Shown here: piece by piece, positions 1 through 64,000 of the stretch
How positions within the stretch are numbered: position 1 is the first letter of the stretch
Layout: every line of letters starts with the position of its first letter
Assembly: GCA_021648685.1 (NCBI GenBank)
Contig: JAKISI010000006.1
Coordinates: forward strand, 1-64,000
Reading direction: 5' to 3'
Source: Candidatus Polarisedimenticolaceae bacterium
GTDB lineage: Bacteria > Pseudomonadota > Gammaproteobacteria > Chromatiales > Chromatiaceae
Length of the DNA stretch: 64,000 nucleotides
Made by a program: the position numbers and the translations under genes
The notes under the pieces: model-generated
What the model saw: only the letters and a program-made list of their open reading frames with translations
Told to the model about the DNA's origin: nothing
The model's database searches: none

Positions 1-194
1 GCATATCTCTACGGGATTGCTGATAAATTTTAATGCATCCAGGTTGGTCAATGGAATTAAACGTTACAAACGATAACTCTGTGTTCTCAGTGGTCTCGGC
101 AAACTGCTCCTGCGTTGCTCTACCACCTATATCTATATAGGCGTCTGTGTCTATGAAAAATAGCTGTATCCCCTACTCAATATGGCATAGCCCC
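1..194 (+). repeat. 194 bp direct repeat, copy 1
   Basis: This stretch recurs at 15045-15238 with one mismatch (T at 174, C at 15218), so the copies are about 99% identical over 194 bp. The right boundary is sharp: identity stops after the CCCC at 191-194. The left boundary is not visible because the window starts at base 1 inside the identity. No open reading frame of note lies inside. Bases 77-97 and 144-154 together resemble a sequence found uninterrupted and inverted at 14872-14935, so about 46 bp (98-143) look like an insertion within an older repeat. Possible identities are a non-autonomous element or a dispersed intergenic repeat family. Confidence 0.9.
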
Positions 195-260
195 GAGAAT
201 TGGAAAACTTAAGATTTCGATGCAAGCCTTGTTTGGAGTTCTGAATAGTGTACTTCTTTC

Positions 261-354
261 ACTCAATGTGGCGTAGACCCTAAAAACAACCGGAAGCGGG
301 ACTTTAGTCCCGCAGTATCTGGCCGCATTCTGCAGGGCTAAAGTTTCACTTCCG
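261..354. repeat. REP-like intergenic hairpin plus short repeat
   Basis: Bases 296-313 form a perfect 8 bp stem with a 2 nt spacer (GCGGGACT-TT-AGTCCCGC). Outer arms CGGAAG (291-296) and CTTCCG (349-354) are complementary, so the region can fold into a larger branched structure. Bases 261-280 match the end of the 194 bp repeat (175-194) at 17 of 20 positions, which makes this a third short copy of that motif. This is typical of REP or MITE-like intergenic elements. It lies in the ilvB upstream region and could act as a terminator or an mRNA structure. The rest of 195-452 shows no gene. Confidence 0.6.
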
Positions 355-452
355 CTCTGGTGGCTGGTATGAAAAACTGTTCCAGACGGATTTTTATTGA
401 GTGAATTTATTGGTATGGTTGAGGCAGATGATTTTTGCTGGGGGGTGATAGC

Positions 453-2180
453 GTGGAGTTGAGTGGTGCTGAGATTCTGGTTCAGAGCCTGAAAAATGAG
501 GGTGTTGAGTATCTGTTTGGCTATCCGGGTGGCGCTGTGCTGCATATCTATGATGCTATTTTTCAACAGCAGGATGTCCGGCATATTCTGGTACGACATG
601 AGCAGGCAGCGATTCATGCGGCAGATGGCTATGCCCGTGCCACGGGAAAACCGGGTATTGCACTGGTCACCTCTGGCCCCGGTGCGACCAATGCGCTGAC
701 CGGCATCGCCACGGCCTTCATGGATTCGATTCCGCTGGTGGTCTTTACCGGCCAGGTGCCGATACCATTTATTGGCAGCGACGCCTTTCAGGAGGTGGAT
801 GCAATTGGCATTACGCGCCCCTGTGTAAAACACAGCTTCCTGGTCAAGGATCTGCGGGATCTGGCGGAGACCATCAAAAAGGCATTCCATATCGCCACCT
901 CAGGACGACCCGGGCCGGTAGTCATTGATGTGCCAAAGGATGTGACGGAGCCATCCATCAAAACCTCCTACAGCTACCCCGACAAGGTCACACTGCGCTC
1001 CTATAATCCGGTAAAGAGGGGGCACAAGGGGCAGATCAAAAAAGCGGTAGATCTGATGCTCTCTGCCAGGCAGCCGATGATCTATTCCGGCGGTGGCGTG
1101 GTGATTGGCGATGGGGTCAAAGAGCTGCGCGAGCTGGTGAAAATGCTGGGCTTCCCGATCACCAGCACGCTGATGGGATTAGGTGCCTACCCCGCGACAG
1201 ATGAGCAGTTCCTCGGCATGCTGGGGATGCACGGCACCTATGAGGCCAACATGGCCATGCATGGCTGTGATGTACTGGTGGCCATTGGCGCGCGCTTTGA
1301 TGACCGTGTCACTGGCAAGATCAAGGATTTTTGCCCGGATGCCAGGATCATTCATGTTGATATCGACCCGGCCTCCATCTCCAAGAATGTGCGGGTAGAT
1401 ATCCCCATTGTCGGGTTGGTGCAGGAGGTGCTGGCCGAGATGATCAAGCAGGTCAAAGGGCATAAAGAGCAGCCGGATGCCAAAGCGCTTAAATCCTGGT
1501 GGTCACAGATCAATGAGTGGCGCGCGAGAGAGTGCCTGCGGTATGACGATGAGAGCGCGCTGATAAAACCGCAGTGGGCGCTTGAAATGGTGCAAAAGGT
1601 TGCGGGTGATGATCTCTACGTGGCCTCCGATGTAGGTCAGCACCAGATGTGGGCGGCACAACATTTCAAGTTCGATCAGCCGGGGCGCTGGCTCAATTCA
1701 GGTGGTTTTGGCACCATGGGCTTTGGCCTGCCAGCGGCCATGGGAGCCAAACTGGCACACCCCGATTCGGAGGTGATCTGTGTCACAGGTGATGGCAGTT
1801 TCCAGATGAACATACAGGAGCTGGCAACCTGCAAACAGTATGGCCTGCCGCTAAAAATCATCCTGCTCAACAACCACTATCTGGGCATGGTGCGCCAGCT
1901 ACAGGAGTTTTTTGTAGGGGGGCGCTATGCGGCAGTGGCACTGGGTGGCTCGCCCGATTTTGTCAAAGTGGCGGAAGCCTATGGCCATCTGGGCATGCGC
2001 GTTGAAAAGCCTGCCGAGCTGGAGTCTGTATTGCGCAAGGCCTTTGCCCTGAAGGATAAACTGGTGCTGATTGAGATCATGATAGACCCGGAAGAGAATG
2101 TCTATCCGATGATCGAAGCGGGTCAAGGCCAGCACAAGATGCACCTGGCCCCCAGCTGTAGCTGCTGCACGGATGAGTAG
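453..2180 (+). CDS. ilvB: Acetolactate synthase, large catalytic subunit
   Basis: Thiamine-diphosphate enzyme that condenses two pyruvates, or pyruvate and 2-oxobutyrate, in the first common step of valine, leucine and isoleucine synthesis. The 575 aa product matches the usual large-subunit length. The N-terminal FGYPGGA motif, the cofactor-activating Glu near residue 50 (VRHEQAA), and the C-terminal GDGS...NN thiamine-diphosphate motif are all present. I chose the GTG at 453 because a GGGGGGTGAT tract lies just upstream and the protein then begins MELSGAEIL, like E. coli IlvI. A TTG at 435 in the same frame is less likely. No regulatory small subunit (ilvH/N) follows, although it is normally adjacent. 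The C-terminus ends in a Cys-rich tail (CSCC). It could equally be named ilvI. Confidence 0.93.
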   Translation: MELSGAEILVQSLKNEGVEYLFGYPGGAVLHIYDAIFQQQDVRHILVRHEQAAIHAADGYARATGKPGIALVTSGPGATNALTGIATAFMDSIPLVVFTGQVPIPFIGSDAFQEVDAIGITRPCVKHSFLVKDLRDLAETIKKAFHIATSGRPGPVVIDVPKDVTEPSIKTSYSYPDKVTLRSYNPVKRGHKGQIKKAVDLMLSARQPMIYSGGGVVIGDGVKELRELVKMLGFPITSTLMGLGAYPATDEQFLGMLGMHGTYEANMAMHGCDVLVAIGARFDDRVTGKIKDFCPDARIIHVDIDPASISKNVRVDIPIVGLVQEVLAEMIKQVKGHKEQPDAKALKSWWSQINEWRARECLRYDDESALIKPQWALEMVQKVAGDDLYVASDVGQHQMWAAQHFKFDQPGRWLNSGGFGTMGFGLPAAMGAKLAHPDSEVICVTGDGSFQMNIQELATCKQYGLPLKIILLNNHYLGMVRQLQEFFVGGRYAAVALGGSPDFVKVAEAYGHLGMRVEKPAELESVLRKAFALKDKLVLIEIMIDPEENVYPMIEAGQGQHKMHLAPSCSCCTDE

Positions 2181-2259
2181 TCTTATTCCAATAAGTGCTA
2201 GCGATAGAGCGAATACCCCATTTTGGTGATAAGTGGCATCATGTAAAATAACCCACTGC

Positions 2260-2289
2260 ACCCGGTTGTTTAGCCGGGTTTTTTATTTT
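2260..2289 (+). terminator. Rho-independent terminator after ilvB
   Basis: ACCCGG (2260-2265) pairs with CCGGGT (2274-2279) across a short loop and is followed by a T-rich run (TTTTTTATTTT). It lies 80 bp past the ilvB stop and 20 bp before the next gene start, so ilvB and the reductase gene are probably separate transcription units or only partly coupled. Confidence 0.8.
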
Positions 2290-2309
2290 GGTTTTATGAG
2301 GAATGCAAT

Positions 2310-4346
2310 GTGATTGAAGCGGAAAAATATATCAGGCAGGAGGATTTTGATCAGCTGGAAGTGGCTCTGCAAGATTATTTTGATGAGAAAATTGATCACA
2401 ACCAGCTGGTTGGTGAGCGTCTGATGCTTGGAGTCTATGGGCAGTGGCAGGAGGATCTCTGTATGGTGCGCTCCAAGCTGCCTGGTGGTGATCTGCCACT
2501 CTCCTACCTGCTGGGTTATGCCGAGGGGCTGGACGCCATCGACTGCATGGAGACGGTACACATCACGACCCGGCAGGATATCCAGTACAATGACGTGCCG
2601 CTGGATCAGACGCCCAAGCTGCTGCGACTGCTGGCAACGCATAACATTACCACCCGCGAGGCCTGCGGCAACACCGTGCGAAATGTCTCTGGCTGCCCGA
2701 TGGCGGGAGCCTGCCAGCGTGAGCATGTGGATATCATGCCCCACATCGAGTCGACGGCTGCCTATCTGGTGCGTAACCCGCTGACCCAATCGCTGCCGCG
2801 CAAATTCAAGATCACCTATTCGGGCTGTGAAGCTGATTGCGCCCAGGGAGCCATCCAGGATCTTGGCTTTGTCGCAACGCGTAATGCAGCAGGCGAGCCG
2901 GGCTTCAAGGTGCTGGCCGGTGGTGGCCTGGGGCCACAGTCACGCCAGGCGATTGTTATCGAGGAATTCCTGCCCGAGGGGCTGTTGCTGCCTGCCTCAC
3001 AAGCCGTGCTGGCCATGCATGACAAATATTCCGATCGTAAACGCAAATCGCGTTCACGCATCAAATTTCTGGTCGAGCGCTTTGGTGCGGAAGGCTTTAT
3101 TGAAAAATATCGTGAAGAGCTGAAGCGCACCATTGCCGCCTTTGATACAGATCTGGCCCCTGAAGGTCAATGGCGGCAGGCGCAGGAAGATGCCCCGGCC
3201 TGCGGTCATGGTGCGCCACGCCAGATCACAGCACAGCATCAACCCGGCCTGTTCGCCGTACCGGTGCATGTGCCGGGCGGCGATCTGACTGCGGCTCAGC
3301 TGCGTGGGCTGCATGATCTGCTGACGGAGCTGGGCTACCCCCACCTGCGAGCAACCCAGGATCAGGAGCTGATTGTATTTAATGTCTCCGAACAGGGCAT
3401 CCCGGCACTGGCGAAGGGGCTGAAGGCGCTGGAGCTTGGGCTGGTGGAGCCGGGTTCGGATGTTGTGGCCTGTCCGGGTACGACGACCTGCCAGCTGGGC
3501 ATCACCTCATCCCGCGTGGTCGCCCGGCTGCTGAACGGTGGTTCCAATGATCTGACGGTGCGTGTAAATGGCTGCCAGAATAACTGTGCCCATTCCGATA
3601 TTGCCGACATTGGCTTTTATGGGAAGGGGCGTCGCCATTTTGGTCAGTTAATACCCACTTATGCGATACGCCTTGGCGGCAGCGGCATGGCTGGTGGTGA
3701 ACTTGCCTTCAGTGGGCCGGAGGTTCCCGCTGTGCGTGTTCCGGTGGCCACCAAGCGGATCACCGATGCCTTTGCAGAGCAGCGCGAAGAGGGTGAGAAG
3801 TTCTCCAGCTGGAGCCGCCGTGTCGGCCCCGCCTTCTTTGACTCACTGCTGGAAGATCTGATTCAGGTGCGTGAATTTGAGCTGCCAATGTTACAGCGGG
3901 ATCATGGCGACAGCACGGTCTTCAAGGTGCAGTCGACCGGGGTTGGTGAGTGTGCAGGCGCATCCATTGATCCAGTCGACAAGCTGCTGCTGGATATTGC
4001 CTATGAGCGCAACCTGCGGGATGCCTTTGCAGCCAAGCGTAAATTCAAAGAGGCAGCGGAGAGTATGGAGAATGTCTTCTCCCTGGTTGGACGTGCGCTG
4101 CTGATTGCCTCCGGTGCCGAAGAGGAGAAGCCGGCAGAAGACCAGATGGTAGCCGCCGTTACAGCCGCCTTGTCCGATAATCCAGCTACAGCAGAGGCCT
4201 ATGCAGAGCGCCATGCTGCATTTGTGGCCTGGTCGACGGATCTGGATGAACTGGTCTATCCCAAACTGATGGAAGAGACGGATGCCTGGCTGAAACGTGC
4301 GCGCATGTCTTGTCGCACCATGCAGGCCAGCCGCAACAAAAAGTAG
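2310..4346 (+). CDS. Siroheme sulfite/nitrite reductase, ferredoxin type
   Basis: Six-electron reductase of sulfite (or nitrite) in the two-repeat siroheme/4Fe-4S family. Each half shows a complete C-x5-C ... C-x3-C set: C129, C135, C173, C177 in the N-terminal half and C388, C394, C422, C426 in the C-terminal half. The second set (CPGTTTC, GCQNNC) matches the catalytic cluster-siroheme site of characterised enzymes. At 678 aa it is about 100 residues longer than typical ferredoxin-dependent enzymes. The extra part is a helical, acidic C-terminal region from about residue 560. The start is a GTG at 2310 after TGAGGA. An assimilatory sulfite role (cysI-like) is likely, but sulfite and nitrite cannot be told apart by eye, and no siroheme synthase or other cys gene is adjacent. 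Confidence 0.82.
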   Translation: MIEAEKYIRQEDFDQLEVALQDYFDEKIDHNQLVGERLMLGVYGQWQEDLCMVRSKLPGGDLPLSYLLGYAEGLDAIDCMETVHITTRQDIQYNDVPLDQTPKLLRLLATHNITTREACGNTVRNVSGCPMAGACQREHVDIMPHIESTAAYLVRNPLTQSLPRKFKITYSGCEADCAQGAIQDLGFVATRNAAGEPGFKVLAGGGLGPQSRQAIVIEEFLPEGLLLPASQAVLAMHDKYSDRKRKSRSRIKFLVERFGAEGFIEKYREELKRTIAAFDTDLAPEGQWRQAQEDAPACGHGAPRQITAQHQPGLFAVPVHVPGGDLTAAQLRGLHDLLTELGYPHLRATQDQELIVFNVSEQGIPALAKGLKALELGLVEPGSDVVACPGTTTCQLGITSSRVVARLLNGGSNDLTVRVNGCQNNCAHSDIADIGFYGKGRRHFGQLIPTYAIRLGGSGMAGGELAFSGPEVPAVRVPVATKRITDAFAEQREEGEKFSSWSRRVGPAFFDSLLEDLIQVREFELPMLQRDHGDSTVFKVQSTGVGECAGASIDPVDKLLLDIAYERNLRDAFAAKRKFKEAAESMENVFSLVGRALLIASGAEEEKPAEDQMVAAVTAALSDNPATAEAYAERHAAFVAWSTDLDELVYPKLMEETDAWLKRARMSCRTMQASRNKK

Positions 4347-4598
4347 TTAAGCTACAGGTTGCGGGAGCCGCGCCCCATGGCCCGATAAAACGGTATTTCA
4401 ATGTTGTATTAGAGGTAAAGAGATAATAGATTACCTCCCTCGTAATCAGAGCCCCCTGATCTTTAGATTGTTAATCAATCGCATGCCCTTATATGTGTTC
4501 AAGGATAATAACCAACACCGGGATGACGGAGCAAAATCGGCTGTCAATCCTGGGGTAAAAAGGGCATTAAATCTTTTAATTGTAGAGTCGGTGTTTAG
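4347..4598. other. Intergenic region with two short palindromes
   Basis: No gene is seen. Two short inverted repeats are visible: GAGGTAA (4412-4418) with TTACCTC (4431-4437), and GATTG (4466-4470) with CAATC (4476-4480) around a TTAAT centre. The second resembles half-sites bound by Crp/Fnr-type proteins and lies about 120 bp upstream of such a gene, so autoregulation is possible. This is inference; the match to a known consensus is poor. Confidence 0.35.
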
Positions 4599-5291
4599 AT
4601 GAATGAGATGGCAAGCATTCAACAGATTGATGAACTGATTGCGGAGTGTTGCTCTTCGCAATGGAGGGAGGTTCTGGAAGAGAGCAGGGAGGTAATGCAG
4701 TATGCAAAAGGCAGCTATATTTTCAGGGAGGGGGAGGCTGCCAAACGGACTATGATTATTTTAAAGGGGAAAGTGAAAGTATTCCTCACCTATAAGACAG
4801 GAAGGGAGCAGATCGTCCGCCTTGCTGCCAATGGCCAGATTGTCGGGCACAGGGGGTTTGGTGGTAACCATCAATATGCAGTGAGTTGTAAAACACTGGT
4901 GGATACCACAGTAGCGCATATCCCGCTGGAGCTTTTCCAAAAAGCCTTAATGGCAAATAATCTGTTTTGCTATCGTTTTATGATGTTTTTTGCAGAAGAG
5001 CTGCGTGCCTCAGAGGAGCATCTGAAGAGCTTTGCAAATCTGGATGTGCGGCAGCGCATGGCAGAGGCGCTCATCTATAATCTCAAAACATTTGGCTATA
5101 ACCGAAAAAGAAAAAAAGTATTAAGCCATGCCCTAAGCCGGAAGGATTTTGCCAGCATGATTGGGGCAACCTATGAGTCCGTGGTGCGTGTTTTGAATGA
5201 CTTTGATAGAAGTGGTGTTATAGAGATCATCAACAAAGATATAAAAATCCTGAAATCCAGAGAGCTGGACAGGATCAGAAAAGGGATTTAG
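4599..5291 (+). CDS. Crp/Fnr-family transcription regulator
   Basis: A 230 aa DNA-binding regulator with the usual Crp architecture. It has an N-terminal cyclic-nucleotide-binding-like beta-roll (about residues 25-125; IFREGEAAKR, ILKGKVKVF), a dimerisation helix, and a C-terminal winged helix (about 175-225; SRKDFASMIGATYESVVRVL). It lacks the spaced N-terminal cysteines of Fnr, so it is not an obvious oxygen-sensing iron-sulfur protein. The beta-roll lacks a clear FGE...R phosphate-binding cassette, so cAMP binding is doubtful. ATG starts at 4599 and 4608 are both possible. It stands alone, with a large palindrome starting at its stop codon. Target genes are unknown; the nearby porin and DUF2892 genes are only neighbours. 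Confidence 0.85.
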   Translation: MNEMASIQQIDELIAECCSSQWREVLEESREVMQYAKGSYIFREGEAAKRTMIILKGKVKVFLTYKTGREQIVRLAANGQIVGHRGFGGNHQYAVSCKTLVDTTVAHIPLELFQKALMANNLFCYRFMMFFAEELRASEEHLKSFANLDVRQRMAEALIYNLKTFGYNRKRKKVLSHALSRKDFASMIGATYESVVRVLNDFDRSGVIEIINKDIKILKSRELDRIRKGI

Positions 5292-5451
5292 GAGGCTATC
5301 CGGGAATAGAAGACCTACTACCCAAAAAGCGGGCACAAGTGTGGAAAAGCTGGGTTTGGCCAGGCCCCCCCATTATTCGCCTCAAATAATGGAAAAATCT
5401 GACTTAAACCCGCTTTCCCTCGCTACGGTCTCTATTCTCAGAGAGCCTCCT
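5290..5451. repeat. 160 bp imperfect palindrome, MITE-like or structured RNA
   Basis: The ends are complementary over 21 bp with 3 mismatches (5290-5310 against 5431-5451, core AGGAGGCT/AGCCTCCT). Further in, AGACC pairs with GGTCT and AAAGCGGG with CCCGCTTT. The centre holds a perfect 8 bp stem, CCATTATT (5370-5377) with AATAATGG (5385-5392). Nested complementary arms over 160 bp suggest either a miniature inverted-repeat element inserted right at the crp-like stop codon or a long structured RNA. It sits between that stop and the DUF2892 gene. No target-site duplication was identified. Confidence 0.65.
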
Positions 5452-5481
5452 GGGTTATTTGCGAAGCTCAAAGAACAGGTC

Positions 5482-5721
5482 ATGGTTGATGCAATGGTTA
5501 AGTTTCTCAAAAAAAACTTTCCCTCTAATGTTGAGAAGTCAGAGCGAGCCGTGCGTATAGCGTGTGGAGTGGTTTTAATTGCGGCCTCTTTTATGGACTT
5601 TGTTACACGGGATCAGGCGTTCTGGCTTGTGTTTGTCGGCTGGCTGAGCCTGATGTCAGGTGTTGTGTCGCACTGCCCTGTTTATCGCTTGTTTGGCATT
5701 AATACAGCAAAAAAAGATTGA
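5482..5721 (+). CDS. Small inner-membrane protein, DUF2892 (YgaP-like)
   Basis: A 79 aa protein with a positively charged N-terminus followed by two hydrophobic segments (about residues 29-45 and 50-67) and a terminal HCPVYRLFG motif. This matches the DUF2892 membrane module, found alone or fused to rhodanese domains in YgaP-type sulfurtransferases. I chose the ATG at 5482. A longer frame opening with GTG at 5341 runs through the upstream palindrome, is not membrane-like and is unlikely. Function is unknown; the family is sometimes linked to persulfide handling. The conserved Cys in the loop (SHCPVYRL) is retained. Confidence 0.8.
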   Translation: MVDAMVKFLKKNFPSNVEKSERAVRIACGVVLIAASFMDFVTRDQAFWLVFVGWLSLMSGVVSHCPVYRLFGINTAKKD

Positions 5722-5997
5722 TCGCTCTGGGTGAGCTGCATGTGGTCAAACCCATGAGCTCCATCCTCTTGGTGCGAACTCCTCTCCTGTAATATCTGAG
5801 AAGCCGGCAGAATCAATTCGCTGCCATCCTGCTCCGGTCTTAGAGGAGGGTTTCAGCAAAATCCCTCCATCCATCATATACCAACTCATTTGGATATATT
5901 CTATTTGCCGGGTTAACAACCAGAAGATGGCCTGATTTCGGCTATTACATCGTCCAGGTTATATTGACGGTGTACTAGATTAACTATTGATACAGAA
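5722..5997. other. Intergenic region, no gene seen
   Basis: About 275 bp without a credible reading frame. A small stem, GAGCT-G-CATG (5733-5742) with CATGAGCTC (5753-5761), follows the DUF2892 stop and may end that transcript, although no T-tract follows. The right half is AT-rich and leads into the PhoB-box-like array and promoter region of the porin gene. Confidence 0.5.
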
Positions 5998-6026
5998 CTG
6001 TTACATAACGTTCATAATCTTGAAAT
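5998..6026 (+). promoter_or_regulatory. PhoB box upstream of the porin
   Basis: Heptamers CTGTTAC (5998-6004) and CGTTCAT (6009-6015), separated by the AT-rich spacer ATAA and followed by a weaker TTGAAAT (6020-6026), give the 7+4 bp direct-repeat layout of PhoB-binding sites. The site lies about 50-75 bp upstream of the porin start, where a PhoB-activated promoter would need it. Binding by PhoB is inferred from pattern and gene context. Confidence 0.65.
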
Positions 6027-6074
6027 ATAAAATTATTACGCTTTACGGACTTAATTCTATGTGAGGAAAGTCCG

Positions 6075-7445
6075 TTGAAAAAGAAAACATCATCGCTATT
6101 GATTGCTGGAATCTTGCTGGGTGCAACAGCTTCACCTGTGCTCGCAAATAACGAAGCCATGTTAAACCTGTTACAGGTGCTACGAGATCAGGGCACCATT
6201 ACCGCAGAAAATTACCGTCTGTTGGCGAATGCAGCCAAATCAGACAGTGAGGCTATAGAAAAGGTTGCCAACAAGGTCAAGGCGATTGAAAAGAATACTG
6301 CAACAGTAAGCCTGAAAGGTGGTCACCTAAAATTCAAGTCGCATGATAGTGCATTTTCTGCCCAGGTTGGTGGGCGAATAATGACAGATTATGCCTTTAT
6401 CGATGATGATAGAAACATGGATGGTGATGGCTCAGAGATGCGCCGTGCGCGTGTTTTCCTGAAGGGCAAGATCTTTAATGATTGGGCTTATAAGGCGCAG
6501 TTTGATTTTGCTGAAGATAGCCTGACGACCAAAGATCTCTATATTGCCTATAAAGGTTTTAAGCCAGTAACATTAAAACTTGGCAACCACAAAGTTGCCA
6601 ATGGCCTGGAAGAGAGTACCAGCTCAAAGTACATCACTTTTATGGAGCGAAGTACCATCAATGATCTGTTTGCTGTGGGACGAAAAAATGGCCTGAGCAT
6701 TGCAACTGGTGGAAGCAACTGGACCTTTATGACCGCCCTCCATATGGATGGAGTGGGTAACAGCAATGCCGACCAGGATGAAGATTATGGCTATGGCGCA
6801 CGCCTGACATTTGCACCACTTTCCGGAAAGACCAAAACGCTTCATCTTGGAGTATCTGCCCATCGCCAGGAGTATGAATCAACGCCACTGGTTGGAGGTA
6901 CCTATGGGCAGCAGCGTTTCCGTGCGCGCCCTGAGATCCACACCATCAATACTCGTCCTTATGATACAAGAATTGATGGTGTTGATAGCGCAGATACCTT
7001 TGGGTTGGAGAGCGCTGTAGTATTTGGACCTTTCTCTGTCCAGGCGGAGTACTACAGTAAGGGTGTCAGCACAACAACAGATGATGTCGATTTTGATGGC
7101 TGGTATCTGTACGGAAGCTATTTTCTGACCGGAGAGTCACGTAATTATAAAGCCAAAAAAGGCTCCTTTGGGCGGGTTAAGCCCACCAGTATTGTCGGCA
7201 AAGGCGGGCATGGTGCATGGGAGGTTGCATTGCGTTACTCGGATATTGACCTCTACGATACCGGCGCTGCTATCAATACCATGGGTGAAAAAGGTGACAT
7301 TACAACCATTGGCCTGAATTGGTATGCGACGCCGACCATTCGCTTTATGGCAAACTATGTGATGGCCAATGTGGAATACCCTGGCACCACAAATCCAGAT
7401 GATGATATCAAGGCGTTTCAACTGCGTGGTCAGATCGACTTCTAA
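6075..7445 (+). CDS. Phosphate-selective porin, OprO/OprP type
   Basis: A 456 aa outer-membrane beta-barrel. A signal peptide (MKKKTSSLLIAGILLG..., cleavage after about residue 24, VLA-NN) precedes a short helical or coiled-coil segment (about 25-75). A porin O/P-like barrel follows, rich in alternating aromatic strands and ending in a terminal Phe (QLRGQIDF), the usual outer-membrane insertion signal. The start is a TTG at 6075, supported by a strong GAGGAAAG ribosome site 5 nt upstream and by the signal peptide beginning there. The PhoB-box-like array upstream and the pst genes downstream argue for phosphate or polyphosphate uptake under starvation, but ion specificity is not provable by eye. 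Confidence 0.87.
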   Translation: MKKKTSSLLIAGILLGATASPVLANNEAMLNLLQVLRDQGTITAENYRLLANAAKSDSEAIEKVANKVKAIEKNTATVSLKGGHLKFKSHDSAFSAQVGGRIMTDYAFIDDDRNMDGDGSEMRRARVFLKGKIFNDWAYKAQFDFAEDSLTTKDLYIAYKGFKPVTLKLGNHKVANGLEESTSSKYITFMERSTINDLFAVGRKNGLSIATGGSNWTFMTALHMDGVGNSNADQDEDYGYGARLTFAPLSGKTKTLHLGVSAHRQEYESTPLVGGTYGQQRFRARPEIHTINTRPYDTRIDGVDSADTFGLESAVVFGPFSVQAEYYSKGVSTTTDDVDFDGWYLYGSYFLTGESRNYKAKKGSFGRVKPTSIVGKGGHGAWEVALRYSDIDLYDTGAAINTMGEKGDITTIGLNWYATPTIRFMANYVMANVEYPGTTNPDDDIKAFQLRGQIDF

Positions 7446-7475
7446 CTAAACCCATAGGTCATTTTAGCCAACCTA

Positions 7476-7512
7476 AACCCTGCTGGATTTTATTCCAGTA
7501 GGGTTTTTTTAA
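7476..7512 (+). terminator. Rho-independent terminator after the porin
   Basis: AACCCT-G-CTGGA (7476-7487) pairs with TCCAG-T-AGGGTT (7494-7505), with a single G-T wobble, and leads directly into a run of seven T residues. This is a canonical intrinsic terminator 30 bp after the porin stop. Confidence 0.9.
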
Positions 7513-7544
7513 TTCAATATTCATAAATTAATGCATGAGGTTAT

Positions 7545-9152
7545 ATGAAAAACTCTATTTGGATTATCTGCTTTGCCTTTCTCATAAGTGCTTGTCATCA
7601 AGAAGCAACAACGGTTGCGCAACATCAAGCAAATACACAACCAAAATCTATGGTGGTGGTGAAGAGCAGTTTTTTACAGTTGGCTGGAACCTATCGGACT
7701 GGAAAATTTGATGAGAGTGCAGCAGAGGTTGTTACGCACATACCAGACTCCAGCCTTATTGTGTTCACCAGTGCGTCTGAAAATGCACTTGTTTTCCTGG
7801 ATATAAGCAACCCAGAAAAACCCGAAATGGTTAGAAAGGTCACCTTTGAAAAAATCCCTGATGCGGCGGGTATAAACAGTGTGGCAGCATATGGTGGCAT
7901 ACTTGCTGCTGCGGTAGAAAATAAACATAAGCAAGCCCCTGGCTTTGTTGTATTTTTGGATACAGAAGGAGAGATATTAAAGTATATGCAGGTTGGCGCG
8001 TTACCAGATATGGTCACCTTTTCGCCAGACGGACGCTATATACTGGTTGCCAATGAGGGGGAGCCAGATCACTCCTATCAAAATGATCCAGTTGGTTCTG
8101 TGTCACTGATCGAATGGAAAGGAACGATTGCTGAGTTGAGTGAAGAAAACATCAGCACCCTTACTTTTGGTGATGTTGCGCTTGAAGGGCCGGTGCGAAT
8201 TTCAGGCCCAAATGCAGACCAATTAACGGATCTTGAGCCTGAGTATATTGCTGTCAGTGCAGATTCAAAATTTGCCTTTATCACCCTTCAGGAAAACAAT
8301 GCTATTGCAAAAATTGATTTAGAAAATAAAAAGGTCATTTTTATAAAAAGCCTTGGTTTTTCTGACCATAGCCAAAAGGGTTTTGCCTTCGATGCCAGTA
8401 AAAAAGATGGTGGTGTTCATATCAAGAACTGGCCTGTTAAAGGGATGCGCATGCCAGATGTGATTGTGGCCTTTGATGTTGATGGAAAAACCTATCTGAT
8501 CACGGCGAATGAAGGGGATGGGCGAGAGTATGGTGATTATGAAGATGAAATAAAGGTTAAAAAAATCAAACTCGATGCAGTGCAGTTCCCGAATGCGAAA
8601 TGGCTTCAAAAAGAAGAAAATATTGGAGGGCTTGTTATTTCATCGGTTGATGGCGACACTGATAAAGATGGGGATTTTGACGTGCTATACAGCTTTGGTG
8701 CGCGCTCATTTTCAATCTGGGATGCAGATCTGAATCTTGTATACGATAGTGGTCAAATCTTTGAACAGGTAATCGAAGAGGTTGTTGGTAAACGCTATTT
8801 TAATACCAGTAACGATAAAAACAAGTCAGAAAACAGAAGCCCTAAAAAAGGGCCTGAGCCAGAAGGAGTAACTATTGGAAAGGTTGGAGAGAAGCAATTT
8901 GCCTTTATCCTTCTGGAACGCATAGGAGGTATTATGGTATTTGATATTACTAATCCTTCTGAGGCTCAGTTTTATGACTATCAAAATAATCGTGATTTTG
9001 AAGCTGATCCGAAAAGTGCAGAGGCTGGAGATCTTGGTCCGGAAACAGCTGTTTTCATACCCAAAGAAAAAAGTCCGGCTGGAGAAGCACTGCTGGTTGT
9101 CGCCAATGAAGTGAGTGGAACTGTTTCAATTTACTATGTGGGCATGAATTGA
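7545..9152 (+). CDS. Choice-of-anchor I family lipoprotein (beta-propeller)
   Basis: A 535 aa envelope protein starting with a lipoprotein signal peptide (lipobox LISAC, lipidated C17). The body has the repeated beta-propeller pattern of the choice-of-anchor I family, with GALPDMVTFSPDGRYILVAN followed by EGEP, a second GMRMPDVIVAFDVDG/TANEGDGREYGDY segment, and a C-terminal GPEPEGVTIG/ERIGGIMVFDITNP block. The family is also found in secreted alkaline-phosphatase-like proteins. Its position between a probable Pho-regulated porin and pstS suggests a role in phosphate scavenging, possibly as a periplasmic esterase, but I see no proven catalytic motif. It is more AT-rich than its neighbours. 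Confidence 0.75.
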   Translation: MKNSIWIICFAFLISACHQEATTVAQHQANTQPKSMVVVKSSFLQLAGTYRTGKFDESAAEVVTHIPDSSLIVFTSASENALVFLDISNPEKPEMVRKVTFEKIPDAAGINSVAAYGGILAAAVENKHKQAPGFVVFLDTEGEILKYMQVGALPDMVTFSPDGRYILVANEGEPDHSYQNDPVGSVSLIEWKGTIAELSEENISTLTFGDVALEGPVRISGPNADQLTDLEPEYIAVSADSKFAFITLQENNAIAKIDLENKKVIFIKSLGFSDHSQKGFAFDASKKDGGVHIKNWPVKGMRMPDVIVAFDVDGKTYLITANEGDGREYGDYEDEIKVKKIKLDAVQFPNAKWLQKEENIGGLVISSVDGDTDKDGDFDVLYSFGARSFSIWDADLNLVYDSGQIFEQVIEEVVGKRYFNTSNDKNKSENRSPKKGPEPEGVTIGKVGEKQFAFILLERIGGIMVFDITNPSEAQFYDYQNNRDFEADPKSAEAGDLGPETAVFIPKEKSPAGEALLVVANEVSGTVSIYYVGMN

Positions 9153-9178
9153 TTCTGTAACTCATTAAGGCAGCCAGT

Positions 9179-9270
9179 ACCCCACCAGTTTTTACGCTCT
9201 CATTCCCACGCCCCCAGATGGGAATGAGAGCAAGCCAGGTCAGCAAAAGAGCGCACTGGGGTTTTTTACA
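9179..9270 (+). terminator. Compound hairpin and probable terminator before pstS
   Basis: An inner perfect 13 bp stem, GCTCTCATTCCCA (9196-9208) with TGGGAATGAGAGC (9219-9231), is enclosed by a weaker outer pairing of ACCCC/CAGT near 9179-9190 with ACTGGGGT at 9255-9262. TTTTTT follows at 9262-9267. The outer stem plus T-run can terminate the lipoprotein transcript. The inner stem resembles a REP-type element. Confidence 0.6.
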
Positions 9271-9273
9271 TAA

Positions 9274-9302
9274 CTGTAACAATACAGTAACACTTGGGTA
9301 AC
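9274..9302 (+). promoter_or_regulatory. PhoB box array upstream of pstS
   Basis: Three heptamers, CTGTAAC (9274-9280), CAGTAAC (9285-9291) and GGGTAAC (9296-9302), are each separated by 4 bp, giving an exact 11 bp period. This is the standard layout of a PhoB-binding array and lies 50-78 bp before the pstS start codon. It is better preserved than the array before the porin. Phosphate-starvation control of the pst operon is a confident inference. Confidence 0.85.
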
Positions 9303-9351
9303 AGTGCCCCTTCATAATGCATTCAAGTTCAATCCACCACTTGGAGTCATT

Positions 9352-10455
9352 ATGATCAACAAGCGTACTGTACTGGCCGCAGCCCTGGTTGTAGCCGCAA
9401 CCTCGGCAACTGCAGCATCCCGTGACTATGTTTCCATTGTCGGTTCTTCTACTGTCTACCCTTTTGCCACTGTTGTGGCGGAGACCTTTGGCAAGACCAC
9501 TAAGTATAAAACCCCTAAGATTGAATCCACTGGCTCTGGTGGCGGTCTGAAACTGTTCTGTGCCGGTGTTGGCATTGAACATCCAGATATCACGAATGCC
9601 TCACGTCGTATCAAAAAGTCTGAAGTAGCACTTTGCAACAAAAATGGTGTGAAAGAGATTATTGAGGTTAAGGTTGGTTATGACGGTATCGCCATCGCCA
9701 ACTCCAAAACAGCGCCTCTGTTCAAGCTGAGCCGCAAGGATCTCTATCTGGCGCTTGCCAAACAGGTTCCCGGCGCTCAGGGCAAGCTGATCGATAACCC
9801 TTATAAAAGCTGGAAGGATGTCAATCCAACCTTGCCTGATATCAAGATTGAAGTGCTTGGTCCACCGCCGACATCAGGCACACGCGATGCCTTCTCTGAG
9901 CTGGTGTTGGGTGCCGGGGCACAAGCCTTTGCCGATCTGAAGTCGCTGCGTAAGGCTAAAGGTGAAGAGGCAGTCAAACCGCTGATGATCAAGCTTGGCA
10001 TTCCGATGAGTGTATACAACAAGAGAGGCAAGAAGGTGTTCAAGACGGTGGCCTACTCCATTCGTGAAGATGGTGCCTATATTGAAGCGGGTGAGAATGA
10101 CAACCTGATCATTCAGAAACTGGAGGCCAACCCGAATGCGTTGGGCGTGTTTGGCTTCTCCTTTTTAGAGCAGAATGCCGATAAGGTGCAGGGTTCTATT
10201 GTCGATGGTGTTGCTCCGGCCTTCGAGTCCATTGCCGATGGCAGCTACCCGGTTTCGCGGCCACTCTTCTTTTATGTGAAGAAAGCGCATGTCGGCAGGA
10301 TTCCTGGAATCAAAGGTTATCTGGCAGAGTTCACCAGCAATAAAGCCTGGGGTGATGAGGGCTACCTGACAGACAAAGGGATGATCCCTATGCCTAAGCA
10401 GGAGCGCTTACAGTTTGCCAGTGATGTGAAAAACCTGAAGCCGCTCTCATTGTAA
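9352..10455 (+). CDS. pstS: Phosphate ABC transporter, periplasmic binding protein
   Basis: A 367 aa periplasmic phosphate receptor for the Pst high-affinity uptake system. A signal peptide (MINKRTVLAAALVVAATSATA) precedes the mature protein. The phosphate-site motifs GSSTVYPF, STGSGGGLKLFC and the TSGTRDAFSEL loop are all visible. I chose the ATG at 9352 because it carries the signal peptide and has GGAG 7 nt upstream. Two Cys residues about 30 apart (FCAG and ALCN) may form a disulfide. It is the first gene of pstSCAB-phoU, behind a three-repeat PhoB array, and is followed by a strong hairpin that probably keeps its mRNA more abundant than that of the permease genes. Confidence 0.95.
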   Translation: MINKRTVLAAALVVAATSATAASRDYVSIVGSSTVYPFATVVAETFGKTTKYKTPKIESTGSGGGLKLFCAGVGIEHPDITNASRRIKKSEVALCNKNGVKEIIEVKVGYDGIAIANSKTAPLFKLSRKDLYLALAKQVPGAQGKLIDNPYKSWKDVNPTLPDIKIEVLGPPPTSGTRDAFSELVLGAGAQAFADLKSLRKAKGEEAVKPLMIKLGIPMSVYNKRGKKVFKTVAYSIREDGAYIEAGENDNLIIQKLEANPNALGVFGFSFLEQNADKVQGSIVDGVAPAFESIADGSYPVSRPLFFYVKKAHVGRIPGIKGYLAEFTSNKAWGDEGYLTDKGMIPMPKQERLQFASDVKNLKPLSL

Positions 10456-10462
10456 TGAGAGA

Positions 10463-10495
10463 GATTGGTGGGCACAGAAAATGTGCCCACCAATC
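10463..10495 (+). promoter_or_regulatory. Strong hairpin between pstS and pstC
   Basis: A perfect 14 bp stem (10463-10476 with 10482-10495) with a GAAAA loop begins 8 nt after the pstS stop and ends 20 nt before the pstC start. No T-run follows, so it is more likely an mRNA-stabilising or attenuating structure than a terminator. Such an element would give a high ratio of binding protein to permease. Confidence 0.8.
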
Positions 10496-10515
10496 TGCAT
10501 ATCGACAATTTCATT

Positions 10516-11904
10516 ATGCAATCAACAACTCTTATCCTGATCCTGCTGGTGCTGATGGCGGTTGCCTTTCAACTTGGATGCCGCCGGGCCTATAACCTGC
10601 CTGGTTTGGGCTGTATCTGTGATCTTCACTCACTGCCGGTCTATCATGGTTTCTATACCGCGATCTGGTGCGGTGTCCCGGCGCTGCTGCTGCTGGGCGT
10701 TTGGAGCAGCGTTCAGACCCCTATTGTCATCAACCTGTTGATGGATGATCTGCCAGTCATGATGACCGCTGGGCTGTCACAGGCTGAGCTGAGCCTGGTG
10801 CTGAATGATATCCGCAATCTGGCGTATGGCAATATCACCTCTGGTGAAGTCAGCCGTGAGTTGATGGCAGTGGCGGATCACTACAACCAGTTGCAGCAGA
10901 CCGGCCTTGCGGTTCAGTCGGTTATGGTGATTTTGCTGGCTCTGATCACCACAGCCCTTGGCTGGCGTTTTATCTCACCTGAGCTGCGAGCGCGCAACAA
11001 GGTTGAATCTGTGCTGCGCTGGTTGCTGCTGATCAGCTCCACCATCGCCATCCTCTGCACGCTTGGCATCATCTTTGCGGTGTTGTTCGAGTCAGTTCGT
11101 TTCTTTGAGATGGTCCCGCTGACGGATTTTCTGTTCGGTCTGCAGTGGAGTCCGCAGATCGCAATTCGGGCCGACCAGGTCGGATCATCGGGTGCCTTTG
11201 GCGCTATTCCGCTCTTTGCCGGCACCCTGTTGATCTCTTTTATCGCCATGTTAGTGGCAGTGCCTGTCGGCCTGATGGCCGCCATCTATCTCTCTGAATA
11301 TGCCAGTCAGAGACTGCGCACCTATGCCAAGCCGCTGCTGGAGATTCTGGCAGGTATTCCAACGGTGGTTTACGGTTTTTTTGCGGCGTTGATTGTGGCA
11401 CCAATGATCCGTGACAGCGCCGCCCAGTTTGGTGTTGATGCCTCATCAGAGAGTGCACTGGCAGCCGGTCTAGTGATGGGCATCATGTTGATTCCGTTCA
11501 TATCATCACTCTCTGATGATGTGATCAATGCGGTGCCGCAGGCGCTGCGGGATGCCTCCTACGCGCTGGGGGCTACCCGCTCTGAGACGATCCGCCAGGT
11601 GGTTATTCCCGCTGCGCTGCCTGGCATCGTCGGTGGCGTGTTGCTGGCCGCATCACGCGCCATCGGTGAGACCATGATCGTGGTGATGGCGGCCGGCCTC
11701 TCAGCCAATCTTACGGCCAACCCACTGGATAGCGTTACCACAGTAACGGTGCAGATTGTCACCCTGCTGGTTGGGGATCAGGAGTTTGACAGCCCCAAGA
11801 CGCTAGCCGCTTTTGCGTTGGGTCTGCTGCTCTTTCTAGTGACACTGGTGCTCAATGTAATCGCCCTGCGGGTGGTGCGTAAATATCGTGAGGTATATGA
11901 ATAA
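10516..11904 (+). CDS. pstC: Phosphate ABC transporter permease, long PstC
   Basis: An inner-membrane permease subunit of the Pst phosphate importer. The C-terminal half has the BPD-type permease fold with the ATPase-coupling EAA-like loop (ALRDASYALGATRSETIRQV). At 462 aa it is about 140 residues longer than E. coli PstC. The extra N-terminal part contains three hydrophobic segments and a roughly 80-residue loop (about residues 70-140) that would lie outside the membrane. I start it at the ATG 10516; a TTG at 10465 would run translation through the intergenic hairpin. The ribosome site is weak, in keeping with lower expression than pstS. Its stop overlaps the pstA start by 8 nt. Confidence 0.92.
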   Translation: MQSTTLILILLVLMAVAFQLGCRRAYNLPGLGCICDLHSLPVYHGFYTAIWCGVPALLLLGVWSSVQTPIVINLLMDDLPVMMTAGLSQAELSLVLNDIRNLAYGNITSGEVSRELMAVADHYNQLQQTGLAVQSVMVILLALITTALGWRFISPELRARNKVESVLRWLLLISSTIAILCTLGIIFAVLFESVRFFEMVPLTDFLFGLQWSPQIAIRADQVGSSGAFGAIPLFAGTLLISFIAMLVAVPVGLMAAIYLSEYASQRLRTYAKPLLEILAGIPTVVYGFFAALIVAPMIRDSAAQFGVDASSESALAAGLVMGIMLIPFISSLSDDVINAVPQALRDASYALGATRSETIRQVVIPAALPGIVGGVLLAASRAIGETMIVVMAAGLSANLTANPLDSVTTVTVQIVTLLVGDQEFDSPKTLAAFALGLLLFLVTLVLNVIALRVVRKYREVYE

Positions 11905-13195
11905 AATGGCTGACAGACCCATCACAACCCTTGACAAGGTGAATGCCTCGCTGGCGAGGCGCTATGCCAAAGAGCGCCGTTTCCGACGGGCGGGCCTGAT
12001 GGCGATTGCAACCGGCCTGCTGTTTGTGCTGCTGCTCTTTACCAGCATCATCAGCAACGGTTACAGTGCCTTCTGGCAGACCCATGTCAAACTTGACATT
12101 ACCTTCAATGCTGAGCAGTTGGGCATTGGTGATGCGCGCGATTTCGAGACGCTCTCCAGTGCCGATTATGCCGCCTTGATCCGAACATCGCTTAAGAAGA
12201 TATTCCCTGAAGTACGTGATCGGAAAGAGCGCCGCAAGCTCTATAAAATGATCAGCACGGGTGCGCCACTGCTGCTGCGGGAGATATTGATCAGTGACCC
12301 CACCCTGGTTGGCAGCCATCATGCAATCTGGCTGCCTGCAGATGATGATATCGATATGTTGGTGAAGGGTCAGATTGACCGGACACAGCCAGAGGACGCG
12401 CGCCGTTTGAATAACCAGGTGATCGGTTGGGTAGATCGGTTAACGGAAAATGGCGTGGTTGAACAGCAGTTCAACACCACCTTCTTCACGGCAGGTGACT
12501 CCCGTGAACCCGAGCTGGCGGGCATTGGTGGAGCCATAACCGGATCACTCTATGCCCTGCTGGTGACCCTGCTGCTAGCCTTTCCCATCGGGGTTGCCAC
12601 CGCCATCTATCTGGAGGAGTTTGCACCAAAAAACCGCTGGACGGATCTGATCGAGATCAATATCAACAACCTGGCGGCGGTTCCCTCCATCGTCTTTGGC
12701 CTGCTTGGACTGGCGCTGTTTATCAACATTGTAGGGCTGCCCCGCTCTGCCCCGCTGGTGGGGGGGCTGGTATTGACCTTGATGACCCTGCCCACCATCA
12801 TTATCGCCAGCAGGGCGGCTCTGAAATCTGTGCCGCCATCGATCCGTGAGGCGGCAATGGGCATCGGTGCATCGAAGATGCAGACCGTCTTTCACCACGT
12901 CTTGCCACAGGCACTGCCGGGCATGTTGACCGGCACCATCATCGGTATGGCACAGGCATTGGGTGAGACGGCTCCGCTGCTGATGATCGGCATGGTCGCC
13001 TTCGTGGTTGATATCCCTGGCGGCCCGCTCGACCCATCCACCGCGCTGCCGGTACAGATATTCCTCTGGGCCGACAGCCCGGAACGTGCCTTTGTTGAGC
13101 GCACCTCGGCGGCGATCATGGTATTGCTTGCCTTCCTTATTTCCATGAACCTGCTCGCTGTGCTGTTACGCAAGAAATTTGAGCGCCGTTGGTGA
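11897..13195 (+). CDS. pstA: Phosphate ABC transporter permease, long PstA
   Basis: The second Pst permease subunit, 432 aa against about 296 in E. coli. The C-terminal 240 residues hold the permease core, including the coupling loop ([20 protein letters not shown]). The N-terminal extension has one transmembrane helix (about residues 35-55) and a soluble, charged segment of about 130 residues. The ATG at 11897 has GAGG just upstream and overlaps the pstC stop (ATGAATAA), so translation is coupled. Both permeases carry extra N-terminal domains, as seen in a sub-branch of proteobacterial Pst systems, possibly for contact with PstS or signalling partners. Confidence 0.92.
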
Positions 13196-13205
13196 GAGAA
13201 TTTTT

Positions 13206-14051
13206 ATGATAGTAGAGAGAACTGCCCCTGCTGAGGAGATGTTCCAGGTGATCCATGCCAACTTTGGCAGTACGGTGGGTGACCTGACGGTTGCCGAGCC
13301 ACGCATGACGGCACGCAATGTCAATGTCCACTATGCGGACAAGCATGCCATCATCGATGTCAGCCTGGATATCGGGTGTCATGAGGTGATCGCCTTGATC
13401 GGCCCGTCCGGCTGTGGCAAATCAACCTTTCTGCGCTGCCTCAACCGCATGAATGATACCATCGAGAGCTGCCGGGTGAGTGGTGAGATCAGGCTGGATG
13501 GCCAGGATATCTACGACAAAAATCTTGATGTGGTGCCGTTGCGGGCACGGGTCGGCATGGTGTTTCAGAAGCCCAACCCCTTCCCGAAGTCAATCTACGA
13601 CAATGTCGCCTACGGGCCGCGTATTCATGGTCTGGCAGAGAGCCAGACCGCGCTGGATGAGATGGTAGAAGACTCCCTGCGCCGTGCCGGCCTGTGGGAT
13701 GAGGTAAAGGACAGGCTGCAACAGCCTGGTACCGGGCTATCTGGTGGTCAGCAGCAGCGGCTCTGCATTGCACGCACCATTGCTGTGTCGCCCGAGGTGA
13801 TCCTGATGGATGAACCCTGCTCGGCTCTCGACCCCATCGCCACTGCCAAAATCGAAGAGTTGATTGATGAGCTGCGACAGAACTTCACCATCGCCATTGT
13901 CACCCATTCGATGCAGCAGGCGGCGCGGGTTTCACAACGCACCGGCTACTTTCACCTGGGTCGCCTGATCGAGGTGGGCAAGACTGATGAGATCTTCACC
14001 AATCCACAGCACAAACTGACCGAAGACTACATTACCGGCCGGTTTGGGTGA
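13206..14051 (+). CDS. pstB: Phosphate ABC transporter ATP-binding protein
   Basis: A 281 aa ATPase that powers phosphate import. It has Walker [10 protein letters not shown]-loop [10 protein letters not shown], signature LSGGQQQR, Walker B VILMDEP and the switch His in THSMQQA. It is slightly longer than E. coli PstB because of about 25 extra N-terminal residues before the ABC fold. The start is the ATG at 13206, 10 bp after pstA. An upstream GTG in the same frame at 13179 lies inside pstA and is less likely. Confidence 0.96.
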
Positions 14052-14073
14052 GCAGAGACAAAGGATAGATCCT

Positions 14074-14790
14074 ATGAATAAAATGACCGAAGGCCATACC
14101 GTAAAGCGCTTTGATGAAGAGATGATTTTTCTGCACCGGCTGGTGCTAGAGATTGGTGGCCTGGCTCAGGATCAGCTCAAGCGGGCCACACAGACCCTGA
14201 ATGATAAAGACCCGTCAGCCGCCAGAGAGGTTATCAGCCGTGATCAAGAGCTGAATGCACTGGATGTGCAGGCCGATGAGGAGCTCATTAATCTGATTAT
14301 CAAGCGCCAGCCCATGGCCAGGGATCTGCGGGAGATCATCACCATCTCCAAAGCGGTCTCTGATCTGGAACGCGTAGGTGACGAGGTGCGCAAGATCGCC
14401 CAACTCACCATCCATGTCTATGATACCGACAGCAACCCGCCAAACAGGCAGATTTTGCGTGATATCAATACCATGGCTCTCTTTGTCGGTGAGATGCTGG
14501 AGATGAGCCTGACCGCGTTCGATGAACTGGATGCCGCCAGGGCGCTGGAGGTTATCCGTCTGGATAGCGAGCTGGAGGAGGAGTACAGATCTGCTCTGCG
14601 GCGCCTGACCACATTTGTGATGGAAGATTCCCGCACCATAGGCCACATGGTGGACGTGGTGCTCGGGCTGCGTGCCCTGGAGCGCATTGGAGGCCATGCC
14701 AAAAATATTGCAGGTTATGTGATCTTTTTGATAACCGGCAGTGATGTCCGCCATGAGAGCCTGGAGAGGATTGAAGCACAGATCATCTAA
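14074..14790 (+). CDS. phoU: Phosphate signalling protein PhoU
   Basis: A 238 aa all-helical protein with two PhoU three-helix repeats, each with the conserved E/D-rich metal-contact motif (DLERVGDEVRKIA and ALERIGGHAKNIA). It conveys the transport state of PstSCAB to the PhoR/PhoB two-component system and limits Pho activation when phosphate is plentiful. The ATG at 14074 follows AAGGA. It is the last gene of the pst operon; phoB and phoR are not in this window. Confidence 0.95.
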   Translation: MNKMTEGHTVKRFDEEMIFLHRLVLEIGGLAQDQLKRATQTLNDKDPSAAREVISRDQELNALDVQADEELINLIIKRQPMARDLREIITISKAVSDLERVGDEVRKIAQLTIHVYDTDSNPPNRQILRDINTMALFVGEMLEMSLTAFDELDAARALEVIRLDSELEEEYRSALRRLTTFVMEDSRTIGHMVDVVLGLRALERIGGHAKNIAGYVIFLITGSDVRHESLERIEAQII

Positions 14791-14871
14791 CCCCAAAACC
14801 CCACAAATCATGCATAATCCTGTTTTTCTGGAGGTTGTCCGAGCCCCCGGCCTTTTGTGAATCAAGATTTT

Positions 14872-14935
14872 GGGTCTATGCCATATCGAGTGGTTCAATG
14901 AATAGACACAGAGACCACGGAGGCCACAGAGCATG
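14872..14935 (-). repeat. Inverted, uninterrupted relative of the 194 bp repeat
   Basis: Read on the minus strand, this begins with CTCTGTGGCCTCCGTGGTCTC running directly into TGTGTCTAT and ends with a 20-mer that matches 175-194 at 18 of 20 positions. The 194 bp copies have the same parts in the same order but with about 46 bp inserted after GGTCTC. This looks like the ancestral, uninterrupted form, inverted relative to the copy at 15045-15238. The rest of 14791-15044 shows no gene. Confidence 0.65.
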
Positions 14936-15044
14936 AAAAGAGTGTAGTAAGGAGCTGTCAGAAACAGTGATAGATTGTGCTATTGAGGTGTCAAATGGTT
15001 TTATCAGGTCAAACCATCAATTTATTAATTGACAAGCCCTTAAC

Positions 15045-15238
15045 GCATATCTCTACGGGATTGCTGATAAATTTTAATGCATCCAGGTTGGTCAATGGAA
15101 TTAAACGTTACAAACGATAACTCTGTGTTCTCAGTGGTCTCGGCAAACTGCTCCTGCGTTGCTCTACCACCTATATCTATATAGGCGTCTGTGTCTATGA
15201 AAAATAGCTGTATCCCCCACTCAATATGGCATAGCCCC
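15045..15238 (+). repeat. 194 bp direct repeat, copy 2
   Basis: Matches 1-194 with one substitution (C at 15218 for T at 174). The left edge of visible identity is limited by the window start, so the true repeat may be longer. It ends 16 bp before the start codon of the receiver/kinase gene, so that gene probably draws its promoter or leader from the repeat. With copy 1 it brackets ilvB to phoU as a 15 kb segment in direct orientation. Confidence 0.9.
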
Positions 15239-15254
15239 AGATTTACGAACCATA

Positions 15255-16466
15255 ATGAACGATCTCAACAGACTTAACATCCTGCTCATTGAAGATGATG
15301 AGGATGACTATTTGATTACCAAAAGGCACATTGCCAATATCCCGGACAGAAGCATAACTCTCGACTGGGTTGCATCATTTGAAGAGGCCAAAGAGGCGCT
15401 GCTAACCAGCCAGCATGACATCTGTTTAATAGACTACAGGCTTGGAGAGCACACCGGTCTGGAGCTATTGCAATATGCCCGGGAGATCCAGTACCGAACG
15501 CCCACCATCATCCTGACCGGCCAGGCAGACCACGAGAGCGATATGGGGGCCACGGAAGCCGGTGCCTCCGATTATCTGGTGAAAACCGAGCTAAACCCAC
15601 GGCAGCTTGAACGCACCTTCCGCTACACCACCAAAATGAGGCAGACCATGGATGGATTGAGGGAGGCCAGGGATCGCCTTGAGGCAGAGGTTGAGATTCG
15701 CAAGCAGACCGAGGCGAATCTGGTCGCAGCCATGGCAACTGCCGAGGCCGCAACCAGCGCGAAGGCGGAGTTTCTCTCCAACATGTCACATGAGATGCGC
15801 ACCCCCATGCATGCCATCCTGAGCTGTGCAGAGCTGGGTGGGGCTGATATAGAGAATACAGCGAAAGAGGAACTTGCCCAATACTTCTCACACATCGCCA
15901 GCAGCGGCCAGCGCCTGATGGAGCTGATTACCACCCTGCTGAGCCTCTCTAAGCTGGATGATTTTGAGATGCAGGAGGCCGATCTGCTGGAGATCGTCCA
16001 GGCCATTACTGCAGATCACGCTGCACAACTTCATTCCAAGCAGCTTACAGTTAAAATCGAGGCCGACGAGACGCACTACACGGCTCAATTTGACATCATC
16101 CAGATCATGCAGGTGATCAGTGGGCTACTGGATAATGCCACCCGCTATACACCAAGCGACCGGCAGCTTACGCTGTCGCTGGCTCCGGGTGAGCTGAAAG
16201 AGCATGCCGGAAGTACGATAGCTGCTATCACCTTCAGCCTGTCAGATCAGGGCGTAGGCATTCCGGAAGATGAGCTGGAAAGCATATTCAATACCTTTGT
16301 GCAATCCACCACAACCAAGACCGGCGCTGGCGGCACCGGCCTTGGGCTGAGTCTCTGCAAAAAGATCATTGAGGGGCATAACGGAAGGATCTGGGCAGAG
16401 AACAATGCGCAGGGTGGTGCAACCTTTGCCTTCACCATCCCGCTGGTTCAGGCCACCATCTGCTAA
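15255..16466 (+). CDS. Receiver-histidine kinase fusion protein
   Basis: A 403 aa soluble signalling protein with the domain order reversed from classic hybrid kinases. An N-terminal receiver (about residues 7-125; acidic E13-D15, phospho-acceptor D60, conserved K110) is followed by a coiled-coil linker (130-165), a HisKA domain with phosphorylated H179 ([10 protein letters not shown]), and an HATPase domain ([28 protein letters not shown]). With no transmembrane segment or PAS domain, it is likely to be controlled by phosphotransfer to its receiver from another kinase. It lies alone after phoU, with its start 16 bp past the 194 bp repeat. A Pho role is possible but unsupported. Its stop overlaps the ilvD stop tail to tail by 2 nt. 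Confidence 0.88.
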
Positions 16467-18355
16467 TCAGGTTTTAATCCGAAATCCTCTGTTGAACCTG
16501 CTGCGGGTTTCAGATTTAACTGAGAGAGATCCCGCACTGCACCGTATGCCGCACTGGTGGTCAGCGCTGCATAGGCCTGTAGCGCCTGACTCACAACGCG
16601 ACTGCGCCCTTCCGGCTTCCAGGCAGCCACGCCCTTGGCCTGCATGGCCTGACGACGGCGCACCAGCTCATCCTGCGCCACCGCGATGTTGATGCCACGG
16701 TTGGGGATGTCGATCTCAATCCGGTCACCCTCTTCAATCAGCCCGATATTGCCGCCCTCAGCCGCCTCTGGCGAGCAGTGGCCAATAGAGAGGCCAGAGG
16801 TGCCACCCGAAAAGCGGCCATCGGTGATCAGCGCACAGGCCTTGCCCAGCCCTTTGGATTTCAGATAGCTGGTGGGATAGAGCATCTCCTGCATGCCCGG
16901 CCCACCTTTGGGGCCTTCATAGCGGATGATCACCACATCGCCTTCATTGATCCGATCATCCAGGATAGCGGCTACCGCATCATCCTGGCTCTCAAAGATG
17001 CGTGCTGGCCCACTGAAGGTGAGGATCGAATCATCCACACCGGCGGTCTTTACGATACAGCCCTGCTCGGCCAGATTGCCAAACAGCACGGCCAGTCCGC
17101 CATCCTGGCTATAGGCATGCGCTTTATCGCGGATGCAGCCGCCCACCCGGTCAATATCAAGTGAAGGCCAGCGGGCCTCCTGGCTGAAGGCAGTCTGAGT
17201 CGGAACTCCACCTGGGGCAGCGGAGAAGAGCTTGGCCGCCACATTACCACCCTGCATGACATCCAGTGCATCAATGGCCGCCCCCAGTGTCTTTGAATGT
17301 ACCGTTGGGATGTCACGATGCAGCAGGCCTGCACGATCCAGCTCCGCCAGGATGGCGATGATGCCACCCGCACGGTGCACATCTTCAACGTGGTAATCAG
17401 GGGTGGCAGGCGCTACCTTGCAGAGGTTGGGCACCTTGCGCGAGAGGCGGTCAATATCCTCCATCGTAAAGGCCACCCCAGCCTCATGGGCGCAGGCCAG
17501 CAGGTGCAGTACGGTGTTGGTGGAGCCACCCATGGCAATATCCAGGCAGATGGCGTTCTCAAAAGCATCAAAGGTGGCTATTGAGCGCGGCAGTGCAGAT
17601 TCATCATCCTGCTCGTAATAGCGGCGCGCCAGCTCAACCGCCAGCCGCCCCCCCTCAAGGAACAGCGCGCGGCGATCCGCATGGGTCGCCACTAGCGTGC
17701 CGTTGCCCGGCAGGCTCAGCCCCAGCGCCTCGGTCAGACAGTTCATGGAGTTGGCGGTAAACATGCCGGAGCAGGAGCCACAGGTGGGACAGGCTGACCG
17801 TTCAATGATGCCGACATCCTCATCACTCTCATTCGGGTCAGCCGCTGCAACCATTGCATCGACCAGATCAAGACGCACCTCTTTGCCGCCCAGTTTGGCC
17901 TTGCCCGCCTCCATTGGGCCGCCCGATACAAATACGGCAGGGATATTCAGTCGCAACGCCGCCATCATCATGCCGGGGGTGATCTTGTCACAGTTGGAGA
18001 TGCAGACCATGGCATCGGCACAGTGGGCGTTGACCATATACTCAACCGAATCTGCGATGATCTCCCGTGATGGCAGTGAATAGAGCATACCGGCATGCCC
18101 CATGGCGATGCCGTCATCAATGGCGATGGTGTTGAACTCTTTGGCCACGCCACCGGCTTTTTCGATCTCCCGCGCCACCATCTGCCCCATATCCTTGAGA
18201 TGAACATGCCCCGGTACAAACTGGGTAAAGGAGTTGACGACCGCAATAATGGGCTTGTCAAAATCTCCATCCTGCATGCCTGTGGCGCGCCAGAGTGCTC
18301 GTGCGCCAGCCATATTGCGGCCATGAGTGGTAGTGCGTGAGCGGTATTGAGGCAT
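16463..18355 (-). CDS. ilvD: Dihydroxy-acid dehydratase
   Basis: An iron-sulfur lyase that converts 2,3-dihydroxy-isovalerate (or methylvalerate) to the 2-oxo acid in branched-chain amino acid synthesis. The 630 aa length matches the E. coli type. Cluster ligands C122 (NCDKITPG) and C195 (CGSCSGMF) and the GTDGRFSG-like motif near residue 520 ([17 protein letters not shown]) are present. The ATG at 18355 has GGAG upstream. It is encoded on the strand opposite ilvB and 14 kb away, so the ilv genes are dispersed here. It starts a minus-strand stretch and ends tail to tail with the receiver/kinase gene. Confidence 0.96.
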
Positions 18356-18468
18356 GGGCGTTCTCCAGAGAGGTTGAATATAAAAATGGGTTGCTTGTGT
18401 AATTCCTTACACGGTCATAGCCTTGCAGGCGGGGCTACCAAAGGCAGCCTGCTTACTTACTACTTACT

Positions 18469-18894
18469 TTAGCTGCGCTGGTCAATCGTCAAATGTTGTG
18501 AGGTGGATATGACCGCATCCCTGTAGGTCTCCTGGGTAAAACCTGATGCCTCAAAGGTGATGACATTCTCCTTGCAGCCCAGCAGATCCACCACCCACCT
18601 GTAGCGGCTCTCTCCAATTGGCTCCCGCCCAATGCCGTTAATGGTTCCCAGGTAGGCAAACATGGTTCGCGGGCCGTCATTGAGCAGGGAGATTTTGAGC
18701 TGGCTGACCTCATGAAACACCAGTCTGGCAGGGGCTACTTTAAAGCGATAGAGTCCGGCTTCATTGAGCCACTGCTCGATATAGTCAATATCCAGCACCA
18801 GATCATTGGCAAAATTTTCATCTACAAAAGAGATGCCATGCAGGGTGTTGTCATGCCAGCTCATCAGTTCAAACTGCTCAGTCTTTAATTTCAT
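18469..18894 (-). CDS. Conserved hypothetical protein
   Basis: A 141 aa acidic soluble protein with no signal peptide or membrane segment. A SWHDNTLHG motif near the N-terminus and DLVLDIDYIEQW soon after resemble a group of small uncharacterised proteins with a W-H-D...H-G...DIDYI signature, but I cannot give a function. The start is placed at the ATG 18894; an alternative TTG at 18909 would overlap the dusA stop. It follows dusA on the same strand with almost no gap, so the two are probably co-transcribed. Confidence 0.6.
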   Translation of the reverse strand: MKLKTEQFELMSWHDNTLHGISFVDENFANDLVLDIDYIEQWLNEAGLYRFKVAPARLVFHEVSQLKISLLNDGPRTMFAYLGTINGIGREPIGESRYRWVVDLLGCKENVITFEASGFTQETYRDAVISTSQHLTIDQRS

Positions 18895-18905
18895 CTGTTT
18901 CCACT

Positions 18906-19892
18906 TCAAGTGACAAGTTTTGCTGCCCGCTGAATAACCTCTGGCCCGGCTCCTTTCAGGTGGGCATTTTCACTCAGGTGCCGTCGCCAGGCGCGGGCAC
19001 CTGGCTGCCCGTGGAACAGGCCAAGGATATGGCGGGTGATCTGGTGCAGTTTAACACCCTGCCCCAACTGATGCTCCACAAAGGGCATCAACTGTTCCAA
19101 CAACTGATGGCGCGTGGGTATTGGGTGTTCGTCCTGGTAGAGACGCCGGTCTGCCTCTGCCAGAATCCAGGGGTTGTGGTAGGCCTCCCGACCGATCATG
19201 ACGCCATCCACCTCTTGCAGATGCTGCTCGACCTGATCCAGTGTGGTTATGCCGCCGTTGATGATGATCTCCAATTGAGGAAACGCCTTTTTCAGACGAT
19301 GCACCCGGTCATATCGCAGCGGCGGAATATCCCGATTCTCCTTCGGACTCAACCCCTTCAACCAGGCCTTGCGTGCATGCACGATAAAGGTCTTGCAGCC
19401 TGCGGCTGATGCCTGCTCAACCAGCTGATTCAGAACCTCGTCACTGTCATGGTCATCAATCCCGATGCGGGATTTAAGCGTAACCGGGATAGTAACGGCC
19501 TCAACCATCGCTCGGATGCAGTCACTTACCAACGCAGGCTCAATCATCAGGCAGGCACCAAATCGCCCCAACTGTACCCGGTCGGAGGGGCAGCCCAGAT
19601 TGAGATTGATCTCATCATAGCCATGCGCCTCACACAGCCTGGCGCAGGCTGCCAGTGCCACCGGATCACTCCCTCCAAGCTGCACCGCCACAGGGTGCTC
19701 CTGGGGATCATAGGCAAGCAGGTGGTCTTTATCACCGTGCAGCAACGCGCTGGTGGTGATCATTTCGGTATAGAGCAGGACATGTCTGGAGATCAGGCGC
19801 AGGAAATAGCGGTCAAAACGGTCGGTCCAGTCCAGCATCGGAGCAATGGAGAGGGGATGCTTTGCAACGCTCATTGGTAGCTGGCCTGACAT
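18906..19892 (-). CDS. dusA: tRNA-dihydrouridine(20/20a) synthase DusA
   Basis: A 328 aa FMN-dependent enzyme that reduces uridine 20 and 20a in the tRNA D-loop. The TIM barrel starts with LSIAPMLDWTDRFDRYF. The catalytic Cys is C101 in NLGCPSDRVQ.GRFGA, and the phosphate-binding segment lies near INGGITTLDQ and GVMIGREAYHNPW. These signatures are DusA-specific. The start is taken as ATG 19892; an ATG six codons later is also possible. Its stop overlaps a TTG codon of the small downstream gene. Confidence 0.94.
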   Translation of the reverse strand: MSGQLPMSVAKHPLSIAPMLDWTDRFDRYFLRLISRHVLLYTEMITTSALLHGDKDHLLAYDPQEHPVAVQLGGSDPVALAACARLCEAHGYDEINLNLGCPSDRVQLGRFGACLMIEPALVSDCIRAMVEAVTIPVTLKSRIGIDDHDSDEVLNQLVEQASAAGCKTFIVHARKAWLKGLSPKENRDIPPLRYDRVHRLKKAFPQLEIIINGGITTLDQVEQHLQEVDGVMIGREAYHNPWILAEADRRLYQDEHPIPTRHQLLEQLMPFVEHQLGQGVKLHQITRHILGLFHGQPGARAWRRHLSENAHLKGAGPEVIQRAAKLVT

Positions 19893-20027
19893 GTAAGAAT
19901 CGCCCTACACATACTTCATAGAGACCCGATAATCTGCCGTGTGATATAGCGCTAAGATCGCGCTCTCAGCTGTGACAGGTAACTGCCTCAGCTGTTTTTC
20001 TTCAGCTAACCTGCTACGGGATAAAAA

Positions 20028-20135
20028 ATGAAGCCAACAAGTTTTGTTAAATGCGGATTCTTTCGGACGCTGTGTGGCATCCTCTTTTTGATACTGGCCC
20101 TGCTGATTATGCTCTACTCCGCTCTGCCAGCCTGA
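20028..20135 (+). CDS. Possible small single-pass membrane protein
   Basis: A 35-codon frame on the plus strand between two minus-strand genes. It starts with ATG after CTACGGGATAAAAA and encodes a short basic N-terminus with two Cys, then one strongly hydrophobic segment (GILFLILALLIMLYSAL). The composition is that of a genuine small membrane peptide. The competing minus-strand frame at 19905-20198 is polar and less protein-like. No homologue is recognised and the ribosome site is weak, so this is a candidate only. Confidence 0.4.
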   Translation: MKPTSFVKCGFFRTLCGILFLILALLIMLYSALPA

Positions 20136-20169
20136 CAAGCACACAGCTGTAAATAAATCCAGCCGTCGA

Positions 20170-21825
20170 CTATCCTTCATCTGCCTTTCTCTTATCACTC
20201 AATAGCCGTTGATAAAAGAGATCGACCTCTTCAAGCAGCTTGGCACTATCCATATCTGCTGCCCAGCAGCACTCAATTCGCTTGCGATCGGTTTTTTTTC
20301 TAAGGCTTGGGGTTCGCTCGCGCCGCAGTCTCTGCTCTACCCACTGATTGCCAAACCGGTAGTGACAGTCAAAAGAGCGGCAGCCTGATATTATTACGCC
20401 ATCTGCCCCCTTTTTAAGCGCATAATCGACAAAGCCTGATGGCAGCATGCCTGTGCAAGGGAGTGTAATGGTCACTACTCCGGGAGCATCGATGGCCGTA
20501 ACATCAACACCATGTCGGCACCCATAAACCAGGATTTTTACCGAGCCATCAACGGCTGACAGTGCTGACTTAACCGCAGCATGCATGCCGTGTACCGGGA
20601 TGTCTGGAAGGTCTATACCTGTCGTTAACTGCTCATCCACACGCCGGAAAGGATTAGAGGAGGGGCATGATCCGATACAGATCCCGCATGAGGCACACAG
20701 TTGCGGGTTCACCACGGCCTCATTCTGCCAGCGCGCACCATCACTGCGCGCCCGTATTGATACGGCATCATAAGGGCAATCTTCAAGGCACTGGCCGCAT
20801 CCATTGCAACGATCCAACTGCACGGTTGCCGCAGCTGGTGTCTTTCGCCAGGGCAGCCAGGGCAGAAGCAAAAGTAGAAATGTCACGCCAAAAATCAATG
20901 CCCAAACCGCCTCTGCGCTCCAATAGCGAAGCAGTGGAAAGATATTGAGATAGAACCAGTCAATATCCAGTTCGACAGGGACACTCAGCATATCAGCCGG
21001 GGCATGGCTGACCACAGGCTTGATCAATGAGAGTGCCAGCAGCGCCAAAAAACTGCCCAGAGCCAGCCCCACTGGCCCCATCGGGCTTACATTTGAGATG
21101 CGTTTGACATGAATCCACAACGCAAAAATCAGCCCCATCGGGCCACCCACTATATGCAGCAGTATCATCAGGGTAAAAAATCTGTCATTTATATTTTCAC
21201 CCAGAAAATTACGCGCCATCCCCCCGCCAATCAGCGGCAGCACATCCAGCAGCTTTGCAGAACCCAGTGCAACATATTGCGCTACCTGATCCCACACCAG
21301 CCAGTATCCCGTGATCCCCAGCATCACCATTAACCATAGCGGTACCATGCCCGTAACCCATGAGAACCAGCGAAAACCACGAAAGCGATCCAATGCATAT
21401 TCACGAAGAATATGCACTACAACCACAATGAGCGCAGCATCTGATGCATAGCGGTGAAGGCTGCGCATGATGCCGCCAAGGTACCACTGCTCATGGGTTA
21501 GATATTCAATGGATTGATAGGATACATGCAGACCCGTCTCAAAAAATATATAGAGATAGATACCGCTGACAAGTACGATCCACAGAAAAAAGAAGGCCAG
21601 AGAACCCAAATGGTAGAACGGGTTCATTGCGGTGCCAAAAGCTAGGTTGAACCAGGCCTCACTACAGGTAAAGATGTTTTTTAGCGGGTCTTGCAGATAT
21701 CTCTTCACCCCGCCATTGCTTATCCTGTCATCCTCAGACACCAACAGCTGGTGCTGCGCAGATTGGCTTTCTGATGGGGCGGTGCATTTGTTACTAGATG
21801 ATTTCATTGCGTTATGCATTTCCAC
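20170..21825 (-). CDS. Cytochrome b / ferredoxin / MvhD-like fusion protein
   Basis: A 551 aa membrane redox protein made of three modules. Residues about 60-330 are a cytochrome b6-type domain with two bis-His haem pairs, H124-x13-H138 and H224-x14-H239. Residues 340-387 hold two CxxCxxCxxxC 4Fe-4S motifs (C340/343/346/350 and C377/380/383/387). Residues about 430-500 match the MvhD/FrhD hydrogenase iron-sulfur subunit family (LPCTGMLPSG, GADGVIISGC, DCHYRFGN). MvhD normally passes electrons to heterodisulfide reductase. The fusion suggests a membrane link between a quinone pool or cytochrome b and a soluble thiol/disulfide or hydrogenase-type partner. The first MvhD Cys pair appears reduced to a single Cys (YGCRHG). 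It is downstream of, and probably in operon with, the cyclic-nucleotide/rhodanese gene 61 nt away. Confidence 0.85.
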   Translation of the reverse strand: MEMHNAMKSSSNKCTAPSESQSAQHQLLVSEDDRISNGGVKRYLQDPLKNIFTCSEAWFNLAFGTAMNPFYHLGSLAFFFLWIVLVSGIYLYIFFETGLHVSYQSIEYLTHEQWYLGGIMRSLHRYASDAALIVVVVHILREYALDRFRGFRWFSWVTGMVPLWLMVMLGITGYWLVWDQVAQYVALGSAKLLDVLPLIGGGMARNFLGENINDRFFTLMILLHIVGGPMGLIFALWIHVKRISNVSPMGPVGLALGSFLALLALSLIKPVVSHAPADMLSVPVELDIDWFYLNIFPLLRYWSAEAVWALIFGVTFLLLLLPWLPWRKTPAAATVQLDRCNGCGQCLEDCPYDAVSIRARSDGARWQNEAVVNPQLCASCGICIGSCPSSNPFRRVDEQLTTGIDLPDIPVHGMHAAVKSALSAVDGSVKILVYGCRHGVDVTAIDAPGVVTITLPCTGMLPSGFVDYALKKGADGVIISGCRSFDCHYRFGNQWVEQRLRRERTPSLRKKTDRKRIECCWAADMDSAKLLEEVDLFYQRLLSDKRKADEG

Positions 21826-21886
21826 AAGCGGTCAACTGGGAGTTCTGGTACTCCAACAAGGTTATTTGGGAAGAGCCAGTAGCTGG

Positions 21887-23419
21887 CTAACGCTCCTCTT
21901 TTGCCGCTTTCAGCTGTTGCTGAAGATCATCGACCTGCTCTTTTAGCTGTTTCACTTCAGCAAGCCCCGCTTTGTCATTCTCTTCAGAGGCCTCTAACAG
22001 AATCTCCATCTCAGCATTCAGCTGCCTCTGCCCGGATTCCAGCTGCCGGATCTCTCTCTCGCGCTCGGCTTTTTCATGCTCAAGCTCCGCAATTCTCTGC
22101 ATCAAGGCCTCATCTCCACCAGCATGCTCTTGCGCGGTACCGCTCTCCTGGGACGCCGCAAGTTTTAACTTCAAATCCTGCACCATCTGTTTCAATGTAG
22201 AGATGTTGGTCACAAGTCTATGCTGTACCTGCTCATATTTTTCAGTGGTTTCAAGGAGATTCTTCTCCAGCTGGACCACCTGTTTTCTGGCCTCATCACG
22301 CTCCTGGATTAACCTGGATATATCTACAGTTTCATCAGCATCCTGCTGCGGTAGCACGGCCTCGTCCTGAGTGTCAGCGGCTACGCTCTTCTCCACATGA
22401 AGCAGGCGATCAATGCCATCTTTAAGCACAACAGCTTTGACATCACGCTCAAACAGCAAAAAAGCCGCAACCGCACTCTGATTGCCATCCGCACAATAGA
22501 CAACATATTGGCGGTCAGTCCCCAGGCTGCCAATCTGAAACCGCAGCGAATGCAGCGGTATATTGATGCTGCCATCCATGCCATTGCGCTGATGCTCGGC
22601 CGGGTCTCGCACATCCAGCCATACACCACCCGCCTCAACAATTTTACAGGCCTTCTCATAATCTACATTTTTGGTCAAAGGACGTTTTATAAATGCAGTA
22701 AAATCCTCTTTGCCTAAACGGAACAAAACACCATCCGTCAGCATGGTCACTGAGCAGCCCCTGAGCTTGTCCGACAGCAGCGCCTCTTCCCCAAAGCTAT
22801 CCCCCGCCCCCAAGCGGGCCAGCTCTTCAGCCTCGCTGTGATGATCATGCTTTCGGGTTACTACACAGCGCCCTTTGTGGATAAGAAAAAAGTAGCACCC
22901 TTCATCACCCTGTTTAACCACCTCATCCCCAGCCTTTACCTCCACCCGCTCCATCCGCATCATGACATTTTGGATATTGGCAGGCGGTATGTGCTGAACA
23001 ACGGATGACCTCAGCAGCTGGGTCATCCAATCTTCATCAGCAGCTGGATTGCTTTCCGTTTGGGTCGGTGTCAGCAGCCCGCTAAGCAGCTGGCTGTCAA
23101 TGCTGACAAACTTGACGGGCTCTTTGGCTCTGGCCGAGAATTTTCGCGGGAATTGGTGTGCCAGGGCAAAACGTGCGGTCTCTAAATCATCTGTGATGGT
23201 GTCTACCACCTTATTGTTCAGCAGCAGATCAACCCGGCCTGAGAGCAGGTAGACATTTTTGGAGTCAGTATCACCCTGGCGGAACAGATACTCGCCTCTT
23301 TTTATATATTTTACGCTGGTTTTTTCCAGCAGTGCAGCTCTGTCATTATCAGACAGCGTATTGATCGGAACCCGCGTCTTCAGCAGCTCCGCTTCTTTAC
23401 TTGTTGGCATTACAGCCAT
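21887..23419 (-). CDS. Dual cyclic-nucleotide-binding, rhodanese and coiled-coil protein
   Basis: A 510 aa cytoplasmic protein (ATG 23419, preceded by GAGGTG; an earlier TTG at 23440 is less likely). Two cyclic-nucleotide-binding domains lie at about residues 25-115 and 135-245. The second has a near-complete phosphate cassette (FGEEALL with Arg about five residues on), so it may bind cAMP or a relative; the first looks degenerate. A rhodanese domain follows at about 255-355 with active-site C309 (YCADGNQS), then a long charged coiled coil from about 390 to the end. No DNA-binding domain is seen, so it is likely an allosteric or scaffold protein. The adjacent cytochrome b-ferredoxin-MvhD gene suggests that it tunes a sulfur-linked redox complex. 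That role is inferred. Confidence 0.82.
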   Translation of the reverse strand: MAVMPTSKEAELLKTRVPINTLSDNDRAALLEKTSVKYIKRGEYLFRQGDTDSKNVYLLSGRVDLLLNNKVVDTITDDLETARFALAHQFPRKFSARAKEPVKFVSIDSQLLSGLLTPTQTESNPAADEDWMTQLLRSSVVQHIPPANIQNVMMRMERVEVKAGDEVVKQGDEGCYFFLIHKGRCVVTRKHDHHSEAEELARLGAGDSFGEEALLSDKLRGCSVTMLTDGVLFRLGKEDFTAFIKRPLTKNVDYEKACKIVEAGGVWLDVRDPAEHQRNGMDGSINIPLHSLRFQIGSLGTDRQYVVYCADGNQSAVAAFLLFERDVKAVVLKDGIDRLLHVEKSVAADTQDEAVLPQQDADETVDISRLIQERDEARKQVVQLEKNLLETTEKYEQVQHRLVTNISTLKQMVQDLKLKLAASQESGTAQEHAGGDEALMQRIAELEHEKAEREREIRQLESGQRQLNAEMEILLEASEENDKAGLAEVKQLKEQVDDLQQQLKAAKEER

Positions 23420-23569
23420 CAATGGCACCTCATCATACAACTCACTTATTTAATTCATTTTTTACAGGGAGTTCACCACAAATAAGCGTACTACGCTTCT
23501 ATCACCTGTTATCGGCTGTTTTTGGCGCTACTTAAGAGACCTCTTTATATGGGTTTGCTGGCCGCTGGA

Positions 23570-24067
23570 TCAGAGATGCACCAATATCTGCAGCAGCAGC
23601 AGACTATAAACCCCGGCCAGCACATCATCCAGCATGATCCCCAGGCCTCCGCTCAGATGCCGATCCAGATAGCCGATAGGCCATGGCTTCCAGATATCAA
23701 ACAGTCGAAACAGCAGAAAGCCAAGCAGCACCCAGAGCCATCCGGAAGGTGCCCAGAGCATAGTGATGAGAAAACCGACCCACTCATCCCAAACGATGCC
23801 ACCGTGATCATGTACCCCTAAATCCCTGGATACCTTGTCACACAGCCAGATGCCAAAAAGAAACATCACCAGCAGCACCAGCAGGTATACCGTGCTGCCC
23901 AATGGGGCAAGCAGCAGATAGAGCGGCACCGCGGCCAGGGTTCCAGCGGTACCTGGGGCTATTGGAACGCCCCCCGACCCCAGGCCAAAGGCCAGCAGAT
24001 GCCAGGGGTTGCGCCAATCCGGGGCTGGCTTCAGCCCGGCTTCAGCGTTAGGAGGAGAAGTGTTCAT
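23570..24067 (-). CDS. pgpA: Phosphatidylglycerophosphatase A
   Basis: A 165 aa inner-membrane phosphatase that converts phosphatidylglycerol phosphate to phosphatidylglycerol. It has the PgpA signatures FGLGSGGVPIAPGTAGTLAAVP, VWDEWVGFLITM and FRLFDIWKPWPI, with three to four hydrophobic segments. The ATG at 24067 is used; a GTG four codons earlier is possible. It overlaps the thiL 3' end by 20 nt and is the last gene of the nrdR-to-pgpA operon. The thiL-pgpA order is standard in gammaproteobacteria. Confidence 0.93.
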   Translation of the reverse strand: MNTSPPNAEAGLKPAPDWRNPWHLLAFGLGSGGVPIAPGTAGTLAAVPLYLLLAPLGSTVYLLVLLVMFLFGIWLCDKVSRDLGVHDHGGIVWDEWVGFLITMLWAPSGWLWVLLGFLLFRLFDIWKPWPIGYLDRHLSGGLGIMLDDVLAGVYSLLLLQILVHL

Positions 24068-25004
24068 AGCCGGAAGCACTCAGTTGAACGGCCTGACCAT
24101 CTGCGGTCAGACAGCGGATGCCTGCTGACGCCTCGATGCGCCCTATTGGGGTCAGACCACACTCAAAATCTGCGGCAAGCCGTTCTGCCTCTGCCAGCTT
24201 TTCCGGTGGGATGGTGATGCAGAGTTCGTAATCATCCCCAGCCGAAAGCGGCAGGGACCAGTCGTTGTTTGCATGAATATAATCACGAACCACCTGGGAA
24301 CAGGGCAGCTTTTCAACATACAGGGTTGCGCCAACCCCACTGGCATCACAGATATGCCCCAGATCCGAGATCAGACCATCTGAAATATCAATGGCTGCAT
24401 GCGCCAGCCCCACCAGCGCCCGCCCCTCTTGCAGGCGGGGCGTTGGTAAATCGAGGCGTGACTGCACTGCAGCCGGAACCGCCACATTGCCCACTGTGCG
24501 CAGCGCCAACCCCGCATCACCCAGCCTGCCGGTAACGTAGATCAGATCACCCAGCTGCGCTCCATCACGGCGCAATGCTGCACCAGCCGTCACAAAGCCA
24601 TGCACCTGGATGCTGATATTGAGTGGGCCACTGGTGGTATCACCGCCGATCAACTGCACATTATGCGCAGCCGCCAGACGGGAAAAGCCCCGGCAGAATG
24701 CCTCCAGCCAATCTTCATCCACTGCAGGCAGGGTCAGTGCCAACGTCGCCCAAGCCGGTTCGGCACCCATGGCTGCCAGGTCACTTAGATTGACCGCCAG
24801 CGACTTATGGCCGAGCCGTTCGGGATCTGAATTCTCAAAGAAGTGGACACCCTCAACCAGGGTATCAATAGAGACGACAAGCTCTTTCCCTGCCGGGAGG
24901 CTCAGCACGGCACAGTCGTCACCCACACCCAATTTGACATCGGTTCGAGACGCACCCGTGTGGGCAAAAAACCGCTGGATAAGTCTGAATTCAGAAAGCG
25001 CCAT
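24048..25004 (-). CDS. thiL: Thiamine-monophosphate kinase
   Basis: A 318 aa ATP-dependent kinase that makes thiamine diphosphate. The N-terminal FxLIxRFF segment, the GDDCAVL motif (VGDDCAVL), SIDTLVEGVHF, the Mg-binding GGDTTSG and the ISDGLISDL motif match ThiL. It starts 8 nt after the nusB stop and overlaps pgpA at its end. No thiamine riboswitch is seen here. Confidence 0.95.
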   Translation of the reverse strand: MALSEFRLIQRFFAHTGASRTDVKLGVGDDCAVLSLPAGKELVVSIDTLVEGVHFFENSDPERLGHKSLAVNLSDLAAMGAEPAWATLALTLPAVDEDWLEAFCRGFSRLAAAHNVQLIGGDTTSGPLNISIQVHGFVTAGAALRRDGAQLGDLIYVTGRLGDAGLALRTVGNVAVPAAVQSRLDLPTPRLQEGRALVGLAHAAIDISDGLISDLGHICDASGVGATLYVEKLPCSQVVRDYIHANNDWSLPLSAGDDYELCITIPPEKLAEAERLAADFECGLTPIGRIEASAGIRCLTADGQAVQLSASGYEHFSS

Positions 25005-25012
25005 CTCCTGAA

Positions 25013-25435
25013 TCAGCGTTTGATCTCTGCCGGACGCAGCTTCCTGGCCAGCTTGTCCAGCACACCATTGATGTACTTATGTCCATCCTCTGCGCCAAAT
25101 ATCTTGGTGAGTTCAACCGCTTCATTAATTGCCACCCGATAGGGCACTTCCGGATGGTGTGCCAGTTCGTACGCGCCAAGGCGCAGGGCGGCGCGCTCCA
25201 CGGGGTCGACGCTTCGAATGGCTCGATCCAGGTAGGGGGAGAGCGCTGCATCCAGCTCATTCAGGTGGGTGGGAACGCCACGAACCAGATCCACAAAGTA
25301 CGCCTCTTCGTAGCTATTGGGCGGTTCATCATCCTTAAACTGCTGAATGATGTCCTTTATATTCTGGCTGGCCAGCTGCCACTGGTAGAGTGCTTGCAGT
25401 GCAAGCTCTCTGGATCTGCTGCGTCTGCCACCCAT
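25013..25435 (-). CDS. nusB: Transcription antitermination factor NusB
   Basis: A 140 aa all-helical RNA-binding protein that, with NusE (S10), assembles on boxA of rRNA leader transcripts. The basic N-terminus RRSRSRELALQALYQW and the C-terminal NEAVELTKIFGAEDGHKYINGVLD motif are diagnostic. The start codon overlaps the ribH stop (TGATG), the usual coupling in this operon. Confidence 0.96.
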   Translation of the reverse strand: MGGRRSRSRELALQALYQWQLASQNIKDIIQQFKDDEPPNSYEEAYFVDLVRGVPTHLNELDAALSPYLDRAIRSVDPVERAALRLGAYELAHHPEVPYRVAINEAVELTKIFGAEDGHKYINGVLDKLARKLRPAEIKR

Positions 25436-25902
25436 CAGAGTTGTCGCAACACATTGACCATCTCGATTGCTGACAGGGCGGCCTCGGCGCCTTTGTTACC
25501 GGCCTTGGTTCCAGCACGCTCAACCGCCTGCTCGATGGTGTCGGTGGTCAATACCCCAAAGGCAACCGGCACTGCATGCTTAAGGGTCACTTGCGCCATC
25601 CCTTTTACACACTCTCCCGCCACAAAATCAAAATGCGGGGTGCCACCGCGGATCACCGCACCCAGGGCGATAATAGCCTCGTACTCGCCGCCAGCGGCTA
25701 CCTTTTCCAGCGCCAGAGGCAGCTCAAAGGCACCCGGCACACGCACTATAGTGATGTCGGCCTCGCTGGCGCCATGCCGCTTCAGGGTATCAATCGCACC
25801 ATCCAGCAGACTCTCCACAATAAAGCTGTTGAACCGCGCAACCACCAGACAGAATCTGGCATTGCGTACCTGCAGTTCGCCTTCAATGGTTTTAATGCTC
25901 AT
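25435..25902 (-). CDS. ribH: 6,7-dimethyl-8-ribityllumazine synthase
   Basis: A 155 aa subunit of the lumazine synthase shell. It joins the ribityl-aminouracil intermediate with 3,4-dihydroxybutanone phosphate in the penultimate step of riboflavin synthesis. Motifs [35 protein letters not shown] and [15 protein letters not shown] are present, including the catalytic His after the GGTPHFD turn. It lies 1 nt after ribBA and overlaps nusB. Confidence 0.96.
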
Positions 25903-25903
25903 C

Positions 25904-27061
25904 TTATCGCTCTTCCTGTAAAGTTGATGTTAACGAGCCGGCGGCACCGCAATCAGGGCAGACGTACTCTACGACCTCCAGCCCAAAACCCGAGAGGCCA
26001 TGAATACTCTTCGGCGCGCTCAATACCCGCATCTTTTTTACCCCAAGGTCGGACAAAATCTGGGCACCGACGCCAAAGGTGCGCAGCTCTTTGCCGCCAT
26101 CTCTTTTGGGCACCTGGCCTTTCTCTTCGTGGATCTGATAGTCACGCATGCGCTGGATAATCTCTCGCGCAGAGTCATGGTTGCGCAGCACGATGATGAT
26201 CCCCTCTCCCTCTTCGGCAATCCACCGCATGGCACTACGCAGCGGCCAACCCTGGTCAATGCGGGTGGTACCGAAGAGGTCGTGCAGTGAATTCTGCATG
26301 TGCACACGTATCAATGTCGGTTTTTCAGGGTCGATCTCACCCAGCACCAGTGCCATGTGCAGCTCATCATCAATGCGATCCTGGTAGGCAACCAGATTGA
26401 ATTCGCCGTAGCGTGTCGGCAGATGGCACTCGGTTACCCGTTCAACCGTCTTTTCATTACTCACCCGGTATTGAATCAGATCTGCAATGGTGCCGATCTT
26501 CAGCCCATGCTGCTTGGCGAAGCGCTCCAGATCAGGCCGCCTTGCCATGCTGCCATCATCATTCAGGATCTCAACAATCACAGCGCTGGGGCTCAAGCCC
26601 GCCAGTCGCGCCAGGTCGCAGCCCGCTTCCGTGTGGCCTGCACGCACCAGCACACCGCCGGGTTGCGCCATGAGTGGGAAGATGTGGCCGGGCTGGACAA
26701 GATCCTCGGGCTGGGCATCGGCTGCCACCGCTGCCCGGATGGTAGTCGCCCTGTCTGCGGCTGAGATGCCGGTGGTCACACCCTCTGCCGCCTCGATTGA
26801 GACGGTGAAATTGGTCGCATGCTGTGTATCCTGATCGCTCACCATCATGGGCAGACGCAGCTGCTGACAACGCTCTGCGGTCAGGGTCAGGCAGATGAGG
26901 CCGCGACCGTAGCGCGCCATAAAATTGATGGCCTCGGGGGTGGCCATATCACCCGCGATAAGGAGGTCGCCCTCATTTTCGCGATCCTCATCATCCATGA
27001 TGATGACAATCTTTCCCTGTCGAAGCTCTTCTATAATCTCTTCAGTTGTATTCAAAGCCAT
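25904..27061 (-). CDS. ribB: DHBP synthase with degenerate GTP cyclohydrolase II domain
   Basis: A 385 aa protein (ATG 27061). Residues 1-200 form 3,4-dihydroxy-2-butanone-4-phosphate synthase with the [11 protein letters not shown] and HATNFTVS motifs and [11 protein letters not shown]; this half should be active. Residues 205-370 resemble GTP cyclohydrolase II but lack the zinc ligands. Where active enzymes have a C-x10-C-x-C set, this protein reads [19 protein letters not shown]. It therefore matches the RibBX class, in which the second domain has lost catalysis, and a separate ribA is expected elsewhere. A CPDCG tail is present at the C-terminus. A 104 nt gap separates it from ribE. An FMN riboswitch is not recognisable. 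Confidence 0.9.
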
Positions 27062-27165
27062 CTGGCTGGTTTCTCTCCGCGGCCAATAGATGTCGCACAA
27101 ATAATTTTGCAACGGCAAACAGGGAAGTGTAACAGAAACAGCGGCACTATTGAAAAAGAGATCGC

Positions 27166-27825
27166 CTATTTCAGAAACCCATTTTCCGCCAGAAAGGAGC
27201 GGCTGATGCCAGCTGCAGTAGCGCACCCCTGCTTTTCGCCCAGTAGCAGGCGCTCCAGATAACGCGCAATAAGGTCCACCTCCAGATTGACGGCACTGCC
27301 AGATTGATAGTCGCCAATGATGGTCTTTTCCAGGGTGTGCGGCACGATGTTGAGTCCAAATATAGAGCCTTCCACACTATTCACTGTAAGGCTGGTGCCA
27401 TCGATACAGATAGAGCCTTTGGGCGCGATATAACGCGCCAGCTCGGTTGGCGCCTCTATCCGCAGGCGTATAGAGCGGGCATCCTCTCTGCGCTCTAAAA
27501 CCCGTCCCATCCCATCGACATGCCCGCTTACCAGATGCCCGCCCAGTGGGGTGCTCAGCGTCAGTGCCTTCTCCAGATTGACCCGACTGCCTGACCGCAA
27601 TCCACCCAATGATGTCAGCGAGAGGGACTCACGCGAAACATCCGCGACAAACCCGTCACCCGGCAGATCAACCGCTGTCAGACAGACGCCATTGACGGCT
27701 ATGCTGTCACCAAGCTGCACGCCATCCAGCTCAAGCGCGCCTGTATTGATGTGAAGCCGCACATCGCCACCGCGCTGCTCGACCCTGATAACCTGCCCTA
27801 TCGCCTGAATGATACCTGTAAACAT
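27166..27825 (-). CDS. ribE: Riboflavin synthase, alpha subunit
   Basis: A 219 aa enzyme with two lumazine-binding repeats. It dismutates two 6,7-dimethyl-8-ribityllumazine molecules to riboflavin. The N-terminal MFTGIIQAIGQV, the repeated GDSIAVNGVCLT and GSICIDGTSLTVN motifs, and LVSGHVDG are characteristic. It lies 23 nt downstream of the membrane-protein gene that splits it from ribD. Confidence 0.95.
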   Translation of the reverse strand: MFTGIIQAIGQVIRVEQRGGDVRLHINTGALELDGVQLGDSIAVNGVCLTAVDLPGDGFVADVSRESLSLTSLGGLRSGSRVNLEKALTLSTPLGGHLVSGHVDGMGRVLERREDARSIRLRIEAPTELARYIAPKGSICIDGTSLTVNSVEGSIFGLNIVPHTLEKTIIGDYQSGSAVNLEVDLIARYLERLLLGEKQGCATAAGISRSFLAENGFLK

Positions 27826-27848
27826 TTAGCTCTTTAATCCCATAAAAT

Positions 27849-29324
27849 TCACCCTGCGGCCTGCCCCCACGCCTCAGTTACACGGCTGAGGTAGTAGGGA
27901 AAATCCCCCATTATAAATAGACCTGCCACTGCACCTGCAACCACCACCCTCCCCCATTTCGGAAAGGGGCGCAGCAGAAACTCCGCCATCAGTAGATAGG
28001 CAGGAACCAGCACATGAAACAGATAGCGCCCCTGAACCCCCAACAACAGGGCATGGTGCTGCAGATAGCCGGTATAGTTATAGTAACCCACCAGAAAAAA
28101 GTAGTAGCCAAAGAGCAGACCCGCCATCCCCAGCCAAAGCCCGTCAGAGCCATCAAGACGAAGCGTTCGCACCATCAGCAGCAGCGCCACGAAACAGGTC
28201 AGCCCATAGGCCCAAAGCTCATTCGGCGATCGCAGCATGGAGCGGTGCGCCTGGATGCCAAAGATAGAGGGCTTCACCGCCTGGTTCCAGACCAGATGCA
28301 TATAATCCAGTACATTCAGATCATCCGGCCGGGCCATCTTGTACTGGCGCACATTGTTCAGCAGGCGCTTGGCATGTGCAATATCCCCCGGATGACGGAT
28401 CAGCTCGGTGGCGCGCCAGGCATCCATATAGGAGAGCTTGTCCAGCCGGTATTGAGTGATGACCCAGTTTCGGGCATAGATCCTGTTTTGCATGCATTTT
28501 TCATGCGTCAGCACCTGCGCACAGCCCGGAACGATACGGTTGTATTGAACAAGATTGGCACCATAGAGCGACAGGTTGGCCACCACGCAGAGCAGCAGCG
28601 CAATGCCCAGCGAGCGGATATAACCACCCCCAAGGCGGATCTCCTGCGCCAGTACCCGCAGATCAGCCCACAACGTCTGTCGGCGTGACAGCAGCCAGAC
28701 CACAGCAAACACTGGCGCCAACATCAGGAAGGTTCCCTTGGTCAGCAGACCCAGCAGGGTACTGATCAAAAACAGCAGCAGATCGGCAGGTCTGGCAGAG
28801 CCCAGATACCCAGACGGCGGGCATAAATAGCGCACCAGAAAATAGAGAGCGGAGAGCGCCAGCAGATTGGCGAGGTTGTCATAGTTCACTGCTGCCGACA
28901 GAAAGCCGAACATCAGCGTGTTGGTCAGCATCACAAAAAACAGCACCCGCATCAGCCTGCTCTTCAGCATCAGCAGGCTCAACCGATAGGCCACGACCAG
29001 AAACGCCAGCGCCAGGCCGATATTCAGCATCCGTAGCGTAATGTAGTCCGTACTGCCCAGCAGGGCAGCCGCTTTTCCCATCAGAAAATAGTAGAGATAG
29101 GGTATATGCGTCACCAACCCGTAACGCAGGGAGGCGGCCGAATCCTCTATTCCGAACAGCGTCTCGGCATAGAGGCGGACAATGCCAATATGTGTCATCT
29201 CGTCAGGCGGCACACCCGGCCCGACGGTAAACGCAAAATAGAGGAGGCGGCCGATAAAATAGAGCCCCAGCAGGATAATGATCCAGAGATCCCAACGCTG
29301 AGTGATTCGATTGATTGCTGGCAT
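27849..29324 (-). CDS. GT-C-like multipass membrane protein, DUF2142 type
   Basis: A 491 aa protein with about ten or more transmembrane helices. After the first helix it carries a PPDEMTH motif (D41, E42), the acidic pair expected in the first periplasmic loop of GT-C glycosyltransferases of the PMT/ArnT/DUF2142 type. A large soluble loop lies around residues 255-345. The family transfers sugars from lipid carriers to glycans or proteins. It sits 2 nt after ribD and 23 nt before ribE, in an operon otherwise devoted to riboflavin and thiamine cofactors, with no metabolic explanation. It is either a local insertion or a chance co-transcribed gene. The donor and acceptor are unknown. Confidence 0.75.
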   Translation of the reverse strand: MPAINRITQRWDLWIIILLGLYFIGRLLYFAFTVGPGVPPDEMTHIGIVRLYAETLFGIEDSAASLRYGLVTHIPYLYYFLMGKAAALLGSTDYITLRMLNIGLALAFLVVAYRLSLLMLKSRLMRVLFFVMLTNTLMFGFLSAAVNYDNLANLLALSALYFLVRYLCPPSGYLGSARPADLLLFLISTLLGLLTKGTFLMLAPVFAVVWLLSRRQTLWADLRVLAQEIRLGGGYIRSLGIALLLCVVANLSLYGANLVQYNRIVPGCAQVLTHEKCMQNRIYARNWVITQYRLDKLSYMDAWRATELIRHPGDIAHAKRLLNNVRQYKMARPDDLNVLDYMHLVWNQAVKPSIFGIQAHRSMLRSPNELWAYGLTCFVALLLMVRTLRLDGSDGLWLGMAGLLFGYYFFLVGYYNYTGYLQHHALLLGVQGRYLFHVLVPAYLLMAEFLLRPFPKWGRVVVAGAVAGLFIMGDFPYYLSRVTEAWGQAAG

Positions 29325-29326
29325 CG

Positions 29327-30457
29327 TTATGCGCTACAGCAGTTAGAGAGGGTCACCGTGATGCGCCAATCCCCGCCTACAGCGCGAATATCTGCAATCT
29401 CCAGCTCGATCCGATCCTGCATCTGCAGCAAATCCGGCAGGTGGAACAACCCCTTGGCGCCATCCCCCATCAGATGCGGTGCCATGTAGATCACCAACTC
29501 ATCCAGCAGCCCCGCCTGCAACATGCTGCCCGCCAGCTGCGGCCCCGCCTCAAGCAGGATTTCATTGATCTCTTGCCGGGCGAGATAGCGCATGGCAGCG
29601 CGCAAATCCACCCGGCCTCTGAGCTCAGGCAGGGTGACCACCACTGCACCTGCAGTCTCCAGAGCCCCTTGTCTCTCCGGCTCGCCTTCGAGGCAGAGGA
29701 TGGTGGTCTCCCCCGGAAGTGACAGCATCTTTGAGTGCAGCGGCATGCGCAGGCTGGAGTCCAGCACCAGGCGCTGCGGAGAGGGCAGATTATCCGGCCC
29801 GACGCCCTCCAGCGCGGCAGCGGGCAGCCGCACATTAAGCGAGGCATCATCCGCAATCACCGTCCCCACCCCGGTCATCACCGCCGAGCTAAGCGCTCGC
29901 AGGCGGTGGACATCCCGACGCGCTGCATCCGAGGTGATCCACTTGCTCTCGCCGCTGGCCATGGCAGTTCGCCCATCCAGACTCATCGCCAGCTTGCAGC
30001 GCACAAAGGGCAGACCGTGACGCATGCGCTTGATAAAACCGGGGTTGAGCCGCTGCGCCTCAGACTCCAGCAGACCAACATGCACCTCGATCCCGGCCTG
30101 CCGGAGGCGCTCCACCCCCCGGCCTGCTACCACTGGGTTGGGATCCTCCATCGCCACCACCACCCGGCTGACCCCGGCCTGAATCAGGGCGTCGGCACAG
30201 GGGGGGGTACGGCCATGGTGGCTACAGGGTTCTAAAGTGACATAGACGGTGGCACCCCGGGCGCAACCGCCTGCCGCAGAGAGCGCAATCGGCTCGGCAT
30301 GTGGCTCACCCGCACGCTGGTGAAAGCCCTCGCCAACGACAATCCCGTTTTGAACCAGCAGTGCACCAACCCTGGGATTGGGGTGGCAGCTGAAACGCCC
30401 CCTGCGCGCCAGTTTGATCGCCTGCGCCATAAAGGGGTAATCCTCAGGCCGGATCAT
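29327..30457 (-). CDS. ribD: Riboflavin biosynthesis deaminase/reductase RibD
   Basis: A 376 aa bifunctional enzyme. The N-terminal cytidine-deaminase-like domain (1-145) has zinc ligands H53, C78 and C87 and catalytic E55 ([20 protein letters not shown]). The C-terminal reductase (150-370) has the NADPH-binding [14 protein letters not shown] and DG-T motifs. It performs the second and third steps of riboflavin synthesis from GTP. It overlaps nrdR by 4 nt (ATGA). Confidence 0.96.
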
Positions 30458-30963
30458 CTGTCATCCGTTTTTTTGGTCGGGCGATCCTGCTGCTGTTGGG
30501 TCTCAGAAGTCGGGTGGCGCTCCAGTAACTCGATCTCCTCCCGAAAGGCGTTCACATCCTCAAACTTGCGATAGACAGAGGCGAACCGCACATAGGCCAC
30601 CTGATCCAGAACGCGCAGCTCATCCATGACCCACTCGCCCACCTGATTAGTTGAGACCTCACGCTCGCCTGTCGCCACCAATTTGCGTCGAATATGGTTG
30701 AGCGCATCATCCACCTGCTGGGTGCTGACCGGGCGTTTCTCCAATGCCCGCGCAATACCTGAGGCCACCTTCCGCCCATCAAACGGAACCCGGCTGCCAT
30801 CCCTTTTGATAAGATATGGCAGATTCAACTCTGCCGTCTCATAAGTGGTGCAACGCTCCTTGCAGACGGTGCACTCCCGGCGGCGGCGCACCTGATCCCC
30901 CTCACCAGAGAGGCGGGAATCGATAACCTTCGTATCTTGGGCTCCACAGAAAGGACAGCGCAT
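30454..30963 (-). CDS. nrdR: Ribonucleotide reductase repressor NrdR
   Basis: A 169 aa nucleotide-sensing repressor. The N-terminal zinc ribbon has C3, C6, C31 and C34 and the basic patch QVRRRREC. The ATP-cone follows (about 46-136; [38 protein letters not shown]). It binds NrdR boxes before ribonucleotide reductase genes in response to ATP/dATP. It starts the nrdR-ribD-...-pgpA operon. The C-terminal 30 residues are a charged Gln/Lys tail not needed by the family. Confidence 0.96.
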
Positions 30964-30975
30964 AATTCAGTTTCA

Positions 30976-31050
30976 AGCCGCAAGGCACAAGGGGCAGGGG
31001 GCGCTCGACACCACCCCCGCCTTGCACCTTGTATCTTGTACCTTGTACCT
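30976..31050. repeat. Intergenic simple repeat and hairpin (glyA-nrdR)
   Basis: Between glyA and nrdR lie CAAGGCACAAGG (30981-30992), a G5/C5 pair (GGGGG ... CCCCC) and then a tandem run of CTTGYACCTTGTAYCTTGTACC-like units at about 31020-31049 that includes the last codons of glyA. The arms can pair. It may act as a weak terminator on the minus strand or be a low-complexity expansion. Confidence 0.45.
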
Positions 31051-32305
31051 AACTAACATAGACCGGGAACCGCCTGCACAACTCGGCCGCCTTGGCCTTG
31101 ACCTGTTCAACGGTAGCTGTATCCCCCCTGCTGTCGATCAGATCACACATCCAGCCTGCCAGATCCCGCACCTCCTCTTTACCAAAGCCACGGGTGGTCA
31201 CTGCGGGCGTGCCAATACGAATGCCGCTGGTCACAAATGGGGATTGTGGATCATTGGGTACGGCATTCATATTCACGGTGATATTTGCGCTGCCCAACCA
31301 GCCATCCACCTCTTTTCCGGTCAGCCCCGCTTCAATAAAACTGACCAGAAACAGGTGATCATCGGTGCCACCGGAGACCACATCATAGCCCCGTTCAATA
31401 AAAACCTTGGCCATCGTCCGGGCATTGTTCATCACCTGCTGCTGATACGCTTTAAATTCCGGCTGCATCGCCTCTTTAAAGGCCACCGCCTTGGCCGCGA
31501 TAACATGCATCAGAGGCCCTCCCTGTGTTCCGGGGAAGACCAGTGAGTTCAGCTTCTTCTCTATCTCGGGGTTGGCTTTGGCCAGAATCAGCCCGCCGCG
31601 CGGACCACGCAGGGTTTTATGGGTGGTAGTGGTGGTCACATCGGCAATCTGTACCGGGTTCGGGTAGAGACCGACGGCAATCAGCCCGGCCACATGCGCC
31701 ATATCCACGAACAGCCAGGCACCCACCCCATCGGCAATGGTGCGGAACCGCTGCCAATCCACCACCCGCGAGTAGGCAGAAAAACCGGCCACGATCATCC
31801 TGGGTTTATGCTCGCGAGCCAGGCGCTCTACCTCATCGTAGTCAATCTCGCCGGTCTCGGGGTTGAGCCCATACTGAACGGCATGGTAGATCTTGCCGGA
31901 GAAGCTGGGTTTTGCCCCATGGGTCAAGTGACCGCCATGCGCCAGACTCATGCCCAGCACCGTGTCACCCGGCTGGCACAGCGCCATATAGACCGCCGCA
32001 TTGGCCTGTGAGCCGGCGTGTGGCTGCACATTGGCATAATCTGCCCCGAACAGCGCCTTGGCCCGATCAATGGCCAGCTGCTCAGCAATATCGACAAATT
32101 CACAGCCGCCGTAGTAGCGTTTGCCCGGATAGCCCTCTGCATACTTATTGGTCAGTACCGAACCCTGCGCCTGCATCACTCGGGGGCTGGTATAGTTTTC
32201 CGAGGCGATCAGTTCGATGTGATCCTCCTGGCGTTGCTCCTCAGCCTGAATGGCCGCCCAGATCTCATCGTCAAAACCACTGATCTGCATCTCTTTGCTA
32301 AACAT
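31049..32305 (-). CDS. glyA: Serine hydroxymethyltransferase
   Basis: A 418 aa pyridoxal-phosphate enzyme that interconverts serine and glycine with tetrahydrofolate, supplying one-carbon units. The cofactor Lys is K230 in [15 protein letters not shown], one residue from the E. coli position, and the [11 protein letters not shown] and GSQANAAVY motifs are intact. It lies just upstream of nrdR on the same strand, the standard glyA-nrdR-rib order in many gammaproteobacteria. Confidence 0.97.
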
Positions 32306-32361
32306 TTATGCCCATCTCCACCAAGTAAAAAAAGCCCATTTTAACTCAAAAGCTGAAGTTA

Positions 32362-33069
32362 TTAACCCTCATGGCCCCGCTTGCGCAATGCATAGGCCGC
32401 AACCAGCCCATCTACTTTATCCCGCTCATAAGGCCGAAGGCCGCTCAGCACCATCATCTTCTGACCCCGCCCAACCACTTCGCCGGACTCTTTCAAGCAA
32501 AATTCAAGTGTCACATTGCCTCTTTTTTTGACGATCTCAAGGGTCGAGCTGACCAGCTCCAGCCTGGGGGCTGCAAGATCAAGTCGATCCAGCTCGAATG
32601 ACATCCCCTGATACATCACCAACGGGCGGTCAGGGTTGATCATGACATTGTGCTTGGCCATCAGTGGCACCAGGATGTGTGGAAAATTATGCCCGGAAAA
32701 CTCTATGTAGCTGCGGGTAAAGCAGTCGATCAGCGCCGGATTGGTTGACAGATCACCGCTACGATCAAAGCAGAGGTACTCCTTGCCGGCTGCGCTGGTG
32801 ATGGAGATATGCCCTTCATCCAGATCCGGAACCACCAGTGAGACCTCATCCGTCACCATGCCGGAAAAGGTAAAGGCCATCCTGCTGCTCAGCCCATATC
32901 GAGCCAGCATAATGGCAAACAGCAGATCACCCGGCACGCAGAAGCGTTTGGCATCAATGTCATGAATCGGGTTAAAGTCATCTGCAATATTCTTTGCAAA
33001 ATCACTGGCCTGCTGGCGTGAAACCTGGATCTGTCCAGCGGCTTCCTGGTAATACTTTTCTACTAGCAT
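32362..33069 (-). CDS. DUF3581 family protein
   Basis: A 235 aa soluble protein that matches the DUF3581 family through QQASDFAKNIADDFNPIHD, AKRFCVPGDLLFAIMLARYGLS and FTFSGMVTDEV. The DFNPIHDxDAKRFCVPGD segment resembles hot-dog dehydratase motifs, so a fold related to MaoC-like hydratases is plausible. The function is unestablished. It lies 57 nt upstream of glyA on the same strand and may be its leader gene. Confidence 0.82.
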   Translation of the reverse strand: MLVEKYYQEAAGQIQVSRQQASDFAKNIADDFNPIHDIDAKRFCVPGDLLFAIMLARYGLSSRMAFTFSGMVTDEVSLVVPDLDEGHISITSAAGKEYLCFDRSGDLSTNPALIDCFTRSYIEFSGHNFPHILVPLMAKHNVMINPDRPLVMYQGMSFELDRLDLAAPRLELVSSTLEIVKKRGNVTLEFCLKESGEVVGRGQKMMVLSGLRPYERDKVDGLVAAYALRKRGHEG

Positions 33070-33162
33070 TTAATCGTCACAACAGATAGAGGGGAGAAGG
33101 GGCTGGATGATAACGTATTATCTCCATCTCAGAAGGGCTAAATACCACACCAGCACTGCCGA

Positions 33163-33861
33163 TCATGCAGACCGCACCCTCACAGCACCAGAGTAAAAGG
33201 CCATGCCGCCCAACAGGATGGCAATCAGAACAGAGCAGCCAATATCCCAGATAGCGCTGCCCGTTGTTGCACGGAGGCCAATACCCACCACAGCAAAAAC
33301 CAACCCAAGCAGCGCCACGGCACTCTCCAGCAGCACGACAACCAGTGCCGTTTTCCTGAACTTAGCAAGGTATCGGAAGGGGTTGGAAATCCCCTCCCTG
33401 CGCATGATGGATAAAAGCACTTTAAGCACAAGCAGGAAGGCATAGCTCTCCATAATAAAAGCCAGGCCCAGCACGGCAAGCGCCAGCCCCAGTGGGTCAA
33501 AAAAGATCCCCAGCAGTTCAACAAGAGCCGGATCACCTGCCCTGCTCAGCTCATGCCAGGCATACCAGGCGTAAACCAGCCCCAAAACGGCACCTGTAGC
33601 AAACAGCCCGGTGGTGCCCCATCGATCCCAAAGGGCTCTTTTTTGTAGCGAACCACTGCCACCCTGTTGCACGGCTGGCCGGGCGGCTTCGACCCATCCA
33701 AAAAAGAGCGCTGCCTGATTAAGTGTGCTCACCAGATTATGGATAGCCCCATTCATCATCGAGGGTGAGCCGCCCGCAAACGCAGTCAAAAGCTTTAGCA
33801 CTACGGCACCCGCATTGACGACCATAGCGGTTGCCAGCGCCTTTTTAGAGTCCTGGGACAT
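33163..33861 (-). CDS. CDF-like membrane protein lacking metal-binding residues
   Basis: A 232 aa protein with five to six transmembrane helices that aligns by eye with cation diffusion facilitators (KKALATAMVVNAGAVVLKLLTAFAGGSPSM, AIHNLVSTLNQAALFFG, LLESAVALLGLVFAVVGIGLRATTG). The metal-coordinating Asp residues are gone: the usual AD..HS..D helix reads NGAIHNLVS, and the helix-5 ED motif reads ES. The C-terminal cytosolic dimerisation domain is also absent. A zinc or iron export role is therefore doubtful; it may be a divergent non-transporting paralogue. The start is the ATG at 33861; a longer upstream frame is not membrane-like. It faces the PAS-kinase gene divergently across 250 bp. Confidence 0.7.
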   Translation of the reverse strand: MSQDSKKALATAMVVNAGAVVLKLLTAFAGGSPSMMNGAIHNLVSTLNQAALFFGWVEAARPAVQQGGSGSLQKRALWDRWGTTGLFATGAVLGLVYAWYAWHELSRAGDPALVELLGIFFDPLGLALAVLGLAFIMESYAFLLVLKVLLSIMRREGISNPFRYLAKFRKTALVVVLLESAVALLGLVFAVVGIGLRATTGSAIWDIGCSVLIAILLGGMAFYSGAVRVRSA

Positions 33862-33984
33862 GGTTGGTTCTATTTGATTTAGTAGAAAATCTGCTAATCC
33901 GCAGCTGCTGCCTATGGATGAAGGGGACCGGAATTCTAACACCCCCGGCACAGATTCCCACAACCAGCAAACCCCAAATAACCC

Positions 33985-33999
33985 TACAATAATATTGTA
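33985..33999. promoter_or_regulatory. AT-rich 15 bp palindrome in a divergent promoter region
   Basis: TACAATAATATTGTA is a perfect palindrome in the 250 bp divergent gap between the CDF-like gene and the PAS-kinase gene. It could be an operator or simply promoter -10-like AT sequence. The remaining gap contains no gene. Confidence 0.35.
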
Positions 34000-34111
34000 T
34001 ATTTGGCGGTTTCCCCTTAAGCTGCGCTCCGGGAAAGGCGGTATCATTCTAAAAAACCATCTGTGAAACAAAGACGGGTCTAAACCCAATAAGCAAGCAG
34101 GCAGGGGTGCC

Positions 34112-35824
34112 ATGGAAAAAAATAACAATATCCACCACCGGGCAGAGACTCACACAGAGTGTGAGCAGAAAATACACCGGCTGATCGACTCCACGGGCGA
34201 AGGGATCTACAGCCTGGATGCCGATGGAAACTGCACTCTGGCCAACCGGGCCTGTGTCGATCTCCTGGGCTATGAAGAGGCATCAGAGCTTATCGGGAAG
34301 CCGATACACCAGCTCATACACCATGACTGCCCCGGCACCCACTCACCCACATTTATAACCTGCCAGGACTGCATTGTATTCCAAAAGGGTGAGCCTGTTT
34401 TTGGTGCAGACATTCAGATTCAGCGCACAGATGGATTGCACTTTTCAGCAGAATTCCGCTGCCATCCCGTCTATGACAAAGGCATTATAACCGGTGCCGT
34501 AGCATCCTTTACCGACATCACCGCACGTAAACGAGCCGAACGGGCGCTGCAAAAGGCCTATGATGAGCTGGAGTCGCGCGTGGCACAACGCACTAACGAG
34601 CTGCAAGCAGCCAATAAAGCACTCATGGAAAAAGAGCGCCAATTCCGCAGCATGTTCACCAGCTCAGCAATCGGCATGGCCATCCTCAGCCCTGATGCTC
34701 AACTGCTGCAGGTCAACAGCTCACTCTGCTTCATGCTGGGCTATTCAGAAAAAGAACTTTTGAATAAAACCATCCAGGATATTACCCACCCAGATGACGT
34801 ACAGATCAGCACTGATCACCTGCGCCGACTGTTGGAAGGGGGTATTGATGCCGCAATATTTGAGAAGAGATACCTCCATAAAGAGGGACACACGGTCTGG
34901 GGTTCGATATCTGCATCGCTACTCCAGGATACACAAGGCACGCCACTGCACTTCGTTACTCAAATACAGGACATCACCAGGCGCAAGCTGGCAGAACAGG
35001 AGCTGATACGCTACCAAGACCATCTGGAAACCATTCTGGAAGAGCGCAGCACCAAGCTTGCCCGATCCGAAAAAGAACTCAAGGAGTTTGCCTACATTGT
35101 CTCCCATGACCTGCGTGCACCCCTGACCAGCATCCAGGGTTTTACCGGTGAACTGCGCTACGGCCTGAAGCTGCTGCACCCAGCCGTGGAGGCCGGACTG
35201 CCCCATTTCGGCGAGACACAGCAAGTAGCACTGAAGCATACGTTTGACCAGCGTATCCCTGAAGCCATGGATTTCATTGAGACCTCAACGACCAAAATGA
35301 ATGCCCTGGTAAAGGCCATCCTCAAACTCTCACGCATGGGACATCAGAAACTGAGCTATGAGCCAGTGGATATCGAGCTGCTGGTGAAACAGGAGCTGAA
35401 AACCCTCGCCTATGCCATCGAAACCCAAGAGATAACAATAGAACAGAGCCACCTTCCCACACTCTACACCGACCCCCTGGTCATGCAGCAGATCTTCGGC
35501 AACCTGCTCTCCAATGCCATCAAATACCGCTCTCCTGAGCAGCCCGGCATAATCAAAATAACTGCCGAGCAGGACCACAACGGCACCACCTTCCACGTTC
35601 GCGACAATGGCCGTGGTATTGCTGCAGATGAGATTGACAGGGTATTCAAGATCTATCAGCGGGCGGGGGATCAAAAAGAGCCTGGCGAGGGTATGGGGCT
35701 GACCTATGTCAAGACACTGGTGCTGCGTCTGGATGGAGATATCTGGTGCCAGTCAGAATTGGGAGAGGGGACGACATTCAGTTTCAACCTGCCACAGAGA
35801 AAACGGAAGAGGGCAGACAAATAG
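34112..35824 (+). CDS. PAS-PAS sensor histidine kinase
   Basis: A 570 aa soluble kinase. PAS1 is at about residues 22-140 and carries several Cys (C73, C84, C87) in its insert. A coiled-coil linker (140-175) leads to PAS2 with a PAC motif (about 176-292), then HisKA with H332 (VSHDLRAPLTS) and HATPase (NLLSNAIKYR, DNGRGIAADEIDRVF, GEGMGLTYV). The lack of membrane segments implies sensing of an internal signal such as redox state or a ligand. The following receiver-PAS-GGDEF gene is its likely partner. The ATG at 34112 follows GGGG. Confidence 0.9.
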   Translation: MEKNNNIHHRAETHTECEQKIHRLIDSTGEGIYSLDADGNCTLANRACVDLLGYEEASELIGKPIHQLIHHDCPGTHSPTFITCQDCIVFQKGEPVFGADIQIQRTDGLHFSAEFRCHPVYDKGIITGAVASFTDITARKRAERALQKAYDELESRVAQRTNELQAANKALMEKERQFRSMFTSSAIGMAILSPDAQLLQVNSSLCFMLGYSEKELLNKTIQDITHPDDVQISTDHLRRLLEGGIDAAIFEKRYLHKEGHTVWGSISASLLQDTQGTPLHFVTQIQDITRRKLAEQELIRYQDHLETILEERSTKLARSEKELKEFAYIVSHDLRAPLTSIQGFTGELRYGLKLLHPAVEAGLPHFGETQQVALKHTFDQRIPEAMDFIETSTTKMNALVKAILKLSRMGHQKLSYEPVDIELLVKQELKTLAYAIETQEITIEQSHLPTLYTDPLVMQQIFGNLLSNAIKYRSPEQPGIIKITAEQDHNGTTFHVRDNGRGIAADEIDRVFKIYQRAGDQKEPGEGMGLTYVKTLVLRLDGDIWCQSELGEGTTFSFNLPQRKRKRADK

Positions 35825-35873
35825 TGGAACGATACTTGTTATTGGCAGGGAGCACCCATCCCCCACACTGCCT

Positions 35874-37241
35874 GTGCATCGCGATTCGGGCGCGGCTCCC
35901 TTGACCCAGTCCACCCCTACCGCTAAAGCCAGACTCCTCTACATAGAGGATGACCCGAGCCTGGCCCGGATGACCCAGATGCGTCTTGAACGTGCCGGTT
36001 ATACGGTGGAGCTGGCCAGTGATGGCGAACAGGGGCTGGTCATGATTCAGACGGGTAACTACCAGGCAGTACTGGTCGATTACCAACTTCCCAAACTCAA
36101 TGGCCTGGAGCTGATCCGCACCCTCTCCGAAGGGGACGCCCTGCCGCCCACCATCATGCTCTCCGGGATGAGCGAGCTCGCTGTGGCCGTTGAGGCCATG
36201 AAGCTTGGGGCTGCAGATTACATCATCAAGGAACCCGACAGCCGCTATCTGGAGCATCTACCCACCATCATCGAACGACTGCTGGAGAGAGAGCAACTGC
36301 TCAACAGCATGCGTCAGGCCAATGAACAGTTGCGCCTGGCCGCCATCGTATTCGAAACCACGGCCGAAGCCATCATCGTCACCGACCGGAACAACCGCAT
36401 CCAGGCGGTTAACCGGGCCTTTTGCAACATCACCGGCTACACAGAGGAGGAGGTGATTGGGAAGAACCCCTCCCTGCAACGCTCTGGTCGGCACGACCTG
36501 GCATACTACCGGCAGATGTGGAGCAGTCTGGAACAGAATAAAAAGTGGGAAGGCGAGATCTGGGAGCGGCGCAAGAGTGGCGAGCTCTACCCGGCGCGGA
36601 TGATCATTAACGCCGTCTGCAATGAGCAGGGGGAGATCACGGGCTATGTGGCTCTCTTCAGCGACATCACGGAACGCAAGCAGCAAGAGGAGAAGCTCTG
36701 GCGGCAGGCCAACTTCGATGCACTGACCGGGTTGCCCAACCGCGCCCTCTTTATGGATCGCCTCTCCCAGGCCATCCACTCCGCCCACCGCGAGGGGTGG
36801 TCACTGGCACTGATGTTCATCGACCTGGATCGCTTCAAATGGGTAAATGACAGCCTGGGGCATGAGGCAGGTGACCAGTTGCTGCAAGAGATAGCACAGA
36901 GGCTACGGGCCTGCGCACGTGAATCAGACACCGTAGCCCGCCTGGGCGGAGATGAATTCACCATCATTCTGCCTGATATTGATGGCCGGAGCGGCGGCGC
37001 ACAGGTGGCAAAAAAGGTGCTGGAAAGCCTGGCTCAACCACTGACCCTGGCGGAACGGGAAGAGTCATTCACCTCCGCCAGCATCGGTATCGCTTTCTAT
37101 CCCGACGATGCCAGCAGTGCCGATACCCTGCTGAAGAACGCTGATATGGCAATGTATCAGGTCAAAAAGAGTGGCCGTAATGCCTTTGCCTTCTTTACCA
37201 GAGAGATGGACAAGAAGAGAGATCCCTGGCAAGAGGATTGA
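35874..37241 (+). CDS. Receiver-PAS-GGDEF diguanylate cyclase
   Basis: A response-regulator cyclase of about 455 aa. The receiver (about residues 20-135) has E25-D27, phospho-acceptor D69 and a Lys near 115. PAS (about 160-280) is followed by GGDEF (about 285-440) with the active-site RLGGDEF and an inhibitory RESD I-site exactly five residues before GGDEF. It should make cyclic di-GMP under phosphorylation control with product feedback. The true start is uncertain: no ATG is in frame in the linker, so I use the GTG at 35874. The frame continues open back into the kinase gene to 35706. Without an EAL domain, degradation is not encoded. The upstream PAS kinase is the probable partner. Confidence 0.85.
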   Translation: MHRDSGAAPLTQSTPTAKARLLYIEDDPSLARMTQMRLERAGYTVELASDGEQGLVMIQTGNYQAVLVDYQLPKLNGLELIRTLSEGDALPPTIMLSGMSELAVAVEAMKLGAADYIIKEPDSRYLEHLPTIIERLLEREQLLNSMRQANEQLRLAAIVFETTAEAIIVTDRNNRIQAVNRAFCNITGYTEEEVIGKNPSLQRSGRHDLAYYRQMWSSLEQNKKWEGEIWERRKSGELYPARMIINAVCNEQGEITGYVALFSDITERKQQEEKLWRQANFDALTGLPNRALFMDRLSQAIHSAHREGWSLALMFIDLDRFKWVNDSLGHEAGDQLLQEIAQRLRACARESDTVARLGGDEFTIILPDIDGRSGGAQVAKKVLESLAQPLTLAEREESFTSASIGIAFYPDDASSADTLLKNADMAMYQVKKSGRNAFAFFTREMDKKRDPWQED

Positions 37242-37252
37242 ACCTCAGTTTT

Positions 37253-38581
37253 TCAGAGTTTTTTAAAAAAAACCTTGGCATTGCGCCGGTAGTTGTAGAG
37301 CTGGCGCTTTTTTATCGGCAGCTCTTGCAGCGGCAGTGCCGCAAAGCCACGCTCAAGAAACCAGTGCATGGCCTGGGTCGTCAGCACAAACAGCCCGGTG
37401 ATTCCAAGCGCATGCGCCCTCCCCTCCATCTGCTGTAGCAGGGTCTCGCCGCGCTTGCTGTTTTGATAATCAGGGTGCACCGCAAGGCAGGCCAACTCTG
37501 CCAATGACTCTTTCTCATAAGGGTAGAGTGCAGCACAGGCGATCACCATGCCATCGCGCTCCACCACGGTAAACCGATCAATCTCCGTCTCCAGCAGATC
37601 CCTTGAGCGGCGCACCAGCATGCCCGTCTCCTCCAGTGGTGCCAGCAGCTCCAGAATACCCCCAACATCATCGATGCGCGCCGTACGCAGATCTTCATAG
37701 GGTTCAGCCGTGATCAGGGTACCTGCGCCATCGCGGGTAAAGAGCTCCCGCAACAGTACGCCATCCAGCGCCCGCCCCAGCAGATGGATACGCTTCACGC
37801 CCCGGCGGCAGGCATTGATTGCTGCACGCAGCTGCTGCACCACATCCTCCGGAAGCTTCTTCCGGCGAGCCAGCATCGCTTCCGCTTCACGCGCAATGAT
37901 ATGGGTGATCAACCGGTTTCGGCTATCGACCAGCCCCCCGCCCTCCATCAGGATGATCAGCTTGTCGGCGCCCAGCGCCGCAGCGATGGCCGCCCCAAGA
38001 TCGGCCGCGCCCAGGTTGAACACCTCACCTGTGGGCGAATAACCCAGCGGCGGCACCAGCGCAATGGCATCCTGCTCCAGCTGCTGGCGAATGGCATCGG
38101 CATCGATGCGCCGAACCTCGCCCGTGTGGCCGTAGTCCACCCCCTCTCTAACACCCAATGGACGCGCCGTGACAAAATTGCCCGAAGCGACCCGGATACG
38201 CACCCCGGCCATCGGAGAGTTTGCCAGCCCCATCGACAGCAGCGCCTCAATCTCGACCCGCACCATCCCCGCCGCCTCTTTGACGCAGGCCAGCGCCGCA
38301 TCATCGGTCACACGCAGGCCGTTGATATATTGCATCCGGGCATGTCGCGCCTTCAGGCGCTGCTCAATCTGCGGCCGCGCCCCATGCACCAGAACCAGCT
38401 TGATCCCCAACCCATGCAGCAGAGCGATGTCATGGATCAGATTGGGAAATGCGCCATCTGCAACCGCTTCCCCTCCAAAAACAATGATGAAGGTGCGACC
38501 TCGATGGGCATGTATATAGGGCGATGAGCTGCGGAACCAGTCCACAAACAGATCAGGCTTGGCTTTTTTTGTCGGCACCAT
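37253..38581 (-). CDS. argA: N-acetylglutamate synthase
   Basis: A 442 aa enzyme that makes N-acetylglutamate from glutamate and acetyl-CoA, the first step of arginine synthesis. The amino-acid-kinase-like domain (1-290; FIIVFGGEAV, LVLVHGARPQIE) is a regulatory domain for arginine. The GNAT domain (295-440; LACLAVHPDYQNSKRGETLL) is catalytic. Length and domain order match E. coli ArgA. It is convergent with the GGDEF gene and lies 18 nt downstream of argE on the same strand. Confidence 0.94.
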   Translation of the reverse strand: MVPTKKAKPDLFVDWFRSSSPYIHAHRGRTFIIVFGGEAVADGAFPNLIHDIALLHGLGIKLVLVHGARPQIEQRLKARHARMQYINGLRVTDDAALACVKEAAGMVRVEIEALLSMGLANSPMAGVRIRVASGNFVTARPLGVREGVDYGHTGEVRRIDADAIRQQLEQDAIALVPPLGYSPTGEVFNLGAADLGAAIAAALGADKLIILMEGGGLVDSRNRLITHIIAREAEAMLARRKKLPEDVVQQLRAAINACRRGVKRIHLLGRALDGVLLRELFTRDGAGTLITAEPYEDLRTARIDDVGGILELLAPLEETGMLVRRSRDLLETEIDRFTVVERDGMVIACAALYPYEKESLAELACLAVHPDYQNSKRGETLLQQMEGRAHALGITGLFVLTTQAMHWFLERGFAALPLQELPIKKRQLYNYRRNAKVFFKKL

Positions 38582-38599
38582 CTTTACTCTTGTTCCGGG

Positions 38600-39754
38600 T
38601 CAGTAGCAGAATCTGCGTACCAGTGACTGTATCAATTCAATCGCTGGTTTTATATGGCTGAGCTCCAGATATTCATCCGGCTGATGCGCCTGCCTGATGC
38701 TGCCTGGCCCCATGATGATCGTCTCCATCCCCAACTCAGTCAGATAGGGCCCCTCCGTACCAAAGGCGACCGCCTCTGCATCAAAACCTGTCAGCTCTTC
38801 AGCATATCTGACGATGGCTGAGTCGGCAGGCGTCTCCATCGCCGGGGTACCGTGGAACAGCGGCTTCACCTCAAGCTGCAACCCGCTGCCCCGCAGTGCC
38901 GCAGTCAGGCGCTTTTTCAGCACACTGCGCATATCATTCAGCCGCATTCCGGGTAACGGGCGCATGTCGATATGCAGCTCGCAGAAGGCGCAGATGCGGT
39001 TGGGGTTGTCACCCCCCTGGATATGCCCCAGGTTGATGGTGGGGCTCTCCACCTTAAACATGAGGTTGCGATGGTCGCGCTCCAGCTCCTTGCGCCAGGC
39101 CATCAGCTCCCCCATCACGGTGTAGATCCCATCCAGCGCGCTCACGCCATTGGCCGGATCACTGGAGTGGCCAGAGCGCCCGGTCAGCTGTATTGCCTCC
39201 ATGGCAATGCCTTTGTGCATGCGTATCGGCCTAAGCCCTGTTGGCTCGCCGATTACTGCATATCGCCCCAGCCGCTTTCGCATGGCCAACAGGGCTTGGG
39301 CGCCGCTCATTGTGCTCTCTTCATCGGCGGTGGCAATGATGGTCAGCGGCTGTTTCAGCCGTTCCAGCGGCATATCCCGGAGCGCCTCAATCACCAGCGC
39401 AAAGAAGGATTTCATATCGGCCGTGCCCAGGCCGTAGAGGCGGCCATCCTCTTCGGTCAGCACAAAGGGATCACGGCTCCAGCGTCCCTCATCATAGGGG
39501 ACGGTATCGCTATGACCGGAGAGCACCAGTCCTTCACTGCCGGAGCCGGCCCGGGCGATCAGATTGGCCTTGCCGGGACACCCTGGCACGGGGATCACCT
39601 CTACACTCAGGCCAATGCCATCCAGCCACTGCGCCAACAGATTGATGATGGTGCTGTTTTCGTGATCCCAGCGCGGGTTGACGCTGCTGATCGACGGCGT
39701 GGCGATCAGCTGTTGCAACATCGAGGTAAGATTTGGTGGGTTCATGTCGGGCAT
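38600..39754 (-). CDS. argE: Acetylornithine deacetylase
   Basis: A 384 aa dizinc M20-family hydrolase that releases ornithine from N-acetylornithine. Metal and catalytic residues are visible in LSGHSDTVPYD, GTADMKS and the DEES motif. The ATG at 39754 gives the E. coli length; a longer frame reaching 39991 lies inside recG and is not homologous. It follows recG by 4 nt and precedes argA, so recG-argE-argA form one transcript. Confidence 0.94.
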   Translation of the reverse strand: MPDMNPPNLTSMLQQLIATPSISSVNPRWDHENSTIINLLAQWLDGIGLSVEVIPVPGCPGKANLIARAGSGSEGLVLSGHSDTVPYDEGRWSRDPFVLTEEDGRLYGLGTADMKSFFALVIEALRDMPLERLKQPLTIIATADEESTMSGAQALLAMRKRLGRYAVIGEPTGLRPIRMHKGIAMEAIQLTGRSGHSSDPANGVSALDGIYTVMGELMAWRKELERDHRNLMFKVESPTINLGHIQGGDNPNRICAFCELHIDMRPLPGMRLNDMRSVLKKRLTAALRGSGLQLEVKPLFHGTPAMETPADSAIVRYAEELTGFDAEAVAFGTEGPYLTELGMETIIMGPGSIRQAHQPDEYLELSHIKPAIELIQSLVRRFCY

Positions 39755-39758
39755 TATC

Positions 39759-41867
39759 TCAGACCGCACCATACTCTGTCTTTTGTCCCAGCCATCGTTT
39801 GACCAGTGGCTGCGCATGATCAGGATAATGCTCCAAGATGATCTCCGCCGCCTGTTGCACCTCGGGCAGCAGAGGCTGGTGGTGGACGAGGTCTGCAATA
39901 CGCAGCTGCATCTCGCCCGTCTGACGGGTGCCCAGCACCTCGCCGGGGCCGCGCAGCTCCAGATCTTTTTGCGCAATGGCAAAGCCATCATTGGTGGCGC
40001 GCATCGTACTCAGACGTTCGCGCGCGCGCTCTGACAGGAGATGGTACATGAGCAGGCAGTGGCTCTCGGCAGTGCCTCGCCCTACCCGGCCGCGCAGCTG
40101 GTGCAGTTGTGCCAGGCCAAGCCGCTCCGGGTTTTCAATGATCATGAGGCTGGCATTAGGCACATCCACGCCCACCTCGATCACCGTTGTGGCCACCAGC
40201 AGATCCAGCTCTCCTGCTTTGAAATCAAGCATGATCTGCTCTTTTTCACTCGCCTTAAGACGCCCATGCACCAGCCCCACGCTCAGCTCTGGCAGGCTCT
40301 CTGTCAACAGTGCTGCGGTATCCTCTGCCGCCTGGCACTGCAACGCCTCAGACTCTTCAATCAGGGTGCAGACCCAATAGGCCTGCCGCCCCGCTTTGCA
40401 GGCACTGCGCACCCGGCTGATCACCTCATCCCGGCGGCTGTCTGGGATCACCACGGTGGCCACCGGCTTGCGCCCTGGGGGCAGCTCATCAATCACCGAG
40501 AGATCCAGGTCAGCATAGGCCGACATCGCCAGCGTGCGCGGTATGGGGGTGGCGGTCATGATCAGTTGATGCGGCACCCTGCCCTTTTCCGCCCCCTTCT
40601 CCCGCAGTGCCAGACGCTGATGCACGCCAAAGCGGTGCTGCTCATCAATGATAGCCAGCCCCAGGGCATGGAACTGCACATCCCCCTGAAACAAGGCGTG
40701 TGTGCCGACAATCACATCGGCACTGCCATCGGCCAGCGTTGCGAGTATCTGCTCCCGCTTTTTGCCTTTATGCCGCCCGGTGAGCCAGGCAACCTTGACC
40801 CCCAGCGGCTCCAGCCAGCCCTGAAAATTTCGCAGATGCTGTTCTGCCAGCAGCTCTGTAGGTGCCATCAGCACCACCTGATGGTCGGCCTCAACCGCCT
40901 GAATAGCCGCCAGCGCCGCCACCACCGTCTTACCTGAGCCAACATCTCCCTGCACCAGTCGCATCATTGGGTGCTGCTGCTTCAGGTCACTGCTGATCTC
41001 AGCCACAACCCGCTGCTGGGCAGCGGTCAGCCTGAACGGCAGTGAGGTCAGCAGTGCTGTTTTTAATTGTCTCTCTCCATCCAGTATCGGGGCGGGTGTG
41101 CGGCGCTGCTCATGGCGCAGTTTGCGCAGGCTGATCTGATGCGCCAGCAGCTCTTCGAAAGCCAGCCGCCGCTGCGCCGGGTGGCTGCCCTCCAGCAGCA
41201 GGTTTTGCGGTGCATCCGGTGGCGGGCGGTGCAGAAAACGGACGCTCTCCAACAGTGGCGGCAGGTTGTAGCGCTCCAGCAACTCCGGCGGCAGCCACTC
41301 CTGCAGCAGATCCGGCTGCTCGTTCAGAATGGCCAGGGCGCGCTCGGTCATGCCGCGCCAGCTCAGTTGATGCATCCCCTCTGTTGTGGGGTAGATGGGG
41401 GTGAGCGTCTCTTCAACCGCATGCTCTTCGCTATCATCCAGACGGCTGTATTCCGGGTGGATCAGCTCCAGTGCAGTCGGCCCGCGTCGCACTTCGCCAA
41501 AACAGCGCAGACGAACTCCTCTCACCAGGTTGTCCTTCTGTACCGCAGAGAAGTGGAAAAAACGCAGGATCAGGGAGCCGCTCCCATCCGTTATCTGCAC
41601 CAGCAGCGAGCGGCGGCGGCCATACTTGATATCATTCAGCTCAATCTCACCCTCCACAACCACCTGCTCACCGGGCCGCAGACTGCCGATTGGAATGACC
41701 CTGGTTCGATCCTGATAGCGGGATGGCAGGTGAAACAGCAGATCCTGTACGCTGCTGATGCCCAGCCGCTCCAATCGTTCTGCATTACGCGGGCCAACGC
41801 CCTGCAGCGCGGTTACCGGCATCTCTCCCAGGTTGTCCTTATTTTTATTGGCAGCCATTTTTAGCAT
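39759..41867 (-). CDS. recG: ATP-dependent DNA helicase RecG
   Basis: A 702 aa branch-migration helicase that regresses stalled forks and processes Holliday junctions. It has an N-terminal wedge domain with the OB fold, Walker A GDVGSGKT, the IIDEQHRFG box, TATPIPRTLAM and the RGRVGRG motif. The ATG at 41867 is preceded by AAGGTATAA. It is divergent from yjbQ across 45 bp or less, so the two promoters overlap. Confidence 0.96.
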   Translation of the reverse strand: MLKMAANKNKDNLGEMPVTALQGVGPRNAERLERLGISSVQDLLFHLPSRYQDRTRVIPIGSLRPGEQVVVEGEIELNDIKYGRRRSLLVQITDGSGSLILRFFHFSAVQKDNLVRGVRLRCFGEVRRGPTALELIHPEYSRLDDSEEHAVEETLTPIYPTTEGMHQLSWRGMTERALAILNEQPDLLQEWLPPELLERYNLPPLLESVRFLHRPPPDAPQNLLLEGSHPAQRRLAFEELLAHQISLRKLRHEQRRTPAPILDGERQLKTALLTSLPFRLTAAQQRVVAEISSDLKQQHPMMRLVQGDVGSGKTVVAALAAIQAVEADHQVVLMAPTELLAEQHLRNFQGWLEPLGVKVAWLTGRHKGKKREQILATLADGSADVIVGTHALFQGDVQFHALGLAIIDEQHRFGVHQRLALREKGAEKGRVPHQLIMTATPIPRTLAMSAYADLDLSVIDELPPGRKPVATVVIPDSRRDEVISRVRSACKAGRQAYWVCTLIEESEALQCQAAEDTAALLTESLPELSVGLVHGRLKASEKEQIMLDFKAGELDLLVATTVIEVGVDVPNASLMIIENPERLGLAQLHQLRGRVGRGTAESHCLLMYHLLSERARERLSTMRATNDGFAIAQKDLELRGPGEVLGTRQTGEMQLRIADLVHHQPLLPEVQQAAEIILEHYPDHAQPLVKRWLGQKTEYGAV

Positions 41868-41911
41868 TTATACCTTGTTGATCAACCCACAGAATGCCTA
41901 AAATGCGGCGC

Positions 41912-42328
41912 ATGATCAAACAGCAGCGATTGCAGATCCAGACCCGTGGGCGAGGCACCTATGACATTACCCGCCAAGTCGAACAGATTGTGCATGAATC
42001 CGCCACCCGAAACGGCCTCTGCCATCTCTTTATCCAGCACACCAGCGCCTCACTTATTCTCTGCGAAAATGCAGATCCTTCCGTGCGTGACGATCTTGAG
42101 GTTTTCATGGCACGGCTGATCCCCGATGGCGACCCCACCTTTGAACATATACAGGAGGGGCCGGATGATATGCCAGCGCATCTGCGCAGCATCCTGACCA
42201 ACATGGATCTGACCCTGCCCATATCCAATGGAGGTTGCGCACTGGGCACCTGGCAGGGTATCTTCCTGTGGGAGCATCGTACACACCCTCACCAGCGGCA
42301 GGTTATTATCACCATTCAGGGTGACTAA
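41912..42328 (+). CDS. yjbQ: YjbQ / UPF0047 family protein
   Basis: A 138 aa protein that matches YjbQ: LFIQHTSASL, ENADPSVRDDL, EGPDDMPAHLRS, GTWQGIFLWEHR. Family members have been linked to thiamine phosphate synthesis activity in vitro and to quorum-type phenotypes. The start is uncertain: 41894 and 41903 are in-frame ATGs; 41912 gives the usual length. Confidence 0.88.
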   Translation: MIKQQRLQIQTRGRGTYDITRQVEQIVHESATRNGLCHLFIQHTSASLILCENADPSVRDDLEVFMARLIPDGDPTFEHIQEGPDDMPAHLRSILTNMDLTLPISNGGCALGTWQGIFLWEHRTHPHQRQVIITIQGD

Positions 42329-42369
42329 CAGAGAGAGCTGCCGCTGTTATTGCTTAAGGACTTTTCACC

Positions 42370-42558
42370 ATGCGATATTTTTTAGCCATCATTCTGCCGC
42401 CTCTGGCCGTATTTTTTTGCGCCAAACCCATTCAGGCGCTGCTCAATCTGTTCCTCACCATTTTGGGATGGATTCCAGGCGTGATCCATGCGCTGTTTGT
42501 GGTTCACGGCCACCTTCAGGATAAACGCACTGATAAAATTATTGACGCCATTAAATAG
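42370..42558 (+). CDS. YqaE/Pmp3-like small membrane peptide
   Basis: A 62 aa peptide with two hydrophobic helices (MRYFLAIILPPLAVFFCAK and LFLTILGWIPGVIHALFVV), as in the Pmp3/UPF0057 family of small stress-related plasma-membrane proteins. AAGGAC precedes the ATG. It lies between yjbQ and the DUF2959 lipoprotein gene, probably in one transcript. Confidence 0.88.
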   Translation: MRYFLAIILPPLAVFFCAKPIQALLNLFLTILGWIPGVIHALFVVHGHLQDKRTDKIIDAIK

Positions 42559-42579
42559 GGCTAGCGGGAACCATCTACC

Positions 42580-43242
42580 ATGCACATTACAAGATATAAC
42601 ACTACAAAAATAGGGCTTCTGTTAGCCGCCCTTCTCTTCATCCTGAGCGGGTGTCAATCGGCTTACTACGCCTCACTTGAAAAGGCGGGTTATCACAAAC
42701 GCGACATTCTGGTTGAGCGTGTTGGCAAGGCACGCGATGCCCAGCAGGAGGGGAAAGAGCAGTTTAAATCCGCACTGGAAAAATTCTCAAGTGTACTGAA
42801 TTTCAAGGGCGGTGCACTCGAAGATAAATATAAACAGCTTAACAATGAGTATGAAGATAGTGAGGAGGCCGCGGATGAGGTTCGCAGCCGGATAGATGCT
42901 GTAGAGTCCGTTGCGGAAGCCCTGTTTGAAGAGTGGGGGGATGAACTTGACCAATATACCAACGCATCTCTTAAACGGGACAGCAAAGAGAAGCTGCGCA
43001 ATACACGCAACCGCTATAAGAAATTGATTACTGCGATGCGGCGCGCTGAGAAAAAGATGGATCCGGTACTGAAGGCCTTCAAGGATCAGGTGCTCTACCT
43101 GAAACATAACCTCAATGCCAAGGCCATTATGTCTCTGCAAAAAGAGCTGCGCTCCGTTGAGTCCAATATCGCTGCGTTGGTCAAGGATATGGAGAAATCA
43201 ATTCGCGAAGCCGACACCTTTATTCGTGAAGCAGGGTTATAA
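42580..43242 (+). CDS. DUF2959 lipoprotein
   Basis: A 220 aa lipoprotein with lipobox LSGC (lipidated C25) and a helical, highly charged body predicted to form coiled coils. The YYASLEKAGYHKRDILVERV and KFKSALEKFSSVLNF-type segments identify DUF2959. It is probably attached to a membrane on its periplasmic side; the role is unknown. A strong bidirectional terminator follows. Confidence 0.85.
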   Translation: MHITRYNTTKIGLLLAALLFILSGCQSAYYASLEKAGYHKRDILVERVGKARDAQQEGKEQFKSALEKFSSVLNFKGGALEDKYKQLNNEYEDSEEAADEVRSRIDAVESVAEALFEEWGDELDQYTNASLKRDSKEKLRNTRNRYKKLITAMRRAEKKMDPVLKAFKDQVLYLKHNLNAKAIMSLQKELRSVESNIAALVKDMEKSIREADTFIREAGL

Positions 43243-43254
43243 ACAGACCACGCA

Positions 43255-43279
43255 CAAAGCCCTGCACTGCAGGGCTTTG
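43255..43279. terminator. Bidirectional terminator between convergent genes
   Basis: CAAAGCCCTGCA (43255-43266) and TGCAGGGCTTTG (43268-43279) are perfectly complementary over 12 bp. In practice this is a 10-11 bp stem with a small loop, AAAG and CTTT at its ends. It lies between the DUF2959 stop and the stop of the opposing DUF4124 gene, so it can serve both strands. Confidence 0.75.
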
Positions 43280-43283
43280 TCTG

Positions 43284-44270
43284 TTATGGCGTTAATGCCC
43301 CGCGAAAATTATGGCGAACAGCCTCCACCTTCTCTGTTTCGCAGAAGGCCTTCCCTCTAGGGCTGTTCTTGCACTGCAGGTCAAGGAAGATCTCTGCACC
43401 CGTACCCTCTTTATCTGCAATGCGGGTGACCGTCAGGCTGAATTCATCATCCTGCATGGGCATACGGGTCATTAAAATAATGTCGCTGAAGAGCTGCATG
43501 GGTGTCGTGGCATAGAGTTCGACATAGGTTTGCGCCTTTTTCCAGGCCAGGTTGCAGCTTGCCAGATCCGGGCACGCCACAACCGTCTCCAACAGTGAAG
43601 CAGTCTGTTGCGATGGGGTTATGCCGGGTTTTTCAGGCTGAAGTTTTTTTAAGGTTCGAAACCGCTGCAGATCCTCTTCATGGCTCGCCCAGATGGTATC
43701 TTTATCCCGCTCTTTGACGATAATAGAGGCGTATGCATCCTTGATCTGCTGACGCAGAGAGGTCATATCCGCCAAGTAGCGCCGCGAGGGTTTATTCCCT
43801 TGGCGCTCCATGTCAGCAGCACCTTTTTGCAGCTCTTCAAGCCGGTTTTTCAGCCGCTTTATGTTGCCTCTGATCACCTGAATATGAACGTCAATTGCTG
43901 TGAGTTTTCCATCCCGCGCCATTTTAATATCATCTTCAGCGCGGAAGGTACGCAGCAGCACCCGATCGGCTGCTTTTTGAATATCTATAATGCGCTGCTG
44001 TTCGGCACGGAGCCTTTTTAATGCCTTTTCACGAGCCAGCTGCTTCTGGATTTCCTCTTTGCTTTTGGCCGCTTTCACCTTTTCTACCTCTATCCCGCTG
44101 TCATCAAAGCGGGAGTGCTCTTTGGCTTTTTGAGCTGGCGGAACCCGGTCTGAGTATTGAACCCGCCCCTCATCATCTACCCAGCGGTACATTTTTCCCA
44201 TTACCGAGAGCGGAAGGGTCAGTAATAAGATAAGAGTGATACAGATTGTGGTGAAATTAACTTTGCACAT
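43284..44270 (-). CDS. DUF4124 domain envelope protein
   Basis: A 328 aa exported protein (signal peptide to about residue 25, then KMYRWVDDEGRVQYSDRVPP, the DUF4124 signature). The rest is a long coiled coil (about 65-215) and a C-terminal Cys-containing domain (two Cys around VVACPDLASCN, later CKNSP and CETEK). It is presumably a periplasmic structural or assembly factor. The start is the ATG at 44270; a TTG at 44282 is less likely. Confidence 0.78.
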   Translation of the reverse strand: MCKVNFTTICITLILLLTLPLSVMGKMYRWVDDEGRVQYSDRVPPAQKAKEHSRFDDSGIEVEKVKAAKSKEEIQKQLAREKALKRLRAEQQRIIDIQKAADRVLLRTFRAEDDIKMARDGKLTAIDVHIQVIRGNIKRLKNRLEELQKGAADMERQGNKPSRRYLADMTSLRQQIKDAYASIIVKERDKDTIWASHEEDLQRFRTLKKLQPEKPGITPSQQTASLLETVVACPDLASCNLAWKKAQTYVELYATTPMQLFSDIILMTRMPMQDDEFSLTVTRIADKEGTGAEIFLDLQCKNSPRGKAFCETEKVEAVRHNFRGALTP

Positions 44271-44349
44271 ATCAATTTCCAAGAAAGAACTCTGGTCTGT
44301 TATTGGGATCCTGTAGGATCTGCTATTTGTACTCTCTGAGGCATTTGCA

Positions 44350-45099
44350 TTGGTGGATCAGTTTATCCTGTTCATTATATCGTTGCTGGCCAACCTGTTT
44401 TCTGCCTTCTCTGGTGGTGGCGCCGGATTGGTACAGCTGCCTGCCATCATCTTTCTCGGCCTGCCATTCGGCATCGCGCTTGCGACCCATAAGGTGGCTT
44501 CAGTGGCACTTGGCCTGGGTGCAACCCTGCGGCACTGGCGCGAAGATTCACTGGAACGACAATTTGTCATCCTGCTGCTGATAACAGGTCTGCCGGGCGC
44601 AATCATTGGTGCCAGCCTCATTCTGCACATTCCCGACCGCACTGCCGAGATTGCCCTGGGTTGTCTGACCCTCGGATTAGGGTTTTATTCCCTGCTGCGC
44701 AAAGCGCTGGGGCAACATTACCAGCCACTGCACCGGGATCATCGGGGGCTCATCATTGGCGGTGCTGGCCTATTTCTTATCGGCATCCTGAATGGATCCT
44801 TGACCTCTGGCACCGGCCTGTTTGTGACACTCTGGCTGGTGCGCTGGTTTGGACTCGATTATAAACGGGCCGTAGCGCATACGCTGGTATTGGTTGGCAT
44901 TTTCTGGAATGGTGCTGGCGCTACCACCTTGGGCATATTGGGCAACATCCAGTGGAGCTGGCTGCCGGCTCTGCTGCTGGGGTCACTGATCGGCGGATAC
45001 TGCGGAGCACATCTATCCATTGTGAAGGGCAATCGCTGGATCAAGCGGGGATTTGAGATCGTGGCTCTGCTGGTAGGCTCGAAGCTGATTATTGGTTAG
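44350..45099 (+). CDS. TauE/SafE family membrane permease
   Basis: A 249 aa permease with about eight hydrophobic segments and the TauE/SafE pattern (FSGGGAGLVQLPAIIFLGLPFGIALATHKVASVALG, then LNGSLTSGTGLFVTLWLV). Family members export or import sulfoacetate, taurine, sulfite or related anions, so a sulfur substrate is plausible but unproven. The start is TTG 44350 or GTG 44353; both are non-ATG. The gene ends 9 bp before the convergent pyrE stop. Confidence 0.82.
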   Translation: MVDQFILFIISLLANLFSAFSGGGAGLVQLPAIIFLGLPFGIALATHKVASVALGLGATLRHWREDSLERQFVILLLITGLPGAIIGASLILHIPDRTAEIALGCLTLGLGFYSLLRKALGQHYQPLHRDHRGLIIGGAGLFLIGILNGSLTSGTGLFVTLWLVRWFGLDYKRAVAHTLVLVGIFWNGAGATTLGILGNIQWSWLPALLLGSLIGGYCGAHLSIVKGNRWIKRGFEIVALLVGSKLIIG

Positions 45100-45108
45100 T
45101 ACCTGAAT

Positions 45109-45750
45109 TTAAACCCCGTATTTTTCCCGGTAGGCCTGGATACGAACCAGATCATCCGTTGAACCCGCTTTTTCAGAGAGATAGGCAACCAGATGTTCCA
45201 AACGGACAATGCTGGCCACGGGCATGTTGAACTGCTCTTTCACCTCGTCGATAGCGGAGCGATCCTGCTGCCCCTTCTCCTGGCGATCAAGCGCAATAAT
45301 GACACCCGCTGGTGTGGCTCCATGTTCACGAATGATCTCTACGGACTCCCGGACGGAGGTGCCTGCGGAGATCACATCATCAATGATGAGTATCCGGCCC
45401 TGCAGCGGGCTGCCGACGATGTTGCCACCTTCGCCATGATCCTTTGCCTCCTTGCGATTGAAGGCGTAGGGGATATCCCGGCCATGATGGTCGGCCAATG
45501 CAACACAGGTGACAGCTGCCAGCGGGATGCCTTTGTAGGCAGGGCCATAGAGCAGGTCAAACTCAATGCCTGAATCGATGATGGCCTGTGCATAATAACG
45601 GCCGAGACGCGCCAGGCTGGCACCGGTATTGAATAGCCCGGCATTGAAGAAATAGGGGCTGATGCGACCCGATTTCAGGGTAAACTCTCCAAACCGAAGT
45701 ACGTCTGTTTCCAGGGCAAAGTTTAGAAATTCACGTTGATAGTTTTGCAC
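45109..45750 (-). CDS. pyrE: Orotate phosphoribosyltransferase
   Basis: A 213 aa enzyme that forms orotidine 5'-phosphate from orotate and PRPP in pyrimidine synthesis. The PRPP loop [16 protein letters not shown] and the [14 protein letters not shown] segment match bacterial PyrE. It is convergent with the TauE gene and divergent from the AmpG-like gene. Confidence 0.96.
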
Positions 45751-45814
45751 GGAATGCTCCCAAGATTATTTGGGGGGCATTGTCGGCATGATGGGGGAAG
45801 GTTGCAAGTCAAAT

Positions 45815-47359
45815 ATGGAACAAACCGCTAACAGAGAGAGCTGGAAGCAGACACTCATCGCCTATAAACACCCTCGCGTGATAACCATGCTGTTTCTGGG
45901 GTTTGCGGCCGGGTTGCCCCTGTTGCTGATCTTCTCCAGCCTCTCACTCTGGCTGCGTGAGGCAGGTGTAGATCGCTCCACTGTGACCTATTTCAGCTGG
46001 GCTGCGCTGGGCTACTCCTTCAAATTTATCTGGGCCCCAATTGTCGATAAGCTGCCGCTTCCCCTGTTGACCCGATGGTTGGGACGGCGGCGTGCCTGGC
46101 TGTTGCTGGCACAGATCGCCATCATCCTGGCTATTCTCTGGATGGCCTTTACCGATCCCGCACAGGCGTTGATGCCGATGGCCTTTGCGGCAGTGATGCT
46201 GGGGTTTTCATCCGCCACTCAGGATATTGTGATCGACGCCTACCGCATTGAATCGGCAGGGGCAGAGCTACAGGCGCTGATGTCCTCCAGCTATATCACC
46301 GGCTACCGGATCGGCATGCTGGTATCCGGCGCAGGAGCACTGAAGCTGGCGGCCTGGTTTGCAACGGGGCAAGAGTACGACTACCAGGCCTGGCAGTGGG
46401 CCTATATCTGGATGGCTGCTGCCATGGCAGTCGGCATCCTGACCACACTGATCATCACAGAGCCTGCGACCGAAAGCCGCAACAGCCGCTATCTCAACAC
46501 CCTGAATGACTATATTCGATTTCTGGCGCTATTTGGTGTGACCGTCTGCAGCTTTGTGCTGCTGTTTGCAGGCTGCGCAGAGCTGGCACAATCACTTAAA
46601 CAGAATATGGGCGGCCTGGGTGGGTTTTCTGTTGAAGCCGCAAGGCTGCTAATCGCCCTGGTGGGTGCCTGGTGCGCAGCCCGGTTGGCTATCCATCTTG
46701 GATTGGCACGCAGAGCGGTATTTCAAGAGACCTACATCGAGCCGCTGGCAGATTTTTTCCGACGTTACGGCAAGGCGGCACTGCTGTTACTGGCACTGGT
46801 TGGGTTGTACCGTATATCGGATATCGTACTGGGTGCCATATCCAATGTCTTTTATCAGGATATGGGTTTCACCAAACACCAGATTGCCGACATCACCAAG
46901 ACCTTTGGTCTGATTATGACCATTGTCGGAGCCTTTTTAGGTGGCGGCCTGTCACTGCGTTATGGGGTGATGCGGATACTTTTACTGGGCGCCTTTCTCT
47001 CCGCAGCAACCAACCTGCTGTTTTTGCTATTGGCACAATCCGGGCCGGAGACATCACTGCTGATGCTGGTGATTGCAGCTGATAACCTGAGCGCAGGGCT
47101 GGCCAGTGCTGCCTTTATCGCCTACCTCTCCAGCCTCACCAACATCTCATTTACCGCCTTTCAATATGCCCTCTTCAGCTCACTGATGACACTGCTGCCA
47201 AAGCTGCTGGGCGGCTACTCCGGCTCTATCGTGGATACGATGGGCTACAGCAACTTTTTTATGATGACCGCCTTGATCGGCCTGCCTGTGATGCTGCTGG
47301 TTTGGCTGGCCGGTAGAAGACTGAAAGTTACAAATCACTCACCCCGCTGGCAACGATAG
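45815..47359 (+). CDS. AmpG-like muropeptide MFS transporter
   Basis: A 514 aa, 12-14-helix MFS protein. The N-terminal LGFAAGLPLLLIFSSLSLWLREAG, the GRRRAWLL motif and GFSSATQDIVIDAYRIE match AmpG, which imports anhydro-muropeptides for cell-wall recycling. The start is uncertain: in-frame ATGs exist at 45788 and 45791, and the frame opens at a TTG at 45770. The last 25 nt overlap the convergent metW gene tail to tail. Confidence 0.85.
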   Translation: MEQTANRESWKQTLIAYKHPRVITMLFLGFAAGLPLLLIFSSLSLWLREAGVDRSTVTYFSWAALGYSFKFIWAPIVDKLPLPLLTRWLGRRRAWLLLAQIAIILAILWMAFTDPAQALMPMAFAAVMLGFSSATQDIVIDAYRIESAGAELQALMSSSYITGYRIGMLVSGAGALKLAAWFATGQEYDYQAWQWAYIWMAAAMAVGILTTLIITEPATESRNSRYLNTLNDYIRFLALFGVTVCSFVLLFAGCAELAQSLKQNMGGLGGFSVEAARLLIALVGAWCAARLAIHLGLARRAVFQETYIEPLADFFRRYGKAALLLLALVGLYRISDIVLGAISNVFYQDMGFTKHQIADITKTFGLIMTIVGAFLGGGLSLRYGVMRILLLGAFLSAATNLLFLLLAQSGPETSLLMLVIAADNLSAGLASAAFIAYLSSLTNISFTAFQYALFSSLMTLLPKLLGGYSGSIVDTMGYSNFFMMTALIGLPVMLLVWLAGRRLKVTNHSPRWQR

Positions 47360-47940
47360 ATGGCTATCTGCCCCAACAGGTTGGGCAGAAAGGTGATGGG
47401 GGCACTGGCACGATGGGCATGATCCAGTATCACCTTCTCTTGTATCTTGATGTTGCGCGCCCGGCAGAGCTGTTGAAAATCCTTGACCGTACAGAGGTGG
47501 ATGTTATGGGTTTCATACCACTGCGAAGGCAGTGCACGCGATACCGGCATCTTACCCTGTAGCCCGAGCTGTATCCGGTTTTTCCAATAGGCAAAGTTGG
47601 GAAAGGTAACAATACCCTGCTTGCCAACACGCAGTACCTCTTGCAGCAGGTGATCCGGGAAGTGTACCGCCTGTAGCGTCTGGGTCATGATGACATAGTC
47701 AAAGGTCTGATCATCAAAATCATCCAGCCCCTTATCCAGATCCGACTGGATGACGTTGACCCCCAGCTGTAGACAGCTGGCGATGTTTTTAGGGTCGATC
47801 TCCAGCCCATACCCTTCAACCTGGCGCTCTTCGTGCAGCGCATGCAACAGGGCACCATTGCCGCAGCCAAGATCCAGCACGCGAGAGCCAGGAGCGATCC
47901 ACTCTTTGATAATAACCAGGTCTGATCGTAGTAGTGACAT
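47335..47940 (-). CDS. metW: Methionine biosynthesis protein MetW
   Basis: A 201 aa class-I methyltransferase-like protein (RVLDLGCGNGALLHAL) matching MetW, which pairs with MetX and is needed for full homoserine acyltransferase activity in several proteobacteria. The start is taken as ATG 47940, 4 nt after the metX stop; a longer frame from 47967 would overlap metX. Confidence 0.92.
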   Translation of the reverse strand: MSLLRSDLVIIKEWIAPGSRVLDLGCGNGALLHALHEERQVEGYGLEIDPKNIASCLQLGVNVIQSDLDKGLDDFDDQTFDYVIMTQTLQAVHFPDHLLQEVLRVGKQGIVTFPNFAYWKNRIQLGLQGKMPVSRALPSQWYETHNIHLCTVKDFQQLCRARNIKIQEKVILDHAHRASAPITFLPNLLGQIAIYRCQRGE

Positions 47941-47944
47941 CGCA

Positions 47945-49075
47945 TCAAACCCCGGCCATGTAGGCATTTAACACATCCGTGTAGTAGCTGTTTGGTAGGA
48001 GAAAGGCATCGTGCCCCTCACTCGATTCAACCTCAACATAACTGACCTGGCGCTGTGCATCGGTCAGTGCTTTGACAATCTCTGTTGAGCGGGTCGGAGC
48101 AAAGCGCCAATCGCTGGTGAAGGAGATAACCAGGAATTTGGCCTGCGTCTGGCTAAGTGCTTCTGCCAGGCCACCTTCAAAATCTGCGGCCGGGTCAAAG
48201 TAGTCCAGCGCCTTGGTCATCAGCAGGTAGGTGTTGGCATCGAAGCGCTCTACAAATGAGCTGCCTTGATGGCGCAGGTAGCTCTCTACCTGGAACTGCA
48301 CATCAAAATCATAGCTGAGGCGACCGGTCTGAAGGTCGCGGCCAAACTGGGCGCGCATGGCATCATCAGAGAGGTAGGTGATATGCCCCAACATGCGGGC
48401 CAGCATGAGGCCTCGGCGTGGGACGACATTGTGTTCATAGTAGTGACCACCGTGGAATTCAGGGTCAGACAGAATGGCTTGGCGCGCCACCTCATTGAAC
48501 CCGATATTCTGCGCTGAAAGCCGTGGTGCTGCCGCTATCACCAGCGCATGGCGCAGTTTGTCGGGGTAGTCGATGGCCCATTGAAGCACCTGCATGCCAC
48601 CCAAGCTGCCCCCCACAACCGCCGCCCACTGGTTGATGCCGATGCTGTCCATCAGCTGTTTCTGGCTGCTGACCCAATCCTTTACCGTAAAGAGCGGGAA
48701 GTCCGGGCCATAAAATTTGCCGGTCTTGGGGTTGATGGTATTGGGACCGGTTGAGCCTTTGCAGCCGCCCAGGTTGTTGGGGCAGACCACAAAATAACGG
48801 CGGGTATCAAAGACCTTACCTGGGCCTATATAGCCGTCCCACCATCCGGGTTTACGATCTTCCATGCTGTGATAGCCTGCCGCATGGTGATCACCAGAGA
48901 GGGCATGGCAGAACAGCAGGGCATTATCACGTTTGGCATTGAGTTTGCCATAGGTTTCATAGATCAGGTCAAAGTGCGGCAGCGTTTGACCACAGACCAG
49001 CTCAATTGGCTCATCAAAATGTGCGGTTTGCGGGGCGACCAGCCCAACGGAATCGGCTGGTATTGATTTTGGCAT
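47945..49075 (-). CDS. metX: Homoserine O-acyltransferase MetX
   Basis: A 376 aa alpha/beta-hydrolase enzyme that activates homoserine in methionine synthesis. The nucleophile is S157 (GGSLGGMQ), with the acid in [10 protein letters not shown] and His in EGHDAFLL. The acyl donor cannot be read by eye: many proteobacterial MetX proteins use succinyl-CoA despite their name. It is directly upstream of metW. Confidence 0.93.
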
Positions 49076-49094
49076 ACAGGGTTCCAGACACCTT

Positions 49095-49127
49095 AAACAA
49101 AGAACCCAAGTCTAATTAGTGCTTGGG
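49095..49127 (-). terminator. Terminator downstream of the dynamin-like gene
   Basis: On the minus strand, CCCAAG (49127-49122) pairs with CTTGGG (49110-49105) around a further CTA/TAG pairing and is followed by TTCTTTGTTT. It lies between the GTPase stop and the metX start, so it separates those two transcripts. Confidence 0.7.
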
Positions 49128-49142
49128 CAGGGTGCAACAGGT

Positions 49143-51122
49143 TTAAGTGGCTGAACGGTTGCTGACCAGACGAGGCCGTGGGCGCTCTTCATCTGTAGCA
49201 GGATGGCTTTGGATCAGCCTGTTCTGCATATTGCGCAGTGCAGTCAGCTGGCGCATCTGGACTTTGTACTCTTTTTCCAGCTCATTGATACGCAGTTGCA
49301 GGGTATCTCTGGAGTTGCTGATTTCACGCAGATTTTTCAGTCTGCGCTCCAGCATATCCCGGTGGTCGCGTATTTGGTACACCAGTGGTTGGAGTGCCGT
49401 ATCCAGCCAGTTGTCGGCCTCTTTATTGGCTCTGACAAAAATAGTGCGCGCACTGTCTATGATGGTGTTAAAGAAGCGCTTCACCACAAAGTGTTTAATA
49501 CTCATCATTGTGATGGTGCTGTTACGAAATGCTTCTGCCTCTTTAAACAGCGTCTGTAGTTCCAGCCGGTATTTCATAACAGAAAACATCTTGGGCTGGA
49601 TAGCCGCAAAGCCATGATCACACTGAAAGCGATGGTATGCCATTCGAACCAGCTTGCGTAGCGCTTCACTATGAAGGGTGACCTGTTGCATTCTGCTGCG
49701 CAGCTTTTCAAACAGACTCTGCATCTCATTTTTGAGACCGTGAGTCGTCCAGTTCTCCAGCATATTTGCATGTGATTCTGTAATGATCCGGTCAAGTTCA
49801 TCCAGATCCAATGCGTTGCGAAGCAATATTGCCTGCGTTTTGAGTTTGTGGCGGTTTACCTGAAACTGCGCTACATCATCCAGATATTTGGCCTTTTCAC
49901 TCTGTAATTTACGCAGCAGCTGAATAATAATCTCTGTGCTTTCATTACTGAGCGATTTAAGCTCCAGGTACTCTTTTTTTATCTGCTTCAGGTTACTGGA
50001 GATAATGGCGCTGGAATCCTCCAGCAGTTCGCCGATGTCCGTTGCGGTATTGTCCTGAAGTATCCTCTGCTTTTCCTGAAGAATGTTGTCAGAGAGATAG
50101 GTTTCAAGCTCAGGCAGACCACTCCGATTAAGTAGCGCATCATCCTGTTTTACCTTTGCCACCAGCCCTTTCTGCGCAGATACAGGGAAAATACTACCTT
50201 CATCAACCCCCAATATAGTTGCCGTTAATGATTGCTGTTTTCTGATGGAGTTCTGGATGTCGGTTTTATCCCGCAGCTCATCCCAAAGCATATCCACTTT
50301 ATTCATCACAACAATCAGCCCATGCTGGCGGTTGCCTTGAAAACGTTTGATATGATGCTGCCACATCTGGAGATCCGAGCGGGTGACACCTGTATCGGCA
50401 GCCAGCACAAAAAGCACTGCCTGTGCCTCTGGCAAAATATTTAATGTCAGCTCTGGCTCATGCCCCAGTGCGTTGAGTCCGGGGGTATCGAGTATGCATA
50501 ACCCCTGTTTTAGCAGCGGGTGAGGAAAGCTGATCAGTGCATGTCGCCAACGAGGAATCTCAACATGTGTGGTCGGAGTGGATTGATCAATCTCCATCTC
50601 ATCATCATAGAGTCCAAGCTGCCCGGCCTCTGCCACCGTGACGCGCTTTATCTCCCCTACCTGGCTGAGCGCCTCTTCAATCTGCTTTGATGATTCGAGG
50701 TTTAGCGGGTAATGAACCCACTCTGCTGCATCCTCTTTCAGCTCCGCAAGAGATATATCCTGAAGACGGGTTTCGATGGGCAGCAGGCGAATATAGGCCG
50801 CATCGACGGCGCTGTCATAGAATAGCTCCGTTGGGCACATAGTGGTGCGCCCCGGGGTCGATGGCAGGAGCCGATGGCCGTAATCTGCAAAAAAAATGGC
50901 GTTGATCAGCTCTGTTTTGCCACGCGAAAATTCAGCCGCAAAGGCGATAGTCAGTCGATCCTCTTTTAACGTATTCAGGCAGGATGCAATACGTCGCCTC
51001 GTCTCTGGCGTAGCCATGCCATGCTCTTCCAGCCAGGGTTGATATTCCTGAATGGTCTGAATGAGCTTTACCTTCCACTGCTCATAGGCATGAAGCTGTT
51101 GTTTCAGGCGGGTGGTTTCCAT
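49143..51122 (-). CDS. Dynamin-like GTPase
   Basis: A 659 aa protein with a dynamin-family G domain. G1 is AEFSRGKTE at about residues 63-71, G2 is the TT in STPGRTTMCPTE, G3 is LDTPGL near 210, and G4 is NKVD near 274. A long helical region with coiled coils follows (about 350-650). Such proteins remodel membranes or protect them from stress. The P-loop begins with A rather than the usual G, which is common in dynamin relatives. It is a single gene rather than the tandem pair typical of some bacterial dynamins. The promoter gap 51123-51299 holds a 12 bp tandem repeat (TTTATAGTAGC) but no gene. Confidence 0.85.
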   Translation of the reverse strand: METTRLKQQLHAYEQWKVKLIQTIQEYQPWLEEHGMATPETRRRIASCLNTLKEDRLTIAFAAEFSRGKTELINAIFFADYGHRLLPSTPGRTTMCPTELFYDSAVDAAYIRLLPIETRLQDISLAELKEDAAEWVHYPLNLESSKQIEEALSQVGEIKRVTVAEAGQLGLYDDEMEIDQSTPTTHVEIPRWRHALISFPHPLLKQGLCILDTPGLNALGHEPELTLNILPEAQAVLFVLAADTGVTRSDLQMWQHHIKRFQGNRQHGLIVVMNKVDMLWDELRDKTDIQNSIRKQQSLTATILGVDEGSIFPVSAQKGLVAKVKQDDALLNRSGLPELETYLSDNILQEKQRILQDNTATDIGELLEDSSAIISSNLKQIKKEYLELKSLSNESTEIIIQLLRKLQSEKAKYLDDVAQFQVNRHKLKTQAILLRNALDLDELDRIITESHANMLENWTTHGLKNEMQSLFEKLRSRMQQVTLHSEALRKLVRMAYHRFQCDHGFAAIQPKMFSVMKYRLELQTLFKEAEAFRNSTITMMSIKHFVVKRFFNTIIDSARTIFVRANKEADNWLDTALQPLVYQIRDHRDMLERRLKNLREISNSRDTLQLRINELEKEYKVQMRQLTALRNMQNRLIQSHPATDEERPRPRLVSNRSAT

Positions 51123-51299
51123 GCAAATATTATTCTGTCTTTTAGTAACTGTTCAGCTCTCTGGATTGTAGCGCTGTTTTATAGTAGCACCGCTTTATAG
51201 TAGCCGCCTGTTTTTATGATGAACTGCACCGATAGTTCGCTAAATGGTTTTACGACCTTTATCCAGTGCTACCAAAAATATATCACTGATTTGATGCAG

Positions 51300-51698
51300 T
51301 TACCGGTCTCTACCCTGCGTGATTACCCCCTCAATATACCGAGTCAATCCATCCTGTTCCGGCTCAGGCAGCCCCATATACTCAAGCCCAATGTGATAAC
51401 AATCTCTCGAGATACGGCGAAACTGAAACAGGCGGCACTGCGTATGAATTGAAGCGGCATCTTCCATGGGCAGCGTTATTGTAATTGTCACCTCGGCCGG
51501 CTGGCTTTTTTCAGATAACCGCTGGTTAACCGTCAACTGCTCAAACCTGTCTCGATCGGTAACAATCAACAGCCCGGTTTGAGAGATGTTTTTAGTTGTG
51601 GCAGTAAAAACCAGTCCACACTCTGCCTTGATCTCTACGGATAGATCCACCTCAATACGGGGGAAGCGCCTCCTTGTTGATATTGTTGGTTGCTTCAT
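51300..51698 (-). CDS. PilZ domain protein
   Basis: A 132 aa small protein made up almost entirely of a PilZ domain. The RRRFPR box and the NISQTGLL segment correspond to the cyclic di-GMP-binding RxxxR and D/NxSxxG motifs, here with N instead of D. It may be a cyclic di-GMP effector; the diguanylate cyclase at 35874-37241 shows that the second messenger is made here. The ATG at 51698 is preceded by CAGGT. Confidence 0.82.
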   Translation of the reverse strand: MKQPTISTRRRFPRIEVDLSVEIKAECGLVFTATTKNISQTGLLIVTDRDRFEQLTVNQRLSEKSQPAEVTITITLPMEDAASIHTQCRLFQFRRISRDCYHIGLEYMGLPEPEQDGLTRYIEGVITQGRDR

Positions 51699-51896
51699 TG
51701 GCGTTTACCTGAACAATCTGTAAGCCGGTGCAATAAATGGACAAAAATCATGCAATCTCTACTCTGATCGTAGATAAATTTACAGTAGTTATCTATAACT
51801 TCCCGCAAAAACAACCTGTTTTCAGGCCTGGATTGTCGATTTCATCGCAAAATTACAGCCTTTTCTGCTACTCAAAGTATTCCATTAAATACTGCT

Positions 51897-52709
51897 CTAA
51901 TGTTGGCAACGGGTACAATAAAAGCTGGAACGCTGGCCAATAACCCGTTGCACAATGGGATGACCGCAACTCAGGCAGGGGCTGCTTTCACGACCATAAA
52001 CCCGAAGTTTTTGCGCAAAATACCCTGCACTTCCATCCTCATGTTGAAAATCCTTTAGCGTGGTACCACCCTGGGCTATCGCCTCCTGCAACACCTGCTT
52101 GATCTCTTGTGCAAGATGCAGATAGCGTTTTAATGCGATGCAATTGCCTGGACGAACCGGATGGATACCTGCACGAAACAGTGATTCACTGGCATAGATA
52201 TTACCCACCCCAACCACCACCCTGCTATCCATAATAAAGTTTTTTACCGCTACCTTGCGATTTCGTGACAAGCGATAGAGATGATCTCCATCAAATTCAC
52301 TGGCCAGTGGTTCCGGCCCAAGATGTTGAATCAGCTTGTGCCGGGTTGGATCAGCCGCTGTCCAAAGCAGTGCACCAAACCGGCGGGGGTCACGCAGGCG
52401 CAGAGCATTTTCGCCCAATACAATATCCACATGATCATGCGGCCCAGGTTGGGAAGTTACAGGCAAGATGCGCAGGCTGCCAGACATGCCAAGGTGGATA
52501 ATAATAGTGCCACCAGTCAGGCGCAGAAAAAGATATTTTGCCCGGCGTTCAACCGCCAGGATCTGCTGCCCCGGCAGGGTCTTTTTCAACCGTTGCGGGA
52601 TTGGCCAGCGCAGCTGCGGCTGCCGGATGATAATACGCTGAATGGTTCTGCCCAGCAGATGGGGTTCGATGCCACAGCGGGTTGTTTCAACCTCTGGCAG
52701 TTCAGGCAT
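51897..52709 (-). CDS. mutM: Formamidopyrimidine-DNA glycosylase
   Basis: A 270 aa base-excision enzyme that removes oxidised purines such as 8-oxoguanine and cleaves the strand. The catalytic N-terminal P2-E3 (MPELPEVE), the conserved Lys near 57 (RRAKYLFLRL), the HLGMSG loop and the C-terminal zinc finger (C-x2-C-x16-C-x2-C) are intact. It is the last gene of the ABC operon, 3 nt after DUF4340. The preceding gap 51699-51896 is AT-rich with no gene. Confidence 0.96.
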   Translation of the reverse strand: MPELPEVETTRCGIEPHLLGRTIQRIIIRQPQLRWPIPQRLKKTLPGQQILAVERRAKYLFLRLTGGTIIIHLGMSGSLRILPVTSQPGPHDHVDIVLGENALRLRDPRRFGALLWTAADPTRHKLIQHLGPEPLASEFDGDHLYRLSRNRKVAVKNFIMDSRVVVGVGNIYASESLFRAGIHPVRPGNCIALKRYLHLAQEIKQVLQEAIAQGGTTLKDFQHEDGSAGYFAQKLRVYGRESSPCLSCGHPIVQRVIGQRSSFYCTRCQH

Positions 52710-52712
52710 GAG

Positions 52713-53216
52713 CTATGGCATTTCCGTTTTTCTGACAAAGTCATCTGCCTGCGCCATCAGGTGGTGATGAAAACCATTGTTGATCAGATGCAGTTGATCG
52801 CCAATTCGCACATAGCGTCTGAACTGTATCGGTTCATTGCCGCCTATCTCCAGTCTTGTCTCATTCAATTGCAACTGGATCGGGGGTGGATCAAGACCAA
52901 ACTCAGCCCATTGCAACTCTGGTATGGCAAACCGGCTGAAACTGCGGGTTGTGGTTATATCCAGCAGTTGCCTGATACGCTGTTCATTGGCTGGTTTTTT
53001 ATAGGGGCGGGTCATGTGCCAGCTGCCCTGCTGCCTCTCCATTACCAAGTCACGGCCACGTTGATCACTGATGCGAATATAATCAACCTCTTCCGGCGTA
53101 AGATTGGTCAGCGGAAATGTATCAATGGCCGGTTTCATGCCCGGCTCAAGATAGGCCACCAGCGCCAACAACAATACCAGCCCAAACAACCCCAGGTTGA
53201 CCGCTTTATAATTCAC
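52713..53216 (-). CDS. DUF4340 protein
   Basis: A 167 aa protein with an N-terminal membrane anchor (residues 7-24) and a soluble DUF4340 domain (TPEEVDYIRIS, GSWHMTRPYKKPANEQRIRQLLD, FGLDPPPIQLQL). This domain typically accompanies Gld-type ABC proteins. It lies between gldG-like and mutM genes. Confidence 0.85.
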   Translation of the reverse strand: MNYKAVNLGLFGLVLLLALVAYLEPGMKPAIDTFPLTNLTPEEVDYIRISDQRGRDLVMERQQGSWHMTRPYKKPANEQRIRQLLDITTTRSFSRFAIPELQWAEFGLDPPPIQLQLNETRLEIGGNEPIQFRRYVRIGDQLHLINNGFHHHLMAQADDFVRKTEMP

Positions 53217-53223
53217 TCTGTGG

Positions 53224-54564
53224 TCACCTTCGCCTTCTGCGCCACCAGATTATCGCCCCGGTAGCGATCAGCCCCAGTGGCAGCACCATCAGAAACCCAA
53301 AACCAATGATCAGTGTTGCGGCATGCGAAAGATTCAGACTCAAATCGGGGGCAGTTTTGGCCGGAATATTAAGCAGGCGCTCTTCACGGGTCAACCAACG
53401 TATCAGATTCAGCCCCAGGTCAAGATTGCCACCATTTCCCAGATAGGCGTTGGAGAGAAAATCCCCGTCGCCAATCACAAGAATACGCTGTTGACGAGTG
53501 GCATTTTTGTCTACGATTTCACGTGTCAGCGCCACCCCAATATGTAACGGCCCGGCCTGCTCGCCCAGTGCCGGATCACGACTGATTTCACCTTCTATTG
53601 TGCCGGTCTCATTCCAGCTGCGCGGCAGTGTCGTCAGTAGCGGTGTCGCTTGCCACTGGCTGCTGCTGACACGAATTGCCGCCGCATGGGGATAGATCGT
53701 AAGCAGTTCAAACCCCTGGGTGGCCGGATGTTGAGGATATTTTGGCACGATGGCTACTGCGGGATCCTGAATCTTTAGCGCACCGGCATTGGCATCCACG
53801 ATGGTTCCTGGTAAAAATTCAATGCCCAACTCCTTCGCCAGTGGCTCCAATCCATGCTGTCCACCGGGGTCTGACAGCCAGAGCAGATTGCCGCCCTGCG
53901 CAACGAAGCCGCTTATCTGTCCAACCTCGCTGGGCAGATAGGCCACCCGTGGCGAAGCGATAATCAACAGGCTGGTGTTATCAGGGATCTCTGCCGCTGT
54001 AACAATATCCAGCGGTTGCAGCTGAAAGCCTTTGCGCTTTAGCTCTTCGCCAAAGTCGCCCAGATCAAAGTTGGCCGCCCCCGCCAGGTTGCGTTCACCA
54101 TGCCCGGTTACTGGCACCAGCCAATGCGTCTGCTGCTGTGCCAAACGCTGTATGGCATTACTCAGTGCCTGCTCGGTAATCTGTCGCAGTGTCTCGCTGC
54201 GCCCCTGGTACTCCAGCAGCAGCTCACCTGACAGGGTGATGCCAAGCTGGCGCACCTGCTCCGGGTGTCGTTCTGGATTTACAAAGTGCAGTTCAAGATC
54301 CGGTTTATAGCGCTGGTAGCGTTCAATAATCTCACGGATTCCCTGTCGCAACAGCGGGTTTTCAGGGGCAAAGCTGGTGATACGCAGTGGAGCGTCAAGC
54401 CGTGCCAGCATCTGTTGACTGGGCTCAGAGAGGGTATTGCGCGCCCCTGCGCTCCAGTCCCACTGGGCATCGTAGCGCAGGCTGAGCCAGGCAATCAGCC
54501 CGGCTGCCACAATCAGCAGCAGATAAAAGAGCAGGCTCTCCAGGCGTGTGATTATGCTGCGCAT
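53224..54564 (-). CDS. GldG-like ABC-associated envelope protein
   Basis: A 446 aa protein anchored by a transmembrane helix at each end (about residues 10-28 and 415-440) with a large periplasmic domain (LVPVTGHGERNLAG and DNTSLLIIASPRVAYLPSEV). This matches GldG / ABC-type uncharacterised transport auxiliary proteins. It sits 3 nt after the permease gene and belongs with it. Confidence 0.85.
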   Translation of the reverse strand: MRSIITRLESLLFYLLLIVAAGLIAWLSLRYDAQWDWSAGARNTLSEPSQQMLARLDAPLRITSFAPENPLLRQGIREIIERYQRYKPDLELHFVNPERHPEQVRQLGITLSGELLLEYQGRSETLRQITEQALSNAIQRLAQQQTHWLVPVTGHGERNLAGAANFDLGDFGEELKRKGFQLQPLDIVTAAEIPDNTSLLIIASPRVAYLPSEVGQISGFVAQGGNLLWLSDPGGQHGLEPLAKELGIEFLPGTIVDANAGALKIQDPAVAIVPKYPQHPATQGFELLTIYPHAAAIRVSSSQWQATPLLTTLPRSWNETGTIEGEISRDPALGEQAGPLHIGVALTREIVDKNATRQQRILVIGDGDFLSNAYLGNGGNLDLGLNLIRWLTREERLLNIPAKTAPDLSLNLSHAATLIIGFGFLMVLPLGLIATGAIIWWRRRRR

Positions 54565-54567
54565 CTG

Positions 54568-55320
54568 CTATGGCCGGGTGCGCAGTGCATCAAGTCGATG
54601 CACGGAGAGGATCAAACACAAGCCGATAATGAGCAGGAAGTAGATCAGATCACTGCTACGCACCAGGCCACTCAACAGCCGATCAAAATGGGTCGGCATG
54701 GCCATCCAGGCAAATAACGCGCTGCCTTTGCCTTCAGCTCCCGCCGCCAGATTGATCAGCCACAGAAACAGCAGTAGACCATAGCTGCCCACCGCCGCCA
54801 CAACAGGCTGTGGGGAGAGTGTAGAGAGGTAGAGCCCAATGGCTGCCGCCGCCGCAAGCACCAGGCCAAGGCCAAGCAGCCCGGCCGCCAGCCGCCCCAG
54901 ATCAAGCTCACCACCGCTCAGCAGCGAGAGCGCCATCACCGCACCCATCGACAAAATAACGCCCAGCATGGCCAGCAGCCCAAGGTACTTCCCCAGCACA
55001 ATCTGATAGATGGAGATCGGTGCAGAGCAGAGCAGACTAAAGGTGCCACTGCGCAGCTCTTCACTAATCAGGCGCATGGAGAGCAGCGGAATCAGCAGCA
55101 GGGTGATGATGGCAACATTGCCCAACAGCGGCACAACGATGAGATCTGTCAGCCCCGGTGCATTCTCCAACCTTAAAAGACGGGACTGAAGACGGGTAAA
55201 ATTTTCCATCTGAACCAGAAACAGCCAGGCAAGAATGAACTGCATCACTGCCAACAGGTTCCAGGCCAGTGGCGAGAGAAACAGGCTGCGCAGCTCACGT
55301 CCGGCAATGGTCAGGATCAT
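54568..55320 (-). CDS. GldF-like ABC transporter permease
   Basis: A 250 aa inner-membrane permease with six hydrophobic segments of the ABC-2 type. It overlaps the ATPase gene by 4 nt (ATGA) and is followed by the GldG-like gene, the GldA-F-G order. The substrate is unknown; outside Bacteroidetes these systems are not tied to gliding. Confidence 0.85.
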   Translation of the reverse strand: MILTIAGRELRSLFLSPLAWNLLAVMQFILAWLFLVQMENFTRLQSRLLRLENAPGLTDLIVVPLLGNVAIITLLLIPLLSMRLISEELRSGTFSLLCSAPISIYQIVLGKYLGLLAMLGVILSMGAVMALSLLSGGELDLGRLAAGLLGLGLVLAAAAAIGLYLSTLSPQPVVAAVGSYGLLLFLWLINLAAGAEGKGSALFAWMAMPTHFDRLLSGLVRSSDLIYFLLIIGLCLILSVHRLDALRTRP

Positions 55321-56240
55321 CCACTTTGCTCCCCGGTGGTGATACGAACAAAGATCTGCTCCAGCCCCGGCTGCTCCGGGGCAAACTCCTCCAGCCCCCA
55401 GCCAGCCTGCACCAGTTGCTCAGCCAGTTGGCTGGCTATTAGATCCTTTTTTGTCTGCAGGCGGTATCGCCCCTGTGCCAACGATTCAGCAGAGCAGATA
55501 CCCGGCATAGCCATAATTGCAGCCAGTTCCGGCGCTTGAGTCAATCGAACCAGAAAACAGCCACCCGCCGGGCGGACGCCCTGTTTCAGGCTGGCAGCAT
55601 AGGCCTGCTCACCCTGGTGCAGAATCAAGACCCGGCTACAGATGGCCTGCACCTCTGGCAGGATATGGGTTGAGAGAATCACCCCCCGCTCACGACCCAG
55701 GTTACAGATCAGACTGCGGATCTCACGAATCTGGACAGGATCAAGCCCCACGGTCGGCTCATCCAGAATCACCACCATCGGATTGTGCACGATGGCCTGG
55801 GCGATGCCTACCCGCTGCTGATACCCCTTGGAGAGGTTACCAATAAGACGCTGACCCACCTCATCCAGTCCACAGCGGCCCCTGGCATCAGATACCGCCT
55901 CATCAACCGCCGCACCCGAGATACGGTGCAGCCGAGCGCAGTAACGCAGGTACTCATCCACCGTCAGCTCGGGATAGAGCGGTGGGTTCTCTGGCAGATA
56001 CCCCAAAGCACGCTTGGCCTGAATCGGGTCAGATTGCAGATCCACCCCATTGAGCCAGATCTGGCCTGCACTGGGGGCAAGGTTCCCAGCCAGCATGCGC
56101 AGGGTGCTGCTCTTGCCTGCGCCATTAGGGCCGAGCAGCCCCAGCACCTCACCCGGATAGAGCTCCAGCCCCAGATTCCGCACCGCACAATAATTGCCGT
56201 AGTAGCGGTACAGACCTTCAGTTTTTATCAATGGCTCCAT
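55317..56240 (-). CDS. GldA-like ABC transporter ATPase
   Basis: A 307 aa ATPase with Walker A GPNGAGKSS, signature LSKGYQQR, Walker B VVILDEPTVGLDP and the H-loop STHILPE, and a GldA-like C-terminal extension. It drives the permease encoded downstream. A 43 nt gap separates it from oxyR on the same strand, so co-transcription with oxyR is possible. Confidence 0.88.
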   Translation of the reverse strand: MEPLIKTEGLYRYYGNYCAVRNLGLELYPGEVLGLLGPNGAGKSSTLRMLAGNLAPSAGQIWLNGVDLQSDPIQAKRALGYLPENPPLYPELTVDEYLRYCARLHRISGAAVDEAVSDARGRCGLDEVGQRLIGNLSKGYQQRVGIAQAIVHNPMVVILDEPTVGLDPVQIREIRSLICNLGRERGVILSTHILPEVQAICSRVLILHQGEQAYAASLKQGVRPAGGCFLVRLTQAPELAAIMAMPGICSAESLAQGRYRLQTKKDLIASQLAEQLVQAGWGLEEFAPEQPGLEQIFVRITTGEQSG

Positions 56241-56283
56241 AAGAGGGAAAATACAGGGTTCGATAGGTGGACGGCAAGCCGGA

Positions 56284-57201
56284 TCAATCGCCTGTAGCGC
56301 AGGTCGCTGTCAGCGTCTCTCCCATGCACTTGGCCAAGAGATGAAGATCCTGCTTGCGGTAGAAACCAGGCCGCCAGACCAGGCTGATCTGGCGGTGTGG
56401 CCCGCGCTCTGAGAGCGGTCGGAAGCTGATACTGCTCTGTCTCATCCACTCTGAACCAATGGCCATCTCAGGAATAAAGGTGATGCCCTGACCACCGGCC
56501 ACCATCTGAATCAGCGTGTAGAGACTGGTGCCCTGAAAGACCGCACTGTAGCGCAGATTCTGCATCTGGCAGGCGGAGAGTGCATGATCGCGAAAACAGT
56601 GCCCCTCCTCCAGCAGCAGCAGCTCACCAGGGGGCAGCAGCCTGGAGGCGATCGAGCCACCAGTGCTCAATCTGTGGTTCTTTGGGAATGCCACCCAAAA
56701 ATCCTCCTCCCAAAAAACCTCACTTTCAAGAGCGCCAATATCATAGGGCAGCGCCAGGATGGCAGCATCCAGATCCCCGGTTGCCAGACGTTCCAGCAGG
56801 CGGGCGGTTTGATCCTCCAGCAAAAACAGCTCCAGTGCCGAGAAATGCTCTCGAATCCCAGGCAGTACCTGCGGCAACAGAAAAGGGCTGATCGTCGGTA
56901 TCACGCCCAGCCGCAGGCGACCGCTTAGCAGCCGGGCATCGGAGCGCGCGATATCAACCATTTCAGCCGATAGTTTCAGCAGCTGTCGGCTCTTCTCCAG
57001 CAGCTCCATCCCCAGCCGGGTAGGGATGACCTTGCGTTTGGTTCGTTCCAGCAGCTTTGCATCAAACAGCGCCTCCAGCTCCTGAATACCCGCACTCAGG
57101 GTCGATTGGGTGACAAAGCAGCGCTCAGCCGCCTTGCCAAAGTGGCGAAGCTCGATCACGGCAACCAGATATTGAAGCTGGCGAATGGTAGGCAGGTTCA
57201 T
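56284..57201 (-). CDS. oxyR: Peroxide-sensing LysR regulator OxyR
   Basis: A 305 aa LysR-family activator. The N-terminal helix-turn-helix (FGKAAERCFVTQSTLSAGIQELE) and the redox pair C202-x8-C211 (EEGHCFRDHALSACQ) identify OxyR, in which peroxide makes a disulfide between these two Cys. The ATG at 57201 gives the family length; the longer frame to 57279 is upstream sequence. It is divergent from the cytochrome c peroxidase and near catalase, its usual targets. Confidence 0.94.
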   Translation of the reverse strand: MNLPTIRQLQYLVAVIELRHFGKAAERCFVTQSTLSAGIQELEALFDAKLLERTKRKVIPTRLGMELLEKSRQLLKLSAEMVDIARSDARLLSGRLRLGVIPTISPFLLPQVLPGIREHFSALELFLLEDQTARLLERLATGDLDAAILALPYDIGALESEVFWEEDFWVAFPKNHRLSTGGSIASRLLPPGELLLLEEGHCFRDHALSACQMQNLRYSAVFQGTSLYTLIQMVAGGQGITFIPEMAIGSEWMRQSSISFRPLSERGPHRQISLVWRPGFYRKQDLHLLAKCMGETLTATCATGD

Positions 57202-57233
57202 TAATCGGAAATATCGAATATAAAAATACAAAA

Positions 57234-57250
57234 AATCAATTAGATTGATT
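57234..57250. promoter_or_regulatory. LysR-type palindrome, candidate OxyR site
   Basis: AATCAAT-TAG-ATTGATT is a perfect inverted repeat in the 132 bp divergent gap between oxyR and the peroxidase gene, of the kind bound by LysR proteins. It does not match the extended OxyR ATAG/CTAT consensus closely, so autoregulation is a suggestion. Confidence 0.5.
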
Positions 57251-57333
57251 ATGCCGTAACTATTAGTATCCATCCACACTTAGCAGGCTAAAATAAAATC
57301 AACTTTTCACAACCCCCTCCAAAGGAGACGAAG

Positions 57334-58338
57334 ATGAAACACAGAAGACTGACCGCTATAGGTTGCGCATTGGCTGTTGCCACAGGGATGTCCGCAGCAT
57401 GGGCAGCGCCTAAAAACGAACCTATTCAACCCATTGCCCCGGTTAAAGAGATCAACCTGGCCATGGCAGAATTGGGCAAAAAGCTCTTTTTTGATCCCCG
57501 CCTCTCCAAATCAGGCTTTATCTCCTGCAACTCCTGTCACAACCTGAGCATGGGTGGCACAGACAATATCAAGACCTCCATCGGCCACAACTGGAATCAA
57601 GGCCCGATCAACTCACCCACCGTGCTTAACTCCAGCCTCAGTCTGGCTCAGTTCTGGGATGGCCGGGCAAAGGATCTGCATGAGCAGGCCGGCGGCCCCA
57701 TTGCCAATCCCGGAGAGATGGCCTTCACTCATGAGCTTGCAGTGGATGTGCTGCAATCCATTCCAGGTTATGTTGTTGAGTACCAGCAGGTATTCGGAAC
57801 GGACAAGATTGACATCGACGGCGTAACCAAAGCCATCGCAACCTTTGAAGAGACCCTGGTCACCCCGAACTCACGCTTTGATCAATGGCTGTTAGGGGAT
57901 GACAATGCGCTAAGCAGTGTTGAGCTGGAAGGTTACCAGCTGTTCAAGCAGAGCGGTTGTGTCGCCTGTCACAATGGCCCGGCAGTCGGCGGCACCTCTT
58001 ATCAGAAGATGGGCGTGGTCGCACCCTATAAAACAGCCAACAAGGCGGAAGGCCGGTTTGCGGTAACCGGTAAGGATGCCGATCGCTTCAAGTTCAAGGT
58101 TCCGACACTGCGTAATATTGAACTGACCTACCCCTATTTCCATGATGGTGAGGCCGCTACATTGACAGAAGCGGTCGATGTCATGGGTCGCCTGCAACTG
58201 GGGAAAACATTTACGGATGGAGAGAACGCAAAGATTGTCGCCTTTCTGAAGAGCCTTACCGGTGAGCAGCCATCCTTCATGCTGCCGATCCTGCCGCCAT
58301 CTTCTGATGCGACACCGCCACCAGTACCGTTCAAATAA
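57334..58338 (+). CDS. Dihaem cytochrome c peroxidase
   Basis: A 334 aa periplasmic enzyme that reduces hydrogen peroxide with cytochrome c. A signal peptide (to about residue 24), a first haem motif C65-x2-C68-H69 and a second C209-x2-C212-H213 are present, with the intervening GPIANPGEMA region typical of MauG/CcpA relatives. The C-terminus is Pro-rich. AAGGAG precedes the ATG. It is divergent from oxyR. MauG-like oxidation of another substrate cannot be excluded by eye. Confidence 0.92.
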   Translation: MKHRRLTAIGCALAVATGMSAAWAAPKNEPIQPIAPVKEINLAMAELGKKLFFDPRLSKSGFISCNSCHNLSMGGTDNIKTSIGHNWNQGPINSPTVLNSSLSLAQFWDGRAKDLHEQAGGPIANPGEMAFTHELAVDVLQSIPGYVVEYQQVFGTDKIDIDGVTKAIATFEETLVTPNSRFDQWLLGDDNALSSVELEGYQLFKQSGCVACHNGPAVGGTSYQKMGVVAPYKTANKAEGRFAVTGKDADRFKFKVPTLRNIELTYPYFHDGEAATLTEAVDVMGRLQLGKTFTDGENAKIVAFLKSLTGEQPSFMLPILPPSSDATPPPVPFK

Positions 58339-58361
58339 CATACGGTAGCTACAGCGCAACC

Positions 58362-58391
58362 GTGCTGGCCTGCTGTAATGCAGGCCAGCAC
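58362..58391 (+). terminator. Hairpin after the peroxidase gene
   Basis: A perfect 12 bp stem (GTGCTGGCCTGC with GCAGGCCAGCAC) with a 6 nt loop lies 24 nt past the stop. No T-run follows, so it may be a Rho-dependent or stability structure. The rest of the 262 bp gap to katA has no gene. Confidence 0.55.
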
Positions 58392-58600
58392 TCTGAGGGC
58401 AATCTGGAGGTTTTCGGCTTCCATTATCTACCGTGCCCCCAGAGTCCATGTAACAAAATAGCCAATGCTTTTTGAATAATCTGCCATAGTCAAAGAGTCA
58501 TTGTGGTGCTGGATTTAGGCACAACAAGATTAAAAGCAAAGATATTGATCTGCATAACTGTGAGTCAAGCTTTCCAACATCTTTAACTGAGAATTGTGAA

Positions 58601-60055
58601 ATGACCAAAAAACAGGGTTTAACTTCAGCAAACGGGGCACCAGTTGCCGACAATCAAAACATAATGACTGCAGGGGCTCGTGGCCCTGCACTGCTACAGG
58701 ATGTATGGTTTTTAGAGAAGCTGGCGCACTTTGACCGTGAGGTCATTCCTGAGCGCAGAATGCATGCAAAGGGCTCTGCCGCCTACGGCACCTTCACCGT
58801 TACACACGATATAAGCCCGTATACAAAGGCCAGTCTTTTCTCTGAGGTTGGCAAAAAAACCGATCTGTTTCTACGTTTTTCTACCGTGGCCGGAGAGCGA
58901 GGCGCTGCTGATGCAGAACGCGACATCCGGGGCTTTGCGGTCAAATTCTATACCGAAGAGGGCAACTGGGATCTGGTCGGCAACAACACGCCGGTTTTCT
59001 TCCTGCGTGACCCACTAAAATTCCCTGACTTAAACCACGCCGTCAAGCGCGACCCTCGTACCAATCTCCGAAGCGCCGATAATAATTGGGATTTCTGGAC
59101 ACTGCTGCCGGAGGCGCTGCATCAAATCACCATTGTGATGAGTGATCGTGGCATCCCCAAATCCTATCGACACATGCATGGTTTTGGCAGCCATACATTC
59201 AGCCTTATCAATGCCAAAAATGAACGCTTTTGGGTCAAGTTTCACTTCAAGTGCATGCAGGGCATTGAAAACCTGACGGACCAGGAGTCTGCCGAACTGA
59301 TCAGTCAGGATCGTGAAAGCTCACAAAGAGACCTGTACGAAAGCATCGAGAATGGCGACTTCCCCCGCTGGGAACTCAAGGTGCAGGTGATGCCAGAGGC
59401 AGAGGCCAATAGCTATCACATCAACCCGTTTGATCTAACCAAGGTCTGGCCGCACGCTGATTACCCTTTGATGGATGTGGGCGTGCTGGAGCTCAACCGC
59501 AACCCTGACAACTACTTTGCGGAGGTCGAGCAGTCCGCATTTAACCCGGCAAATATTGTACCTGGCATTGGTTTCTCTCCCGATAAAATGCTGCAGGGCC
59601 GTCTCTTCTCCTATGGTGATGCACAGCGTTACAGACTGGGGGTTAACCATGCCCATATCCCTGTAAACGCACCTCGTTGCCCTGTGCATGGTTATCACCG
59701 TGATGGCGCCATGCGTGTTGATGGTAACTACGGCAGCACCAAAGGGTATGAGCCAAACAGCCTGAATGAGTGGCAAGAGCAGCCGGATTTCAAAGAGCCG
59801 CCACTGGCAACAGAGGGCGCAGCCGACCACTGGGATCACCGTGAAGATGATGACTACTACTCCCAGCCAGGTGATCTGTTCCGACTGATGAGTCCAGAGC
59901 AACAGCAGCTGTTATTTGATAATACTGCCCGCTCAGTAGGTGGTGCCTCCATTCAGATTCAGAAACGCCATATCAGTAACTGCTTAAAGGCAGACCCAGA
60001 TTACGGCAAAGGTGTAGCTGCCGCACTGGGGATTGCTTTAAATGAGATAGGTTAA
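58601..60055 (+). CDS. katA: Monofunctional catalase
   Basis: A 484 aa small-subunit haem catalase that decomposes hydrogen peroxide. The distal H55 lies in the [13 protein letters not shown] segment. The [19 protein letters not shown] core and the proximal Tyr in [14 protein letters not shown] (about residue 339) are present. It follows the oxyR-peroxidase pair and is probably part of the same peroxide response. Confidence 0.95.
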
Positions 60056-60166
60056 TCCATTGATTTGGATCTGCTGACCTCCAGTGCCGCGAAGGCTCTC
60101 TTCGGGCACTGGTGGCAGCTGTGGCCGCTCTGCTCATCTTGCTGCAGAACCCAATGAGGCCTGATC

Positions 60167-61213
60167 TTACCGGATACGTTTTGCTTTTCTTATGGCCTGC
60201 TCCGGTGTAAGTTCAGCCACTTTGATAAGTGCATCTTCGGTACGTTGGCGGAGATTGAGCCTGCCACTGCCGTTTTCCCAGTTGGCCACCGCAGGTGGGC
60301 TTACACCGACCAGCCTGGCAAACTGCGATCTGTTCATCTTGAACCGCTTGCGCAGCCTGGCTACCGCTGCTGCTGTCGGGGTGAATGCTCTGCTCTTTTT
60401 CTTCGCAGCAACCGTTTTTTTATTCGACACCGCCACCTGTTTCCTGGCTGCTTTCTTACTGGTTTTTTTGCTGACAACCTTCTTTCTGCGGAGAGGCTTC
60501 TCTTCCATATCCACACCAAACAGGTCGGAAAGATCAGCCTCGGCCAGCCGCCGCTGTTTTCCCTTTCCTGCAGTGGCTCTCTCTATATCCAGCTCTGCCG
60601 ATATCAGCTCTTCATGATCCACATTGCGCAGCAGAAAAAGCAGCTCCGGCTGATGATCCAGTCTGGCACCTACGCCATACAGGACGGCGGCGATATGTTT
60701 GCACATCTCGGCCCAGTCCGGGCAGTCACAGGCGAGCTTGATCTCACTGGGTTTGGGGAATAGCCCGCTGTCTTGATCGGTCACTATCTCCATGACGTTA
60801 TCGGAAAAACGTCCCTGCAACAGCTCCAGCATGGAGCCGATCTGCCCGGCGCACTCTTTACGCAGGCTTTTCCACTTGCTTGCAGAAAGCGGGCTGATGT
60901 TAATATTGATGTTGTAGAGTGATGAGCCACTGACAATGGCCTCGATCTTGCCTTTAGAGATAGCCAGATGGCAGACTGAGCCATTACGCACATAGGTTCG
61001 CCCCCTTGGCAGGCGATTCTCGTAATCACTGAATTTCTCCAGGTGTTTGCACCAGGCTTCACCCCAGAAGGTGCGGGCGATCTTCCGCCCCTGAACCTCA
61101 ATGGGTTCGATTTTCTTCCCTTTCTTTGCCAGCTTTTTCATCTCTTTGGCCGCCTTGGCGCGCCGTTTTGCAACCGACACGTAGGGAGCATATCCACCAT
61201 AGCCATAACTCAT
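60167..61213 (-). CDS. SWIM zinc finger and XRE-type HTH protein
   Basis: A 348 aa protein. Its central SWIM domain has the CxCx(n)CxH motif (CDCPDWAEMCKH, about residue 163). A Lys/Arg-rich linker follows (about 240-280), then a C-terminal XRE-like helix-turn-helix (about 288-330; MNRSQFARLVGVSPPAVANWE). SWIM proteins frequently accompany bacterial SNF2 ATPases; here the two genes are 13 nt apart. The basic linker and HTH imply DNA binding and target recognition for the helicase. It could also act as a regulator. No enzyme motif is seen. Confidence 0.85.
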   Translation of the reverse strand: MSYGYGGYAPYVSVAKRRAKAAKEMKKLAKKGKKIEPIEVQGRKIARTFWGEAWCKHLEKFSDYENRLPRGRTYVRNGSVCHLAISKGKIEAIVSGSSLYNININISPLSASKWKSLRKECAGQIGSMLELLQGRFSDNVMEIVTDQDSGLFPKPSEIKLACDCPDWAEMCKHIAAVLYGVGARLDHQPELLFLLRNVDHEELISAELDIERATAGKGKQRRLAEADLSDLFGVDMEEKPLRRKKVVSKKTSKKAARKQVAVSNKKTVAAKKKSRAFTPTAAAVARLRKRFKMNRSQFARLVGVSPPAVANWENGSGRLNLRQRTEDALIKVAELTPEQAIRKAKRIR

Positions 61214-61226
61214 GTTGTTTCACCTG

Positions 61227-63914
61227 TCACACTTGGGTTCTCTCAATGTCGAGTGACACCAGATTAAGCAGTGCCTGGTCATCCATCTCGGTAAGCAGTG
61301 TTTCTGCGCCTCCTTCCAGCAGGTCATTGGCCAGGGCCATCTTTTCGCTGATCAAGGCGTCTATCTTCTCTTCTACCGTGCCCTGGCAGATGAATTTGTG
61401 CACCAGTACGTTTTTCTTCTGGCCAATACGAAAAGCACGATCTGTGGCCTGGTTTTCTACCGCCGGGTTCCACCAGCGATCAAAGTGGATGACATGGGAG
61501 GCCTGGGTCAGGTTGAGGCCGGTCCCTCCCGCCTTGAGCGATAGAATGAAAAAGGGTGGCCCCTCTTCATGCTGGAACCGTTCCACCAGTTTTTGCCGCT
61601 GCTTAACGGCAGTGCCGCCATGCAGCACCAGGCCGGGCTGGCCAAACTGCTGCGCCAGAAAACCGGCCAGTGGCGCTGTCATTTCACGAAACTGGGTAAA
61701 TACCAGTAACTTTTCCTGGCGTGAGGCGATCTCTTCGCAGAGTTCAGCCAGACGCTGAAATTTCCCGCTCTTTTTCGGATCATACTCAACATCCCCCAGC
61801 AGTTGTGAGGGGTGATTGCAGATCTGCTTGAAGCGCATCAGGTAGGAGAGCACCAGACCCCGACGCTTTATGCCATCAAGGTTCTCAATGGCTTGTGCCA
61901 TCTGGGTGACGGCCTGCTGGTATTGCGCTGCCTGGACCTTGCTCAGTCCACAGTAGGCGGGAACTTCCGTCTTCTCCGGCAGGTCGCTGATGATGGAGCG
62001 ATCGGTCTTGAGGCGGCGCAGAATATAGGGGCTGACCAGATTGCGCAGTGGTGCATATTGATCACTCTCCCGTGCCGAGAGCGATTTCACAAATCCCTTG
62101 AATCGCGTGGCAGACCCCAGCAGGCCGGGGTTTAGAAAATCGAACAGCGACCAGAGATCGGAGAGCCGATTCTCCACTGGCGTACCGGTCAGGGCGATAC
62201 GGGATTCGGCCTGAAGTCTTTTTACCGCCTTGCTCTGCCGGGCAGTCGGATTTTTGATCGCCTGGGCCTCATCCAGCACCAGCAGCCGCCACTTCTGTTG
62301 TTGCAGCCACTCCTGGCGCATGAGAGTGCCATAGGTGGTCAGCACCAGATCGACACCCTGCAAGGTATCAGGCGTATCTGCCAGGGCATCCAATGCTTTT
62401 TTGCTGAGCTGGGAGCTGTGTATGAAGAGGCAGCGCAGGGAGGGGGCGAACTGCTCAAGCTCCGCTTTCCAGTTGCCAATCAGCGAGGCGGGCAGCACCA
62501 GCAGGGAGGGTTTGTCACTCCGCCTCTTTTTCAGTGCCAGCAGCAGTGAGATGACCTGCATGGTCTTTCCCAGCCCCATGTCATCCGCCAGACAGGCACC
62601 CAAACCGAGTTGGGAGAGCAGCCACAACCAGTTCACACCCGTCTGCTGATAGGGGCGAAGGGTCGCTTTGAGCGCCTTGCCCGGATTGATGGCCTTCGCC
62701 TGATCGGGGGAGCGCAATGCCTCCAGCTGTGAGGCCAGCCACTTGCCGGGCTGCACAAAAGACCACTCCTGACTCTCTTCCAGGGCATCCTTCTTCAGAT
62801 CGGCCGGGGCTCCTGCCAGCAGCCGCATCCCTTCGGCAAAGGTGAGTCCACCGTTGGCCGTCTCTGCCTCCACCACCTCCCAGTGAGCCAGAGCCTGGCT
62901 TAGCTTCTCCTGATCCACTTCAACCCACTGCCCTTTCATAAAAACAAGGCCATCACCTGCGGCCAGCAGTTTTTTCAGGTCGGTTTTGCTGAGTGGCTCC
63001 TCTCCCAGGGCGACATGCAGTTTGAAATCCAACAGTGAATCACTGTTGAGACTGTTTTTCTTTCTCTCACCAATGGTGATGCCAGCACGCGGTCTTGCTC
63101 TTTTTTTCCACCAGTCAGGCAGCCGAACCACCAGGCCGCACTGCTCGTACTGTGGCGCATCTTTAAGAAATGCATAGGCCTCCCCCGGTGACCAGGCCAG
63201 AGGGTGATAGATGTCACCGGTTTCCACCAGATCCTTGATCACGGGGCTGGATTCCGCTGCGAGTTGCACTGGCGAAAGCAGGCGGATCAACGCCTTTTTG
63301 TTCTTTGCACCGGCGTACTCCTGCAGGGCACGGCTGAGGGGCTGATGACGAATATGGCCCTGCTCTGAGAGTTCAGGGGCGTAGGTTGCCATAAAGGCAA
63401 AAGGATAGTCGGGGTCATCTTTATTCTCTGCCAGATGGAAGCAGACGCGGCCTACCTGATGCCACTGTGGTGCCTTTTTGGCGAGTAGCGTATCAAGCCC
63501 TCCGGCCGTTTTTATCTGTTCACATACCCAACGGTCCAGCAGGGATCGAATATCCTGTAGCACCGGTGCAGAGAGATATTCAGCACCACGCATAGGCGGC
63601 ACACTCAGGAGCAACGGCATGGTTTCTGTGGCACTGAACGGCTCGACAGGTTCAGGTTGTTGCGGATCTGCCTGCGGCAGCAGGCAGCGTTCACTCAGAT
63701 ATCTGCAGGCAAAGCTGCGCCAGTATTGCAGCGATGGGGAGAGGTCAGCACCACCTTTTCTGGCTGCCAGGACAAACAGGCCTTCGCCCACACTGCGTGC
63801 AAATGCCTTGCCGATGGAGGCAGGGTGAGCGGTTTCACCTGTTGCACTGTCCGCTGTTGACGGGAAGCAGTGCAGATGTCCCGAAGGGAGCAGCCCCAGG
63901 TCAAAAGTGTTCAT
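61227..63914 (-). CDS. SNF2-family DNA helicase/translocase
   Basis: An 895 aa ATPase of the SWI2/SNF2 superfamily. An N-terminal region of unknown fold and a SNF2-associated domain (about 315-365) precede the ATPase core. The core has Walker A DDMGLGKT near 445, DEAQ near 547, and C-terminal helicase motifs LVFTQF and GGTGLNLTQ near 796, with the final HFDRWWNPAVENQA. The ATG at 63914 is chosen for its AGGA 8 nt upstream. Its start overlaps the tail of another gene by 14 nt. Such proteins remodel protein-DNA complexes or translocate DNA; the substrate is unknown. Confidence 0.93.
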   Translation of the reverse strand: MNTFDLGLLPSGHLHCFPSTADSATGETAHPASIGKAFARSVGEGLFVLAARKGGADLSPSLQYWRSFACRYLSERCLLPQADPQQPEPVEPFSATETMPLLLSVPPMRGAEYLSAPVLQDIRSLLDRWVCEQIKTAGGLDTLLAKKAPQWHQVGRVCFHLAENKDDPDYPFAFMATYAPELSEQGHIRHQPLSRALQEYAGAKNKKALIRLLSPVQLAAESSPVIKDLVETGDIYHPLAWSPGEAYAFLKDAPQYEQCGLVVRLPDWWKKRARPRAGITIGERKKNSLNSDSLLDFKLHVALGEEPLSKTDLKKLLAAGDGLVFMKGQWVEVDQEKLSQALAHWEVVEAETANGGLTFAEGMRLLAGAPADLKKDALEESQEWSFVQPGKWLASQLEALRSPDQAKAINPGKALKATLRPYQQTGVNWLWLLSQLGLGACLADDMGLGKTMQVISLLLALKKRRSDKPSLLVLPASLIGNWKAELEQFAPSLRCLFIHSSQLSKKALDALADTPDTLQGVDLVLTTYGTLMRQEWLQQQKWRLLVLDEAQAIKNPTARQSKAVKRLQAESRIALTGTPVENRLSDLWSLFDFLNPGLLGSATRFKGFVKSLSARESDQYAPLRNLVSPYILRRLKTDRSIISDLPEKTEVPAYCGLSKVQAAQYQQAVTQMAQAIENLDGIKRRGLVLSYLMRFKQICNHPSQLLGDVEYDPKKSGKFQRLAELCEEIASRQEKLLVFTQFREMTAPLAGFLAQQFGQPGLVLHGGTAVKQRQKLVERFQHEEGPPFFILSLKAGGTGLNLTQASHVIHFDRWWNPAVENQATDRAFRIGQKKNVLVHKFICQGTVEEKIDALISEKMALANDLLEGGAETLLTEMDDQALLNLVSLDIERTQV

Positions 63915-63999
63915 CAGCATATTCCTGCTTAAAGTATCTCTTGATCCTGTTTGCAAGCCGCTCTACATGCTTCTGATGGAATTTGTTGAAGCCGTGATA
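63901..63999 (-). CDS. Partial gene at the right edge, C-terminus only
   Basis: An open minus-strand frame enters from beyond the window and ends with TGA at 63901-63903, inside the first codons of the helicase gene. Thirty-two codons are visible, encoding a His- and Lys-rich tail (...RLANRIKRYFKQEYADEHF). The 14 nt overlap with the helicase start implies translational coupling, so this unknown protein is probably part of the same operon. Identity cannot be assigned from the tail. Confidence 0.55.
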   Translation of the reverse strand, partial: YHGFNKFHQKHVERLANRIKRYFKQEYADEHF

Positions 64000-64000
64000 C

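Follow-up and report, generated by a model that had tools for sequence, protein, structure and literature searches.

The window, a stretch of 64,000 nucleotides, carries on its minus strand two adjacent genes (Table 1), one for a protein joining cytochrome b, ferredoxin and MvhD parts (the fusion) and one for a protein joining cyclic nucleotide (cNMP) and rhodanese domains. Both genes and their domain content had been proposed in an earlier sequence-only reading and were confirmed by ORF and Pfam analysis. Both frames are open throughout, and that of the fusion matches Cytochrome_B (4.7e-18), Fer4 (9.4e-9) and FlpD/MvhD (1.1e-15) within one 551-aa ORF, the last domain scoring 58.1 bits against a Pfam FlpD cut-off of 22.3. 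Three orthologues from the genus start where the fusion has residue 7, corresponding to ATG 21807, which is more likely to be the start than GTG 21825; the 61-nt intergenic gap described earlier holds because GTG 21825 was taken as the start, and widens to 79 nt from ATG 21807. Because the best 80 public loci contain 78 uninterrupted ORFs that match the fusion and exceed 480 aa, it is one gene, as had been claimed, and an annotation artefact was ruled out.

Table 1. Features of the two adjacent genes, in window coordinates.
Feature	Position	Strand	Description
A-type fusion	20170..21825	minus	bc-type cytochrome b + 2x[4Fe-4S] + MvhD; 551 aa from GTG
Cytochrome b part	20854..21690	minus	about residues 46-324; four TM helices, then two subunit-IV-like helices
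Ferredoxin part	20656..20853	minus	residues 325-390; two CxxCxxCxxxC motifs
MvhD/FlpD part	20200..20535	minus	residues 431-542; cysteines 436, 457, 482, 487
cNMP-cNMP-rhodanese-coiled-coil protein	21887..23419	minus	ATG 23419, stop 21887; adjoins fusion in this genus
Rhodanese domain	22409..22642	minus	intact cysteine in CADGNQS

An AlphaFold model of the fusion (pLDDT 85.5, pTM 0.84) supports its fold, and a model of the C-terminal part reached a pLDDT of 94.0. The cytochrome b part best matched mycobacterial and mitochondrial cytochrome b of the bc1 complex (Z 21.2, rmsd 3.4, 257 aligned), the MvhD part matched MvhD/ElpC chains (Z 10.5-11.1, 111-115 aligned) and the ferredoxin part matched residues 576-654 of HdrA (Z 7.2, 79 aligned, 35% identity, a Z below 8 being weak alone), although further families may be missing from these match lists. 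Residues 329-541 also correspond to positions 568-768 of the 777 in the NCBIfam HdrA2 model (3.7e-26, under the whole-protein cut-off). Sequence and model together indicate a single chain that runs from a bc-type cytochrome b through an HdrA ferredoxin tail to an MvhD domain. Two bis-histidine haem sites of the bc type are predicted on helices B and D, with H124, H138, H224 and H239 as haem b ligands; the first two are kept in 86 of 87 aligned rows (one gap) and the last two in all 87. Counted with the eight 4Fe-4S cysteines and the four MvhD cysteines, each ligand is kept in 86-87 of the 87 rows, the exceptions being one gap, where a contig ends, and one row with R for C340. Stand-alone MvhD has five cysteines, of which the MvhD part, aligned by eye, retains four, and cluster assembly there is therefore not certain.

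PEWY is the motif of Qo sites, and at its position (residues 289-292) the fusion has DWFY, with D289, W290 and Y292 in 87/87 rows and F291 in 81/87, giving the motif xDWFY. This invariance, in a cytochrome b fold with subunit-IV-like helices, might suggest a bc1-like Q-cycle enzyme; however, the Glu of PEWY is replaced by Asp, no Rieske-family protein occurs among nine neighbours in one B-type cluster and a c7 cytochrome or among six window neighbours, and a Q-cycle has no use for an Fe-S extension on the cytoplasmic side. A Q-cycle enzyme was rejected and is regarded as highly improbable. The fusion shares with cytochrome b of bc1/b6f the overall fold and the four haem-ligand histidines in two helices, but differs in DWFY at the Qo position and in its ferredoxin-MvhD extension.

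The order of ferredoxin tail and MvhD is shared with the C-terminal module of HdrA2 and MvhD/ElpC, from which the fusion differs in having neither an FAD domain nor an Hdr catalytic part, in its attached membrane cytochrome and in one missing MvhD cysteine. QmoABC also links quinone and cytoplasm by means of a cytochrome b and HdrA-type modules, whereas the fusion is one chain, with a bc-type instead of an HdrE-type cytochrome. Frames of 750-790 aa with MvhD-like ends, presumably QmoB, occur in relatives and are absent from the window genus among matches at E <= 1e-8. The best NCBIfam match of the fusion is ExtP, a b-type cytochrome of selenite/tellurite operons (3.5e-29, model of 205 positions), which covers residues 68-244 only and misses the equivalog cut-off (102 bits versus 290).

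The fusion belongs to a widespread proteobacterial family. A search of public loci (tblastn, E <= 1e-3) returned at least 591 stretches, at least 504 of them encoding relatives, not necessarily fusions in every case. Neighbour counts were made on the best 80 loci and record ORFs BLAST-matched to reference genes of this lineage, so that distant neighbours can escape; short contigs carry few neighbours. The usual home of the family is a heme-copper cluster of the sNOR/qCuANOR type, in the order COX2-COX1-CyoE-SCO1-fusion-small protein. At least one of COX1, COX2, SCO and CyoE was present at 63 of the 80 named loci, SCO1 lay directly upstream of the fusion at 59 of the 68 with 1 kb of upstream DNA (three A copies of the window genus excluded), and a small membrane-anchored protein of about 170 aa was almost invariably encoded directly downstream, at 71 of the 73 with 300 nt of downstream DNA (A copies of the genus again excluded). 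The CuA motif was found in 42/42 COX2 of clusters with B-type fusions, and the active-site Tyr position was Gln in 46/46 full-length COX1 rows. The fusion is nearly always accompanied by an sNOR-type oxidase subunit lacking the active-site tyrosine; the COX1 of the home cluster is read here, from motifs and gene order, as a probable sNOR. Among 55 relatives, fusion and home-cluster COX1 are both confined to the same 12, spread over 7 of 50 genera (six of the 12 come from one genus), and among 299 genomes of the phylum the fusion was found in 33, the COX1 in 29 and both in 28; COX1 stands alone in one genome (G121, 97% complete) and the fusion alone in five. These clusters may already be depicted in recent surveys of NO-reductase diversity. 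Fusion copies of the B-type lie inside clusters like those described as NorSY-SenC or as containing a "degenerate B family oxidase", in excerpts of which no cytochrome b fusion of this kind is named (PMC3475470, PMC6967387, PMC6431628). A B-type copy is found in Thioalkalivibrio denitrificans. The open-licence papers searched yielded neither the fusion by name nor any biochemistry of its family.

The window copy differs from this pattern, lying outside any such cluster: most B-type loci have the COX2-COX1-CyoE-SCO1 setting and the gene for the ~170-aa protein downstream, and the window copy has neither. Its paralogue in the same genome lies inside an sNOR-type cluster, the genes of which are divided between contigs C34 and C32, and has the gene for the ~170-aa protein behind it. 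In a quick, midpoint-rooted tree, the window copy and its orthologues (A-type) form a single clade nested within the fusion family (SH-aLRT 100), and the window fusion is a divergent paralogue, a stray duplicate outside the sNOR-type cluster. Fourteen A-type-specific positions are scattered over regions of the protein, with no clustering on one face.

In the neighbouring protein, scanned from the in-frame ATG 23410, Pfam recognised two cNMP stretches (5.9e-27) and a rhodanese domain (1e-7). The two cyclic nucleotide domains of the sequence-only reading are thus both present, although FGE...R, the cNMP phosphate-binding motif, occurs in the second and not in the first. Within a 23-row family set that counts the window gene and that of a sister genome (G017) twice each, the second domain keeps F206 in 21, G207 in 22, E208 in 22 and R217 in 23 rows, and the rhodanese active-site cysteine, which is intact in the window gene as had been noted, is present in 20. 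A sequence search of solved structures returned mostly cNMP-binding domains (kinase subunits etc.) and rhodanese-bearing proteins, and no description of a cNMP-rhodanese fusion was found in the open-licence papers searched. With family membership defined as E <= 1e-27, weaker matches being mostly single-domain, the cNMP-rhodanese core occurs in 30 of 55 relatives, 20 of which are without any full-length fusion. The dN/dS values of the A-type fusion (0.07-0.15; 8 computable of 10 pairs) and of the cNMP-rhodanese gene (0.10-0.14; 3 pairs) are low, which argues for purifying selection on both, although the cNMP-rhodanese gene of one assembly (G005) runs over two reading frames, as a frameshift would cause, which counts against such selection on this gene.

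The two genes had been proposed to form a module, and the distribution of the pair does not support a general one. Adjacency was seen in five of the six genomes of the window genus, the contig of the sixth ending inside the fusion gene, and at none of 68 other named loci, from the best 80, with at least 1 kb of upstream DNA; the pair is absent outside one genus as far as seen, which is an outcome that the sequence-only reading had itself named as refuting, and a general gene pair was rejected. One explanation is accident, in which the ancestor of the genus gained a fusion copy and a cNMP-rhodanese copy between pgpA and a dus gene. Consistent with this, the pair is flanked by housekeeping genes (PgpA, AIRS/ThiL-like, NusB, Dus, IlvD), the fusion and a cNMP-rhodanese orthologue (53% identity) lie on different contigs with unrelated surroundings in G017, and the G005 gene looks frameshifted. 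However, adjacency has outlasted large synonymous divergence (dS 0.6-1.7 for the cNMP-rhodanese gene) in all five assemblies whose contigs continue upstream from the A-type fusion (G000, G001, G003, G004, G005); accident is rated as quite possible, at somewhat less than even odds. No terminator-like site lies between the two genes, and a promoter scan (12 sites versus 3.5 expected) decides nothing. The cNMP-rhodanese protein would be at most a regulator of the fusion and presumably not a redox subunit; it is the fusion family that deserves attention, not the pair taken as a system.

Context searches bear on the membrane module that had been suggested to exchange electrons between quinone and a thiol or persulfide system, with the cNMP-rhodanese protein as nucleotide and persulfide sensor. 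The genes do adjoin on one strand, a terminator-like site is lacking in the gap, and the second cNMP domain and the rhodanese cysteine look intact. However, the pair is confined to one genus among the loci examined, 20 relatives carry the cNMP-rhodanese gene without the fusion, the gene looks frameshifted in G005, and the conserved neighbours of the family are of the sNOR type. Moreover, tblastn with HdrA, HdrB, HdrC, MvhD and Flox of the same genus found neither Hdr genes nor a separate MvhD in 1.06 Mb around the best 80 loci, and an Hdr context of the family was rejected. AprA, SoxB and DsrA were absent from the genome above curated cut-offs (three aprA matches and one dsrA match all fell below), and a Sox/Dsr/Apr context was rejected on genome content, in a search for which the 14 named control genomes also had none over the cut-offs and so supplied no positive controls. 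While the anatomy of the fusion is consistent with a membrane electron conduit that joins the quinone side to an Hdr-type partner in the cytoplasm, a thiol or persulfide pathway does not fit these surroundings and is improbable.

The preferred reading, at a probability of roughly 60%, is that the fusion (551 aa) acts as a membrane conduit in one piece, carrying electrons from a flavoprotein in the cytoplasm to either quinone or a partner in the periplasm. In soluble Hdr complexes, electrons are known to enter through MvhD and the HdrA ferredoxin tail, which here are joined to a bc-type cytochrome b. The Fe-S part would face the cytoplasm, the flavoprotein would dock at MvhD, and electrons would pass from MvhD through the two 4Fe-4S clusters to haem b(n), haem b(p) and then quinone or the periplasmic partner, with the haems placed where the bifurcating FAD stands in HdrA. 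The obvious candidate for the flavoprotein in this genome would be the HdrA-Flox complex, encoded in a separate operon with a stand-alone MvhD; this MvhD is at least 89% identical in six of seven A-type carriers (not G003) and 53-54% identical in two genomes that lack the fusion, a link between Hdr-Flox and fusion that draws on two genera.

The direction of flow is suggested by analogy with HdrA2/MvhD, and partners and direction alike may prove otherwise. The same parts, with the same HdrA-Flox operon, would serve a reverse flow driven by pmf, from quinol through the haems and cytoplasmic clusters to an acceptor of the Hdr type. In HdrA2-like chains, electrons enter by the MvhD-ferredoxin tail, which counts against such reversal. 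In the Hdr complexes described in PMC12350162, MvhD/ElpC feeds HdrA, which also counts against it; in its favour, a route from ubiquinone and MvhD to HdrA is proposed for Sporomusa ovata (PMC9430772). Reverse flow is considered unlikely.

For the family as a whole, the conduit reading leads to a more tentative proposal. The fusion is a candidate route for cytoplasmic low-potential electrons into (or out of) the NO-reducing branch of Magnetococcales, Rhodospirillales and Sedimenticola-like bacteria, and it might represent a unit, so far undescribed, through which electrons enter sNOR denitrification in proteobacteria, in which electrons taken straight from a cytoplasmic Hdr/Flox-type flavoprotein would by-pass complex I and bc1 and be passed to the NO-reducing branch; this idea is considered less likely than not. 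The physiological role of sNOR-type enzymes is debated, as excerpts of two sources indicate (PMC6967387, PMC6431628), a question made narrower by having a specific partner protein that can be tested. The A-type would, on the same tentative proposal, have been re-deployed to another periplasmic acceptor, e.g., multihaem cytochromes of these genomes. In G017, nqrABCDEF and the gene for a multihaem cytochrome c precede the A-type gene, and the partner may therefore differ between lineages.

The window holds two open genes on its minus strand, and the sequence-only reading of these genes and their domains was right: the upstream (partner) gene encodes a protein in which two cNMP domains are combined with a rhodanese and a coiled coil, and the downstream gene (the fusion) is a single ORF of 551 aa that joins Cytochrome_B to two 4Fe-4S motifs and FlpD/MvhD. 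Because MAV.PTS is common to the genus orthologues, the partner gene likely starts at ATG 23419. Three genus orthologues of the fusion begin at the position matching residue 7, and the gap between the genes may accordingly measure 79 nt rather than 61; a scan of this gap found no terminator-like site. What is of interest here is the fusion family, which is closely associated with sNOR-type genes; no paper naming the family was found in the open-licence literature.

Residues 67-251 of the fusion match cytochrome b6 and residues 254-324 match subunit IV of b6f complexes. The haem histidines H124, H138, H224 and H239 are conserved in 86-87 of 87 aligned fusion rows, the single gap being a contig end. 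An AlphaFold model of the whole chain (pLDDT 85.5, pTM 0.84) has bc1-type cytochromes b as its closest structural neighbours (Z 21.2, rmsd 3.4, 257 aligned residues). Qo sites carry the motif PEWY; the fusion family has xDWFY at this place. Two CxxCxxCxxxC motifs and then an MvhD domain, with four of the five MvhD cysteines left, follow the cytochrome part; helix count and bc/b6f topology would place this Fe-S part in the cytoplasm. The C-terminal end of the NCBIfam HdrA2 model itself matches residues 329-541 (3.7e-26, below the whole-protein cut-off), and a separate model of residues 325-551 (pLDDT 94.0) matches MvhD/ElpC chains (Z 10.5-11.1) and the C-terminal ferredoxin of HdrA (Z 7.2, 35% identity), the latter match leaning on the sequence match because ferredoxin folds are common. 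The fusion is thus a cytochrome b that bears, as its tail, an HdrA2-type electron inlet.

The fusion was found in 12 of 55 relatives (E ≤ 1e-160), with a second copy on contig C34 of the window's own genome, and COX1 of the cluster type was found in the same 12, six of which belong to one genus. Among 299 genomes drawn across the phylum, 33 encode the fusion, 29 the COX1 and 28 both; five carry only the fusion, four of them at 69-82% completeness and one at 96%, and the one with COX1 alone (G121) is 97% complete. In a tblastn scan of named genomes, the best 80 of at least 504 stretches encoding a relative of the query were kept; these 80 loci come from Gammaproteobacteria, Magnetococcales, Rhodospirillales and relatives, and Thioalkalivibrio denitrificans. 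Gene order in these 80 loci is strikingly constant: COX2 - COX1 - CyoE - SCO1 - fusion - a membrane-anchored protein of about 170 aa, often with a second COX1-like gene next. With three A-type copies of the window's genus left out, SCO1 lies directly upstream of the fusion in 59 of the 68 loci with 1 kb upstream, and the small protein directly downstream in 71 of the 73 with 300 nt downstream. The CuA motif is kept in all 42 COX2 proteins of fusion clusters, the cluster COX1 retains its CuB and haem histidines, and Gln replaces the tyrosine position of HPEVY in 46/46 full-length rows. These traits match the enzymes known as sNOR/qCuANOR or as the 'degenerate B family' (PMC3475470, PMC6967387, PMC6431628), and from its motifs and gene order the cluster COX1 would be an sNOR. 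Within 1.06 Mb around the 80 loci, tblastn with own-genus HdrA, HdrB, HdrC, MvhD and Flox detected no Hdr genes or separate MvhD; it gave two FloxA-like matches, one being NqrF of the Sedimenticola locus L080.

In COX1b, the second COX1-like protein of the sNOR-type cluster, His65, 212, 343 and 345 are kept in 32/32 rows, and inspection by eye showed no helix VII His-His pair; COX1b is possibly a haem protein lacking a normal CuB site. Thioalkalivibrio denitrificans carries two different fusion genes in tandem, flanking the small-protein gene, and two close matches on one contig also occur in G187, G252, G278 and G329. At four Magnetococcales loci (L131, L134, L135, L156), the fusion and small-protein genes are followed, 1-5 kb downstream, by a gene for a NarH-like Fe-S protein (34-40% identity).

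Coordinates of the genes and operons discussed
Feature	Location	Remarks
Fusion gene	window, 20170-21825	minus strand
Partner gene	window, 21887-23419	minus strand
nqrABCDEF, c7-type multihaem cytochrome (nanowire_3heme domain), A-type fusion	L062, 1463-10282	Sedimenticola genome G017; one run, one strand
nqr operon, then 13-CxxCH cytochrome	L177, 624-8419; L180; L179	three window-genus assemblies; one gene between in L179
HdrB-HdrC-FAD_binding_2 (570 aa)-HdrA-MvhD-FloxCBA-like operon	L058, 484-6112; L073, 2171-10268	gammaproteobacterium
cNMP-cNMP-rhodanese paralogue	L076, 3939-6869	own genome
Partner gene, two overlapping frames	L040, 977-2547	G005
COX1b	L068, 10456-11823	31 further rows
Tandem fusion genes	L142, 6689-10485	Thioalkalivibrio denitrificans

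The window fusion belongs to an A-type clade nested in the family (SH-aLRT 100 in a quick, midpoint-rooted tree), comprising the window's genus and one Sedimenticola genome. The A-type loci are not part of the sNOR-type cluster, and no small-protein gene was found beside the fusion wherever downstream DNA is present. In the Sedimenticola genome, nqrABCDEF is followed by a multihaem cytochrome c and then the A-type fusion; NqrA is confirmed by family TIGR01936 in relatives, and the remaining genes we take to be Nqr genes from gene order. An orthologue of this nqr operon (77% identity) exists in the window's genus; behind it lies a 13-CxxCH cytochrome, directly in G000 and G002 and one gene later in G004. 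G003 and G005 have a more distant nqr operon without this cytochrome, which is probably an unusual one to find beside Nqr genes. In this genus the A-type fusion has the cNMP-rhodanese gene on one side and housekeeping genes on the other.

Many relatives encode the cNMP-cNMP-rhodanese core (30 of 55, E ≤ 1e-27; 10 of 12 fusion carriers and 20 of 43 non-carriers), in open frames either short (about 350-400 aa) or long (600-1,860 aa). In the partner, the second cNMP domain looks functional, and so does the cysteine of the rhodanese. The own-genome paralogue ends C-terminally in an FGE-sulfatase domain. The fusion and cNMP-rhodanese gene had been proposed as a paired system, which proves a genus-level curiosity: the pair occurs in five of six genomes of the genus, the contig of the sixth stopping inside the fusion, and in none of 68 further loci that include 1 kb of upstream DNA, among the best 80. 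The pair has persisted while synonymous sites diverged widely (dS as high as 1.7), which argues against pure accident, without implying that the proteins work together. The partner gene is divided between two contigs in G003, and in G005 it appears frameshifted, whether naturally or by assembly error.

Mechanistically, a cytoplasmic flavoprotein would dock at the MvhD domain of the fusion, a putative membrane electron conduit whose haems would replace the FAD of HdrA as electron acceptor. The reverse direction of electron flow, proposed for Sporomusa (PMC9430772), is a serious rival. If electrons do enter at MvhD, the product of the HdrA-Flox operon would be the obvious candidate donor in the own genome. 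The stand-alone MvhD of this operon is at least 89% identical in six of seven A-type carriers and 53-54% identical in two genomes without the fusion, a pattern that points weakly to such a donor because it spans two genera only. The own genome has a second, 99% identical MvhD on a 3.9-kb contig (L059), and the G005 MvhD frame contains one TAG.

A thiol or persulfide destination for the electrons, as suggested earlier, finds no support, because the own genome (98.8% complete) has no AprA, SoxB or DsrA match above curated cut-offs; the same finding makes the organism look unlike a classical sulfur oxidiser. Multihaem c cytochrome clusters adjoin a molybdopterin oxidoreductase (Pfam) in the own genome (L165, contig C3) and in G005 (L163, contig C84).
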